Source: a virus. From it: a DNA stretch of 42,647 bases. The notes beneath the pieces were generated by a model. The model was not told the origin of the DNA. It saw only the letters and a list, made by a program, of their open reading frames with translations, and did not search any database. Location of the stretch: IMG/VR virus record IMGVR_UViG_3300017720_000016, positions 1 to 42,647 of that record. One strand, 5' to 3'. The position numbers were made by a program, and so were the translations under genes. Positions 1 to 42,647 of the stretch are shown in pieces; position 1 is the first letter of the stretch; the number at the start of each line of letters is the position of its first letter.

Positions 1-87
1 TAAAAAATAGCAAGTAATAAGAATAATAAAAATAAAATAATTATTTCTTTATATAATACCTGTATAAAAACCCAAATTAGAAACATT

Positions 88-777
88 CTAAACTACGGCT
101 TTTATAAACTTATTATTAATATTACGCCCTTGACCCTTGGCAACTAGTCCAACTATAACGCCCTTCGGATCTTTAAATCTAAGATCATGAAGGTCACCAT
201 TAATGACTTTTTTATTCAGCCATTTTTTGGGCAGCTTGTCCTGGAATACAACAGCCACGTTTGAGCCCTTAGCTATAGCTGCTTTAATATCCTTGTTATT
301 GCTGCCACTATCTGAGAAGGTAACATTTAAATTTTTATGATCATGATCTAAATAATTTAATACCTTGGTATATTCATAAAATTGAACATCAGGGTGCAGC
401 TCATGAAGGGTGCTACCTCCATCAACTTTCATTTTATGGAAGGCCAGGTCTGATGTACCATTTAATCTTACAGCAAATTTAAAGCCCTGATTGGCTGCCC
501 TTTTTTTGAGCTGTTCTATTTCACGGCTCAGGTCCCATAAGAATGCATTTTTATTAGTCCAAAAATAGTTAGTTTTGTCCAACCTGGCTTTTTGTACTGT
601 GTGCATCATTCCACGCCCTGAAGTATTTAAACAAGCTGCGGCACATTCTTTTGAAGCTTTAGGACAGACGTTTTTACCGGATAAATTAAACGGGGCCAGG
701 TGAAGGATGGCCGTTTTATATCCAAACTTCTCCCCCTTAGCCATTTTGGTCTGAGAATAATAATTTAATAAAGGCAT
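88..777 (-). CDS. GP88-family phage protein
   Basis: This 229-aa protein matches, from memory, the phage 'gene product 88' family. It has the family pattern of an N-terminal KGEKFGYKTAILHLAP stretch, cysteines in the NVCPKASKECAAACLNTSGRG segment (about residues 36-55), and AVRLNGTSDLAF (about residues 102-113). The biochemical role is not known to me. The conserved cysteines suggest metal or cluster binding, which is inference. Its start follows a strong GGGGG ribosome site and overlaps the stop of the upstream gene by one base (TAATG). It is the last gene of the minus-strand run in the window. Confidence is high for family, low for function. Confidence 0.85.
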   Translation of the reverse strand: MPLLNYYSQTKMAKGEKFGYKTAILHLAPFNLSGKNVCPKASKECAAACLNTSGRGMMHTVQKARLDKTNYFWTNKNAFLWDLSREIEQLKKRAANQGFKFAVRLNGTSDLAFHKMKVDGGSTLHELHPDVQFYEYTKVLNYLDHDHKNLNVTFSDSGSNNKDIKAAIAKGSNVAVVFQDKLPKKWLNKKVINGDLHDLRFKDPKGVIVGLVAKGQGRNINNKFIKAVV

Positions 778-947
778 TATTTACCCCCTTCTGTTATTTC
801 TTTAAGGTCCTGGAGATCTGCTCCATCATCACAAAAATCGCTGCGACTTAATCCGAGTCCAGCTGCCTCCATTGCTTTAGCTGCTTCCTTCTCGGTCCAC
901 GGTTTATCTTTTGGCCACCCAGCTGGTGGCGTTATTTTTTTATTCAT
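777..947 (-). CDS. small hypothetical protein upstream of GP88
   Basis: A 56-aa unknown protein with a tryptophan/proline-rich start (PPAGWPKDKPWTEKEAAKAM) and an acidic C-terminus. I chose the ATG at 947 because it is preceded by GGAGAAAAAA. Upstream in-frame starts at 992 (GTG) and 974 lie inside or before a good promoter (976-1005), so they cannot be used from it; ATG 959 is possible but has no ribosome site. It is translationally coupled to the GP88-family gene. Confidence 0.6.
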   Translation of the reverse strand: MNKKITPPAGWPKDKPWTEKEAAKAMEAAGLGLSRSDFCDDGADLQDLKEITEGGK

Positions 948-975
948 TTTTTTCTCCATGTTAGTTAATTCCATC

Positions 976-1005
976 TTATTAGCATGGGACACCTTGAGCT
1001 GTCAA
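976..1005 (-). promoter_or_regulatory. sigma70-type promoter for the leftmost operon
   Basis: On the minus strand there is a perfect -35 box TTGACA (plus positions 1005-1000) and a -10 box TAATAA (981-976) with an 18-nt spacer. The spacer contains a partly symmetric AGCTCAAGGTGTCCCATGCT, which could be an operator. It sits about 30 nt upstream of the 777-947 gene. This is the clearest promoter I see in the window. Confidence 0.65.
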
Positions 1006-1126
1006 CTTTTTATTTAAGCTGCTATAGACTCAGGACCAATAAGACTCCAGGCCAGGGAAGAGCTGCCACGGCTCCAGGACCAATTAAAAAAATAAATTTT
1101 TTTTAATATTAGTTAATGTAATAAAC

Positions 1127-1277
1127 AAAAAAAACTTACATAGGCAAGTTTCTCGCAGGCGAGATTTTTAGTTATATATAAAAAGAAAAAAAGTTGCATA
1201 GGCAAGTTTCACGCAACACGCATATGTGAGTTTTAGTTATATATAAACGAGTAAAACTTTGCATAGCAAAGTTTTAC
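1127..1277 (-). repeat. three tandem hairpin repeats (group 1)
   Basis: Read on the minus strand, three copies share AAACTTGCCTATGYAAGTT followed by a T-run, at about 1251-1277, 1186-1210 and 1127-1152. Between copies the block TATATATAACTAAAA also recurs. The copy at 1251-1277 is a near-perfect hairpin with 12-bp arms (1251-1262 with 1266-1277) and a 3-nt loop. Two related copies lie at 3978-4036. The form (stem then T-run, always in the minus direction) suggests attenuators or weak intrinsic terminators. A replication or regulatory protein site is also possible. Confidence 0.6.
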
Positions 1278-1298
1278 GCAGGTGTGCGTGAGACGTGG

Positions 1299-1664
1299 TT
1301 ATTGCGTCTCGATTTTTTTCATTGCGTCTTTTAAACTGAGTGATGAGTAGGCACGAACTAAGTCTCTCGGTTCACGAACCACGAAAATTTGTAAATTTTG
1401 AGAAGTCCTCTGCGAGAGGTCTTCTCGCAAGATAAATGAAACTCCACCATTCTTATAATGTGTTAAGTGCCAATTAATTTGAAACTTTGTAAGTCCACAA
1501 TTCTTGACATCATTTGACTTTAGTTCAATCCAAATACTTTTGTTGTTTATCAACCAATAAACATCTGGAATACCATTGATTGTATTACTTTCTATGCGAA
1601 ATAATTGACCTTTTAAATTTAGCTTTTTTATTCGTTGCCAAAGATTTTTTTCTGATTTTGCCAT
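1299..1664 (-). CDS. VRR-NUC / PD-(D/E)XK nuclease
   Basis: A 121-aa protein with the small phage VRR-NUC nuclease pattern: GIPDVYWLI (residues 31-39), then IWIELKS (44-50), then LTKFQINWHLTHYKNGG (58-74). The D34 and E47-x-K49 residues would form the metal-dependent active site. Such proteins act as DNA nucleases, often proposed to resolve branched DNA in phage replication. The length is typical of the stand-alone form. It lies between an intrinsic terminator (1687-1723) and the hairpin repeats, so its promoter is not obvious. Confidence 0.8.
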   Translation of the reverse strand: MAKSEKNLWQRIKKLNLKGQLFRIESNTINGIPDVYWLINNKSIWIELKSNDVKNCGLTKFQINWHLTHYKNGGVSFILREDLSQRTSQNLQIFVVREPRDLVRAYSSLSLKDAMKKIETQ

Positions 1665-1686
1665 TAACTTATTAAGTCAATAACAT

Positions 1687-1723
1687 AAAAAAACCCCCAA
1701 CTCCACTCTCGCTTTGTTGGGGG
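1687..1723 (-). terminator. rho-independent terminator
   Basis: On the minus strand CCCCCAAC (1723-1716) pairs with GTTGGGGG (1701-1694), an 8-bp GC-rich stem with a 14-nt loop, followed directly by seven Ts (1693-1687). It would end the transcript coming from the 1793-2206 gene. Confidence 0.85.
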
Positions 1724-1731
1724 TCATTAAA

Positions 1732-1779
1732 GACTAGAGAGTGTTAACATTTTTCATAGGACATCTCCTATCGCTAGTC
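1732..1779 (-). other. nested RNA hairpin before the terminator
   Basis: GACTAG (1732-1737) can pair with CTAGTC (1774-1779), enclosing an inner hairpin ATAGGA-CATC-TCCTAT (1756-1771). Together with the terminator this gives a compact three-stem 3' region of about 95 nt after the stop codon at 1793. It could be a stable 3' UTR or a small RNA. No known RNA family is recognised. Confidence 0.45.
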
Positions 1780-1792
1780 AATAATTCTTTAA

Positions 1793-2206
1793 TTATTCAT
1801 ACCTCAATATTTCAATATCTTGCATCATCTCATCAACATTGTGTCTCATCCCAACTTCCATCTCTGCAAGATCTTTAATTGTGTCATTATCATATACAAA
1901 TTCATTAAAAAATTTAATTGGATCTTCAACATTTTGAGAACAAGGAGAACTTTCATCACCACACCAACGAACAATAAAAAATTTCATGCCTTTTAATTTT
2001 TTTATTAAATCCTCATATTTTGGTTCTGGTTTTGGTGGTTCTGGCTTACAATTTTTAAAAGGTGTTAATTCACTAGGGGTTAATCCATAATACTCAATTG
2101 GGTCAACTTCAACTTGTAAATCTTCACGATAATATGGATTAGTTATAAATATTCCATCAACAATAAATCCTTTTTTACCAATTTGGTCTGTAAGTATTTT
2201 AACCAT
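1793..2206 (-). CDS. hypothetical protein, 137 aa
   Basis: I do not recognise this family. The protein has a proline/lysine-rich linker (PEPPKPEPKYEDL) in the middle, followed by MKFFIVRWCGDESSPC and an acidic C-terminal half. I chose the ATG at 2206 (MVKILTD) because it is preceded by AGAGGAGAA and overlaps the upstream stop as TAATG. A start at 2233 would lie inside the upstream gene. It forms a pair with the 2206-2805 gene. Confidence 0.65.
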   Translation of the reverse strand: MVKILTDQIGKKGFIVDGIFITNPYYREDLQVEVDPIEYYGLTPSELTPFKNCKPEPPKPEPKYEDLIKKLKGMKFFIVRWCGDESSPCSQNVEDPIKFFNEFVYDNDTIKDLAEMEVGMRHNVDEMMQDIEILRYE

Positions 2207-2805
2207 TATAAATTCTCCTCTGACCAAGTCCAACCAAGTGACACATCAAAAGCTTTGATTGTTTCACCATTAACAACAAACTCTGATCTTTCAATTGTGA
2301 TCCATTCATCTTCGTCAAACATTTTTATTTGAATATTGTCGTTATCTATAATTTTAAAAATAGATGAAGGTTCACTATCCAAAGTCTTTTTTTGTATTTC
2401 ATTAAACTTTTTAATCTGATCAAGTTCAACCATAGGAATTGACCATCCATTCCATTTATGTTCAGTTACATAACCCTCAATAAAATGTTCAAGGTCACTT
2501 CTATTGTCTGCAATCCAATGATCATGATATAATTTAACTTTCTTCCAAACGAATGGAAGTTCATTTTTAAAAATGATTTTTTCATTCTTAAAATCGTTGA
2601 TAAACTTTTGTTCAGTAATATCTACAGATTGAACAAATCCACCACCTTGTGGACAAACAGAAAGTTTGTTTTTTTTAAAATTACTTATATCAAAGTATCT
2701 ATTATTTTGTTTTTTAAATAGATATTTATTTGTTTTTATTAATTGTCTAATCTTTCCTAGATTATAACTATTCTCAGTTTCTTTTTTTACTTCGTATGCA
2801 TCCAT
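2206..2805 (-). CDS. hypothetical protein, 199 aa
   Basis: An unrecognised protein, lysine- and asparagine-rich, with a tryptophan-containing C-terminus (SLGWTWSEENL). It begins after a strong ribosome site inside a CTAACAAAGGAGCAAAAA leader that is almost identical to the leader of the 3102-3443 gene. Its 3' end is coupled to the next gene by TAATG. A 52-aa frame (2774-2932) overlaps its start. Confidence 0.65.
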   Translation of the reverse strand: MDAYEVKKETENSYNLGKIRQLIKTNKYLFKKQNNRYFDISNFKKNKLSVCPQGGGFVQSVDITEQKFINDFKNEKIIFKNELPFVWKKVKLYHDHWIADNRSDLEHFIEGYVTEHKWNGWSIPMVELDQIKKFNEIQKKTLDSEPSSIFKIIDNDNIQIKMFDEDEWITIERSEFVVNGETIKAFDVSLGWTWSEENL

Positions 2806-2932
2806 TTTTTGCTCCTTTGTTAGTTGATAAAGTTTTTAAGAATTTTTTACAATCATTTAAGTAATTTTTACTTAGATCTTTATGATCACAAGCAAAATAA
2901 TTAAACAGATTGCCTTTTTTTGATCTTATCAT
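2774..2932 (-). CDS. small hypothetical protein, 52 aa
   Basis: Read by eye, this frame encodes a basic peptide starting MIRSKKGNLFNYFACDHKDL. Its ATG directly follows the TAA of the 48-aa gene at 2933-3079, whose GAGGAA end serves as its ribosome site. It overlaps the start of the 199-aa gene by 32 nt. Coupling supports it. The family is unknown. Confidence 0.5.
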   Translation of the reverse strand: MIRSKKGNLFNYFACDHKDLSKNYLNDCKKFLKTLSTNKGAKNGCIRSKKRN

Positions 2933-3079
2933 TTATTCCTCTCTATATTCTTTAAATAACTTTTTAACAAATTTTATTAATTCTTTAAATTCTTTGTTAG
3001 GATCTGTTGTTATCCAATCAACATTTGAATTAATATCTAATGCTTTTATTATTTCACTTTCTAATTGTTTACTTGTCAT
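2933..3079 (-). CDS. small hypothetical protein, 48 aa
   Basis: A 48-aa frame (MTSKQLESEIIKALDIN...) predicted to be mostly helical and acidic/lysine-rich. It fills the gap between the MGYT-type protein (3102-3443) and the 52-aa frame, with 22 nt upstream and no gap downstream. No family is recognised. Confidence 0.5.
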   Translation of the reverse strand: MTSKQLESEIIKALDINSNVDWITTDPNKEFKELIKFVKKLFKEYREE

Positions 3080-3101
3080 TTATTTTTTCGCTTTCTATTT
3101 G

Positions 3102-3443
3102 TTATCTATCTCTACTAATAGCAAAGTTAGGACAAATTCGATTAATAAAAGTTAGCAAGTGCCAAACAACAATATCATAAGGCTTCTGATTAGTTTTACA
3201 AAAATCAAATGAAATATCTTGACCCTCATAAGTTTTATCAAATGTAGTTCTTGCTTCTCTATTCAAATAAAAGTCTTCATGACCATTATCTCCAATACCA
3301 TTGAACTTGATAATATCATTTGTACTTTCATCTTTAATTAAAAATCCAACTACTTCCTTGATGTAATTAAATTCCTCTTTTATTTGTTTCCACTCACTTT
3401 CTGTAAAATCGTTATACTTGTGCCAATAGTTAGTATATCCCAT
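3102..3443 (-). CDS. MGYTxYW-type conserved hypothetical protein
   Basis: A 113-aa protein with a pattern I recognise from a widespread phage/bacterial family of unknown function: MGYTNYWHKYNDFTESEW at the start, then IKFNGIGDNGHEDFYLNREA (about residues 45-64), then FDFCKTNQKPYDIVVWHLL (about 79-97). The near-invariant FCKTxxKPYD suggests a defined active or binding site, but no function is established to my knowledge. It starts after a CTAACAAAGGAGCAAAA leader shared with the 2206-2805 gene. Confidence 0.75.
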   Translation of the reverse strand: MGYTNYWHKYNDFTESEWKQIKEEFNYIKEVVGFLIKDESTNDIIKFNGIGDNGHEDFYLNREARTTFDKTYEGQDISFDFCKTNQKPYDIVVWHLLTFINRICPNFAISRDR

Positions 3444-3511
3444 TTTTGCTCCTTTGTTAGTTTATATATTTATATCCCATAGAAATAAGATAATATTAAA
3501 TGGAAATCAAG

Positions 3512-3610
3512 TTAAATTTTTAAAAATAACCAAACAAAAAATGAGAAAAAACCTACATAAAATGGATAACGAATTGTAAAATATAATACATATGCAAATA
3601 AATTTCCCAT
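3512..3610 (-). CDS. possible small hydrophobic peptide, 32 aa
   Basis: A 32-aa frame starting MGNLFAYVLYFTIRYPF and ending in FFVWLFLKI is strongly hydrophobic and could span the membrane once. It fills most of the 167-nt gap between neighbours. There is no clear ribosome site, so it may be chance in AT-rich DNA. Confidence 0.3.
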   Translation of the reverse strand: MGNLFAYVLYFTIRYPFYVGFFSFFVWLFLKI

Positions 3611-3638
3611 ATTTATGAGATATACTAAAAATTTTAAA

Positions 3639-3971
3639 TTACAAGGTAATTTTTTTAATTGATACAATTACTGAAGTTGGAATAATTGTTGTATTTCCAA
3701 TGTTATCAAATGTGGGTTTTTCTTTAGTTTCAATATAATCTGTAAATATTCTTGTTATTCCTTTTGCCTGACTTAATAAATAACCCTTTGAAACACATGT
3801 AGGAAGTTTAGAATTTTTGAGAGTTTTTGTATCTTGCCAACCAGAATCACCCTCAATATCTAACCATTTAATCTCAACAAATGGGTATTGGGTAATATCA
3901 TTTCCCAAATTTTTAAAATTAAAATTTAAAATTTTTGATTTTTGAATTTTTTTATTTTTTTTCTTTTTCAT
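3639..3971 (-). CDS. conserved small phage protein of unknown function, 110 aa
   Basis: A very basic start (MKKKKNKKIQKSK) is followed by a domain of the form VEIKWLDIEGDSGWQ, then CVSKGYLLSQ, then IIPTSVIVSIKKI. This order (W-D...GW, C-S-x-GYL, isoleucine-rich end) resembles a common small phage protein family with no known role. I chose the ATG at 3971. The upstream in-frame TTG at 4013 lies inside the hairpin repeats. The repeats at 3978-4036 therefore form its leader. Confidence 0.6.
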   Translation of the reverse strand: MKKKKNKKIQKSKILNFNFKNLGNDITQYPFVEIKWLDIEGDSGWQDTKTLKNSKLPTCVSKGYLLSQAKGITRIFTDYIETKEKPTFDNIGNTTIIPTSVIVSIKKITL

Positions 3972-3977
3972 AATATT

Positions 3978-4036
3978 AAAAACATTTGCATAGTAAAGTT
4001 TCAGTAATATCAAAAAAACTTACATAAGAGAGTTTT
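3978..4036 (-). repeat. two hairpin repeats (group 2)
   Basis: Two more copies of the repeat seen at 1127-1277: on the minus strand AAAACTCTCTTATGTAAGTT plus a T-run (4036-4012) and GAAACTTTACTATGCAAATG plus a T-run (about 4002-3978), 34 nt apart. Both are followed by GATATT or AATATT. They sit directly before the ATG at 3971, so they could control that gene. A weaker partial copy is at about 3545-3563. Confidence 0.5.
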
Positions 4037-4043
4037 AAGAATA

Positions 4044-4127
4044 TCATTTTTTATTCTCAGTTATAATTGATACAATTCCAATTGAAGTATTTAGATGTGC
4101 ATTATGAACTTCATTGAACACAGTCAT
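4044..4127 (-). CDS. possible 27-aa peptide after the small terminase
   Basis: After the terminase stop, a GGAGG ribosome site precedes an ATG at 4127 that opens a 27-aa frame (MTVFNEVHNAHLNTSIGIVS...). The pattern of a short EVHN turn followed by a hydrophobic IGIVSII strand resembles the end of larger phage proteins, so it may be a genuine tiny protein or a remnant. The strong ribosome site is the main support. Confidence 0.4.
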   Translation of the reverse strand: MTVFNEVHNAHLNTSIGIVSIITENKK

Positions 4128-4137
4128 AAATCCTCCA

Positions 4138-4668
4138 CTATTCAAGAGCTGTTTCTGGCGTGACGTTAATGATATCTTTGGCTTCTCCGATTTTACCTTC
4201 GAGCTCTGATAATCTTTTTTCAAGTTGTTCACGACTCATACCCTCCAATCCAACATGTGTAACTTCTTTCTTATCTACAAACATACCAGCCATTTGTCCA
4301 GATCTATACTCTGCATTAACAGCTACAGAAAATTGTTTTTTATCTTCTGCTTTTTTACTTAAAGTTTCAAATCTTTTATATTTTTTAAGTTTATCGCCTT
4401 CATGTTTTTTTAATTCTTGGTTATACTTCATTTCCATATAACGCACTACATGTGGATTTTTATTTGGGTCTGTTAATCTACTTGCAATTTCTGTGGGACC
4501 TTCTGGTTTATTAGATTGATAACCAGCTCTCTTAGCAGCTTCAACCTTAGTAATCTCTCCCCAATTGGAAACATATATATCAACAAAAGCTTTTTGTTTT
4601 AAAGTAAGCTCAGCAGTAGATTTTAATGAATTTTTCTTTTTTGCCATTTCTTGACCAGATAATACCAC
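4138..4668 (-). CDS. terS: probable terminase small subunit
   Basis: A 176-aa protein with the small-terminase layout: LTLKQKAFVDIYVSNWGEIT then KVEAAKRAGYQS (about residues 22-52), a helix-turn-helix that binds the packaging site, followed by charged helices and a C-terminal coiled coil (REQLEKRLSELEGKI). It would recognise phage DNA and recruit the large terminase, which is not in the window. GTG at 4668 has AGGA 7 nt upstream. ATG at 4647 (MAKKKN) is the alternative. Directly upstream lies a repeat-rich non-coding region, a plausible binding site. Confidence 0.75.
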   Translation of the reverse strand: MVLSGQEMAKKKNSLKSTAELTLKQKAFVDIYVSNWGEITKVEAAKRAGYQSNKPEGPTEIASRLTDPNKNPHVVRYMEMKYNQELKKHEGDKLKKYKRFETLSKKAEDKKQFSVAVNAEYRSGQMAGMFVDKKEVTHVGLEGMSREQLEKRLSELEGKIGEAKDIINVTPETALE

Positions 4669-4670
4669 AA

Positions 4671-4919
4671 GTTTTTCCTAATACACTTTCTTAGAAACAT
4701 TTTTTTTAAAATTTTTTTTGCAGAAAAAGCCCCCTCTGTGTCATATTCTTGACATATTCCTAAAACTGAAGATATTTTCCTAGGAAATTCCTAGTGTTTT
4801 CCTAGTCTAAAATGCTTTAGAATTGTTGTATATCAACGTTTTTCCTAGAACTTGCATAAAAAAGGGCTGTTTTTAAAAAAAAAAAAATAAAATGTTTGTA
4901 AGGAAGTGTACTAGGAAAA
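4671..4919. repeat. TTTTCCTAG motif array
   Basis: The 9-mer TTTTCCTAG occurs at 4775-4783, 4797-4805 and 4840-4848. Inverted forms occur at 4780-4787 (making a palindrome with the first copy) and 4911-4919. Near matches lie at 4672-4681, 4755-4763 and 4787-4794. About eight copies in 250 bp, absent from nearby genes, look like binding sites for a dimeric or oligomeric protein. The small terminase gene next door is the obvious candidate partner. Confidence 0.6.
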
Positions 4920-4973
4920 AGCAGCCGAGGACCGAGAGCCGTGGTGCTTGTCCCCTTTACCCACACCCCATTC
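4920..4973. other. GC-rich block beside the repeat array
   Basis: This stretch of about 54 bp is roughly two-thirds G+C in a genome that is otherwise strongly AT-rich. It includes GCAGCCGAGGACCGAGAGCC and a pyrimidine-rich CCCCTTTACCCACACCCC run. A related GAGCCGTGG element occurs near 1068-1076 on the other strand. It could be a packaging or terminus element. Confidence 0.4.
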
Positions 4974-5116
4974 TCAAATATAATTTTTCGCTAGACAACT
5001 AACATTACCAATTATTACCGATTCACGGAGCTGGGTTTGACAAGTTTAGATGAAACCATTACTACTTAAATAAGCAATAAGTTTTTCATTTATTGCCTCT
5101 TTGTTAGTTTTCTAGG

Positions 5117-5344
5117 TCATGTAATTTTTATTTGTTTCTTATGTGGCCTAGATCTAAAAAATGTTCTCCATAACCACGATCTGCATATACTAATAATTGT
5201 AAAAATAACTGCTATATGAAAGCTTTCCCAAACTGTAGGATACATACCAAAAAGAGGGAATATCCAGAGTTGTATTAAAGTGCTTAAAATTAAACCTGAG
5301 CCAACATCAATTAATGTTTCAAATAAATTTTGATTTAATTTCAT
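5117..5344 (-). CDS. small two-helix membrane protein, DUF7220-like
   Basis: A 75-aa protein with the pattern ETLIDVGSGLILSTLIQLWI-FPLFG (residues 9-34) and FHIAVIFTIISICRSWLWR (42-60), two probable membrane segments separated by a short loop, and a basic tail. This matches from memory a phage family listed as DUF7220. Holin-like activity cannot be excluded but is not shown. A stem-loop (5396-5429) lies upstream. Confidence 0.65.
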   Translation of the reverse strand: MKLNQNLFETLIDVGSGLILSTLIQLWIFPLFGMYPTVWESFHIAVIFTIISICRSWLWRTFFRSRPHKKQIKIT

Positions 5345-5395
5345 AATATGCTATAAATATCTTATGTTTCATATTTCATATATGATTCCTTTCTG

Positions 5396-5429
5396 CTTTG
5401 AGGGTGGCGATTGCTCCCTGCCCTCAAAG
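5396..5429. other. 9-bp stem-loop between genes
   Basis: CTTTGAGGG (5396-5404) pairs perfectly with CCCTCAAAG (5421-5429) around a 16-nt loop. Neither strand has a strong T-run after it, so it is an imperfect terminator candidate or an RNA processing or stability element between the 5454-5882 and 5117-5344 genes. Confidence 0.5.
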
Positions 5430-5453
5430 TTAAAATTTTATTATCCACCATGA

Positions 5454-5882
5454 CTACTCTAATTTATTATGATGAACGTAGACATTATCAGCGTCCATGA
5501 TTTGTCTACGTTTATTCTCAATGTGTCTCCTTAATTCTCTTCTAATATTTATATCCTCTTCTTCCTTAATTCTTTTATAAAGCTTATTATATTCGTGCCA
5601 CAAAAAGTGTCTTCTCTTAAATTTAATTAAACCCTCTTTTAAAGCTTTGTTATACCGGTATCTTACATTATCAGGCTCCCAACCAGCCCACCAACAGATC
5701 TGTTCAAAATCTTTAGAAGTAGATATCCAAAAGTGAGCATCACATTTATTTAAACTTGATTTACGATCTGCACTTAAAATTTTTAAATCTTCAAATGCAT
5801 TTAATATGACATGACGCCATAGTTTTTGCTCATTACAAACATGATTCTCTGAGATAATATCAGATGCAATACTAGTGCCCAT
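5454..5882 (-). CDS. conserved phage protein of unknown function, 142 aa
   Basis: The central part, EQKLWRHVILNAFEDLK, then AHFWISTSKDFEQICWWAGW (about residues 16-65), then EPDNVRYRYNKALKEG, resembles a common phage/mobile-element protein of the form W-x-x-V-x-x-A...D, W(I/L)...DF..VC..AG.(D/E)P..V, without known function. The C-terminus is a charged helix rich in arginine and glutamate. I chose the ATG at 5882, which gives only an 11-nt overlap with the upstream gene. A longer frame to 5981 would lie fully inside it. Confidence 0.65.
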   Translation of the reverse strand: MGTSIASDIISENHVCNEQKLWRHVILNAFEDLKILSADRKSSLNKCDAHFWISTSKDFEQICWWAGWEPDNVRYRYNKALKEGLIKFKRRHFLWHEYNKLYKRIKEEEDINIRRELRRHIENKRRQIMDADNVYVHHNKLE

Positions 5883-6087
5883 AAGTTTTAACAAGTCTAG
5901 CGAGTAGATCACGATAATGGCCTTTCGAATGTTTAAAATTACAACGATTGGCGACTTCGTAATGTTCATGGACATCTTCAATTAATATTGTGATGGCTGC
6001 ACCTTCAAGATTTTCTTCCAGGATATGTTTCTTTATATCCCTAAAGTCTTGAGTCATTTCTTTTTTTGTATAATTATCCATTCTCAT
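5872..6087 (-). CDS. hypothetical protein, 71 aa
   Basis: An unrecognised small protein with a helical N-terminus (KKEMTQDFRDIKKHILEENL) and a C-terminal HSKGHYRDLLARLVK motif. The ATG at 6087 overlaps the upstream stop as ATGA, so the two are translationally coupled. The downstream gene starts inside its last codons. Confidence 0.6.
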   Translation of the reverse strand: MRMDNYTKKEMTQDFRDIKKHILEENLEGAAITILIEDVHEHYEVANRCNFKHSKGHYRDLLARLVKTYGH

Positions 6088-6383
6088 ACTTTAACATCTT
6101 CTCTTCGATAAGAATTGAAATCTATTATATTGGACTTATTATTTTTTAATTTGACTATAACTTTCTTAGTTTTTTTAGAATTTTGTGGCTTGCTATGAAT
6201 ACTATATATATCATTAGTATCTTGGAGGAATTGTGGTCCTAATTCAGTGTAACCATATTGAACACCATTTAATAATGAAAAGATTGTCGATTGAAATAGC
6301 TTGAATTGATTAGACGTAAGTTTCCCTGCTGCAATAACCGACAGCTTAGTTAGATCAGTGATACCATCCTTTTTCTTTGCCAT
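6084..6383 (-). CDS. hypothetical protein, 99 aa
   Basis: An unrecognised basic protein beginning MAKKKDGITDLTKLSVIAAG. It starts inside the 3' end of the zinc-finger gene (29-nt overlap) with GTGGGA upstream, and ends in an ATGA overlap with the next gene. No domain is recognised. Confidence 0.6.
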   Translation of the reverse strand: MAKKKDGITDLTKLSVIAAGKLTSNQFKLFQSTIFSLLNGVQYGYTELGPQFLQDTNDIYSIHSKPQNSKKTKKVIVKLKNNKSNIIDFNSYRREDVKV

Positions 6384-6567
6384 GTATAAAATCCCACGCT
6401 ACTTTAAATAATAATGTTTGTTCTGCTTCTGATTTAGTTCCGTGAGACGTGCTTCCTGATCCGTTACAATGAATACAAGAATGAATTGTTTTAGAATATG
6501 GAGCAACTATAAATCCATCACTCTTACATTCTATGCAGCTCTTGTAGTTGTAACTATTAACACTCAT
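6355..6567 (-). CDS. small zinc-ribbon protein
   Basis: A 70-aa protein with two CxxC pairs: C11/C14 (CIECKSDGF) and C31/C34 (CIHCNGSGS). The CxxCxGxG style resembles DnaJ-type zinc fingers and is common in small phage proteins. It probably binds one zinc ion. Partners and role are unknown. Confidence 0.65.
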   Translation of the reverse strand: MSVNSYNYKSCIECKSDGFIVAPYSKTIHSCIHCNGSGSTSHGTKSEAEQTLLFKVAWDFIHGKEKGWYH

Positions 6568-6651
6568 ATAAAAAAATTTTTATTTTCGCAAGTATTAATT
6601 ATAATTATTATTTTAAATGGGATCAATGCCAAGGGTTTATAACCCACGACA

Positions 6652-6948
6652 TTATTTTCTATTTAAATGTTCAAATGGACTCCCTTTAAAGAAAGGTCCC
6701 TCTGCCATTAACTTTATCTGTTCATTCTTTAATTTTTGCATCTGCTGCATTAATGGAATCCATATAGCTTTATCTTTTTTAAACTTCTTCATCCATAACC
6801 AATTACAGAAAGACATAAGAAATCTATCATTCCATTTTTTATTTTCAGTGTTATCTATTTTTTCAATATCATACTCAACACCTAAACATTTTTGAGTTTT
6901 TTCGTCTAAAGCTTTATATATTTTATAAGCTAATTTGTTATATTTCAT
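6652..6948 (-). CDS. hypothetical protein, 98 aa
   Basis: An unrecognised lysine/tryptophan-rich protein (MKYNKLAYKIYKALDEKTQK..., SFCNWLWMKKFKKDKAIW). I chose the ATG at 6948, which has AGAGG upstream and overlaps the stop of a 29-aa membrane peptide as ATGA. The TTG at 6966 is less likely. It is the last gene of a tightly coupled run that begins at 9712. Confidence 0.6.
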   Translation of the reverse strand: MKYNKLAYKIYKALDEKTQKCLGVEYDIEKIDNTENKKWNDRFLMSFCNWLWMKKFKKDKAIWIPLMQQMQKLKNEQIKLMAEGPFFKGSPFEHLNRK

Positions 6949-7034
6949 ACATCCTCTTTGTTCCAAAACATTAATAAAAATGTAATAAGGGTATATATTA
7001 CTGCTATTAAAATAATACTTAATAAAAAATTCAT
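6945..7034 (-). CDS. 29-aa single-pass membrane peptide
   Basis: Read by eye: MNFLLSIILIAVIYTLITFL, then LMFWNKEDV. It is one continuous hydrophobic helix with a short charged tail. It has an AGAAG ribosome site, starts in an ATGA overlap with the peptide upstream, and ends in an ATGA overlap with the 98-aa gene. The two junctions make a chance frame unlikely. Confidence 0.6.
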   Translation of the reverse strand: MNFLLSIILIAVIYTLITFLLMFWNKEDV

Positions 7035-7132
7035 CTTCTTTTATCTTTAATTATTTTTGTATGTTTTCTCCAAGCCCAAGCACTAAGAGTCCCTGACCAA
7101 CCCATTAACCAAATATAAAATTTAAGCATCAT
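7031..7132 (-). CDS. 33-aa small membrane-associated peptide
   Basis: Read by eye: MMLKFYIWLMGWSGTLSAWA, then WRKHTKIIKDKRR. A tryptophan-rich hydrophobic half is followed by a strongly basic tail, a layout seen in small inner-membrane proteins. It overlaps both neighbours by ATGA. The start could also be the second ATG (7129) or 7105. Confidence 0.55.
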   Translation of the reverse strand: MMLKFYIWLMGWSGTLSAWAWRKHTKIIKDKRR

Positions 7133-7227
7133 TTGAAATTATTTATAACATAATAAACTATTAATGAACCAATAAAAAAACATATCATACTATATGCAAA
7201 CATACCTAAACCAAAAGTGGCACTCAT
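7129..7227 (-). CDS. 32-aa single-pass membrane peptide
   Basis: Read by eye: MSATFGLGMFAYSMICFFIG, then SLIVYYVINNFK, a single hydrophobic helix. Its ATG overlaps the TGA of the overprinted 479-aa gene, and its own TGA overlaps the next start. It is the first of three consecutive tiny membrane peptides. Confidence 0.6.
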   Translation of the reverse strand: MSATFGLGMFAYSMICFFIGSLIVYYVINNFK

Positions 7228-8663
7228 TCCCAATCACTTTCTATTTCAAAAGTCATTTGATAATCATATTTAATCTCTTTAAGATAAGGTTTAATTAAGT
7301 TCCAGTCTTGAACTGTTGGATAAGAAAAACAATCATCAGATCTTAACCAATGATCAATTGTAGTTTTTTTAACAATATCAGCTGCATATAAACTTTTTTT
7401 ATCTAAATTTTTTTTTAAATAATTAATAAAATCTAATTTAGGTGGTAAGTGTGGTCTCATCTTAAATTTTTCATCATAAACATCTACTAAGTGTTGATTA
7501 TTTTTTAAATGTTCTATAGCTACATCCATGGATAATGTTTTCTGCACCGGTTGTTTAGACTGAGATCTATTTAACTTACCTTTTAATATTTTAGCTGCAT
7601 ACTTAAAACTATTGTCACCCTTATCCATTGCGGTCGGAGTCCGATAAAACTTTTTTGATGGCAAGTCCGATGATTCTTGCACATTGTGGGACGATTGCGT
7701 TTCCGAGACTTTTGATTCTGCTTGCTCTATCTTTGTCCAGTCCATAGGAAATCCCATTAGGAACTCCACAAAGGTCGGATTCAATTTGCCACCATGTTTG
7801 ATCGGTTGATTTACTTTGTTCACCACATCGTTCAACTTTGCTCCGAACTTTGTTCCAGTACCAACCCTCTCTACACTCCAACCTGATGAGTTCTGCTTCA
7901 CTGTCTCTGGTGGTGCTACTACATCCATCTGACAACTCGCTGATGGTGTTGGAAACATTTGCATGTGTGCTGTTAGATTGTGTTGAGCTGCAGCTTTCTC
8001 TCCCTTCCTTTTGATCAGTGTCTCTGCATCCTCTTGTCCCGATGCTCTCGGTGTTGGATACATCTTTACTATTTGATTCAATGGTGGCTTCTGTCCTCCT
8101 CCTGGATGAGGCTTCCTTGGATTCTTTATCTCGTTGGAGTCGAAACTTGTCGGAGTTGGAAACGATTGTTTCTTTGATCGAAGATGTTTCTCTACATCTC
8201 TCATGTCTTTTATCGGCATTCCTGTCTGTACTTGCTCTGCTAAATTTCCTGGTGGAATTGATTTCCTCCCTATTTTTTCTCTCATTGCTATTCTTTTCTG
8301 CATTGCTTCTGGACTCCGCTGCGAGATATCCATTGTGCTTGGAGTGAGCCACAATCCAGACTCTATTCCTTTGGTGCCAAGCACCGAAGCCTGAAGCTGG
8401 AATAAGGAAACATTGGACTTCGAAACCTTCACCTTCCAATTGGTCCTGCACCTGTCGGAGTACCATGCCGTCTTGGAGGTTAATAAGGCCTTGCACATTC
8501 TCCCCAATAACGAACTCTGGTTTAATTTCTTTAATGAGTCTAAACATTTCTGGCCAGAGATATCTGTTGTCGTTTGTTCCTTTTTGTTTTCCTGCAACAC
8601 TGAATGGTTGACATGGGAATCCTCCAGTAATGACATCTGCTTCGAATTCTTGTCCTTTGACAT
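7224..8663 (-). CDS. methyltransferase-overlapping protein, 479 aa (overprinted gene)
   Basis: This frame overlaps the cytosine methyltransferase gene for about 1.04 kb in another frame without a stop and continues 397 nt beyond it. It matches a phage protein pattern I recognise: repeated (F/Y)PTP-type motifs (WLTPST, FPTPTS, YPTPRA, FPTPSA, YRTPTA), then GGKLNPTFVEFLMGFPMDWT near the end of the overlap. The non-overlapping C-terminal 130 residues contain TTIDHWLRSDDCFSYPTVQDW, which also looks conserved. Its stop is coupled (ATGA) to a tiny membrane peptide. Function unknown; a partner or regulator of the methyltransferase is plausible. Confidence 0.7.
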   Translation of the reverse strand: MSKDKNSKQMSLLEDSHVNHSVLQENKKEQTTTDISGQKCLDSLKKLNQSSLLGRMCKALLTSKTAWYSDRCRTNWKVKVSKSNVSLFQLQASVLGTKGIESGLWLTPSTMDISQRSPEAMQKRIAMREKIGRKSIPPGNLAEQVQTGMPIKDMRDVEKHLRSKKQSFPTPTSFDSNEIKNPRKPHPGGGQKPPLNQIVKMYPTPRASGQEDAETLIKRKGEKAAAQHNLTAHMQMFPTPSASCQMDVVAPPETVKQNSSGWSVERVGTGTKFGAKLNDVVNKVNQPIKHGGKLNPTFVEFLMGFPMDWTKIEQAESKVSETQSSHNVQESSDLPSKKFYRTPTAMDKGDNSFKYAAKILKGKLNRSQSKQPVQKTLSMDVAIEHLKNNQHLVDVYDEKFKMRPHLPPKLDFINYLKKNLDKKSLYAADIVKKTTIDHWLRSDDCFSYPTVQDWNLIKPYLKEIKYDYQMTFEIESDWE

Positions 8664-8835
8664 TTCTTATATCTCCTTCTATTGGTATGCCTGGAAAATT
8701 TTTTTGTAAAACTCTCTGACAAAATTTATCAAACTCTACAAACTTTACTGTATCAAATATATCAGTGGAGTGAAGACCTAAACTAAAGCCTCCAATCCCA
8801 CTAAATAAATCTAATACCTTAAGCTTATTGTTCAA
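7621..8835 (-). CDS. C5-cytosine DNA methyltransferase
   Basis: A 404-aa enzyme with all core motifs: LDLFSGIGGFSLGL (residues 8-21, AdoMet binding), GGFPCQPFSVAGKQ (71-84, catalytic Cys75), GENVQGL (111-117), QRNRVWIVA (155-163) and C-terminal RIKSLGNAIVPQ. The target-recognition region between is long and serine/arginine-rich, with repeated V(A/S)(H/N)(S/T) motifs. It would methylate cytosines in phage DNA, probably to evade host restriction. The start is a TTG at 8835 with AGAG upstream. No ATG precedes motif I. Most of the gene is also read in a second frame (7224-8663). Confidence 0.9.
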   Translation of the reverse strand: MNNKLKVLDLFSGIGGFSLGLHSTDIFDTVKFVEFDKFCQRVLQKNFPGIPIEGDIRNVKGQEFEADVITGGFPCQPFSVAGKQKGTNDNRYLWPEMFRLIKEIKPEFVIGENVQGLINLQDGMVLRQVQDQLEGEGFEVQCFLIPASGFGAWHQRNRVWIVAHSKHNGYLAAESRSNAEKNSNERKNREEINSTRKFSRASTDRNADKRHERCRETSSIKETIVSNSDKFRLQRDKESKEASSRRRTEATIESNSKDVSNTESIGTRGCRDTDQKEGRESCSSTQSNSTHANVSNTISELSDGCSSTTRDSEAELIRLECREGWYWNKVRSKVERCGEQSKSTDQTWWQIESDLCGVPNGISYGLDKDRASRIKSLGNAIVPQCARIIGLAIKKVLSDSDRNG

Positions 8836-9022
8836 TTTGTTCTCTCATCTTTAAGAACTTTTGTTTTGCTATCTTAAGCATTCTATCAAATAAAGGTTCT
8901 GCTTTAATAGAGTGTATTTTGTTTCTCATCTCTCCGTTAACATATAAAGTTATGTTATTAGTTTGATGATCGAGTTCAATTGTAAAAAACTCTTTAGCTT
9001 TTATTTTTTTTGGATCCGACAT
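8825..9022 (-). CDS. hypothetical protein, 65 aa
   Basis: An unrecognised small protein: basic start (MSDPKKIKAKEFF), a predicted beta hairpin (ITLYVNGEMRNKI), then a charged helix. I chose the ATG at 9022 because GGAG precedes it. The ATG at 9034 has no ribosome site. It overlaps both neighbours and leads into the methyltransferase gene. Confidence 0.55.
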   Translation of the reverse strand: MSDPKKIKAKEFFTIELDHQTNNITLYVNGEMRNKIHSIKAEPLFDRMLKIAKQKFLKMREQIEQ

Positions 9023-9218
9023 TTGCTTCTCCATTCATAAGTTTTGTACGAAAAACTGCATTAGGTATCTTATGTTTTCTAGCTTGATGATCTATGTAAT
9101 CACTTAATATTTTAGAGATCATAGCACCAGGAGCTCTAAATTTTTCTTTACATAAACCTTTAAGTAAATCGTAATCTGTTTTTTTAATTGCAACTGATTT
9201 CCATTTATTGATGTCCAT
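8994..9218 (-). CDS. possible ribbon-helix-helix DNA-binding protein
   Basis: A 74-aa protein whose start, WKSVAIKKTDYDLLKGLCKE, then FRAPGAMISKILSDYIDHQA, has the strand-helix-turn-helix spacing of ribbon-helix-helix (CopG/Arc-like) regulators. It could be a regulator of this operon, which is inference. A strong AGAGGAGAA ribosome site precedes the ATG. Confidence 0.55.
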   Translation of the reverse strand: MDINKWKSVAIKKTDYDLLKGLCKEKFRAPGAMISKILSDYIDHQARKHKIPNAVFRTKLMNGEANVGSKKNKS

Positions 9219-9444
9219 GAGAATTCTCCTCTGTAGTTACGATACCAAGTGCATCTTTTAATTTTTGATTTTCTGCTTTAAGTTTTTTTATATTTTCTCC
9301 AAGTTTATCAATATTATTTAATAAACTTTTTACAGCTGCTTCAAGTTTACCTAATGCATCTAAATTACCTTCAGGTTGTTCTCCTATAGGTGGTGAAACA
9401 ATATTATTTATTGTACTATTTTCTTTTGCTTTATTCCAATCCAT
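9205..9444 (-). CDS. small coiled-coil protein, 79 aa
   Basis: The second half (KLEAAVKSLLNNIDKLGENI then KKLKAENQKLKDALG) has clear heptads and should form a coiled coil. The N-terminus is flexible and contains SPPIGEQPEG. GAGG precedes the ATG. It overlaps both neighbours by 14 nt. No family is recognised. Confidence 0.55.
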   Translation of the reverse strand: MDWNKAKENSTINNIVSPPIGEQPEGNLDALGKLEAAVKSLLNNIDKLGENIKKLKAENQKLKDALGIVTTEENSHGHQ

Positions 9445-9712
9445 TTAAGTCCTCATTTGTTGGTTGTAATTTACGACACTCTAATTCATCTTCAACTAGA
9501 ATTGTTGCAATAGTTTTATTTATTGGATAATGTCTTCTGCCTATACCATCAACAAAATGAATTGCTGAAATACCATCAACTAACATATCCATATGAAGTG
9601 AATCTTCAATTGGGCTACCATCAAAATCTGCTGTAGGTACTGCTGCCAATTGTTCATCTAACTCAGTCATGATATTATCCAGTATAAGACTTTTACTCTT
9701 TTTGTTTTTCAT
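9431..9712 (-). CDS. hypothetical protein, 93 aa
   Basis: An unrecognised acidic protein with a basic start (MKNKKSKSLILDNIM) and a glycine-containing middle (DGISAIHFVDGIGRRHYPI). It is the first gene of the compact minus-strand run down to 6652. Only 43 nt separate it from the divergent plus-strand cassette, so promoters for both directions must be within or next to that gap. Confidence 0.6.
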   Translation of the reverse strand: MKNKKSKSLILDNIMTELDEQLAAVPTADFDGSPIEDSLHMDMLVDGISAIHFVDGIGRRHYPINKTIATILVEDELECRKLQPTNEDLNGLE

Positions 9713-9755
9713 GAAATCTTACATATATGGGACAAATACAAAAGTCAATTAAATT

Positions 9756-9968
9756 ATGAAATATTTATTAACAATTACTTTATGTTCAATGATTGACAAT
9801 GTATGTATTCCACCCCATACATATCCAAATGAATTCTTAGATTTATATACTTGTCAAACAATGGGGTATAAAAAAGCCCTTGATAAAATTGAAGAAATAG
9901 GTATCGATAAGGTAAACGAATTCAAAATTTACACAACATTTGCATGTAAGCCATTTAACACTATATGA
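9756..9968 (+). CDS. small cysteine-containing phage protein (secreted-like)
   Basis: A 70-aa protein beginning MKYLLTITLCSMIDNVCIPP with a short hydrophobic segment, then YTCQTMGYKKALDKIEEIG and TTFACKP. Four cysteines and the hydrophobic start suggest export to the periplasm. The pattern is one I recognise from small marine phage proteins without known role. It opens the plus-strand cassette. There is no strong ribosome site. Confidence 0.6.
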   Translation: MKYLLTITLCSMIDNVCIPPHTYPNEFLDLYTCQTMGYKKALDKIEEIGIDKVNEFKIYTTFACKPFNTI

Positions 9969-10225
9969 TTTTAAAATTTATATTACTAAGTAGTATGTGC
10001 TGGAATTTTCACGATGTAGGTACTCAATGCACTCAATATCTTGTAGATAACCTTTCAGATGCCACCACATGTAGAGAGAAGGCAATAGAGGTAGGTAGAG
10101 CCAATAAATCAAAGATCGAAGAATTAGGGGGGTTTATGGACTATTATGAGGTACATTGTATAGCTATTGACCCTGAAGGCTACAATCTTGACCATTCATT
10201 CAAAATATCTTATAATATCTTATGA
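9965..10225 (+). CDS. small cysteine-containing protein, 86 aa
   Basis: The protein begins MILKFILLSSMCWNFHDVGT, again hydrophobic, and then has CTQYLVDNL, TTCREKAIEVG and YEVHCIAIDPEG. The spacing of cysteines and the CREKAIE helix mirror the preceding gene (CQTMGYKKALDK), so the two may be distant paralogues. It overlaps the upstream stop as ATGA. Confidence 0.6.
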   Translation: MILKFILLSSMCWNFHDVGTQCTQYLVDNLSDATTCREKAIEVGRANKSKIEELGGFMDYYEVHCIAIDPEGYNLDHSFKISYNIL

Positions 10226-10407
10226 CGGCTTATCGTATCAGAGCTAGTATGGGAGGGCAGCAATTAGACCATGTTGTTGAAGCTGCAAATTGCACTGAAG
10301 CGATATTAAATCTGTCAGAACAAGTGGACCAAGGTAAGGTTGAAATAATCGATGATGGTTTCACCGGGAACACTAGGGTTCACATAACTTATGAGGAACT
10401 AAAATGA
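10222..10407 (+). CDS. hypothetical protein, 61 aa
   Basis: A compact 61-aa protein (MTAYRIRASMGGQQLDHVVE...) predicted to be alpha/beta. It is joined by ATGA overlaps to both neighbours, so it is part of the same translation-coupled cassette. No family is recognised. Confidence 0.55.
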   Translation: MTAYRIRASMGGQQLDHVVEAANCTEAILNLSEQVDQGKVEIIDDGFTGNTRVHITYEELK

Positions 10408-10586
10408 GTCCTGAAAAAATAAAGTTGTTGAAAGAACTTCAAGAACTTGAAAATAAGTGGTCAGCTGATTTAATGACTAATGGTCTTTGTACAGTTGAAA
10501 TGCTTAAAACAGAAAGTGATATTAGATCTAAAAGAAATGCGATCAAGTATCAAGATGTACAAGAAAATTTAGCTGCTGTTGGTTAA
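10404..10586 (+). CDS. hypothetical helical protein, 60 aa
   Basis: Mostly helical and charged (KIKLLKELQELENKWSADLM). It has GAGGAACTAAA before the ATG and an ATGA overlap with the upstream gene. Its TAA overlaps the stop codon of the convergent LAGLIDADG gene within a TTAA palindrome. No family is recognised. Confidence 0.55.
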   Translation: MSPEKIKLLKELQELENKWSADLMTNGLCTVEMLKTESDIRSKRNAIKYQDVQENLAAVG

Positions 10587-11011
10587 TTTTTCTTAAGTTT
10601 TAAAAAAGGAAACTTTTTACTTAGGGCATCTGTCGGCTTTTTAAACTCATAATGATTTATAATTTTAAATAACTTTTCTCTTTTAGCTACAGCATAAGGT
10701 AAAAATAATTTAGCAAGATGTAGTGCTTTTTGGTGAGAACATCTCCATCTCCATTGATCTTTCTTTCCCATTGATCCCTTACCAATCCCTTTAAAATGTA
10801 TTGAACCTACTTGGACAATATCGTAAAAATTTTTAATACAATCTAAATCTGTCATAGCTATTTCCATAGCTACATTCCATTTTAAATAAACTTTACCATT
10901 TTGTTTTTTACATTTATATTGTGCGTAATTTACGTTTCCTTCACCATCAAATAGTCCAGCTGCATATCCAATTAAATCTTGATTGTTATGTGGTTTATTA
11001 TTATTTTGCAT
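10583..11011 (-). CDS. LAGLIDADG homing endonuclease-like protein
   Basis: A 142-aa protein with one LAGLIDADG-type motif, GYAAGLFDGEGNV (about residues 15-27), followed by a basic region (KKDQWRWRCSHQKALHLA) typical of single-motif enzymes that work as dimers. Such enzymes cut a specific DNA site to spread themselves. It starts at 11011 (GGGGAG before ATG), inside the last codons of the DNA polymerase gene. It would be free-standing rather than in an intron. It could have been recruited for another role. Confidence 0.75.
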   Translation of the reverse strand: MQNNNKPHNNQDLIGYAAGLFDGEGNVNYAQYKCKKQNGKVYLKWNVAMEIAMTDLDCIKNFYDIVQVGSIHFKGIGKGSMGKKDQWRWRCSHQKALHLAKLFLPYAVAKREKLFKIINHYEFKKPTDALSKKFPFLKLKKN

Positions 11012-12875
11012 CTCCCCAACTCTTCCCAAGACCAAACTCAACTACACTTGGAACTTTAAATTCTATTGAACTTTGCATTATTTTTTGAATTTCTTTTGCA
11101 TGAGATTCATCTTTAATATTAAAACATAATTCATCATGTATTTGCAACATAGGTAAATGACCAGCACTATAACAATCTAACATTGATTGCTTTGTTTGAT
11201 CTGCAGAAGATCCTTGAATTAATCTATTTAAAGCTTTGTAAGTATAAGCTCTTTTAATATTGTCCTTACCATACTTAGCAACTGCATCCTCATATTTTTC
11301 TGCTACATGCAAACCAAAGTCTCTAGTTTCCCACATATCAAATCTACATTTTCTACCTTTTTTAGTTCTTATAACTCCCTTTTCATCAGCTGCATATTTA
11401 CATCTGTCTGATAATTTTTTTACAAAAGGAACTTTTTTATTATATTTAATAATTAATTCATTAGCCTCATCTTTGGTGACACCCAATGAGTTAGCTAACT
11501 TATTCTTACCCATTCCATACATCAAACCCAGACCAATTGTTTTTGCTTGAGTTCTTTCAATACCAACAAGGTCGGCAACAGTTTGATGAAAGTCTGCACT
11601 TGCATTTTGATAAGCCTCTACTAATTCATTAGAACCCTCATACCCATCTCCGATAGATGCTGCATAGTGTACTGTCATTCTTGGCTCCTGTTGTGAATAA
11701 TCAAAACTACCCCACTTAAAACCCTCTTCTGGTATAAATAAACTACGTATTTTGGGACCAAAGTCTTTGTTTCTGGCTGGGACTTGTTGTAGATTTGGAT
11801 TACTCATTGAGAGTCTACCAGATACAGTGCCTCCATTGTCTCCTCTTAATTGATTAATCTCTCCATGAATTCTTCCATTGATTTGATACTTCATGATAGA
11901 AGATAAAAAAGTTCCGTGAAATTTATTTACTTCTCTTGCACTTACAATTAGTTGTGCTATTTTGTTTTTATTATTAATTAACCAATTTTGTGTAAAGGAA
12001 GGTTCTTTTGTTTTCTCAGTTCGCGGGTATTCTAATTTCAATTTGTCAAAAGCTTTGGCAATCTGGCGGGGTGCCCAAATATCTATTTCTAGTCCTGTTT
12101 CTTTCTGTATATCCGATAGTATTACTTTTTCTTGGAGCTTCATTTCTTTTTGTAGTTCTGCAGCTTTTTCCACTTGCACTCTCACACCTCGTTGACGCAT
12201 CTTTATTAATATCGGAAGCAGTTGCTGCTCCATTTCCCATACAGTAGTTAAGCTCTGTTTTACTATTTCATTTTTAAATCTTTGCCATAATTTTAAAGTA
12301 AGCTCTGCATCTTGTTCAGCATAATAACCAACATGCTCTGCCGGTAGTTTCCACATTTCTGCTTTTGGATCTATACCATGTGCTGCTGCAGCTTCTCTTA
12401 ATTCTGTTTCTGCTTTTATTTCATTAAGATAATCTACTGATAATGTATTTAAAGAATAAGAAAATCTATTCTCATCAATCAATGCAGCTGCAATCATTGT
12501 GTCAACTATAGGTCCGTGAACCTTGATACCAGATGCTTCTAACCAACCTACATCATATTGTGCATTGTGAAAAATTTTTGTACTCGGTAAAGCACAAATG
12601 TCTTTCATATATTTTTTTACTTGTTCAGGTATCATGTTACCCCCACCTAGATGGCCAAAAGGAAAATATCCTTTCCATCCCTCAACGGCTACTGCAAACC
12701 CTACTATCTCTCCTTTGCCCAAAGCCCAACCAGCTCCAAGTCTTTCATTAATGCCATCATCTCTAGTTTCTAAATCAATTGCTATTTCCTTATACTGAGA
12801 CAAGTCCTTATATTCACTAGGTGTATTCCACATAGATTTTTTAAAAGTTAAAGTTAATTGTAATCCGTTACTCAT
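11001..12875 (-). CDS. polA: family A DNA polymerase with 3'-5' exonuclease
   Basis: A 624-aa replicative polymerase. Exonuclease motifs: AIDLETRD (D34, E36), FHNAQYDVGWL (D108) and YAEQDAELT (D189). Polymerase motifs: FDYSQQEPRM (motif A, D392), RTQAKTIGLGLMYGMG (motif B, K445, Y453) and LQIHDELCF (motif C, H580-D581-E582). There is no 5'-3' exonuclease domain. The residue equivalent to E. coli Phe762 is Leu449, a variant reported as common in marine viruses. Motif A has Gln-Glu-Pro where E. coli has Ile-Glu-Leu. The gene start overlaps the Dam-like gene by 8 nt. Confidence 0.95.
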   Translation of the reverse strand: MSNGLQLTLTFKKSMWNTPSEYKDLSQYKEIAIDLETRDDGINERLGAGWALGKGEIVGFAVAVEGWKGYFPFGHLGGGNMIPEQVKKYMKDICALPSTKIFHNAQYDVGWLEASGIKVHGPIVDTMIAAALIDENRFSYSLNTLSVDYLNEIKAETELREAAAAHGIDPKAEMWKLPAEHVGYYAEQDAELTLKLWQRFKNEIVKQSLTTVWEMEQQLLPILIKMRQRGVRVQVEKAAELQKEMKLQEKVILSDIQKETGLEIDIWAPRQIAKAFDKLKLEYPRTEKTKEPSFTQNWLINNKNKIAQLIVSAREVNKFHGTFLSSIMKYQINGRIHGEINQLRGDNGGTVSGRLSMSNPNLQQVPARNKDFGPKIRSLFIPEEGFKWGSFDYSQQEPRMTVHYAASIGDGYEGSNELVEAYQNASADFHQTVADLVGIERTQAKTIGLGLMYGMGKNKLANSLGVTKDEANELIIKYNKKVPFVKKLSDRCKYAADEKGVIRTKKGRKCRFDMWETRDFGLHVAEKYEDAVAKYGKDNIKRAYTYKALNRLIQGSSADQTKQSMLDCYSAGHLPMLQIHDELCFNIKDESHAKEIQKIMQSSIEFKVPSVVEFGLGKSWGDAK

Positions 12876-13356
12876 TTCTAAATATCACTATCATTAATGG
12901 TTTTATGTAAGCTATCTTATTTGGGTCGTCCTCTGTTCCATCATCATGACCAAACCTAAAACCTTTAACTGGCTTTTTTAAAAATCTTATTTCACAATTA
13001 GGATTCTTATAAATAAAATCATGAAAGTATTTAGTATGTGTGGATGATGGTAATAAAAAAACACCAGTAAAGTTTTTTGTATTGTATGCTTTTTCAACAA
13101 ATTTACCAATCTTTCCATCGAATAAAGGATGGATGTAAGCAACTTCTCCAGACCAATCTTTAGTCAAACAATCATCATCAATTGTATAATATCTTGGTAG
13201 TAAATGATTATTATGTGATGCACAACAATCAATCGTAAAATCAAACTCTTCTGTTAAATCTGACCATATATCTTTAGGTGTCCTAAGATATTTCATTATT
13301 TTAGAACAAGTAAAACTTAAGTTTGTCTTTTCATGTTTTAATTTTTTATTAATCAT
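12868..13356 (-). CDS. Dam-like N6-adenine methyltransferase homologue, catalytic motif altered
   Basis: The 162-aa protein follows the phage Dam family layout: YLRTPKDIWSDLTEEFDF (23-40), TIDCCASHNN (41-50), RYYTIDDDCLTKDWSGEVAY (55-74) and a C-terminal FRFG...LMIVIF. Where the family has the catalytic NPPY, this protein has HPLF (residues 76-79, codons CAT CCT TTA TTC), so methyl transfer is probably lost. It may be a DNA-binding relic or have another function. A start at 13296 is possible but would leave out 20 residues. Confidence 0.7.
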   Translation of the reverse strand: MINKKLKHEKTNLSFTCSKIMKYLRTPKDIWSDLTEEFDFTIDCCASHNNHLLPRYYTIDDDCLTKDWSGEVAYIHPLFDGKIGKFVEKAYNTKNFTGVFLLPSSTHTKYFHDFIYKNPNCEIRFLKKPVKGFRFGHDDGTEDDPNKIAYIKPLMIVIFRNE

Positions 13357-13365
13357 TTAGATTCT

Positions 13366-13527
13366 TTAAGTAATGTTCTTACTATTGTTGTCCCTGGATT
13401 TAGATCGAAGTCTTTTATGCACCCCATCAATAAACTGCTTAACAGCACAATCACCACAATAATAAATTTTGTTTTCAATAATAGCTGCATCTCTATCACA
13501 CTTTGAACATTTAATTTTTTTCTTCAT
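13366..13527 (-). CDS. small zinc-ribbon protein, 53 aa
   Basis: Read by eye: MKKKIKCSKCDRDAAIIENK, then IYYCGDCAVKQFIDGVHKRL, then a basic tail. C7/C10 and C24/C27 form a classic four-cysteine zinc ribbon. It overlaps the upstream DUF3310 gene by 17 nt and ends 9 nt before the Dam-like gene. It is likely a nucleic-acid-binding accessory protein. Confidence 0.6.
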   Translation of the reverse strand: MKKKIKCSKCDRDAAIIENKIYYCGDCAVKQFIDGVHKRLRSKSRDNNSKNIT

Positions 13528-13759
13528 CTTTTAAATGTTTAATTTCTAAGTCACAATAATGTTTTATTTTTTGTAAATCTTCTATGGCTTTCCCTTTAGA
13601 TAAGTATCTACATACATATTTAATTATATTAGCTTGAAGTGGATTAAGACCATTCTTTCTAATAAAAGTCCAAGGTTGAATAATAAATTGCTTATAGTGG
13701 GATCCTCCAACTTGTTTGCCATCAGGAAAAGTTTCGTCAAAGATATCTTTATTTGTCAT
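13511..13759 (-). CDS. DUF3310 protein
   Basis: An 82-aa protein with the DUF3310 signature GGSHYKQFIIQPWTFIRKNG then LNPLQANIIKYVCRYLSKGK, then EDLQKIKHYCDLEI. This small domain is common in phage replication regions, where it has been linked to nucleotide kinase-type genes. Its own activity is unclear. I chose the ATG at 13759, giving an 11-nt overlap with the helicase gene. ATG 13774 is the alternative. Confidence 0.85.
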   Translation of the reverse strand: MTNKDIFDETFPDGKQVGGSHYKQFIIQPWTFIRKNGLNPLQANIIKYVCRYLSKGKAIEDLQKIKHYCDLEIKHLKDEEKN

Positions 13760-15392
13760 TTTTTTCTTGTACATAAATTAAATAATCTTGTCCAATAGGA
13801 TAGTTAAACTTATAGTCAGTTCTTAACAAATGTAAAGTTTTTCTTGCTCTAGTAACTCCAGTGTACCAAACTTTACGTTCATCACTTTTTTCTTGTTTAT
13901 TTTTATTTTTATAATCAGATGGATAATTACCTTTACTGTATAATACAACATGATTCGCTTCCCCACCCTTAACAGAATGAATTGTATCAATGGTTATAAG
14001 AGGATCTTTATCTAATTCTTTTTGACCATATCTTCTAAGTAATCTTATGAAATGTCTGACTTGTCTTGGTTTAAAATTTCTTCTTAGTATCCAATACCAT
14101 GGTTTAATTTTTTGATCATCTTCTAAAGTTAACCCACACCATTCTTTTAATGTTTGAAAATCATACTCTTTTAAATCTGGTTCTGCTCTCCAAAATTTAT
14201 CTTGTCTATAATTTGGATCTTCTAGCTCTCTTATATATTTATACATATTACGAGCTGATTTTTTATCTATCTTTTTATTTTTAGTTATAGCAGTCCATGC
14301 TTTTATTGCTTCCCATTGTTTTTGATCAAAACATTTTGTGCCCTTATTATCCTTATAATATAACCCAGCATCCTTAGCTAACATTCTTAATTCATTAACA
14401 GTTTCATTAATTCTACCAAGAATGTACCAATCCTCCTTAAAATTTTCAAAAGGGATTTCTTTAAAAGATAAATAAGCTTTTACATAACCTTTAGTTCCAC
14501 CAGGGTAGTATTCTTTTTCCTCACTATCATTTATTCCTCTTCTAATTACTTGTGAAAATCTATGTATGGCTTCTCCGAATCTTTGAGTCTTTCTAAGTTT
14601 TACTTTACGCCCAGGAAAAAATTTAGTAAAATATTTTGGATCAGCTCCATTCCATTTGTATATAGCCTGGTCATCATCTCCTGCTAAATATATTCGATCT
14701 ACTTTAGGAGCCATCTTATATATGACAGACCATTGTAAAGGTGTGCAATCTTGAGCTTCATCTAATATCAAAACTTTAAGTGGTGGAAAATCTACTTCTT
14801 TTATTGCTCTTTCAATCATATCATCAAAGTCAATGAACGATCTTTCTCCACCCCCTACTTTATAATGTTCATAGGTACTTATCTTTCTGAGAAACACAGT
14901 GAGTGAATCTCTCTTATAACTTTCTAGCTTATATGCTTCTTCTGGTTTAATTAATAAATTTCTAGCTTTACTATAAACACCTAATGACCAATCCTTATAC
15001 ATAAAGTTATCGTCAGCTAATCTTTTGTCTGAAGTTTTTATTACTTTAGTTTGTAATGCAAAATCTATTGTACAATCTTTTGGATCAAATACTTCTTCTG
15101 GAAAGTATCTTCTACAATAGGTATGCAGTGTTTTAAATCTAGAAAAATCATCTGTGTTATATTGTGGAAAAGACTCCATAGCTCTTTTAACAGCAGTGTT
15201 AACAGCTTTGTTTGTAAAAGATAGGTATGCTATCTCTTGTGGTCTAATACCTTTTCTTAAATAACTTTTTAAAACTTTTTCTATAAGTGTGTAAGTTTTA
15301 CCAGTGCCTGGGGGACCAAAGATCTTTATGGTTTTGTGATAAAGTTCTTTTAATATTTTAAGTTCTAAACTTTCCTGTGTGGAATTCTTCAT
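13749..15392 (-). CDS. UvrD/Rep-like superfamily 1 DNA helicase
   Basis: A 547-aa helicase with all key motifs: GPPGTGKT (26-33, ATP binding), YLSFTNKAV (56-64, motif Ia), DEAQD (211-215), GDDDQAIYKW (238-247), TIHSVKGGEANHVVL (motif V) and YTGVTRARKTLHLL (motif VI). It would unwind DNA at the phage fork using ATP. It is shorter than E. coli UvrD, like other phage versions. It overlaps the primase gene by 35 nt, so both are probably made together. Confidence 0.93.
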   Translation of the reverse strand: MKNSTQESLELKILKELYHKTIKIFGPPGTGKTYTLIEKVLKSYLRKGIRPQEIAYLSFTNKAVNTAVKRAMESFPQYNTDDFSRFKTLHTYCRRYFPEEVFDPKDCTIDFALQTKVIKTSDKRLADDNFMYKDWSLGVYSKARNLLIKPEEAYKLESYKRDSLTVFLRKISTYEHYKVGGGERSFIDFDDMIERAIKEVDFPPLKVLILDEAQDCTPLQWSVIYKMAPKVDRIYLAGDDDQAIYKWNGADPKYFTKFFPGRKVKLRKTQRFGEAIHRFSQVIRRGINDSEEKEYYPGGTKGYVKAYLSFKEIPFENFKEDWYILGRINETVNELRMLAKDAGLYYKDNKGTKCFDQKQWEAIKAWTAITKNKKIDKKSARNMYKYIRELEDPNYRQDKFWRAEPDLKEYDFQTLKEWCGLTLEDDQKIKPWYWILRRNFKPRQVRHFIRLLRRYGQKELDKDPLITIDTIHSVKGGEANHVVLYSKGNYPSDYKNKNKQEKSDERKVWYTGVTRARKTLHLLRTDYKFNYPIGQDYLIYVQEKNDK

Positions 15393-16911
15393 CCATCTCC
15401 GATACTTCTTTTGTTTGTTTTGGTTTAGTTACTTTTTTGTAATCTACAAATTTAGGCATCTCTACCGACCATACATTTTTAACACCTTCATGATAATCTA
15501 TTCGTTCACAACCTAATAAGTGCATAGCTTCTGCTGCACTTTTAAATGTTTTATCATTACCTAAAAACTTTTCAAACGTAATCTTTTTGAAATAACAAAC
15601 ATTTGTTTTGGAATCTAAGACAACATAGTTATCCTGTAATTTATCAAAGTCATCCTCTTCAATATGACTCTCAAAGAATTTTTTAAGAAAATTATATTTT
15701 TCTTCACCAAGAGTATCTTCGAATTTCATCTTCTCATTCTCTACTGCTTTTTTGACAATTGTAGACATAAGCATTTCAAATGGAGATGGTCCACTTCTTG
15801 GTCTAGGTAGAGTAACCCAATAAATTCCATATCTTAATAATTTGACTCTAAAAGACTTTTCATCTTTCATATCTTCGGGACCAATAATAATTTTCTCTCC
15901 TTGAAACTTAAAAGAATATTCAATCGACTTGGTACTTCTTATAAATTCAATTTCTTCAAAATCATCTATTAGATCTGGTACTTGTGAACCAATACCAAGT
16001 TTTCTAAACTTACATAAATCTTTATTACATATTGGTGTAATAGCACCAAGCTTAGGTGGGCATTTGTAATTGTAATCTTTTTTAGTTACAGATCTTGCAA
16101 CAGAGTTTTCTACCTCTCTGGTATCCATAGGTGTTACAAATATTTCTTGGTTTCTTTTTTGGAGAATTGTTCTCATCTCTTCAATTGTAATTTTGCCATC
16201 TGACTTCTTCATCTCAAGAACACCAACATTATAAAGTAAATCATTACGATGATTACCAGACCACTTATCCATAATCATTTTTTGAACACATGGTGGATAA
16301 TGTTTCCAATCTTCTTCAGGTTCATATTCCTTAACTTTAATATTTTGTAATTCATCTAAAGATAAAGTTTTATTTCTAATTATTTCAATAAAAGTTCCAA
16401 TCATTACTGGGGTATTTGATTCATTATATGCAAACTCAGTAGTTGCATTCATATTAAAATAAGGCATGTTCATACACTTATTCATCGGGAATACTTCAAG
16501 TGCTTGAAAGAAATTTTTATTCCATTCATTTAATTTTTTTAAAACATCTTTTACTGGATACCAATTATCTAAAAACAAAAACAAATGTAGCCCACCTGAT
16601 TTTGATCTTACTGGTACTAATGGTAATTGGTTGTCTCTAAGAATATCTATAACTTTTTTTTGTGAATAATCTTTATAACTTTGTGGGTCAATATCTATAC
16701 ACCCCCACTTACACATATCATCCTTTTCAGGTTTGATACCTATACGTTTCGTTCCTTCTAAATGTTCCTTCCAGATTTTAAGAGTAACTGGTTCGTGGAT
16801 CGTAAGTGTTTGACCTACTGTCTTGCCCCGTTCATCTACCTCCCCAGTAAGAGAGGTAGTGATGAACAGTTCAGAATTACCCTCAAATATTTTTAAGAGC
16901 TCCTGTTCCAT
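15358..16911 (-). CDS. archaeo-eukaryotic-type primase
   Basis: A 517-aa protein with the AEP primase core: CIDIDP (D73, D75, metal binding) and VPVRSKSGGLHLFLF (99-113, nucleotide binding with H109), as in the TOTE-type primase group. A later region NYKCPPKLGAITPICNKDLC looks like a zinc-binding module. No helicase motifs are present, so unwinding is left to the neighbouring UvrD-like protein. It makes primers for the family A polymerase. Confidence 0.85.
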   Translation of the reverse strand: MEQELLKIFEGNSELFITTSLTGEVDERGKTVGQTLTIHEPVTLKIWKEHLEGTKRIGIKPEKDDMCKWGCIDIDPQSYKDYSQKKVIDILRDNQLPLVPVRSKSGGLHLFLFLDNWYPVKDVLKKLNEWNKNFFQALEVFPMNKCMNMPYFNMNATTEFAYNESNTPVMIGTFIEIIRNKTLSLDELQNIKVKEYEPEEDWKHYPPCVQKMIMDKWSGNHRNDLLYNVGVLEMKKSDGKITIEEMRTILQKRNQEIFVTPMDTREVENSVARSVTKKDYNYKCPPKLGAITPICNKDLCKFRKLGIGSQVPDLIDDFEEIEFIRSTKSIEYSFKFQGEKIIIGPEDMKDEKSFRVKLLRYGIYWVTLPRPRSGPSPFEMLMSTIVKKAVENEKMKFEDTLGEEKYNFLKKFFESHIEEDDFDKLQDNYVVLDSKTNVCYFKKITFEKFLGNDKTFKSAAEAMHLLGCERIDYHEGVKNVWSVEMPKFVDYKKVTKPKQTKEVSEMDEEFHTGKFRT

Positions 16912-16914
16912 GAT

Positions 16915-17727
16915 TTAAAATGGAACGTTAGTTTTATCTGGACTATTATTTCCGTGAGCTTGATTATCTTGTGTAAAATCTACTTTACCAAAAATATCAC
17001 TCTTCATAGCACTTTGATAAAAGGCTTGAGTTGTCTCCAATACTTTTAAATGTTCTTGAGTATTTAAAAACTTATCAAACTCAACAACCCATCCATACCA
17101 AGAGTTTTGTGAATTAGACTCTTTAGTGGTGCTTAGTTTGTAAGCAGTAGACCATGATGGTGGATTAAACATACCATTTTTACCTTGTGCTCTTCTAGAC
17201 ATAATCATTGAATTCCATGTCTTAGATTTTTTCTTTTGAGTAGATTTCATAGTAATCAAAGCTTGTTCCATTGGATTATAATTTTCATCCAAAATATAAA
17301 CAAAGTGATTACCAGTATCTTCAACATAGTTTCCGTTTTCTAATCGGTCTTTGTTGTCGGCACCTCTAGTTGTTTCAGACATAATAGCTGGATCAGTATG
17401 AATACCTACTGGTCTTCCTGGACTATCCCCTTTGTCTTTCCACTCATTAAAAGTGTTTATGTAAAGACAAGGCACTACTATTAATCCTTGTCTACCTTTC
17501 CAAACTTTACCTGATGTTTCACTCCATATGTCTCCTTGCTTTGCAGTCTCAACATGTTTGCCATCAGTCTCATCTAAGACTGGAGAGTTAGCATAAAGTA
17601 TTTTTAGGATTGGTAGTTTTTGATCTCGAGCTGTCACATACTCTTGACCTTGACCTGCCATCTGCTCTAAATTAATAGCAGCTGGAAGGTTTTCTTTTTT
17701 TGTCGTCATCGCTTTTTTTTCGATCAT
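16915..17727 (-). CDS. putative single-stranded DNA-binding protein
   Basis: A 270-aa protein of a type often found next to primase and polymerase in marine phages. It has no catalytic motif, and a central domain (WKGRQGLIVVPCLYINTFNE, and later SWYGWVVEFDKF) is followed by a polar, disordered tail that ends in NVPF. That tip resembles the DIPF end of bacterial SSB, which recruits partner proteins. The SSB role is inferred from this tail and the position. The ATG at 17727 has AGGA upstream. Confidence 0.5.
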   Translation of the reverse strand: MIEKKAMTTKKENLPAAINLEQMAGQGQEYVTARDQKLPILKILYANSPVLDETDGKHVETAKQGDIWSETSGKVWKGRQGLIVVPCLYINTFNEWKDKGDSPGRPVGIHTDPAIMSETTRGADNKDRLENGNYVEDTGNHFVYILDENYNPMEQALITMKSTQKKKSKTWNSMIMSRRAQGKNGMFNPPSWSTAYKLSTTKESNSQNSWYGWVVEFDKFLNTQEHLKVLETTQAFYQSAMKSDIFGKVDFTQDNQAHGNNSPDKTNVPF

Positions 17728-17729
17728 GA

Positions 17730-18275
17730 TTATTCCTTCGTGGTTATTTTAGTTTTATTTGCAACATAAGTTCCAAACAGTTCAGCAGGTACATCTTTAC
17801 CAAGGTCTTGAATTTGTTCTCTAACAAATCCTCTAAGACTACTTGGATGAACAGAAGTTTTCTGCTTCACTGGAAGACCTTTTGCTTTCAGCTCTTCTAT
17901 AATTGATTTAGCTTCATTGTCTTGCTTCATTCCAAATTCCAAAGACACTTGGTTTTTAATCAAGTCTCCATGTCCATTTTCTCTAAGCCAATCAAAAGCT
18001 TCATCACTTTTAGACGCTGGTATTCTAGCTGAATAGAATGGTTTAACCTCAACGGATGAACCATCTGCTAATTTTAGCAGAGATAAACCAGCTTGTTGCA
18101 TTAAGTTTGGAATTGTTTGCTCAGAAAGAGTAGTTTCGACTTCTTTTAACTTTTTAAGTTCTTCTTCAGCCGTCAATATTTTTTTCTGAGTTTCCAATAA
18201 CTTATTGCAAGATTTAGCAATGTCTGTCGACATGCCAGTATCTACCGATATGATAGATTCTGCTTCTAAGTCCAT
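17730..18275 (-). CDS. conserved replication-region protein, 181 aa
   Basis: An N-terminal coiled coil (KILTAEEELKKLKEVETTLS) is followed by LADGSSVEVKPFYSARIP, AFDWLRENGHGDLIKNQVSL and SVHPSSLRGFVREQI. This order resembles a phage protein of unknown function that sits beside the ssDNA-binding-type gene. The ATG at 18275 has a perfect AAGGAGGTT ribosome site and is the first gene of the replication run. High expression is likely. Confidence 0.6.
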   Translation of the reverse strand: MDLEAESIISVDTGMSTDIAKSCNKLLETQKKILTAEEELKKLKEVETTLSEQTIPNLMQQAGLSLLKLADGSSVEVKPFYSARIPASKSDEAFDWLRENGHGDLIKNQVSLEFGMKQDNEAKSIIEELKAKGLPVKQKTSVHPSSLRGFVREQIQDLGKDVPAELFGTYVANKTKITTKE

Positions 18276-18312
18276 AAGAACCTCCTTGTGCAAGAATCAA
18301 TATATTATTAAT

Positions 18313-18341
18313 TTGATTTATGCAAACAAATAATTTAAATA
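18313..18341 (+). promoter_or_regulatory. possible promoter for the SNF2 gene
   Basis: TTGATT (18313-18318), a 17-nt spacer, and TAAATA (18336-18341). The expected transcript start falls at or next to the GTG start codon at 18349, which would give a leaderless mRNA. AT-rich DNA makes chance matches common. Confidence 0.35.
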
Positions 18342-18348
18342 ATTCTGC

Positions 18349-19755
18349 GTGTATAATTATAAAACAAAACCATTCAAACATCAAAGACAATCATTAATTG
18401 AAGGAGCCAAGCCTTATAACTTTGCTTATTTTATGGAGATGGGAACTGGTAAGACTAAAGTTGCTATTGATAATGCAGCTTATTTATATCAAGAACAAAG
18501 AATTGATTTTGCATTTGTGATCGCACCTAATTCTGTTTATCAAAATTGGAAAAAAGAAATTGATTTCCATTGTCCAGAGGAAACTAATATTTACATTTGG
18601 AAAGTAACCAAAGATAAAACATTTAAATTAGACCCAAAGAAACTTACATTTATATTAATGAATGTAGAGGCACTATCTCATGCATCAGGTAAAAAATGGC
18701 TTGAATATAAATTATTGAAACATGGTATGAGAAGCATGATTATACTTGATGAAAGCACCTCTATCAAAAATCTAAAAGCATCTAGATCTAAGGCTATTAT
18801 AAAACTAGGTCAATTAGCTAGATATAAAAGAATACTAACTGGTTCTCCTATTACAAAATCCCCATTAGATTTATTTTCTCAATGTGCTTTTTTAGATAAG
18901 GCATTATTAGGTTATGATAATTTCACTGTCTTCAAAGCTAAATATGCAGTAATGTATAGTATTGAAAGAGGCGGTTATAATATTCAAATTCCTAAATATT
19001 ATATTAATCTTGAAGAGTTAGAATATAAATTAAAAAACTTTTCTTATAGGGTTAGAAAAAAAGATTGTTTGGATTTACCAGAGAAGATGTATGTGCAAAG
19101 ATATGTAGATATGTCAGAAGAGCAAAAGCTAGCTTATGAAAGATTAAAAATTAATGCTTTAATGATAATGAAAGATGAAGAGGTATCTTACAATAATAAA
19201 CTTACTGAACTACTAAAGCTTCAACAAGTAGCTAATGGTTTTGTAAAAACTAATGATGGTAATATTGTAGATTTTAAGACTAATGCAAAACTACAAGAAT
19301 TAATGAGAATATTAGAAGAGACTGAAGATAAATGCATAATATGGGCAAACTATGTACATAACATACAAAACATTAAAAAAAAATTAGCAGAAACATACGG
19401 AGTTGATTCTGTAGTATCTATATATGGCCAGGACTCAGTTGAGTCTCGAAATCAATCAGTAGAAAAATTCCAAAATAAAGATGAGTGTAGATTCTTAGTT
19501 GGTAATCCCACAGTTGGTGGATATGGTTTAACGTTAACTGCTGCTAAATATGTAATTTATTTTAGTAATTCTTATAACTTAGAAGTCAGACAACAAAGTG
19601 AAGATAGGGCTCATAGAATAGGACAGAAGTCTCAAGTCACTTATATTGATATAATCTGTAGAGATACTATTGATCAAATGGTATTACATAATTTAGAAAA
19701 TAAAATTGAATTATCTGCTAAGACTCTTGGGGAACAGGTTCAGAAGTGGCTTTAG
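18349..19755 (+). CDS. SNF2-type superfamily 2 helicase
   Basis: A 468-aa ATPase with FKHQRQSL (Q motif), MEMGTGKTKVA (motif I, 30-40), IILDESTSIKN (motif II, DES at 134-136), RILTGSP (motif III), GNPTVGGYGLTLTAA (motif V) and RQQSEDRAHRIGQ (motif VI). SNF2-like phage proteins move along double-stranded DNA and probably clear proteins or help recombination. The start is GTG with no ribosome site. It is opposite in orientation to its neighbours and its 3' end overlaps the exonuclease gene by 38 nt. Confidence 0.92.
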   Translation: MYNYKTKPFKHQRQSLIEGAKPYNFAYFMEMGTGKTKVAIDNAAYLYQEQRIDFAFVIAPNSVYQNWKKEIDFHCPEETNIYIWKVTKDKTFKLDPKKLTFILMNVEALSHASGKKWLEYKLLKHGMRSMIILDESTSIKNLKASRSKAIIKLGQLARYKRILTGSPITKSPLDLFSQCAFLDKALLGYDNFTVFKAKYAVMYSIERGGYNIQIPKYYINLEELEYKLKNFSYRVRKKDCLDLPEKMYVQRYVDMSEEQKLAYERLKINALMIMKDEEVSYNNKLTELLKLQQVANGFVKTNDGNIVDFKTNAKLQELMRILEETEDKCIIWANYVHNIQNIKKKLAETYGVDSVVSIYGQDSVESRNQSVEKFQNKDECRFLVGNPTVGGYGLTLTAAKYVIYFSNSYNLEVRQQSEDRAHRIGQKSQVTYIDIICRDTIDQMVLHNLENKIELSAKTLGEQVQKWL

Positions 19756-20458
19756 TCTTATGATATCTATCAACTCTCTCTAACCATTTATCTTCATACT
19801 CTTTTAATTTAGATTCATTCATTTTAAACTCTTGGTACAAAACATCTTTGGTACAAATACATATAAGGCCTTGTGTTATGAGACCATATTGTTTCTTATG
19901 TGCAAGTGAGTATGCTGCTATTTGATAATAATAATCTTCTACAAACTCTTCTCTCTTTGGTTTATTGCTTTGTTTAAAGTCAATGATTGTAGGTTTATCA
20001 TCATAAAGGCCAACTACATCTGTGGCTCCTGCCCATCTATCTTCATAAGCTAGGCTTACTTCATTACCCCATACCTCTTTCAATAGGTCAAGATTGTTTA
20101 CTATCTCATGAGCCATCAGTCTTGCTTTAGCTCCATCCTCAGAGAGATTTATGTAGCCACGACCATCTATGTAGTTTTCAAGGACATAGTGCATCTCCGT
20201 GCCTCTGAGAGCTGCCTGAGAGGTAATTCTAGCTGCTTCTTGGTATCCTACTCTTTCACGCCACCTATCAAGTCCAGCTTTCTTTTCTTCTGATTGAGTA
20301 GCAGATAGTATGGTTGTAACACTTGGTATTTTTTTGTTACCTACATTATAGGTCCGTGAGCCGTCCTCCTCTTGTCTAGTATACTTCTTATATTTATATT
20401 TATTAACAAGCTTTAGATCGGTAATTTGAAATTTGTTATTATCTTTGATTAGTCGCAC
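19718..20458 (-). CDS. PD-(D/E)XK exonuclease (RecB-like)
   Basis: A 246-aa protein with the RecB-type nuclease order: IPSVTTILSAT, LRGTEMHYVLE (H90), then AGATDVVGLYDDKPTIIDFK (D147, D160, K162), then YYYQIAAYSLA (Q179, Y183). It would degrade or trim DNA ends during recombination-based replication or host DNA breakdown. The start is GTG at 20458. No in-frame ATG lies before the conserved IPSVTTIL region. It is convergent with the SNF2 helicase gene. Confidence 0.88.
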   Translation of the reverse strand: MRLIKDNNKFQITDLKLVNKYKYKKYTRQEEDGSRTYNVGNKKIPSVTTILSATQSEEKKAGLDRWRERVGYQEAARITSQAALRGTEMHYVLENYIDGRGYINLSEDGAKARLMAHEIVNNLDLLKEVWGNEVSLAYEDRWAGATDVVGLYDDKPTIIDFKQSNKPKREEFVEDYYYQIAAYSLAHKKQYGLITQGLICICTKDVLYQEFKMNESKLKEYEDKWLERVDRYHKTKATSEPVPQES

Positions 20459-20466
20459 ATAGTCTT

Positions 20467-20679
20467 TTAGAATACTTTAAATAAAAGAGCAACTATTATT
20501 CCAATCATTGAAGTCATTAAAAAGGCAGTAGAAGATATAAGAATTTTTTCTATTCTATGTATATCATTATGCAGATCTTTGATTTGTTTATTAGTTTGTT
20601 CTTGCATGATTCTGCACAACTTCTCGTGGTCATCAATTCTTTGATGAGCTAGATTATCTTTAGAAGTTTTTCTTGGCAC
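20467..20679 (-). CDS. small coiled-coil protein with C-terminal membrane helix
   Basis: A 70-aa protein with a charged coiled-coil half (QEQTNKQIKDLHNDIHRIEK) and one C-terminal membrane segment (SSTAFLMTSMIGIIVALLF). This layout resembles the XhlA-type lysis accessory proteins, so a role with a holin is possible. It begins with GTG after GGTGGGA and overlaps the end of the 797-aa virion gene. Confidence 0.55.
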   Translation of the reverse strand: MPRKTSKDNLAHQRIDDHEKLCRIMQEQTNKQIKDLHNDIHRIEKILISSTAFLMTSMIGIIVALLFKVF

Positions 20680-23053
20680 TTACAATCCCACCTTTGTTAA
20701 AAAGATTAAGAGCTTGAGCTAATTGTGGATTAGAACCAGTAGTTGAACCTATTGGTGAACTTTCTTGATTAATAACAGGAAAATTACTAGGTTGTAATTC
20801 TGGTAATGGAGCTTGTAATTCACTTAAATTAACACCACCTTCTTTAACGGCTTGTTCATATATTTTTAATTGTGCTAAAGATTTATCTCTTTCCTCTTCA
20901 GGTATGTATCCATCACTAAACATCCTACCAATAAGCTGTTTCATTGCTGCTGCAGATTTAGGTGCACTTGGTGCTTTGTATGAATCAAAAATCAATTTTT
21001 GAAATTTAGGATTTAATAATCCTTTAGCTAAAAAAAACGGAGTAGCTAAAATAGTAACAGCTGGTAATATATTTCCAGTGGCAAGTCCAAAACCAGCTCC
21101 ACCCAATTGTAATAATTGTCCAGCTGCACCTGCTTGTTTTAATTGAATAAATACACCACCAGGTAGACCTTTCATTCTTGTTAGATCACCTTGTGCAAAA
21201 GCTAAAGTTTCAATTACATTATTTACTTTCTTCAATTCATCTTTAGAAAATATTTTTGCCATACTTAACGATTGTTTTTCTAAACGAGCTGCAAATTTTT
21301 TTGCATCAATAATATTACCAAATTGTGGATCAATAGTTTTTGATGATTCTAATGCTTGATTTAAAAACTGACCTTTGAATGAAGTAAGTAAATCATTTGA
21401 TTGTTTGGTAGTAATTTGTTTCAATTGACCTGTTTCATCAATATACTTTGTAAACTTTGGAAGATCTTTTATTTCATCTACAACCTTTCCAACTAAATCT
21501 GATTTATCCCCAGTTTTAAAAACTGCAGAAAAAATGTCACCAATATCTCTTGTATTACCCACACCTTTAGCTAATACAGCTTGTAAACTTCCTCTTTGAA
21601 AAATATCCATTCCACCTTCATAAAATTCATTTGCTTCTTGTAAAAATTTACCAGCTTGTGGGCTTAATCCACTTTTCGTTAAAGAATCTGGACTTAACAA
21701 TTCATCAAATTTATTAACAATCTTTGTAATTCCACCAATACCATCTGTATTACCGTCACGTATAAATTTTTGTTTTAAAGCAGCTGCTTGTGCTCTTAAT
21801 TTACCAGCTTGTGCATAAGCTAATTTACCCCCTGCTTCAACAGTTGCAGTGTCTAATTTTCTAGCTAAACTTCCTAAAAAAGGTGTTAGTGGATCAAGTT
21901 CTGCCAAACCTAAATTAGCTTGTCTTTGTAGTTGTTGCACAATTTCTTGTAAGCCACCTTTTCCTTCAATAGGAAGAGTTGGCATAAATTTTGTATTTTT
22001 ACCAGACGCACTTATTAAAGCATCATCTACTCTTTTATACATAGCATCTTTAGCAGCTTTGAACATACTTTCTGCATCAGTTATTGTTTTAAAAAAATAA
22101 TTACCAAGTTGTTCTTTATCTACAACTTTTACTCCATCTGCAGTAATTTGTTGAAAAGAATTTACAATATCATCGGAAACAAATTTTCCCATAGCTTGTG
22201 CAGAACCTCTTCTTCTTTCTAAAGCACCACCACCGAACAAAGCTTTTGATACAACATTTTCAATAATGTTTAATGTTCTATTTTCTGTTTTAACACCAGG
22301 TGTCAAACCTTTTTGCATTTCTTGTGCAGTGTCTTTTAAACTTTGAAATTTTGACTCTGGAATATTATTTTCTTTCATAAATTTTTTGATTGCTTCATCA
22401 TCTACAACTTTTTTAGTTTGTAGTTCTACTTGTTCTTTTATAGGTCTTATTGCACCATCAGTAGTTTTTGCTATAAATTTTGCAGCTTCTTTTCCGTACA
22501 AAATTTCATTTGCTTTCATTCTTAATGTAGTTTCTGCTTCATTAGCACCCTCTAACAATTGTGCATATGCTTTTGGTTTACCTAAAATTTTAGAAACATA
22601 TTGACCTCCTTTTATAACAAGTGGTCCACCAATTAATTCTGCTGCTGCACCTTCACTGGCTGCTCTTACTACTTCATTAACAACATTATCTTTTGGATCA
22701 AATGTTTGAGAAACTACAGCTCCTGCTCCACCCCCTGCTGCAGCTCCTGCAGAAGTTTTTAGTAATCTATTTATGAAAGGTTTTGATAGCATTCCTACCC
22801 TCCCTGCAATACCAGGTAAATATTTTGCTCCAGTGCTCAAAGCACCTACAATAGAAAGACCAGCTTCAGTAAGTAATCTTCCCATAGATGGACTTTGCAT
22901 ATATTCTTCTGTTGCTTCATCAGCAACACTGTCTCCTACTAAATTTTGATTTATTTCAGTTAATGCATCTTTTATTTTTGCAGCTTCATCAGATGTTGGT
23001 TTGTCACCATCAATGTTTACTACTCCAAGACCTTTGACATTAATTTGTCCCAT
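20660..23053 (-). CDS. large probable internal virion (ejection) protein
   Basis: A 797-aa protein with no enzyme motif that I recognise. It has alanine/glycine-rich hydrophobic stretches (KTSAGAAAGGGAGAVVSQ, about residues 99-116, and GAAGQLLQLGGAGFGLA near the C-terminus) separated by long charged helices. This is typical of phage proteins packed inside the capsid and ejected to form a channel through the envelope. It closes the morphogenesis run in the direction of transcription. AAAGGA precedes the ATG. Confidence 0.55.
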   Translation of the reverse strand: MGQINVKGLGVVNIDGDKPTSDEAAKIKDALTEINQNLVGDSVADEATEEYMQSPSMGRLLTEAGLSIVGALSTGAKYLPGIAGRVGMLSKPFINRLLKTSAGAAAGGGAGAVVSQTFDPKDNVVNEVVRAASEGAAAELIGGPLVIKGGQYVSKILGKPKAYAQLLEGANEAETTLRMKANEILYGKEAAKFIAKTTDGAIRPIKEQVELQTKKVVDDEAIKKFMKENNIPESKFQSLKDTAQEMQKGLTPGVKTENRTLNIIENVVSKALFGGGALERRRGSAQAMGKFVSDDIVNSFQQITADGVKVVDKEQLGNYFFKTITDAESMFKAAKDAMYKRVDDALISASGKNTKFMPTLPIEGKGGLQEIVQQLQRQANLGLAELDPLTPFLGSLARKLDTATVEAGGKLAYAQAGKLRAQAAALKQKFIRDGNTDGIGGITKIVNKFDELLSPDSLTKSGLSPQAGKFLQEANEFYEGGMDIFQRGSLQAVLAKGVGNTRDIGDIFSAVFKTGDKSDLVGKVVDEIKDLPKFTKYIDETGQLKQITTKQSNDLLTSFKGQFLNQALESSKTIDPQFGNIIDAKKFAARLEKQSLSMAKIFSKDELKKVNNVIETLAFAQGDLTRMKGLPGGVFIQLKQAGAAGQLLQLGGAGFGLATGNILPAVTILATPFFLAKGLLNPKFQKLIFDSYKAPSAPKSAAAMKQLIGRMFSDGYIPEEERDKSLAQLKIYEQAVKEGGVNLSELQAPLPELQPSNFPVINQESSPIGSTTGSNPQLAQALNLFNKGGIVSAKKNF

Positions 23054-23054
23054 G

Positions 23055-23951
23055 TTAATCCTTTACAAGTTCACCCTCTTCACTAAAAGAATAAAATTCT
23101 AAAGAAGGATTGTAAGTTATATCTTCTGCATTAATACCAAATTTTGAAAAAGCAGAATTATAATAGTCTATTGTATTTGGGTCTACTACTGTACCACCTG
23201 CTCCAAGTCTATCATCAAGTTGTTGAATTTTATTTTTTGCAACTTTAATTTTTTCTACTATTACATTTTCAGGATCTGTTATTGCTGGAAGGATAGCATT
23301 AAAACTTGCTTCTTCTAAAGGACCAACTTGTGCACCCCTCAATGCAGCAATTGCTTCTTTTCTAAAGGTTTCTAATTTTGTATTAAAATTTGCAGCTTTT
23401 GCATTCATACCTAATGCAGCAGTGGCTTTAGCAACACGCCCTGCGATGGGACCAGAGTCTGCACCTTTAGCAATATCATTTAAAATATCATCTGCAGCAC
23501 TCAATGTAGTATATCTCTTACCAGCTTTTTCTCTTTCTCCAAAAGTGGGTTTATCTTTTATATCAGTTACTACACCATCTTCTACTTTAACAATTAATCT
23601 ATCTTTTACATTATAACCTAATTCTTTTTTTTCAGCATCAGTAGCAGATCTAATACCTTTATCTTTTTTCTTACTTTGTAATTCAGCAAGTGAAATCATA
23701 GTTGCTGGTACTTTTGCAATACCTTCTCCTAAAGCTCTCCCTACACCAGCTAAAACATTTTCACCTGGTCTTTTAGTTGAAGATAACAAAGGAGCTGCAA
23801 GTGTTGCTGCATATAATGCTTTTTCTTGTGATGATAAACCACCATTACTAAATTTTTGTATGTTAGCTATTCCACCAGAATTAAATTGTTTTGGTTTATG
23901 ATATTTAAAATACCTATTTTTAAATAATTTTCTTGTTAATACTTTATCCAT
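23055..23951 (-). CDS. probable internal virion protein, 298 aa
   Basis: It starts MDKVLTRKLFKNRYFKYHKP, then has FNSGGIANIQKFSNGGLS, a GG(I/L)-rich motif I associate with marine phage virion proteins, and an alanine-rich helix. The rest is helical. The ATG at 23951 follows CGAGGTAAC. A start at 23990 would lie within the upstream gene. It lies between two other probable ejection proteins. Confidence 0.55.
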   Translation of the reverse strand: MDKVLTRKLFKNRYFKYHKPKQFNSGGIANIQKFSNGGLSSQEKALYAATLAAPLLSSTKRPGENVLAGVGRALGEGIAKVPATMISLAELQSKKKDKGIRSATDAEKKELGYNVKDRLIVKVEDGVVTDIKDKPTFGEREKAGKRYTTLSAADDILNDIAKGADSGPIAGRVAKATAALGMNAKAANFNTKLETFRKEAIAALRGAQVGPLEEASFNAILPAITDPENVIVEKIKVAKNKIQQLDDRLGAGGTVVDPNTIDYYNSAFSKFGINAEDITYNPSLEFYSFSEEGELVKD

Positions 23952-23952
23952 G

Positions 23953-24795
23953 TTACCTCGGTTGCATAATGTTATAAGCAGAGTATGCACCTAGTCCTGC
24001 ACCTAAAGCTTGCCCAACAGGATTAGAACCTGGAGCCGTGGTTGCTGTAAGTGTGCTCTGTGTAGTTGGTAAATTTGTCATAATACCTTTTAAGAATTCT
24101 ATTCTTTGATAAGGCTCATATGCTCTTTGTAATGCAGTTTGTCTTTGTGCTTCTAAAGCTGCTTGTCCTATTCCTCTCTGAACTCCACCAGCTTGTAGTT
24201 GAGCTTGGATGTCTGCAAGTGACATGGCTTGTTGTTGAGCACCTAACTGACCTAATGCTTGTCCACTTGCTAATTGTCGAGCTCTTTCTGTTTGAGCTGC
24301 ACCTAGTGCAGTTTGAAATCCTTGTGCTTGTGCTTGACCTATGTTTGCTAATCTAGCTCTTTCTATTTCAGCTTCTGCAATACCTTGTCTTGCACCACCA
24401 AATGCACCTGCACCTACTGCTTGTGCACCTAATCTGTTTGTTGCCATTTGTGCTTGTCTTGTAATTTCATCAGTAACATATGATTGATAGGGATTTAAAA
24501 ATTGTGAAATATTTGGAGCAGCTTGTGCACCTTGTAAGGCAGATATTCCTTGTCCAACTGTTCCAGCACCGACACCAGTTTGACCAGCTTGAGTTATTGC
24601 AGCTTGTTCTATTCCAGAAATAGGAGCAACTTGTAATGAAGGTAACGAAACTGGTTGAGCAGCTAATTTTGCAGCTTGGTCATATAAGGAAAGTTTTCTT
24701 GCTTCAACTCCAGGAGCTTCTCTTTGTGTAACCACAGATGAACCAGACTCAGTCGGGGCACTTCCTCCACTACCGCCACCAAAAATAAAACTCAT
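23953..24795 (-). CDS. alanine/glutamine-rich probable DNA-ejection protein
   Basis: A 280-aa protein with a glycine/serine start (MSFIFGGGSGGSAPTESG), then FLNPYQSYVTDEITRQAQM and AQAVGAGAFGGARQGIAEAE, then a long Ala/Gln/Arg helix. The NPYQ-x-V-x-D and AGAFGG-x-RQ patterns recur in internal virion proteins of marine podovirus-type phages. A strong AAGGAGATT ribosome site precedes the ATG. Confidence 0.6.
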   Translation of the reverse strand: MSFIFGGGSGGSAPTESGSSVVTQREAPGVEARKLSLYDQAAKLAAQPVSLPSLQVAPISGIEQAAITQAGQTGVGAGTVGQGISALQGAQAAPNISQFLNPYQSYVTDEITRQAQMATNRLGAQAVGAGAFGGARQGIAEAEIERARLANIGQAQAQGFQTALGAAQTERARQLASGQALGQLGAQQQAMSLADIQAQLQAGGVQRGIGQAALEAQRQTALQRAYEPYQRIEFLKGIMTNLPTTQSTLTATTAPGSNPVGQALGAGLGAYSAYNIMQPR

Positions 24796-25253
24796 GTAAT
24801 CTCCTTTGTATATAAATATCTTTTAACATTCCAACCTTTTGTTTTTAAAAAAGGTTGCCAACCAGGTCTTGCATGAACTGCAATTCTTTTACAATTTGCA
24901 GATTTAGCAAGTCTTTCTATTATATCAGCAAGTTCATCTTGCCACAATTCTCTCTTCTCACCTTTTAACAAAATTACTTCACATTGGTTAAAATTAGGAA
25001 GTAATGTTATTCGTGTAACACAAACTCCAAATACTTTGTACTGAATTCCATCATCAGAGCCAAACATTATAAATAATTGCATTTGGTTATTTTTTATTAA
25101 TTGTTTTAAGTCTTCAATACTCATAGGGTCACCATCATATTTTAAACCTTCTCGCAACATAAAGTCTACTAAATTCCAATACTCATCAAGCATTCTAGGA
25201 AAAATTTCAAGTACCTCTACTTGTTTTTTTATTTTAGTTTGGTTTGCTTGCAT
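24792..25253 (-). CDS. GNAT-like virion-region protein
   Basis: A 153-aa protein with a GNAT-type fold pattern: an N-terminal helix region, YKVFGVCVTRITLLPNFNQC (a beta hairpin), ELADIIERLAKSANCKRIAV, and RPGWQPFLKTKGWNVKRYLY. No clear acetyl-CoA loop (Q/R-x-x-G-x-G/A) is seen, so it may be a structural relative without enzyme activity. Similar proteins sit beside ejection-protein genes in other podoviruses. It overlaps both neighbours. Confidence 0.6.
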   Translation of the reverse strand: MQANQTKIKKQVEVLEIFPRMLDEYWNLVDFMLREGLKYDGDPMSIEDLKQLIKNNQMQLFIMFGSDDGIQYKVFGVCVTRITLLPNFNQCEVILLKGEKRELWQDELADIIERLAKSANCKRIAVHARPGWQPFLKTKGWNVKRYLYTKEIT

Positions 25254-26148
25254 TGACTAAATCGTAAATTCTTTTAAATTTTTTTTGTTGATCATAAAAA
25301 AAGTTAGCTCCTGCTTTTCTCATACCTTTAAAACTTTTTGGGTCTGCACCAGATAATATACCTGCTCCTAATACTGCATCTGCACGTGATACAAATTCTC
25401 CATCTGCTAATTGTGCTAACATAGTATCTTCATCTTTATCTCCAGCACCGGCACCATCTTCAACATAACCCTCTGCTCTTACATAATTATTAACATCATT
25501 TTCGTTGTGATCTATTTTAGATGGAAGATAATTTATACCACCTTGATTATATTTTGGTATTGCTGTTGCAAGTCCACCTTGATTTGCATAAAACATATCT
25601 GAACCATAAACATCAGACATAGATGGTAATGTGTTTGTAGCTGGCACAAATGCACCTTTTAATTTTGTTGATTGTTCTTCGTAAGCTTTTTTGTAATCTT
25701 CTTCATTAAAAGGTTTTTTAACTTCATCTGAACCCTCTAAAAAAGGCAACAAAGCAGTTGCTGACAAAGTTTTACCTAAAGGTGACATTCCTCTAAAGCC
25801 AGAACCTGATTGTGCCATATATTGCTTTATAGATTTATCTGTGACTTCTACACCTTCTTTTTTTAAAGCTTCTATTGCTTTTTGTCTTGATACATCTGGT
25901 TTTCCCAACGCACCTGTTATTCCTCTACCAACAAGTGTATCACCAAAAGCTACTGTGTTTCCAGTTGAGCCAAATGCTTGAGGTGCGAAAGAACCCATTT
26001 GAGGCCCAACACTAGAACCAAATCCTGCCATACCTGCGATTTGTGTACCACCACCAACTATGGCTGCATCTCTCAATGCTCTTTTTGTTGATTTACCCCG
26101 AAGTTTTTGTACGCCAAACGTGGCTAGTGCTAATGTAAATGGATCCAA
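25234..26148 (-). CDS. virion-associated protein with LADGEF motif
   Basis: A 304-aa protein with glycine-rich N-terminal half, then KYNQGGINYLPSKI, an acidic linker (EDGAGAGDKDEDTMLAQLAD), and GEFVSRADAVLGAGILSGA. The DTMLAQLADGEFV-x-R segment is a recurring feature of marine phage structural gene blocks. It appears to start with TTG at 26148. Function in the particle is unknown. Confidence 0.6.
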   Translation of the reverse strand: MDPFTLALATFGVQKLRGKSTKRALRDAAIVGGGTQIAGMAGFGSSVGPQMGSFAPQAFGSTGNTVAFGDTLVGRGITGALGKPDVSRQKAIEALKKEGVEVTDKSIKQYMAQSGSGFRGMSPLGKTLSATALLPFLEGSDEVKKPFNEEDYKKAYEEQSTKLKGAFVPATNTLPSMSDVYGSDMFYANQGGLATAIPKYNQGGINYLPSKIDHNENDVNNYVRAEGYVEDGAGAGDKDEDTMLAQLADGEFVSRADAVLGAGILSGADPKSFKGMRKAGANFFYDQQKKFKRIYDLVNASKPN

Positions 26149-26183
26149 ATACTAATTTCCTAATTATAGCATATATTAACATT

Positions 26184-27065
26184 TTACTTAGCTGGTATCA
26201 ACTCATCGGCAAATCTGCCCTCATATGAGTATTCTCCAATATGTGAAATAGGATCATCGACATAAGCATAACACTTGCCTCCAATATCTTTCCATAATTT
26301 ACAAAAACTAAAATCTTCACCTAAATAAGTTTTGGTTTCAGGGTCATGTATACAATCAAAAAAATTCCACATATGTGGTCTATCAACATATTTACCATTT
26401 ATAACTGTCTTTTGTACAATCCCCTTGTCTGGATATGCTTTGATAAGCTTATCAAATACTTGTCTTTTAATTAACATACAACCGGTTGGACTATGAGTTA
26501 CTTCCATAACACCATTTTCAAGTTGAATATTTTTAGGGTCTTTAACTTTCATTGGATAAGTGTTCACCCACTTTTTTAAATCATCAGGGCTTTTAATTTG
26601 ATTGTTTTGCATTTTTTGAAATAGTTTATCCCACATCATAGTTTTTAGCGGATAAGGTATAGATATTATTTCTTTGTCTCTTTCCACCATTTTTAAAATT
26701 GATGGTGGATGAAAATATATATCTGAGTCTACAAATAACAAATGTGAAGCTTTGCTTTCTAAAAAAGAAGATACACATAAATTACGACCCTGTGTAACAA
26801 GTGAAGATTTTATTAAAGAGAAAGTTATTTTAATTTTTTTATCTAAACAAAGTTTTTGAAGTTCAAGTAGTGCTTGTGCATAATGTATAGAACATTCACT
26901 ATGTACGGGTGTACAAACATGAATAGAAAAAGCAGTTGACCATTTTTCTTCCTTATTATTTTTCCATATCGGATTTATTCTTTTTTGATATTCATCTGGA
27001 AGAACTTTAAACTCTTTTAAAGTTTGGTAAGTATCTTCATTTACAAATTCATTTTTTTCGTTCAT
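26184..27065 (-). CDS. glycosyltransferase (GT-A fold)
   Basis: A 293-aa protein with SIHVCTPVHSECSIHYAQAL at the start of the fold and LLFVDSDIYFHP (109-120), whose DSD (113-115) is the metal/nucleotide-sugar motif of GT-A enzymes. Later SPTGCMLIKRQVFDKL and LGEDFSFCKLWKDIGGKCYA match the acceptor side of this family. It would transfer a sugar to an unknown acceptor, possibly a virion protein given its position. AAAGGAG precedes the ATG. It is coupled to a second glycosyltransferase. Confidence 0.8.
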   Translation of the reverse strand: MNEKNEFVNEDTYQTLKEFKVLPDEYQKRINPIWKNNKEEKWSTAFSIHVCTPVHSECSIHYAQALLELQKLCLDKKIKITFSLIKSSLVTQGRNLCVSSFLESKASHLLFVDSDIYFHPPSILKMVERDKEIISIPYPLKTMMWDKLFQKMQNNQIKSPDDLKKWVNTYPMKVKDPKNIQLENGVMEVTHSPTGCMLIKRQVFDKLIKAYPDKGIVQKTVINGKYVDRPHMWNFFDCIHDPETKTYLGEDFSFCKLWKDIGGKCYAYVDDPISHIGEYSYEGRFADELIPAK

Positions 27066-27981
27066 GTAAAACTCCTTTTAAAAAACTTGTCCATTCTTCT
27101 CCTTTTTTATTCCAGTTATAAAATCTTTTATAGAATTTCTGCTGTTCTTCAAGATGTTCTTGAATATAATCTTCATGTAAATAAGATGCAGCATGTTGTA
27201 TTGCATTTGCAGTATCAATAGCCATCTGTTCGTAATCACTACTATAGTTGATGTAAGTAGGCCACTCAGAGCATGTTTCGAACAAAGCTCCAAAATTATT
27301 TGTAATTACATGTACACCAGATGCTAAAGCCTCTAAAGCTGAAGCACAAGAAGTTTCTTCAAATATAGATGGATATACGAACATATCATAATTAGGCATC
27401 ATCTCTCTAATATATTCATTAGGTTTATAACCTATATAATTTACATTAGGTAAACTTTTGGCTTGTTCATATAAAGGTAAAAAATCTTTTTCATTTTTTT
27501 CTGCAAATTCTGAACCATAAATTTTACAAGAAGAGTAGACATCTAAAACTATATTTGAATCTTTTATTTCTTGCATTGCTCTAAGTAAAACATTTAAACC
27601 TCTCCAAGGAGTACAATGGTGTACAAGTTTTATAGGAGTTCCTTTTTTATATATTTTTCTTATTGGAAAATCTTCTATACCATTTTTAATTACTATAGAT
27701 TTACTTTGAGGTATATCAAAGAAAAGTCTAAACTTTTCATAGTTCCAATGACTATTAAAAACATACCAATCATATTCATTGTGTCTTGATTTGTTTGTAA
27801 AGAATTCATGTAAATTAGGTTGATCATAAGAATTTTTTTGCCATAGTATATTTACTTTATTTGGATCGATTGGCACTTTTCCTGGAATAGATGTACAAAT
27901 TTGAACTTGATCTAATAATTCTTTTGGAACATGCTTATTAAGCATTTCCATTTGTAATTCGGTAGCACCTCTAGGTTTCAT
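27049..27981 (-). CDS. glycosyltransferase (GT4-like, GT-B fold)
   Basis: A 310-aa protein with the C-terminal GT4 signature: IKLVHHCTPWRGLNVLLRAM, PNVNYIGYKP, YDMFVYPSIFEETSCASALE (E209 and E217 as the EX7E motif) and ASGVHVITNNFGA. The N-terminal half is shorter than in cellular enzymes. It starts in a TAATG overlap with the 66-aa gene and overlaps the next glycosyltransferase by 17 nt, so the two probably act in the same pathway. Confidence 0.85.
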   Translation of the reverse strand: MKPRGATELQMEMLNKHVPKELLDQVQICTSIPGKVPIDPNKVNILWQKNSYDQPNLHEFFTNKSRHNEYDWYVFNSHWNYEKFRLFFDIPQSKSIVIKNGIEDFPIRKIYKKGTPIKLVHHCTPWRGLNVLLRAMQEIKDSNIVLDVYSSCKIYGSEFAEKNEKDFLPLYEQAKSLPNVNYIGYKPNEYIREMMPNYDMFVYPSIFEETSCASALEALASGVHVITNNFGALFETCSEWPTYINYSSDYEQMAIDTANAIQHAASYLHEDYIQEHLEEQQKFYKRFYNWNKKGEEWTSFLKGVLHERKK

Positions 27982-28181
27982 TATTTTTTTGTTAAAGCAT
28001 CCATTGATACTCTTGTAACTTTTATTTCAAGATCTTGCCTAAAATCATCTTGAGTTGTATCAATATTAGGATCTTTAACTTCAGCATCAAATTCTTCTTT
28101 TGTTTTATAAACTTTACCAGTCCTTTTGTGTTTAATAATTTCTTTTGCTTCCGCAGGTATTTTGGGTAAATTATTTGTCAT
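27981..28181 (-). CDS. small virion-region protein, 66 aa
   Basis: It contains IIKHKRTGKVYKTKEEFDAE followed by VKDPNIDTTQDDFRQDLEIK. The HKRTGKVY and DPN-x-DT-x-x-D patterns recur in small proteins of marine phage structural blocks. No function is known. It overlaps both neighbours. Confidence 0.6.
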   Translation of the reverse strand: MTNNLPKIPAEAKEIIKHKRTGKVYKTKEEFDAEVKDPNIDTTQDDFRQDLEIKVTRVSMDALTKK

Positions 28182-28377
28182 CTTTTTTTTCTTTTTTTTT
28201 ATTTTTTATTTTTGCATTTGCTCTACCTAAAGCTTTAAGTGTATTAAATAAAATATTTATCAATTCCTCTGTTTTATTCATATCTAATTCTAATGCAGTT
28301 TTTTCTTGAATAATTTTTACTTCTTCAGGTGTAAAATCAATTCGTATGTAATCATCATTTACAGCAATTAATTTCAT
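28171..28377 (-). CDS. hypothetical protein, 68 aa
   Basis: A helical protein with an extremely basic C-terminus (ANAKIKNKKKEKKDDK). It is joined by ATGA overlap to the 44-aa basic protein upstream. I do not recognise the family. Confidence 0.55.
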   Translation of the reverse strand: MKLIAVNDDYIRIDFTPEEVKIIQEKTALELDMNKTEELINILFNTLKALGRANAKIKNKKKEKKDDK

Positions 28378-28508
28378 GGTCTGCCTTGTTTATTATATTT
28401 TTTATTATTTTGCAACTTCTTTTTTTTATTAGGACTCTTACAATGACGGCCTGGACGCTTACGAGGTTTTGGCCTTGGTACGAAGTGTACAAATTTTTGT
28501 CTAGCCAT
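28374..28508 (-). CDS. 44-aa very basic protein (PRPKPRKRPGRH motif)
   Basis: Read by eye: MARQKFVHFVPRPKPRKRPG, then RHCKSPNKKKKLQNNKKYNK, then QGRP. Nearly half the residues are basic. The (R/K)PGRH-x-KS...K-x-QGR pattern recurs in tiny proteins of marine phage structural blocks. DNA or RNA binding inside the virion is plausible. It overlaps both neighbours (ATGA at its stop), which supports it. Confidence 0.65.
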   Translation of the reverse strand: MARQKFVHFVPRPKPRKRPGRHCKSPNKKKKLQNNKKYNKQGRP

Positions 28509-28842
28509 TTTCCTGTGATCTATCTAATAATGCATAAGATACAATACCTTGAATTTCATCGGCTGTACCTGCAGTCATTTTTAGTACATCTCCTGCCTCT
28601 AAAACTAAAGTATGATTTATAATATCTATTGTTGTTGTTGCTGCTATTTGTTCATTAAATATTCTAAAAGTTGCAGTTGCAGAAGTGTCTGTAACTTGCA
28701 CACTTAAACTTACTGCTCCAGTTGAACCATTGTTAATTTGTATTTGTTTTATTAAAATTGTTGCATCACTAGGGGCTGTAAAAACACTAGTTGTTCCAGT
28801 AGTTGTTAAATTAATACCTTCATTTTTGTATCTAATTGTCAT
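28501..28842 (-). CDS. small beta-rich virion protein, 113 aa
   Basis: A threonine/serine-rich beta protein (MTIRYKNEGINLTTTGTTSV...) with NNGSTGAVSLSVQVTDTSAT and HTLVLEAGDVLKMTAGTADE. This layout matches small head or tail decoration-type proteins in marine phages. It overlaps the genes on either side by only a few bases. Confidence 0.55.
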   Translation of the reverse strand: MTIRYKNEGINLTTTGTTSVFTAPSDATILIKQIQINNGSTGAVSLSVQVTDTSATATFRIFNEQIAATTTIDIINHTLVLEAGDVLKMTAGTADEIQGIVSYALLDRSQENG

Positions 28843-29003
28843 GATATAAACCAGGTAAAAGTATCTTGTTCATTTTTTAATTCTTGTTGATATGAAGTGT
28901 TTAACTTATCTTGCATAGTTCGTAAAGACTGATTTATCTGTCTTTGATTTTCTTCAGTATAAAGAGGTGATGGTTCGGGAATTACAATATCTACTCTAGC
29001 CAT
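28839..29003 (-). CDS. hypothetical virion-region protein, 54 aa
   Basis: Read by eye: MARVDIVIPEPSPLYTEENQ, then RQINQSLRTMQDKLNTSYQQ, then a polar end. The proline-rich start then NQ-x-x-x-NQ helix is a pattern seen in small proteins near tail genes of marine phages. It starts in a TAATG overlap with the 716-aa gene and ends in an ATGA overlap. Confidence 0.6.
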   Translation of the reverse strand: MARVDIVIPEPSPLYTEENQRQINQSLRTMQDKLNTSYQQELKNEQDTFTWFIS

Positions 29004-31153
29004 TATCTCATTCCATCTGGTTGAACGTCTGCTCTAAACGTGCCATAACGCCAATTTTGATCTGTTGAAGTATTTTCTACTTTTAAACTTGCAAATCTTG
29101 ATCGTGCTCTAGTATCAACTTTTTCTGTAGAACTTGATATAGTAAAAGGTCCGAGAGGCGAGGAGCTTGCAGTATCAGAAGGAAATCTTCTTAAATTTAT
29201 AGTGATCTGACAATTACCTGTAAGTAACTTAAAATCAGGAATAAATCTTCTCATGCTCATAAAAAATTGACCATCGCCTCCCTGACTTAAATCAAAATCC
29301 CCAGATTGTATAAAAGCTGGAATTGCAGTTTTATTACCTTCAGAGTCTACTTGATTAACTCCTGTTTCATGTGCGTAATAAGTAGTTGCACCATTTATAT
29401 TTGTAATACCTTGAATCGTTGGAAAAGTTGGAACACTAGTTGAACTAAATTCTGTAGCATAGGGCACATCATATAAATTAGCATCAGCCCAAGTTGTTCT
29501 AGCTAATGATCCAGTTGTCCACGTACCATTTTGATAATTATATGTTACACATCTGTCAACCAATGAACTACCATTTTTTGGATAGAACCAAGTTATTTCT
29601 TCATAAAGATGATTAAGACCAGCATAGACTGATTCACCATCTCCATAATTAACTCCTAAATTAGATCCTTTAGTTGTAAAAACAAAATCCTCTACTAAAC
29701 ATGGTAAAGCTTTAACAGTACCATCATAAACAAAAAAGCCACCTGATTCTCCCATCCAGTACACAGCTCCATTAACATACTTCATTGCATGTTGACCAAT
29801 ACATCCACAATTAGAACCAACTTGTCTTACAGAAAATGTAAACGGAGGTCCCACAAACTGAATTACATATGCAGCATTATCAGTTAATACAAAAGTATAA
29901 TCTTTACCTTTTATTGCTCCAACAATTTTTGTACCAGAATCCAGTCTAAAAAATCCTGCAGTGTTAACTGAAGTTGGGGTATAGTCTGTAATATCTTCCT
30001 GATCAGAAAATCTTATAAACATTTTATCTTGCGTTCCTGGACTTCCAATTGTAGTTTCAGTTCCAAGCATAAATAGGTGTCTGTCTCTATCAGAAACTAA
30101 AGACATTACAGATTGTGTTGGTGCATTTGAAATTAGGATAGCTCTAGTAGTAAGTGCATTAGGATTTGAATTAATAGGATTCCAAGAAAATGATTTTCCA
30201 TTTTTAATAGTTGCTATTAATTGTTCTCCAAAATTATCTAGTGACCATGAAGCTGGATCAACACTTAGAGTTTGTGATAAAGAAGATTCTCCCCACCCAG
30301 TAAAAAATTCTACACCTGATCCATCAGCATGAGCAGATCTAGTACCCGCCACTGCTCTTGTTATTCCAGTTAAATCATTTGTTGAAATACCCGTATAAGA
30401 AATAAATTCAGCTCCTACTTTAATAGTACCTGATGTTGGAAAACCACTTGTTGAAGCTAAAGTAATAGAAGTTCCAGACCCACCTGTTCCTGCAGTGTCA
30501 TCTAATAAGGCACCATTAAGAGTTCCAAATACTTGTTGACCTCCACCCCATAAAGCAGTACCCCATCCAAATCCAAAAGTTGAACTTAAATTTCCAGGTT
30601 TTACATAAGGGTTTATAGTAGCTGATCCACTACCATTAACAGTTGTACCTGCTGCAGAAGCCATAGTAATTGTAAATTCGTCACTATCAGGAACTGTGAT
30701 TACTTGAAAAGTGTTTGTCTCAAAATCTGCTGTTGTGTAACCAGCTCCACTTGGAGGAGTTACTGATGTAAAAGTAAATAAATCTCCTGGTTCTAAAGAA
30801 TGTGCAGCTTTATTAACTGTAACTGTAGCAGACGTGTTTACAGTATCAAAAGTACATCCAGTCAATGCTGAGTCTAAAGGAGTAATATCATAAAAAGCTC
30901 CTTCATAATAAATAATTAAAACTTTGTTTGTTCCTATAGCTCCATATTTTCTTCCATCTAAATCTGCCCATATAAATTGTTCTCTTGCTGCACCAACAAT
31001 TGTGTTATCTAAAATTTCTGCCCATCCACCTATTTTTTCTGGTAGACCATATCTAAATCTAACAAAATCACCATCAGTCCACTGACCCTCTGCACCAGTT
31101 TGTGTTACTTGTTTATTAAACCCAGGTTGTATTTGTACGTTTGTTAAAGGCAT
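29003..31153 (-). CDS. large virion protein, 716 aa (marine phage tail/portal-vertex type)
   Basis: The start MPLTNVQIQPGFNKQVTQTG and EGQWTDGDFVRFRYGLPEKI, then IGGWAEI, are hallmarks of a large protein found in many marine podovirus-type contigs. It is beta-rich with many short repeats, like a stabilisation or tail-hub protein, but the exact role is not established. Residues 229-283 form a module shared with the 303-aa protein at 37365-38276. FGFGWGTALWGGG (192-205) resembles the W-G repeats in the 34794-35777 protein. Confidence 0.65.
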   Translation of the reverse strand: MPLTNVQIQPGFNKQVTQTGAEGQWTDGDFVRFRYGLPEKIGGWAEILDNTIVGAAREQFIWADLDGRKYGAIGTNKVLIIYYEGAFYDITPLDSALTGCTFDTVNTSATVTVNKAAHSLEPGDLFTFTSVTPPSGAGYTTADFETNTFQVITVPDSDEFTITMASAAGTTVNGSGSATINPYVKPGNLSSTFGFGWGTALWGGGQQVFGTLNGALLDDTAGTGGSGTSITLASTSGFPTSGTIKVGAEFISYTGISTNDLTGITRAVAGTRSAHADGSGVEFFTGWGESSLSQTLSVDPASWSLDNFGEQLIATIKNGKSFSWNPINSNPNALTTRAILISNAPTQSVMSLVSDRDRHLFMLGTETTIGSPGTQDKMFIRFSDQEDITDYTPTSVNTAGFFRLDSGTKIVGAIKGKDYTFVLTDNAAYVIQFVGPPFTFSVRQVGSNCGCIGQHAMKYVNGAVYWMGESGGFFVYDGTVKALPCLVEDFVFTTKGSNLGVNYGDGESVYAGLNHLYEEITWFYPKNGSSLVDRCVTYNYQNGTWTTGSLARTTWADANLYDVPYATEFSSTSVPTFPTIQGITNINGATTYYAHETGVNQVDSEGNKTAIPAFIQSGDFDLSQGGDGQFFMSMRRFIPDFKLLTGNCQITINLRRFPSDTASSSPLGPFTISSSTEKVDTRARSRFASLKVENTSTDQNWRYGTFRADVQPDGMR

Positions 31154-31182
31154 GCCATATTATACCATTTTAATTATACTTC

Positions 31183-31719
31183 TTAAAGTTCTTGCTTATC
31201 GTTGATTTTATCATTTTTGTAGTCTGCAAAAGGACCATCTTTGTTAACATAATGTAAAAAAAATTGAAAGTGATAGTCTCCCTCATATGGTTCTCTCCAA
31301 TGTTCTAATTCACATCCCTTATAAAATACAGCATCACCTGGTTTCAAAGATACAGGATTTCCCTCCATATAAATAGGCCAGTCAGGTTTATCCGCATCAA
31401 CAAAAATTGTTACACTATATTCACAAGAAGGCCTATCTTTGTGGCTATCTAATGTAGACTTATAAGTATAACATCTCCAAAAAGAATAAGTATGGTTTAA
31501 TCTTAAACCAACCTCTTCTTCAACTTTATTTTTTTTAATTTTTAAAATAGAATCTAATAAAAAATCTTTATAAACACCAGAGTCATAATTAATGTTATCT
31601 GCAGCAAAGTCATAACATTTTCTTTGTTTGCTTTTTAAATATTCTGCACACAAATTTATTTCATCTTGAGATAAAAAATTTTTGACTACCTTATATTTTG
31701 CTCTACCTAGCTTATCCAT
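31183..31719 (-). CDS. 2OG-Fe(II) oxygenase-like protein 1
   Basis: A 178-aa protein with the jelly-roll iron site: LDSHKDRPSCEYSVTIFVD (H93-x-D95) and GCELEHWREPY (H140). The arginine that binds 2-oxoglutarate is not obvious after H140 (HFQFFLHYV there), so cofactor use may differ. It would hydroxylate a protein or small molecule using iron and oxygen. It overlaps a second oxygenase gene upstream. Confidence 0.7.
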   Translation of the reverse strand: MDKLGRAKYKVVKNFLSQDEINLCAEYLKSKQRKCYDFAADNINYDSGVYKDFLLDSILKIKKNKVEEEVGLRLNHTYSFWRCYTYKSTLDSHKDRPSCEYSVTIFVDADKPDWPIYMEGNPVSLKPGDAVFYKGCELEHWREPYEGDYHFQFFLHYVNKDGPFADYKNDKINDKQEL

Positions 31720-32282
31720 GATACTATTACAAACCTTGTTCCTTCAGTTACTTTTTGAGCAGTATGTGGGTACATAAAATTAGAAGGCCATAATACTAAT
31801 TTTCCCACTTCTGGTTTTACTTCTTTTATAATTTCATTTGTTTTTGGACAATGGAAAGTAAGACTTCCACCCTTATAATCATTATTTAAAAAAATAATAA
31901 CGCTTAGTAATCTTGGAAAATTAATATTGTAATCTGTGTGTGTTTTGTAAAAATCTCCAGCTCCATATTTAAGTATAGATATTTCGTTTATTTGTGAAGC
32001 TGAAAATTTTGAATGAAATTTTTTTTGAAAATTTTGAATTGAAGTAAAAATTAATTTAGAAAGTAAATTGTACCAATGGTTTTCTGTAAAACTTTTATCC
32101 TTACTTAGACCTGATCCTTTTACTTTTCTATGTTTGGTATTAATTATAGATTTTTCTTTATTTTCTTCCGTTATAATTCCTTGAGCTTCAAATTCTAATT
32201 TATTTGCAAACTGAATTAAATTTCCAATTGTTCTTGGTGGTAGAGTTGGATGTACAATGTGTATAAAGTCTTTTATGTCCAT
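31707..32282 (-). CDS. 2OG-Fe(II) oxygenase 2 (prolyl 4-hydroxylase-like)
   Basis: A 191-aa protein with a complete active site: YKTHTDYNINFPRLLSVIIF (H115-x-D117), YKGGSLTFH, then WPSNFMYPHTAQKVTEGTRF (H173, R183). This matches the PKHD/prolyl-hydroxylase type common in cyanophages and pelagiphages. Substrate unknown. I chose the ATG at 32282 (MDIKDFIHIV); ATG 32297 adds five residues. Confidence 0.85.
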   Translation of the reverse strand: MDIKDFIHIVHPTLPPRTIGNLIQFANKLEFEAQGIITEENKEKSIINTKHRKVKGSGLSKDKSFTENHWYNLLSKLIFTSIQNFQKKFHSKFSASQINEISILKYGAGDFYKTHTDYNINFPRLLSVIIFLNNDYKGGSLTFHCPKTNEIIKEVKPEVGKLVLWPSNFMYPHTAQKVTEGTRFVIVSWIS

Positions 32283-32989
32283 TTTTTCTTTTTCCATACT
32301 TTTGTTTTATAACTATGTAAAAAGGAAGACCAAAAACCAATTGCAATGTCTGGTTTACTATCTTTTTTCACTTCCATTTTCCAATGGTCTCTTTTAAAAG
32401 GAATTACTTGAACATAAGGTGTGCCTGCTTTGATAGAGTAAGAATTTTCTTTAGTGTGTTTTTTAAAAACAATAGGAAAATTAATTTTATTTCTGTAAAT
32501 ATCAGTATCAACAATTCCAGAAATAATTTCAAAATTATTTTGATTATTATTTAAAACATTCAAGAATAAACAAGAATAACCTTTTGGTGTTCTTATAGTC
32601 CAAGGATTCATAATTTTTAAAAAAGGCATTCCGTTATTTTTCTCTATCATTGGAGAACCCTCTAATTGATTTTTATTATGAAACGTTGAATCTAATTTTT
32701 GTGGACTATTGGTAATATGATCCTTACTTGCAATATTTAAATTAAGATGAATTTTATCATCTTCATGTTTGACTGCTAATTCCATATCAGTTGGAACTTT
32801 TAATATATAGCCAGAAGTAATAGCATCTAAAAAAGGCATACAACCTTTTATTGTTTTTTGATCTATTTTATGGTCTAATTTTTTAAACCAACTAGGAATA
32901 TTTAATTTAGTTGGAACAGGAAGTAGATTAGGACTATTTTTAATATATTCTTCCTCTGCGTAAAATTTTATTTTACATTCATCAAACAT
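32273..32989 (-). CDS. DUF6065-like viral protein
   Basis: A 238-aa protein with PTKLNIPSWFKKL, TIKGCMPFLDAITSGYILKV, MNPWTIRTPKGYSCLFLNVL, then GTPYVQVIPFKRDHWKMEV. This series resembles, from memory, the family listed as DUF6065, found in marine viruses and often next to 2OG-Fe(II) oxygenases. It is a likely partner of the two oxygenases that follow it. Function is unknown. Confidence 0.65.
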   Translation of the reverse strand: MFDECKIKFYAEEEYIKNSPNLLPVPTKLNIPSWFKKLDHKIDQKTIKGCMPFLDAITSGYILKVPTDMELAVKHEDDKIHLNLNIASKDHITNSPQKLDSTFHNKNQLEGSPMIEKNNGMPFLKIMNPWTIRTPKGYSCLFLNVLNNNQNNFEIISGIVDTDIYRNKINFPIVFKKHTKENSYSIKAGTPYVQVIPFKRDHWKMEVKKDSKPDIAIGFWSSFLHSYKTKVWKKKKWT

Positions 32990-33023
32990 TGAGTTTTTAT
33001 ACCACCTGAAAGTGGTAAGTCAA

Positions 33024-33497
33024 TTAAGTATTAATATGTGTAGCTAAAGAAAGAGGATGCATTGAGTTTGCACATCTATCACAAATATCTTTTTCTATAG
33101 TTCCAGTAAAAGGAAAAGATATACTTGATACATCAATTAAATCCAACTCACTTAAAAAAAGTTCTATTTTATCTTTTTTACTTTCGTTCCAATGACATTC
33201 TTTATAAATATTCATTTCCTGTTTAAACCATTTAATTTGTGCTTCGTATTCAGTTTGATCTAGAGTTTTTGGATCTCCGTTTTCATCTTCTGGTGCTGGA
33301 ATATCAATCCAATTTAAAGAATTATCTGCATTAACTGTAAATGTTTTATTGTAAGAAACAAAATTATTATAGTCAGAATCTGAAATTTCTAAAACATGAA
33401 AAGCAGATTCTAAACCAACACTTTCACTGGATGATAAAATTCCAGATAAATTTATTCTTTTAATTTCTTTGTTTAACGAAAAAAGTAACTTTGCCAT
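33024..33497 (-). CDS. hypothetical protein downstream of the tail fibre, 157 aa
   Basis: An unrecognised acidic protein with DENGDPKTLDQTEYEAQIKW in the middle and a cysteine pair (CDRC) near the C-terminus. Its position right after the tail fibre gene fits a tail fibre assembly or chaperone role, as often seen in phages, but no motif proves this. Confidence 0.5.
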   Translation of the reverse strand: MAKLLFSLNKEIKRINLSGILSSSESVGLESAFHVLEISDSDYNNFVSYNKTFTVNADNSLNWIDIPAPEDENGDPKTLDQTEYEAQIKWFKQEMNIYKECHWNESKKDKIELFLSELDLIDVSSISFPFTGTIEKDICDRCANSMHPLSLATHINT

Positions 33498-33502
33498 AAT
33501 AA

Positions 33503-34756
33503 TTATCCTATATCTTCAAAAACCATAATAAAACCATTTCCACCATCATTGTTTACCACATTAGGTGGAGCAACATATGTTTTTCCTCTAGAGTGTTGCG
33601 ATTGAGTTACATCTCTGAAAATTTGATCAAAATTTTGTGTACTTGATGCTGGACCTCCCACAGTGTAAGAAATAACTGCTCCTGGAGAATCACCTGGGTT
33701 TCCTCTCGCACCAAACCCTGATCCTGCATTACCTGCATTAGCAGTGAAATTACCAAACGTTGAAGCATTACCAGTATTACCACTTGCATTTGGACTTCCA
33801 TTGTTTCCAGTAGTACCAGCTGCATAATTTACTGTAAGGGCTTGAGTAATACTTGTTACATAAAGACCTACCCCACCTGATCCACCTACACCGGATGGTC
33901 CAAAAGTTCTAACTCCTGAGCCACCACCACCCATAATCACTTGAACTTTTGATGTTGTTGGTTGTGATGTAAAAGAATTACCTGGGTATGTTAAATTATC
34001 ATCGCTATTTAAAGTTAAGACCATATTTCCGCCTCCAGCAGTACCGGTAGATGCAGCTGTTAGTCTTCCTTGTGCATCTACAGTAATTGATGCAAGTGTA
34101 TATGAACCTGCACTAACTGAAGTATCTGCAAGTTTTGCAGCACTAACCGCATCATCTGCAATTTTTGCAGTGCTAACTGCAGAATCTGCAATTTTTGCAG
34201 TAGTAACATTAGCATCTAAAATACCGGCAGTAACAACTGCGTTATCTGAAATTTGAGCAGCTCTAATTGCATCGTCTGCAATTTTAGCATTTGTAACCGC
34301 ATCATCTGCAATTTGTGCAGTTCCAATAGTTCCTCCTAAAGTATCTAAGGATACTTCAGTTATATTTGTGCCATCAGAGTATGCAGCATAAATTTTTGCA
34401 GCGTCTGGAGAAAATCCAGTTCCTGATACAGTTTTAATTGTTAAGTTAGATGGATTTGTTAATCCTGAACAATCAAAAATATAAAATTTTTCAATTGAAT
34501 TAGGCACAGTACAAATTGTACTAGCTGCAATTGTTGCAGTAGCAAATTTGATTACCATATTTCTTGCGTTTGATAATGTACCATCAGTCATAGCAAGAGC
34601 TAACGTACCTCCTGATGATAATGTTACTTGTTCAAAACCACTAATGGCTTGTTGAATTAATTTTAAATTTTGATTTGTTTTATCTCCCCATGTACCAGCG
34701 TTTTCGCCAGTTACCATAAGTTCTAGTTTTAAATCTGCGGAATAACTTGATGTCAT
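33503..34756 (-). CDS. glycine-rich tail fibre protein
   Basis: A 417-aa fibre. The N-terminus (DLKLELMVTGENAGTWGDKT, 8-27) is a phage tail-attachment pattern. Residues 146-215 are seven decapeptide repeats of the form TAKIADDAVS. The C-terminal third is glycine-rich (MGGGGSGVRTFGPSGVGGSG, later GNTGNASTFGNFTANAGNAG), like phage adhesins with polyglycine tips that bind host receptors. It probably decides host range. AGGAGA precedes the ATG. Confidence 0.8.
   Translation of the reverse strand: MTSSYSADLKLELMVTGENAGTWGDKTNQNLKLIQQAISGFEQVTLSSGGTLALAMTDGTLSNARNMVIKFATATIAASTICTVPNSIEKFYIFDCSGLTNPSNLTIKTVSGTGFSPDAAKIYAAYSDGTNITEVSLDTLGGTIGTAQIADDAVTNAKIADDAIRAAQISDNAVVTAGILDANVTTAKIADSAVSTAKIADDAVSAAKLADTSVSAGSYTLASITVDAQGRLTAASTGTAGGGNMVLTLNSDDNLTYPGNSFTSQPTTSKVQVIMGGGGSGVRTFGPSGVGGSGGVGLYVTSITQALTVNYAAGTTGNNGSPNASGNTGNASTFGNFTANAGNAGSGFGARGNPGDSPGAVISYTVGGPASSTQNFDQIFRDVTQSQHSRGKTYVAPPNVVNNDGGNGFIMVFEDIG
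34112..34321 (-). repeat. seven 30-bp repeats inside the tail fibre gene
   Basis: Seven consecutive 10-residue units, each about (T/A)A-(K/Q/G)-I-(A/S/L)-D-x-(A/N)-V-(T/S), encoded by 30-bp units whose plus-strand form includes GCATCATCTGCAATTTTTGC. Copy number could vary by slippage and change fibre length. Confidence 0.8.
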
Positions 34757-34793
34757 AAATAAATTCTCCTAAAATATCTTAATTATACATTTT

Positions 34794-35777
34794 CTATGCT
34801 GCCAAATCAACCTCTGACCATGTATTAGTTACACCTGGATTTACTTCTTGCCAAGGTGTTACTGCAACATTACCCATAGAAGAAGTCATTTGAATACCTG
34901 TAACATCAATATTAGCTAAACCAATCACGGTTACTGAACCAATAGAACTAGATAATTGTAATCCTCCAACACCTATAATTTGACCAGGTATTTCAGCATG
35001 TTGACCTAAAGTTAAAGTTGCTGATTGTCCAGTAACTGATTCATTTGTAGATTGAACCAGAGTAAAATCTCCCATGGTAAATGAAGCTTGAATACCAGTT
35101 ACATCTACAGGAGTTTTAAGTCCAGCAATTGTAGTTCCTATTGATCCAGTTAATGATCCAGCACTACTTACTGTAACATTAGCATCAGCATCGAATTCTG
35201 ATGCTCCAATCGTAAAGTCTAGTTGATCTTCAGCTGCAAATACAGTTATGTCAGAATCTATTTTTAGTGAAAAACTTCCAAATGTTGAAGTTAAAGAACC
35301 AGCACTTGTAACAGAAACCGATACATCAGTTTTTCCAATAGCAGAACCAATTGAAGAAGTTAAAGTTTGTCCAGTTGCTATAACAGAATAAGCTCCACCC
35401 CATGCAAGGTTACCCCAAGTTCTTCTACCCCAACCAATTCCTGTTAGTTCGTCTTCATCTACTGTAGCAGTACCAATACTACTTGCTATACCCAATGAAC
35501 CAACTGGTACACCAATACCAATAGTTACTCCACCAACAGCCATGGATTCTAAACTTCCAGTTACTTGAACTAAAGCAGAAGTACCACCAATTGTTGTACC
35601 TTGAGATGATGTTAATTGAACACCAGTAACAGAGACATCCGCATTTGCGGTTGTTGTAACAGAGCCTTGAGCAGAAGCTAACGAAACTCCTGATCCACCC
35701 CAGTCATTAGAACTCCAAGTGGATTGACCCCAATATTCAGAGCCTGGCGACTGAACTGGAACTGTAATGTCAGCCAC
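34794..35777 (-). CDS. repeat-containing tail/fibre-region protein, 327 aa
   Basis: Built from many beta repeats of the form V-x-V-T-G-x-(Q/S)-L-x-S-S-x-G-S/T. Two tryptophan motifs (EYWGQSTWSSNDWGGSG near the start, GWGRRTWGNLAWGGAY near residue 115) follow a WGxxTWxxxxWGG pattern. This looks like an elongated beta structure in the tail or fibre. It starts with GTG after AAGGAGGAG. Confidence 0.6.
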   Translation of the reverse strand: MADITVPVQSPGSEYWGQSTWSSNDWGGSGVSLASAQGSVTTTANADVSVTGVQLTSSQGTTIGGTSALVQVTGSLESMAVGGVTIGIGVPVGSLGIASSIGTATVDEDELTGIGWGRRTWGNLAWGGAYSVIATGQTLTSSIGSAIGKTDVSVSVTSAGSLTSTFGSFSLKIDSDITVFAAEDQLDFTIGASEFDADANVTVSSAGSLTGSIGTTIAGLKTPVDVTGIQASFTMGDFTLVQSTNESVTGQSATLTLGQHAEIPGQIIGVGGLQLSSSIGSVTVIGLANIDVTGIQMTSSMGNVAVTPWQEVNPGVTNTWSEVDLAA

Positions 35778-35794
35778 TAGGCTCCTCCTTTAAA

Positions 35795-36241
35795 TTAAGC
35801 TAATCTTAAAATCGCAGCAGAAGTTGTAAACGCTGGAAACTGAATTGTAAATGTTCCAGACGTTGCAGTTTTATCTGCACCAAAATCTAATACTGCTACA
35901 GCATCAGTAGTATTTGAACCACCATCTGTTGTTGTATTGTAAATTAATGCTCCTCTAGCAGTTAATGTAACTCCTACAAAAGATAAGTCAGCAAAATCAG
36001 TGATAGCCACTGAAGATGAAACTTTAACACCTTGATTTACTAAAGCTTTTCCACCTGCAGTATATCCTGATGGTGAAGAAACTTCATTTGCAGTTGCATA
36101 GTTTGTAGTTGATTTACCTAAAGTTGCTGAACTTGTATACATCGCTAATTTATAAGTATCTGATGATGTATCAAAATCATGTTTTGCTTGAAGTAATTCT
36201 TTTTTAAAAGAATCACAGATTGCATTTGTTGTTATTGCCAT
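35795..36241 (-). CDS. small virion protein, 148 aa (marine phage conserved)
   Basis: The pattern MAITTNAICDSFKKELLQAK then YKLAMYTSSATLGKSTTNYA then VTLTARGALIYNTTTDGG is one I recognise as a recurring virion protein of marine phages. It is beta-rich with a helical start. It probably forms part of the tail or head surface. AAGGAGAAT precedes the ATG. Confidence 0.65.
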   Translation of the reverse strand: MAITTNAICDSFKKELLQAKHDFDTSSDTYKLAMYTSSATLGKSTTNYATANEVSSPSGYTAGGKALVNQGVKVSSSVAITDFADLSFVGVTLTARGALIYNTTTDGGSNTTDAVAVLDFGADKTATSGTFTIQFPAFTTSAAILRLA

Positions 36242-36259
36242 AATTATTCTCCTTTAAAT

Positions 36260-36910
36260 TTATGGACTAGGAGAATCGACTTTGATTCTTGGAACTCCGT
36301 CTTGATATTCTCCTCGTCTTCTTCTACCCATTTGTTGTAGGGCAAAATTTTGTGTTTCTTCATTATACTTTGAATTATAGAGGTTGTATAGATTGTCGGG
36401 TCCTTTAAGAAATCTGAACGCTTCAGCTAACACCCCATGCAGTAACATTGATTCCTGATAAGTTGATAAAAATGTGTTATTTGATGAAGTAAAGTTGGGT
36501 GGATCAGTTATATAATTAATTTGAATTTCATATGCTTGATCTGGCACTGGAGCTACTAATAAAGTAAAATCATCCCAATTTGCCCAATATTTTGGTAAAG
36601 CTTGAGTAGAGCTACTATTAAATTCTGATATAAAACTAGTGTCTCTTTTTTCTAAAAATGTTCTTGTACCCGAATCAATTACTTGAACAGACCTTATTAT
36701 AGTTAGATCAGAGGGTAAAGTTACATATCTATTTGCAGCAGTAAAATTTGATGTTGAATATTTTCTTAGATCATCATAATCAACTTTGCCTGCTATATCT
36801 AATTCAACAGATCTAATAAAATCTTGAATAATTGCATCAGTTAAAACATTACTATCAACTTCTGTATAGTTTCTAACTTGAGTTAAAAAATTTGCATGTG
36901 TTACAGCCAT
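36260..36910 (-). CDS. probable head-tail adaptor protein
   Basis: A 216-aa protein with IIQDFIRSVELDIAGKV, RYVTLPSDLTIIRSVQV, FTLLVAPVPDQAYEIQINYI and a C-terminal helix QESMLLHGVLAEAFRFLKGP. This order is typical of podovirus adaptor proteins (gp4 or SU10-type) that join the portal to the tail. It is coupled to the upstream 151-aa gene by TAATG. Confidence 0.65.
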   Translation of the reverse strand: MAVTHANFLTQVRNYTEVDSNVLTDAIIQDFIRSVELDIAGKVDYDDLRKYSTSNFTAANRYVTLPSDLTIIRSVQVIDSGTRTFLEKRDTSFISEFNSSSTQALPKYWANWDDFTLLVAPVPDQAYEIQINYITDPPNFTSSNNTFLSTYQESMLLHGVLAEAFRFLKGPDNLYNLYNSKYNEETQNFALQQMGRRRRGEYQDGVPRIKVDSPSP

Positions 36911-37365
36911 TACGTAATACTCACTCCTACATTACCTATTGTTGAAATTAACTCTCTTCTTCTATTTTGAAGAGATGGATCTTCTGGAACCATACTATGT
37001 ATTGTTGTTGTAATACCATTTGATGTTACTTGAAAATCTTGAGTTCTAAATGCAAAATCTCCTGGCAAAGATAGATTAGCTACTCCTACAAATATTCCAC
37101 CTGAATCTGCAATTGTATCATCATTAGGAGCTTGAGGATTTATAGTTGATATATCCGTTGGTTGTTGAAACTTCATTGTTCTTGGATTCTGTAAAGCTAT
37201 AGCATCGGCTTTGTGATAAGGTGGATCTAATTGTGGATGCTTTGGTTCAAATTCAGAAATATGCACCAATGCACCAGTCCATTCTTTTACCATTTCTCTA
37301 TAAGGAAATGCTTGGCCTGATCTATCAGATATAGCTAATGATCTTTTTCCACTTGCATAAGCCAT
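36910..37365 (-). CDS. conserved marine-phage virion protein, 151 aa
   Basis: The segments AISDRSGQAFPYREMVKEWT and HISEFEPKHPQLDPPYHKAD recur in marine phage structural regions. The R-S-G-x-x-(F/Y)P-Y-x-E-M and KHPQL motifs are distinctive. No function is known. It starts in a TAATG overlap with the upstream gene and sits between two adaptor-type genes. Confidence 0.65.
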   Translation of the reverse strand: MAYASGKRSLAISDRSGQAFPYREMVKEWTGALVHISEFEPKHPQLDPPYHKADAIALQNPRTMKFQQPTDISTINPQAPNDDTIADSGGIFVGVANLSLPGDFAFRTQDFQVTSNGITTTIHSMVPEDPSLQNRRRELISTIGNVGVSIT

Positions 37366-38276
37366 TATACACCATCTCCAAAATATGTTTGAGGAGAAAT
37401 GTAAACAGAAGTTCTCGAACCATCTTCATTTAATGCTCTTAATAATTCATCCTCATAAAGTTGTTTTAATAATTGAATTCTATCTGGAGATTTTTTTTGT
37501 GATAAATAATATGCAAGACCAGAACACATGCAGGGTAAAAATCTAAAAGGCACATCTGGATTATTTGTGTAAGATCCAGCATCTTCAATTCTATCAATTG
37601 AATAATATTTTAACGTTGTAAAAGTTGATGCATCTGGAGCAAGATAAACACTTATTGTTGGTTGTGTTTGTCTATCAACATAATATTGTGATGGTTGACC
37701 TGTTGTTAATTTATTTGGTAAAGCGGAATAAGCCGATCTATCTATTTTTGTAAGTGCAATATCATTTGTAGAAGAAGTACCTTGTCCAGTTATATTTTGT
37801 ACTGGAACACCAGCAGCATGAGCCACGGCTAACGAACCACGAGCTCCCCTTGTTGCTCCAGTTAATGTGTTTGTAGATTTACCAGTATAAGTAATAAATT
37901 CTAATCCTATTTGAAGTGTACCACTTGACGCAAATCCAGTAGCATCTGTTAAAACAACACTTGTTGCAGTGCTGGTTAAAGCAGTATTTAATGTTCCATT
38001 TACTGCACCACTAGAAGAAATATAAGCCTCTAAAACATCGTTTACTTGAATTGGAACTGAATACGTTGCAACTCCAGCTGTAAATTGGATTTGATTTAAT
38101 TTAACTTTCCAAAGATGAACACCTCTGTTACCCCACTCTGAAAATAAAAGATTTAAACTTCTTCTGGCACTTCTTATATCATAACCACTATTAGTTCGAA
38201 TACCACATCTCTCGTATGCTTCTTCTATAATATCATCAATCTGTAGATCGAATGTTGTAGTTCCTGATGTTGCCAT
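37365..38276 (-). CDS. conserved head-tail connector-type protein, 303 aa
   Basis: The start DLQIDDIIEEAYERCGIRTN, then SARRSLNLLFSEWGNRGVHL, then LWKV is a recurring marine phage pattern for a connector-type protein near the adaptor. Residues 103-160 are an inserted module (GTLQIGLEFITYTGKSTNTL, then TGATRG...AHAAG) also present in the 716-aa protein. The C-terminal half continues the connector domain (PFRFLPCMCSGLAYYLSQKK). Confidence 0.65.
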   Translation of the reverse strand: MATSGTTTFDLQIDDIIEEAYERCGIRTNSGYDIRSARRSLNLLFSEWGNRGVHLWKVKLNQIQFTAGVATYSVPIQVNDVLEAYISSSGAVNGTLNTALTSTATSVVLTDATGFASSGTLQIGLEFITYTGKSTNTLTGATRGARGSLAVAHAAGVPVQNITGQGTSSTNDIALTKIDRSAYSALPNKLTTGQPSQYYVDRQTQPTISVYLAPDASTFTTLKYYSIDRIEDAGSYTNNPDVPFRFLPCMCSGLAYYLSQKKSPDRIQLLKQLYEDELLRALNEDGSRTSVYISPQTYFGDGV

Positions 38277-38282
38277 AATTCA

Positions 38283-38981
38283 TTACATCAAATCTTTATA
38301 ATAATCTAAAGACTTTCCCGGTGGTAATTGTTCATCCTGTAGACCCATGCCAGATGTTCTAGCCGCACCATAACCTTTTGTTGATTTAGCTTCCATGCCT
38401 ACATTTGCATACGTCATTCTTCCTTTTTTTGCTTTCATCATTTTGAAATCTTCACCAGATATTTTACCATCTTTATTTTTGTCTAATTTTTTTTGGTTGC
38501 CTTTTAACATTGTATCTCCTCCTGTATTCATTTTTAAAAGATCACTATGGTAATCTTTGGTTGATGTTTTTTTTAATTTAGCTTTTAATGCTTTCGTTCT
38601 TGCCTTTTGTTCTGGCGTTCTTGTAGCTAATTGGTATCCTATATTAGCCACCTCAAACCCCACAGTCAGAGGCAATGCTGTTTTCGATAAAATTCTTCCT
38701 GCAGTTTTTAATTTTCCAATATTTCTTAATTGTTTTGCTTTTTTTGCAGTTACTAAATCCGTAGCACTTGAAACTTTACCAATAGCTGTCGGCTTTTTAA
38801 AAGAAGATTTAGATGCTATGTTTTTTATAATATTTGTTGTTTTCTGACCAGATTTAAATGCCTTAAACTCAGAAGCTTTTGGATATGCTGCTCCTTGAGG
38901 TTTTCTAGATACAATTGAACCTAATTTAGTATCTAAATTTTTAAAAGCCGTTTTTAATTTATCTGATAGTTTTTCTGCCAT
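38283..38981 (-). CDS. basic virion protein with one EF-hand
   Basis: A 232-aa lysine-rich protein. Residues 167-178 form a canonical EF-hand loop (DKNKDGKISGED: D167, N169, D171, G172, I174, D178), suggesting calcium binding in the particle. A hydrophobic stretch near 101-118 (TALPLTVGFEVANIGYQ) could insert in a membrane. It lies in a block of small basic proteins. AAGGAGAAT precedes the ATG. Confidence 0.65.
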   Translation of the reverse strand: MAEKLSDKLKTAFKNLDTKLGSIVSRKPQGAAYPKASEFKAFKSGQKTTNIIKNIASKSSFKKPTAIGKVSSATDLVTAKKAKQLRNIGKLKTAGRILSKTALPLTVGFEVANIGYQLATRTPEQKARTKALKAKLKKTSTKDYHSDLLKMNTGGDTMLKGNQKKLDKNKDGKISGEDFKMMKAKKGRMTYANVGMEAKSTKGYGAARTSGMGLQDEQLPPGKSLDYYKDLM

Positions 38982-38989
38982 AATTCTCC

Positions 38990-39265
38990 TTAAATTTCTA
39001 TCATACCACCATAATACTTCTTGGTAAAGGTACTTACATTTGTTGGTTTACCACCAACTCCTTGGGCTTTACTTCTTTTCCTCGCAACGGCACTCCTCTT
39101 TTGGGAGTCTGTCATCCTTGATGCTTTTGCAGCAGGGACGCATTTTGGATATTTTCGTTTTTGATCTGATGCTAGTTTTGAACGACCACAAGGTGCGTAT
39201 GAACCATCTTTTCGTTTGCTTCCAATATCTACCCATTTTTGATCAAACCATTTTTTAAGACTCAT
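38990..39265 (-). CDS. small basic virion protein, 91 aa
   Basis: The pattern KWFDQKWVDIGSKRKDGSYA then PCGRSKLASDQKRKYPKCVP then AKASRMTDSQKRSAVARKRS is a small cysteine-containing basic protein seen in marine phage structural blocks (of the DUF5872 kind, from memory). Two cysteines flank a basic loop. Role unknown, possibly nucleic-acid binding within the capsid. Confidence 0.6.
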   Translation of the reverse strand: MSLKKWFDQKWVDIGSKRKDGSYAPCGRSKLASDQKRKYPKCVPAAKASRMTDSQKRSAVARKRSKAQGVGGKPTNVSTFTKKYYGGMIEI

Positions 39266-39780
39266 TAGAATATGCCTTTAAAACCTTTGCCTTTTATAGC
39301 TGCTCCACCACCTCTTGATTCTCCAGGGCACATGCCACCTTTTGTATATCTTCTTAGATTAGAACTCATTAATTTAATTCTATCTTTATCTCCACTAGAT
39401 TTAATTCTATCTTTTTTCTTAAAATTTTTTTCTTCTTTTGCTTCATCTAATGCTCTTACTTCTGCAGCAGTAAACATTCTACCTTCTTTTGCTCCTCCAC
39501 CTTTATTAAAACTTTTTGAATAGTTATATAAATATTGTTTTGCTTTACCTGTTTTAGAAAAAGTAAAACCATGACTAGAATTTTTTCCTTCTTTAGTAAA
39601 AGTAGCTCCAATTGTACTATTAATATTTTGTTTAGATTTTTTACTAATAGGTTTTTCAAGACTTAAAGTAAAACTTTTGTTGTTTTTTTTTAGTCCTAAT
39701 TCTCCTTTTGGCACAGTAACATATTCGTCATCAAATGCTCCAAAAGCACCTGTAATATCAATACCCTTTTTTTTACCCAT
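39265..39780 (-). CDS. basic virion protein with C-terminal GGM motif, 171 aa
   Basis: It ends RRYTKGGMCPGESRGGGAAI then KGKGFKGIF, a glycine-rich basic tail that recurs in marine phage virion-block proteins. The rest is charged. ATG at 39780 follows AAAGGAATGATTG. The TTG at 39783 is unlikely. It overlaps both neighbours. Confidence 0.6.
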   Translation of the reverse strand: MGKKKGIDITGAFGAFDDEYVTVPKGELGLKKNNKSFTLSLEKPISKKSKQNINSTIGATFTKEGKNSSHGFTFSKTGKAKQYLYNYSKSFNKGGGAKEGRMFTAAEVRALDEAKEEKNFKKKDRIKSSGDKDRIKLMSSNLRRYTKGGMCPGESRGGGAAIKGKGFKGIF

Positions 39781-40168
39781 CAATCATTCCTTTGTAATAA
39801 TTTGTTAAACTTTTATTTGATACCTTATGACCAGCTAAATCACCTCTCATATAGCTACCATCATAGGGTTCTAATTTTTTTGCAAATTGTCCATCAGAAG
39901 CTTTTACTACTGATTGTAAAGTTTTAGCTTGAGCTGCATGTGTTTTAGATGCTTTTTTTAATCCACTTATTACTTTTTTAACTTTAGCCTCTCCACCAAA
40001 AACTTTACTAGCTGGCTTAGGTCCTTTAAAATCTTTTCTTTTTACACCGCTTGGGTCTTTAATTTTACCCGCACAAATCTTACTAGCATAAGCATTAGCA
40101 TATGCTGAAGGATATACTCGAAATTTTCTTTTAGCGGCTGCTTTGCCTCTAGCACATAGTTTTGTCAT
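39773..40168 (-). CDS. basic conserved marine-phage protein (KLCARGKAAAKRKF)
   Basis: The first 45 residues (MTKLCARGKAAAKRKFRVYP, then SAYANAYASKICAGKIKDPS) are a highly recognisable motif of marine phage structural blocks. It has two cysteines and many arginines and lysines, and a helical middle. It could bind DNA inside the capsid. Function not established. Confidence 0.7.
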   Translation of the reverse strand: MTKLCARGKAAAKRKFRVYPSAYANAYASKICAGKIKDPSGVKRKDFKGPKPASKVFGGEAKVKKVISGLKKASKTHAAQAKTLQSVVKASDGQFAKKLEPYDGSYMRGDLAGHKVSNKSLTNYYKGMIDG

Positions 40169-40230
40169 TGTGTTTAAGCCTTTTTCTATTGTACAACTTT
40201 TTTGATTGTACCATTTTGGGACGATAGTTT

Positions 40231-40401
40231 CTAGACCTTAGCTTTTTTGCTATTGGATTTTTTATAAAGGTCATCATAATATGAGCTAAGTCCTTTAACA
40301 TTTGGAGCCTTTACTTTAAATTCTTTTCTAGTTTTTTTACCCCAACCTCTACCTAAGCCAGGTTCTAATAAACTTGGTATTTGTCCACGTGTTATTGCCA
40401 T
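40231..40401 (-). CDS. small basic protein, 56 aa
   Basis: Read by eye: MAITRGQIPSLLEPGLGRGW, then GKKTRKEFKVKAPNVKGLSS, then YYDDLYKKSNSKKAKV. The MAITRGQ-x-P start and basic character fit the small virion-type proteins next to it. It fills most of the gap between the M15 peptidase and the 131-aa gene. Confidence 0.6.
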   Translation of the reverse strand: MAITRGQIPSLLEPGLGRGWGKKTRKEFKVKAPNVKGLSSYYDDLYKKSNSKKAKV

Positions 40402-40439
40402 ATATATTTATACCATAAAAGTAAGTAAATCAAAGATGA

Positions 40440-40919
40440 CTAAATAAATATATCTTTTGCTTTACCAAGTATAGGTTTGTATTTTGTTTTACCTTCTGAT
40501 CGGTATGCATGTAAAAATTGTTTTCTATCCATACCCTCCGTTACGCTACAATGAATCCACCCAGAATTAGGTTCTCCAGGAGTATAGTATTCGAGGATCA
40601 ATTGATCCCATTCTAATTCTCTATGTATCCAGTCTGCAAGTTCAGCATTATCAACGCCTACACATTCAAAATCTGCCGCTTCCGCTTTGGCATGTTGTGA
40701 CCTGCTAGAGCTACCGATGGCTTCACATAATTCTGGACTACGGAATCCGCTGGTCACCTTTACCCTGCCGAAGTGGTCACGTACTGGCTGTAAAATTTTT
40801 TCACAAAGTGTTTTTAATTTTTCTATTTGTTCTGCGTTTGGATTATTATTAATTCCCTTACGAATTGCTGTGTCCGATTTGGTTAATTCTTCTAAAGTAA
40901 AATTACGTGAAAGTTCCAT
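40440..40919 (-). CDS. M15 zinc peptidase (endolysin or virion lysin)
   Basis: A 159-aa peptidase of the M15_3 type: FTLEELTKSDTA at the start, VTSGFRSPELCEAIG (55-69), SQHAKAEAADFE (74-85, zinc ligands H76 and D83) and GWIHCSV (H123). It would cut the peptide cross-links of the host cell wall for lysis or DNA entry. There is no signal peptide, so release would need a holin. AGAGGT precedes the ATG. Confidence 0.9.
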   Translation of the reverse strand: MELSRNFTLEELTKSDTAIRKGINNNPNAEQIEKLKTLCEKILQPVRDHFGRVKVTSGFRSPELCEAIGSSSRSQHAKAEAADFECVGVDNAELADWIHRELEWDQLILEYYTPGEPNSGWIHCSVTEGMDRKQFLHAYRSEGKTKYKPILGKAKDIFI

Positions 40920-41439
40920 TATTATTTACCTCTACTAGTACATTTAAATTTAAACGATATTTTGTTTTTATTGGTCCCACTCCTCTATGCTTCAAATTAC
41001 TTTTAAAAATTTTAGCTTCATCTTCTATATCATATATTTTCTCATCACTTATTTCAATATAGCCATCAGAAGTATTTAAAGAATATAAAATAGAATAATG
41101 ATTATTTTGGTCATGGTCACAATGATATGATCCTACTTCGTTTTGAGTGTAATAATTCCACATAATTCTTTTAATTTGTTTTAGATTTAAATTTAATTTT
41201 TTACATACAATTTCAGTTATTATAAAACCAAAATCGTTTAATCTTATACTAATTAATTCATCTTTATACTTATCAAGACTAGTACAACACATCATTCCTT
41301 TAGTGTTTACATCTTTTCCAAAAATATTTTCATTATCAGATGTATCTTTTCCAATCTCAAATCTTAGATCTGCTAAAATAGTTTTTAAATATTTTATCAA
41401 ATTAGGTGTTAATATATTATTAACAATTTTATAATTCAT
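40903..41439 (-). CDS. 2OG-Fe(II) oxygenase-like protein 3
   Basis: A 178-aa protein with NYYTQNEVGSYHCDHDQNNH (H106-x-D108), LKHRGVGPIKTKYRLNLNVL (H151, R162) between beta strands, the iron and 2-oxoglutarate site of this superfamily. It is the third such gene in the window, distant in sequence from the other two. It overlaps the lysin gene by 17 nt and is coupled upstream by TAATG. Confidence 0.75.
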   Translation of the reverse strand: MNYKIVNNILTPNLIKYLKTILADLRFEIGKDTSDNENIFGKDVNTKGMMCCTSLDKYKDELISIRLNDFGFIITEIVCKKLNLNLKQIKRIMWNYYTQNEVGSYHCDHDQNNHYSILYSLNTSDGYIEISDEKIYDIEDEAKIFKSNLKHRGVGPIKTKYRLNLNVLVEVNNNGTFT

Positions 41440-41651
41440 TACTCAAGTATTAGTTTTTTTATTGAAAAACTTCCATCAATATTTTTCTCTAATTCTGCAG
41501 AACCACTATAACATTTATAAGATATAGTTTCTGAATATTGTCTCTCAGCTGTAATTTTTCCACGTAAACATTTAGACATTGAAGGTTGCAAACGTGCCTC
41601 ATTTATACTTCCATTAACAAACATAAGTAAAGCTACTACAGATTCTATCAT
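41439..41651 (-). CDS. small protein with hydrophobic N-terminus, 70 aa
   Basis: The start MIESVVALLMFVNGSINEAR is hydrophobic enough for a signal or anchor segment. It is followed by SMSKCLRGKITAERQ and ISYKCYSGSAELEKN with two cysteines that could pair in the periplasm. The SMS-x-CL-x-(G/K)K pattern recurs in marine phages. Role unknown. Confidence 0.6.
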   Translation of the reverse strand: MIESVVALLMFVNGSINEARLQPSMSKCLRGKITAERQYSETISYKCYSGSAELEKNIDGSFSIKKLILE

Positions 41652-41812
41652 AATATTTTACCTTTATTTGGACCCTGTTTAATAACATACCTTTGTGTAC
41701 CATGCTTGCCAGTTTCAACTTCTTTTTTTAAATTTTTGACAAAACTCATTTGTTTAGCTTTCTTTTCCATATCTTCAATATACTTTACAATTTTTCTAGT
41801 GATTCGTTCCAT
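41648..41812 (-). CDS. small basic protein, 54 aa
   Basis: Read by eye: MERITRKIVKYIEDMEKKAK, then QMSFVKNLKKEVETGKHGTQ, then RYVIKQGPNKGKIL. Strongly basic and helical. It overlaps the upstream gene by 17 nt and the next by ATGA, which supports it as a real gene. No family is recognised. Confidence 0.6.
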   Translation of the reverse strand: MERITRKIVKYIEDMEKKAKQMSFVKNLKKEVETGKHGTQRYVIKQGPNKGKIL

Positions 41813-42218
41813 TTTTATATACTATCTCTCTGTTGGCATCTTTTAATGCTTCAACGTCTGTTAATAATTTTGATATCTGACCTTCCATAAATTCTATTTT
41901 TAATTTATTACTCATGTTCATTTCAATATTCTGTTGTAGTTTTTCTACTTGTTTATATAAATCTTCGATTAACATGTACTGCTCAGAGTCTGCGGGAAGT
42001 GAACCTAATTGTCCTCTTGGCCATTTAATTCTAAAGTCCGTGTTTTCTGTTAAATCTTTTTCCATTAGCTGTAGACGAGTGTCTGCAATATTAAGACGTT
42101 CTACAATCTGAAAGTAGCCCATCGTGCCAAGTGCTACGATAATTATTAATGAGACTACCGTCTTCATAGGCATTTGTACGGATGATTCTTCTCCGATATG
42201 TAATGGTTTATTACTCAT
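41796..42218 (-). CDS. membrane-anchored coiled-coil protein, 140 aa
   Basis: One N-terminal membrane helix (PMKTVVSLIIIVALGTMGYF, 17-36) is followed by a long coiled coil, with a conserved-looking FRIKWPRGQLGSLPADSEQY between. The W-P-R-G...LPADSEQ segment recurs in marine phages. The layout suits a spanin- or holin-like envelope protein, close to the lysin gene, but this is inference. Confidence 0.6.
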   Translation of the reverse strand: MSNKPLHIGEESSVQMPMKTVVSLIIIVALGTMGYFQIVERLNIADTRLQLMEKDLTENTDFRIKWPRGQLGSLPADSEQYMLIEDLYKQVEKLQQNIEMNMSNKLKIEFMEGQISKLLTDVEALKDANREIVYKNGTNH

Positions 42219-42647
42219 TTGGTTTTTGTAGTTTATAATCTTTTGGTGGAATTTTCAATCCACCTTTGTCCAATTTGGTTTTTCCTGAATTTATGAACTT
42301 ATCTCCCATTAAATTGACCTCTGGGTTCTCTTTTTTATACTCATCTTTCATGTCATCCCACAAACTTTGTGAGTCAGTAGGTCTAGTGTTATCTCTTGCA
42401 GGAGTTACACCTCTACATTTAGATACAAGTAAAGCAAAGTTTTCATTAAGTGCTAGACTAGGGTTACTATTTACCCTACCACACATCTTCATTAACTCTA
42501 GTTGTTGTTTGATTGCTACGTTTTCTTTCGATGTTTTACAGTCGGTGCCTAAATATTTTCTATAAGTAAAACTTAAGTATTGTTGTTCATTAGTGCTACT
42601 GTCAGAATAATTATAATCAGTTTCTCTTTTATCGGTTCTTATTTCAA
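42211..42647 (-). CDS. truncated gene at the right edge
   Basis: The frame stays open from 42211 to the window end, so the start lies outside. An internal ATG at 42492 is probably not the true start, because the upstream codons (YRKYLGTDCKTSKENVAIKQ, then QLELMKMCGRVN) read smoothly into it and resemble a recurring marine phage protein. Cysteines (TDC, MCGR, SKCRG) may form a disulfide or metal site. Role unknown. At least 144 residues are visible. Confidence 0.6.
   Translation of the reverse strand, partial: EIRTDKRETDYNYSDSSTNEQQYLSFTYRKYLGTDCKTSKENVAIKQQLELMKMCGRVNSNPSLALNENFALLVSKCRGVTPARDNTRPTDSQSLWDDMKDEYKKENPEVNLMGDKFINSGKTKLDKGGLKIPPKDYKLQKPNE

Follow-up and report, generated by a model that had tools for sequence, protein, structure and literature searches.

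The locus described here very probably encodes a two-polypeptide C5 cytosine methyltransferase, in which a catalytic subunit and a specificity subunit overprinted on its gene work together in the manner of M.EcoHK31I. It lies in a 42,647-base IMG/VR virus record (the window), which also carries a phage DNA polymerase, helicase, primase and virion genes. Both chains are encoded on the minus strand. ORF1 (alpha, 7621..8835, 404 aa, TTG start) is the C5 methyltransferase catalytic subunit and matched PF00145 (E = 1.7e-54) and phrog_363 (2e-74). ORF2 (beta, 7224..8663, 479 aa), which is read in the +1 frame relative to ORF1 and matched phrog_1008 (4.9e-26), is the proposed specificity subunit, with a row of recognition cassettes and motif IX.

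Two overlapping open frames

The original prediction, made from the letters of the window, had described about 1.04 kb open in two minus-strand frames, the second of them 479 aa long, with a 397-nt extension beyond the methyltransferase and a coupled start at its end. These features were all confirmed. The dual-coded stretch common to ORF1 and ORF2 (7621..8663, minus strand) measures 1,043 nt, ORF2 runs 397 nt beyond the end of ORF1, and the ORF2 stop overlaps (ATGA) the start of a 34-aa hydrophobic ORF (7129..7233, minus strand; TTG at 7233 or ATG at 7227). An Rfam scan of 6900-9200 and a tRNA scan of the whole window gave no match.

In a test of chance occurrence, the ORF1 protein and its codon usage were kept fixed while synonymous codons were shuffled in 5,000 trials. 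The longest +1 open run observed was 347 codons, compared with a mean of 121 and a maximum of 340 in the shuffles, so the observed length was never reached; five relatives gave the same outcome as the window. Relatives were gathered with ORF1 as the seed, so that ORF2 played no part in their choice. The +1 frame was open across the entire overlap in all of these, and in 61 complete loci the overlap amounted to 263-430 uninterrupted codons. A relative of ORF2 was encoded in the +1 frame at 80 of 80 distinct loci, in agreement with the earlier impression that both frames are conserved. A similar result was obtained with a second clade, formed by 63 non-redundant relatives of the Acinetobacter phage ABMM1 enzyme, where the +1 frame was open in 62. 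The codon shuffles and the relatives together ruled out a chance open frame, which the original prediction had already judged very unlikely for a frame of such length. Stops in ORF2 beside an intact methyltransferase had been named as the finding that would speak against dual coding, and no such homologue was found in the collection. ORF2 was disrupted at one locus only (L043:2758-4420), where frameshifts, which are sequencing errors or marks of a decaying gene, break both frames at the same places; this is therefore not a case of that kind.

ORF2 is preceded by a start signal of its own. A ribosome-binding site, AAGGAG (8673..8678, minus strand), lies inside ORF1 motif III (IEGDI), 9 nt before the ORF2 ATG, and this ATG comes directly after a stop codon in the ORF2 frame. 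The AGGAG was kept before the ATG in 50 of 50 non-redundant relatives. The ORF1 peptide EGDI was written GAAGGAGAT in all 26 relatives that have it (.32 expected from codon usage), and the peptide EED[IV] was written GAGGAGGAT in 24 of 24 (.10 expected). The AGGAG was thus retained through two different amino-acid solutions of ORF1, which amounts to a forced codon choice. We considered whether programmed frameshifting might join both frames into one chain, given that fused single-chain relatives exist, and regard this as very unlikely, because ORF2 has the conserved start signal just described and because a second frameshift would be needed to get from ORF2 to motif X. The conservation of AGGAG through two ORF1 peptides therefore favours independent initiation.

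Constraint on the two frames

The original prediction had proposed a test for purifying selection in both frames, which we ran by codon position and by substitution class. Codon positions were compared between 50 non-redundant relatives. The difference rates at ORF1 positions 1/2/3 were.136/.087/.365 in the non-overlapping start,.098/.039/.155 in the catalytic overlap,.390/.262/.304 in the cassette region and.309/.181/.170 at residues 341-360. The third position of ORF1 thus differed in 36.5% of comparisons before the ORF2 start and in 15.5% in the catalytic overlap. Within the cassette region the fastest was position 1 of ORF1 (position 3 of ORF2), and around ORF2 LNPTFVEFLMGFP ORF1 position 3 was the slowest.

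The substitution counts come from pairs with common ancestry and are not independent events; what carries the argument is how regions within one gene differ. In the cassette region, transitions silent only in ORF2 exceeded those silent only in ORF1 (.173 versus.070), and in the region before ORF2 they fell below them (.025 versus.136). ORF1-silent changes that make a stop in ORF2 took up 18 of 14,304 opportunities within the catalytic overlap versus 713 of 2,120 before the ORF2 start. The second, distant clade of ABMM1-like enzymes agreed; at residues 2-40 the values were.44 for changes silent in both frames,.11 for those silent in ORF1 only and.004 for those creating an ORF2 stop, the variable region of this clade being near saturation and hence uninformative. 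These comparisons show that purifying selection is acting in both frames and that ORF2 is the more constrained frame in the middle of the overlap.

It is highly improbable that ORF2 is untranslated and that its conservation is a shadow of ORF1 combined with stop avoidance. A frame lying over a conserved gene does gain some similarity by itself. However, ORF1-silent changes were suppressed and ORF2-silent changes enriched, the embedded ribosome-binding site was kept through two amino-acid solutions, the conservation of ORF2 equalled or exceeded that of ORF1 in close relatives, and conserved sequence continued beyond the ORF1 stop. The substitution classes ruled out a shadow of ORF1 as the source of the ORF2 similarity. 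The genuine dual-coding pair that had been predicted was thus supported by selection in both frames and by the lack of an ORF2-broken homologue.

Motif IX and the proposed recognition cassettes

ORF1 had been described as a complete C5 methyltransferase, and this did not hold. ORF1 has motifs I, III, IV, VI, VIII and X (given overall as I-VIII and X), including all of the PF00145 motifs I, IV, VI, VIII and X, and its residues 5-163 are HhaI-like. No LxP...MGFP-like block of motif IX was present in ORF1 before motif X (SLGNAIVPQ, 7684..7710, minus strand); the block sits in ORF2. The ORF2 sequence LNPTFVEFLMGFP, which the original prediction had called conserved, is indeed conserved, and its identity is the motif IX that ORF1 is without (LNPTFVEFLMGFPMDWT, 7734..7784, minus strand). 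In ORF2 it follows a row of 'YPTP' cassettes. Single-chain mycobacteriophage enzymes (IrishSherpFalk gp71 and relatives) have a single frame in which motifs I-VIII are followed by PTP cassettes, by LNPAFPEWMMGWPTGW and finally by motif X. We assign the block to motif IX because of this position: in these cassette-bearing single-chain enzymes LNPAFPEWMMGWP directly precedes motif X.

Profile-to-profile comparison aligned the ORF2 cassettes and motif IX with the C-terminal half of single-chain methyltransferases (98%, 2.9e-13), and phrog_1008, the ORF2 family, matched residues 194-390 of the single chain (1.3e-57). PHROG 1008, to which ORF2 belongs, thus covers the C-terminal half of fused enzymes as well, and its label 'DNA methyltransferase' is silent on the role of a second-frame partner. 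A motif IX profile built from single-chain relatives had its best solved-structure match, a weak one (E 0.08), at motif IX-X of 4ONJ, an entry which we take to be a plant DRM methyltransferase; the 26-residue motif IX used alone as query gave no match. The model of the single-chain enzyme aligned with M.HhaI over >400 columns, with pLDDT >90 in the motif IX-X region and <50 in the cassettes. The AlphaFold model of ORF2 alone was poor (pLDDT 57) and found no match in the PDB, so no fold is claimed for it.

The same halves are found apart in split genes. In Mycobacterium phage Catdawg, gp6 holds motifs I-VIII and gp5, in the +1 frame with a 209-nt overlap, holds a cassette, motif IX and motif X. 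The adjacent 'DNA methylase' genes of Mycobacterium phages Catdawg and Qobbit and of Streptomyces phage Vash each make up a single C5 methyltransferase that is divided behind motif VIII (split-pair loci L370:1110-2061, L371:813-1827 and L372:1290-2346); the annotated start of Vash gp33 looks too far downstream. Hybrid forms were also seen (L357, L358 and L360, from 1501), in which the methylase frame includes motifs IX and X and the PTP cassettes are in the +1 frame, and fused mycobacteriophage enzymes retain in +1 a short frame that resembles ORF2 and includes a cassette. Judged by these sequence comparisons, ORF2 is the half of the methyltransferase that ORF1 lacks. The earlier suggestion that the two proteins probably act together was supported indirectly, by the fused and split relatives.

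A real and selected ORF2 could have another function, such as inhibiting host restriction or regulating the methylase. The connection between ORF1 and ORF2 rests on sequence, ORF2 alone had no match in Pfam or a defence library, and its N-terminal third is without a known counterpart in ordinary C5 enzymes. We nevertheless consider such a function unlikely, since the C-terminal halves of single-chain and split methyltransferases have their counterpart in the middle of ORF2 and its motif IX, since ORF1 is without motif IX, and since every ORF2 relative recovered with ORF2 as the seed accompanied a methyltransferase, 44 of 44 further loci having it in the +1 frame of a methyltransferase gene. 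The N-terminal part (residues 1-104; 8352..8663, minus strand), which overlaps ORF1 motifs IV-VIII and has residues invariant in 26 relatives, is a proposed docking segment; its residues 31-100 are predicted to form a helix-helix-hairpin (pLDDT about 60-80).

The variable part of ORF2 is built of exchangeable units. Across the clade of the window, 60 complete ORF2s yielded 258 cassettes from 24 families in 40 arrangements, with 2-7 cassettes per protein. L054, for example, has the order G-O-C. The order in the window is G-J-D-C, all on the minus strand: G (WLTPSTMD..., 8163..8351), J (FPTPTSFD..., 8061..8162), D (YPTPRASG..., 7956..8060) and C (FPTPSASC..., 7797..7955). The shuffled units between motifs VIII and IX look like target-recognition units, and would as such read DNA. 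ORF1 between motifs VIII and X (7711..8340, minus strand) is mostly variable, and changes nonsynonymous in ORF1 and synonymous in ORF2 outnumber the reverse; the ORF1 sequence opposite the cassettes is best read as a linker held open to reach motif X.

The C-terminal extension of ORF2 (7227..7649, minus strand) forms a further cassette (FYRTPTAMD...) that contains an HTH-like unit (7254-7463). The core of this cassette was 43% identical over 70 aa (E 1e-16) to a staphylococcal phage N6/N4-type methyltransferase, in which the counterpart is an inserted unit at residues 192-260 of L123:1428-2567. In L332 the HTH-like unit was found before motif IX, amid other cassettes of the +1 frame. A unit common to ORF2 and an N6/N4-type enzyme hints that a recognition unit has passed between enzymes of different methylation chemistry. 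On balance we lean towards a broader proposal, namely that in a widespread type of phage enzyme DNA-sequence specificity resides entirely in an overprinted protein of interchangeable cassettes. Recombination would then have to keep two frames open, the methylase frame would be reduced to a linker, and the C-terminal cassette would be exchanged even with N6/N4-type enzymes, one recognition unit serving chemically different enzymes.

Related systems, spread and significance

Two-polypeptide C5 enzymes are already known as a kind from M.AquI and M.EcoHK31I. The small chain of M.EcoHK31I is encoded in another frame inside the gene of the large chain, and the small chain of the window likewise lies in another frame inside the large gene. 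PMC3404938, citing Lee et al. 1995, assigns motifs I-VIII and X of M.EcoHK31I to the large chain and motif IX to the small chain, and places the predicted TRD in the large subunit, not the small, which speaks against our reading. Compared by published description, the window pair has the layout of M.EcoHK31I (and M.EaeI), with a large chain lacking motif IX and a small chain carrying it. It differs from M.EcoHK31I in that its cassettes, of which there are several, are in the second frame whereas the TRD there is predicted in the large chain, and in that ORF2 extends past ORF1. M.AquI likewise pairs a catalytic chain with another chain that bears motif IX and (part of) the recognition region; its small chain holds motifs IX-X (PMC3404938), whereas the window's nested form retains it in ORF1. 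Catdawg gp6/gp5, with motif X in gp5, is closer to M.AquI than the window pair is. The C5 methyltransferases of Bacillus phages SPR, phi3T and rho11 are multispecific single chains with several exchangeable target-recognition units. The shuffled cassettes of ORF2 would be units of this sort, carried by a second, overprinted protein.

Mycobacteriophage methylases provide another example of out-of-frame coding within a C5 methylase gene, the ShiLan element, which is a mobile insertion encoding an HNH endonuclease (PMC11855218). With such out-of-frame HNH genes as precedent, ORF2 might be a homing endonuclease hidden in the methylase, but this is extremely improbable: ORF2 is present in every relative and spans most of the gene, unlike an insertion, and behaves as a conserved partner protein. 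The homing endonuclease reading was rejected when searches with ORF2 returned no endonuclease family match and no HNH match.

In our model, alpha would carry out AdoMet binding and catalysis through motifs I-VIII and X. Beta, initiated at its own ribosome-binding site within alpha, would contribute motif IX and the row of exchangeable target-recognition cassettes, and the two chains would assemble as one enzyme. Several cassettes would lead to methylation of several sequences in the phage DNA, and this methylation would probably shield the phage against restriction by the host, the role that orphan phage methyltransferases usually have. The neighbouring ORFs tested included no restriction enzyme, which sets the locus apart from the restriction-modification system of M.EcoHK31I. 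We infer, then, that alpha and beta are both produced and form a complex, that the cassettes recognise DNA and that the enzyme protects the phage.

The original prediction had looked to marine phages for homologues. The locus is indeed from a marine phage, but the arrangement is far wider, with nested forms in Paenibacillus, Acinetobacter, Lactobacillus, Salmonella, Klebsiella and Escherichia phages and in some plasmids. Cultured relatives include P. larvae phage Redbud (gp50/gp51) and Mycobacterium phage Catdawg (gp6/gp5). A scan of a genome collection with alignment A1 added one distant locus, in a Dehalococcoidales MAG. A tree of catalytic domains by architecture was weakly supported, some architectures being mislabelled owing to truncated contigs. 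One virus contig carries the nested pair twice within about 4 kb (L133:2801 and L133:6413).

Several other ORFs of the window were recorded. A Dam-type N6-adenine methyltransferase (12868-13356, minus strand; PF05869, 3.7e-15) is a second DNA methylase. A LAGLIDADG homing endonuclease-like ORF (10583-11041, minus strand; PF00961, 1.9e-5) overlaps the DNA polymerase gene (11001-12875) by 41 nt. A 468-aa ORF (18349-19755) is on the otherwise little-used plus strand, and a 797-aa ORF (20660-23053, minus strand) had no PHROG match.

No description of this phage pair was found in the literature searched. As far as that literature shows, the phage spread, the selection evidence, the second-frame recognition cassettes and the dual-frame cassette shuffling are new. 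Long same-strand dual coding with selection on both frames has seldom been documented, and the case for it is usually made from one example. The present arrangement is found repeatedly, in several phage lineages, and its fused, split and nested forms provide internal comparisons. Phage gene lists mostly show one of the two proteins at such loci, and databases label both frames 'DNA methyltransferase' or 'internal gene' without explanation. The model would account for two overlapping 'DNA methyltransferases' in phage annotations, and it predicts that such phage C5 enzymes cloned as ORF1 alone would be inactive. It also suggests a second look at the location of the recognition domain in M.EcoHK31I. 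On this model, the cassettes would form a modular set for reading methyltransferase specificities.
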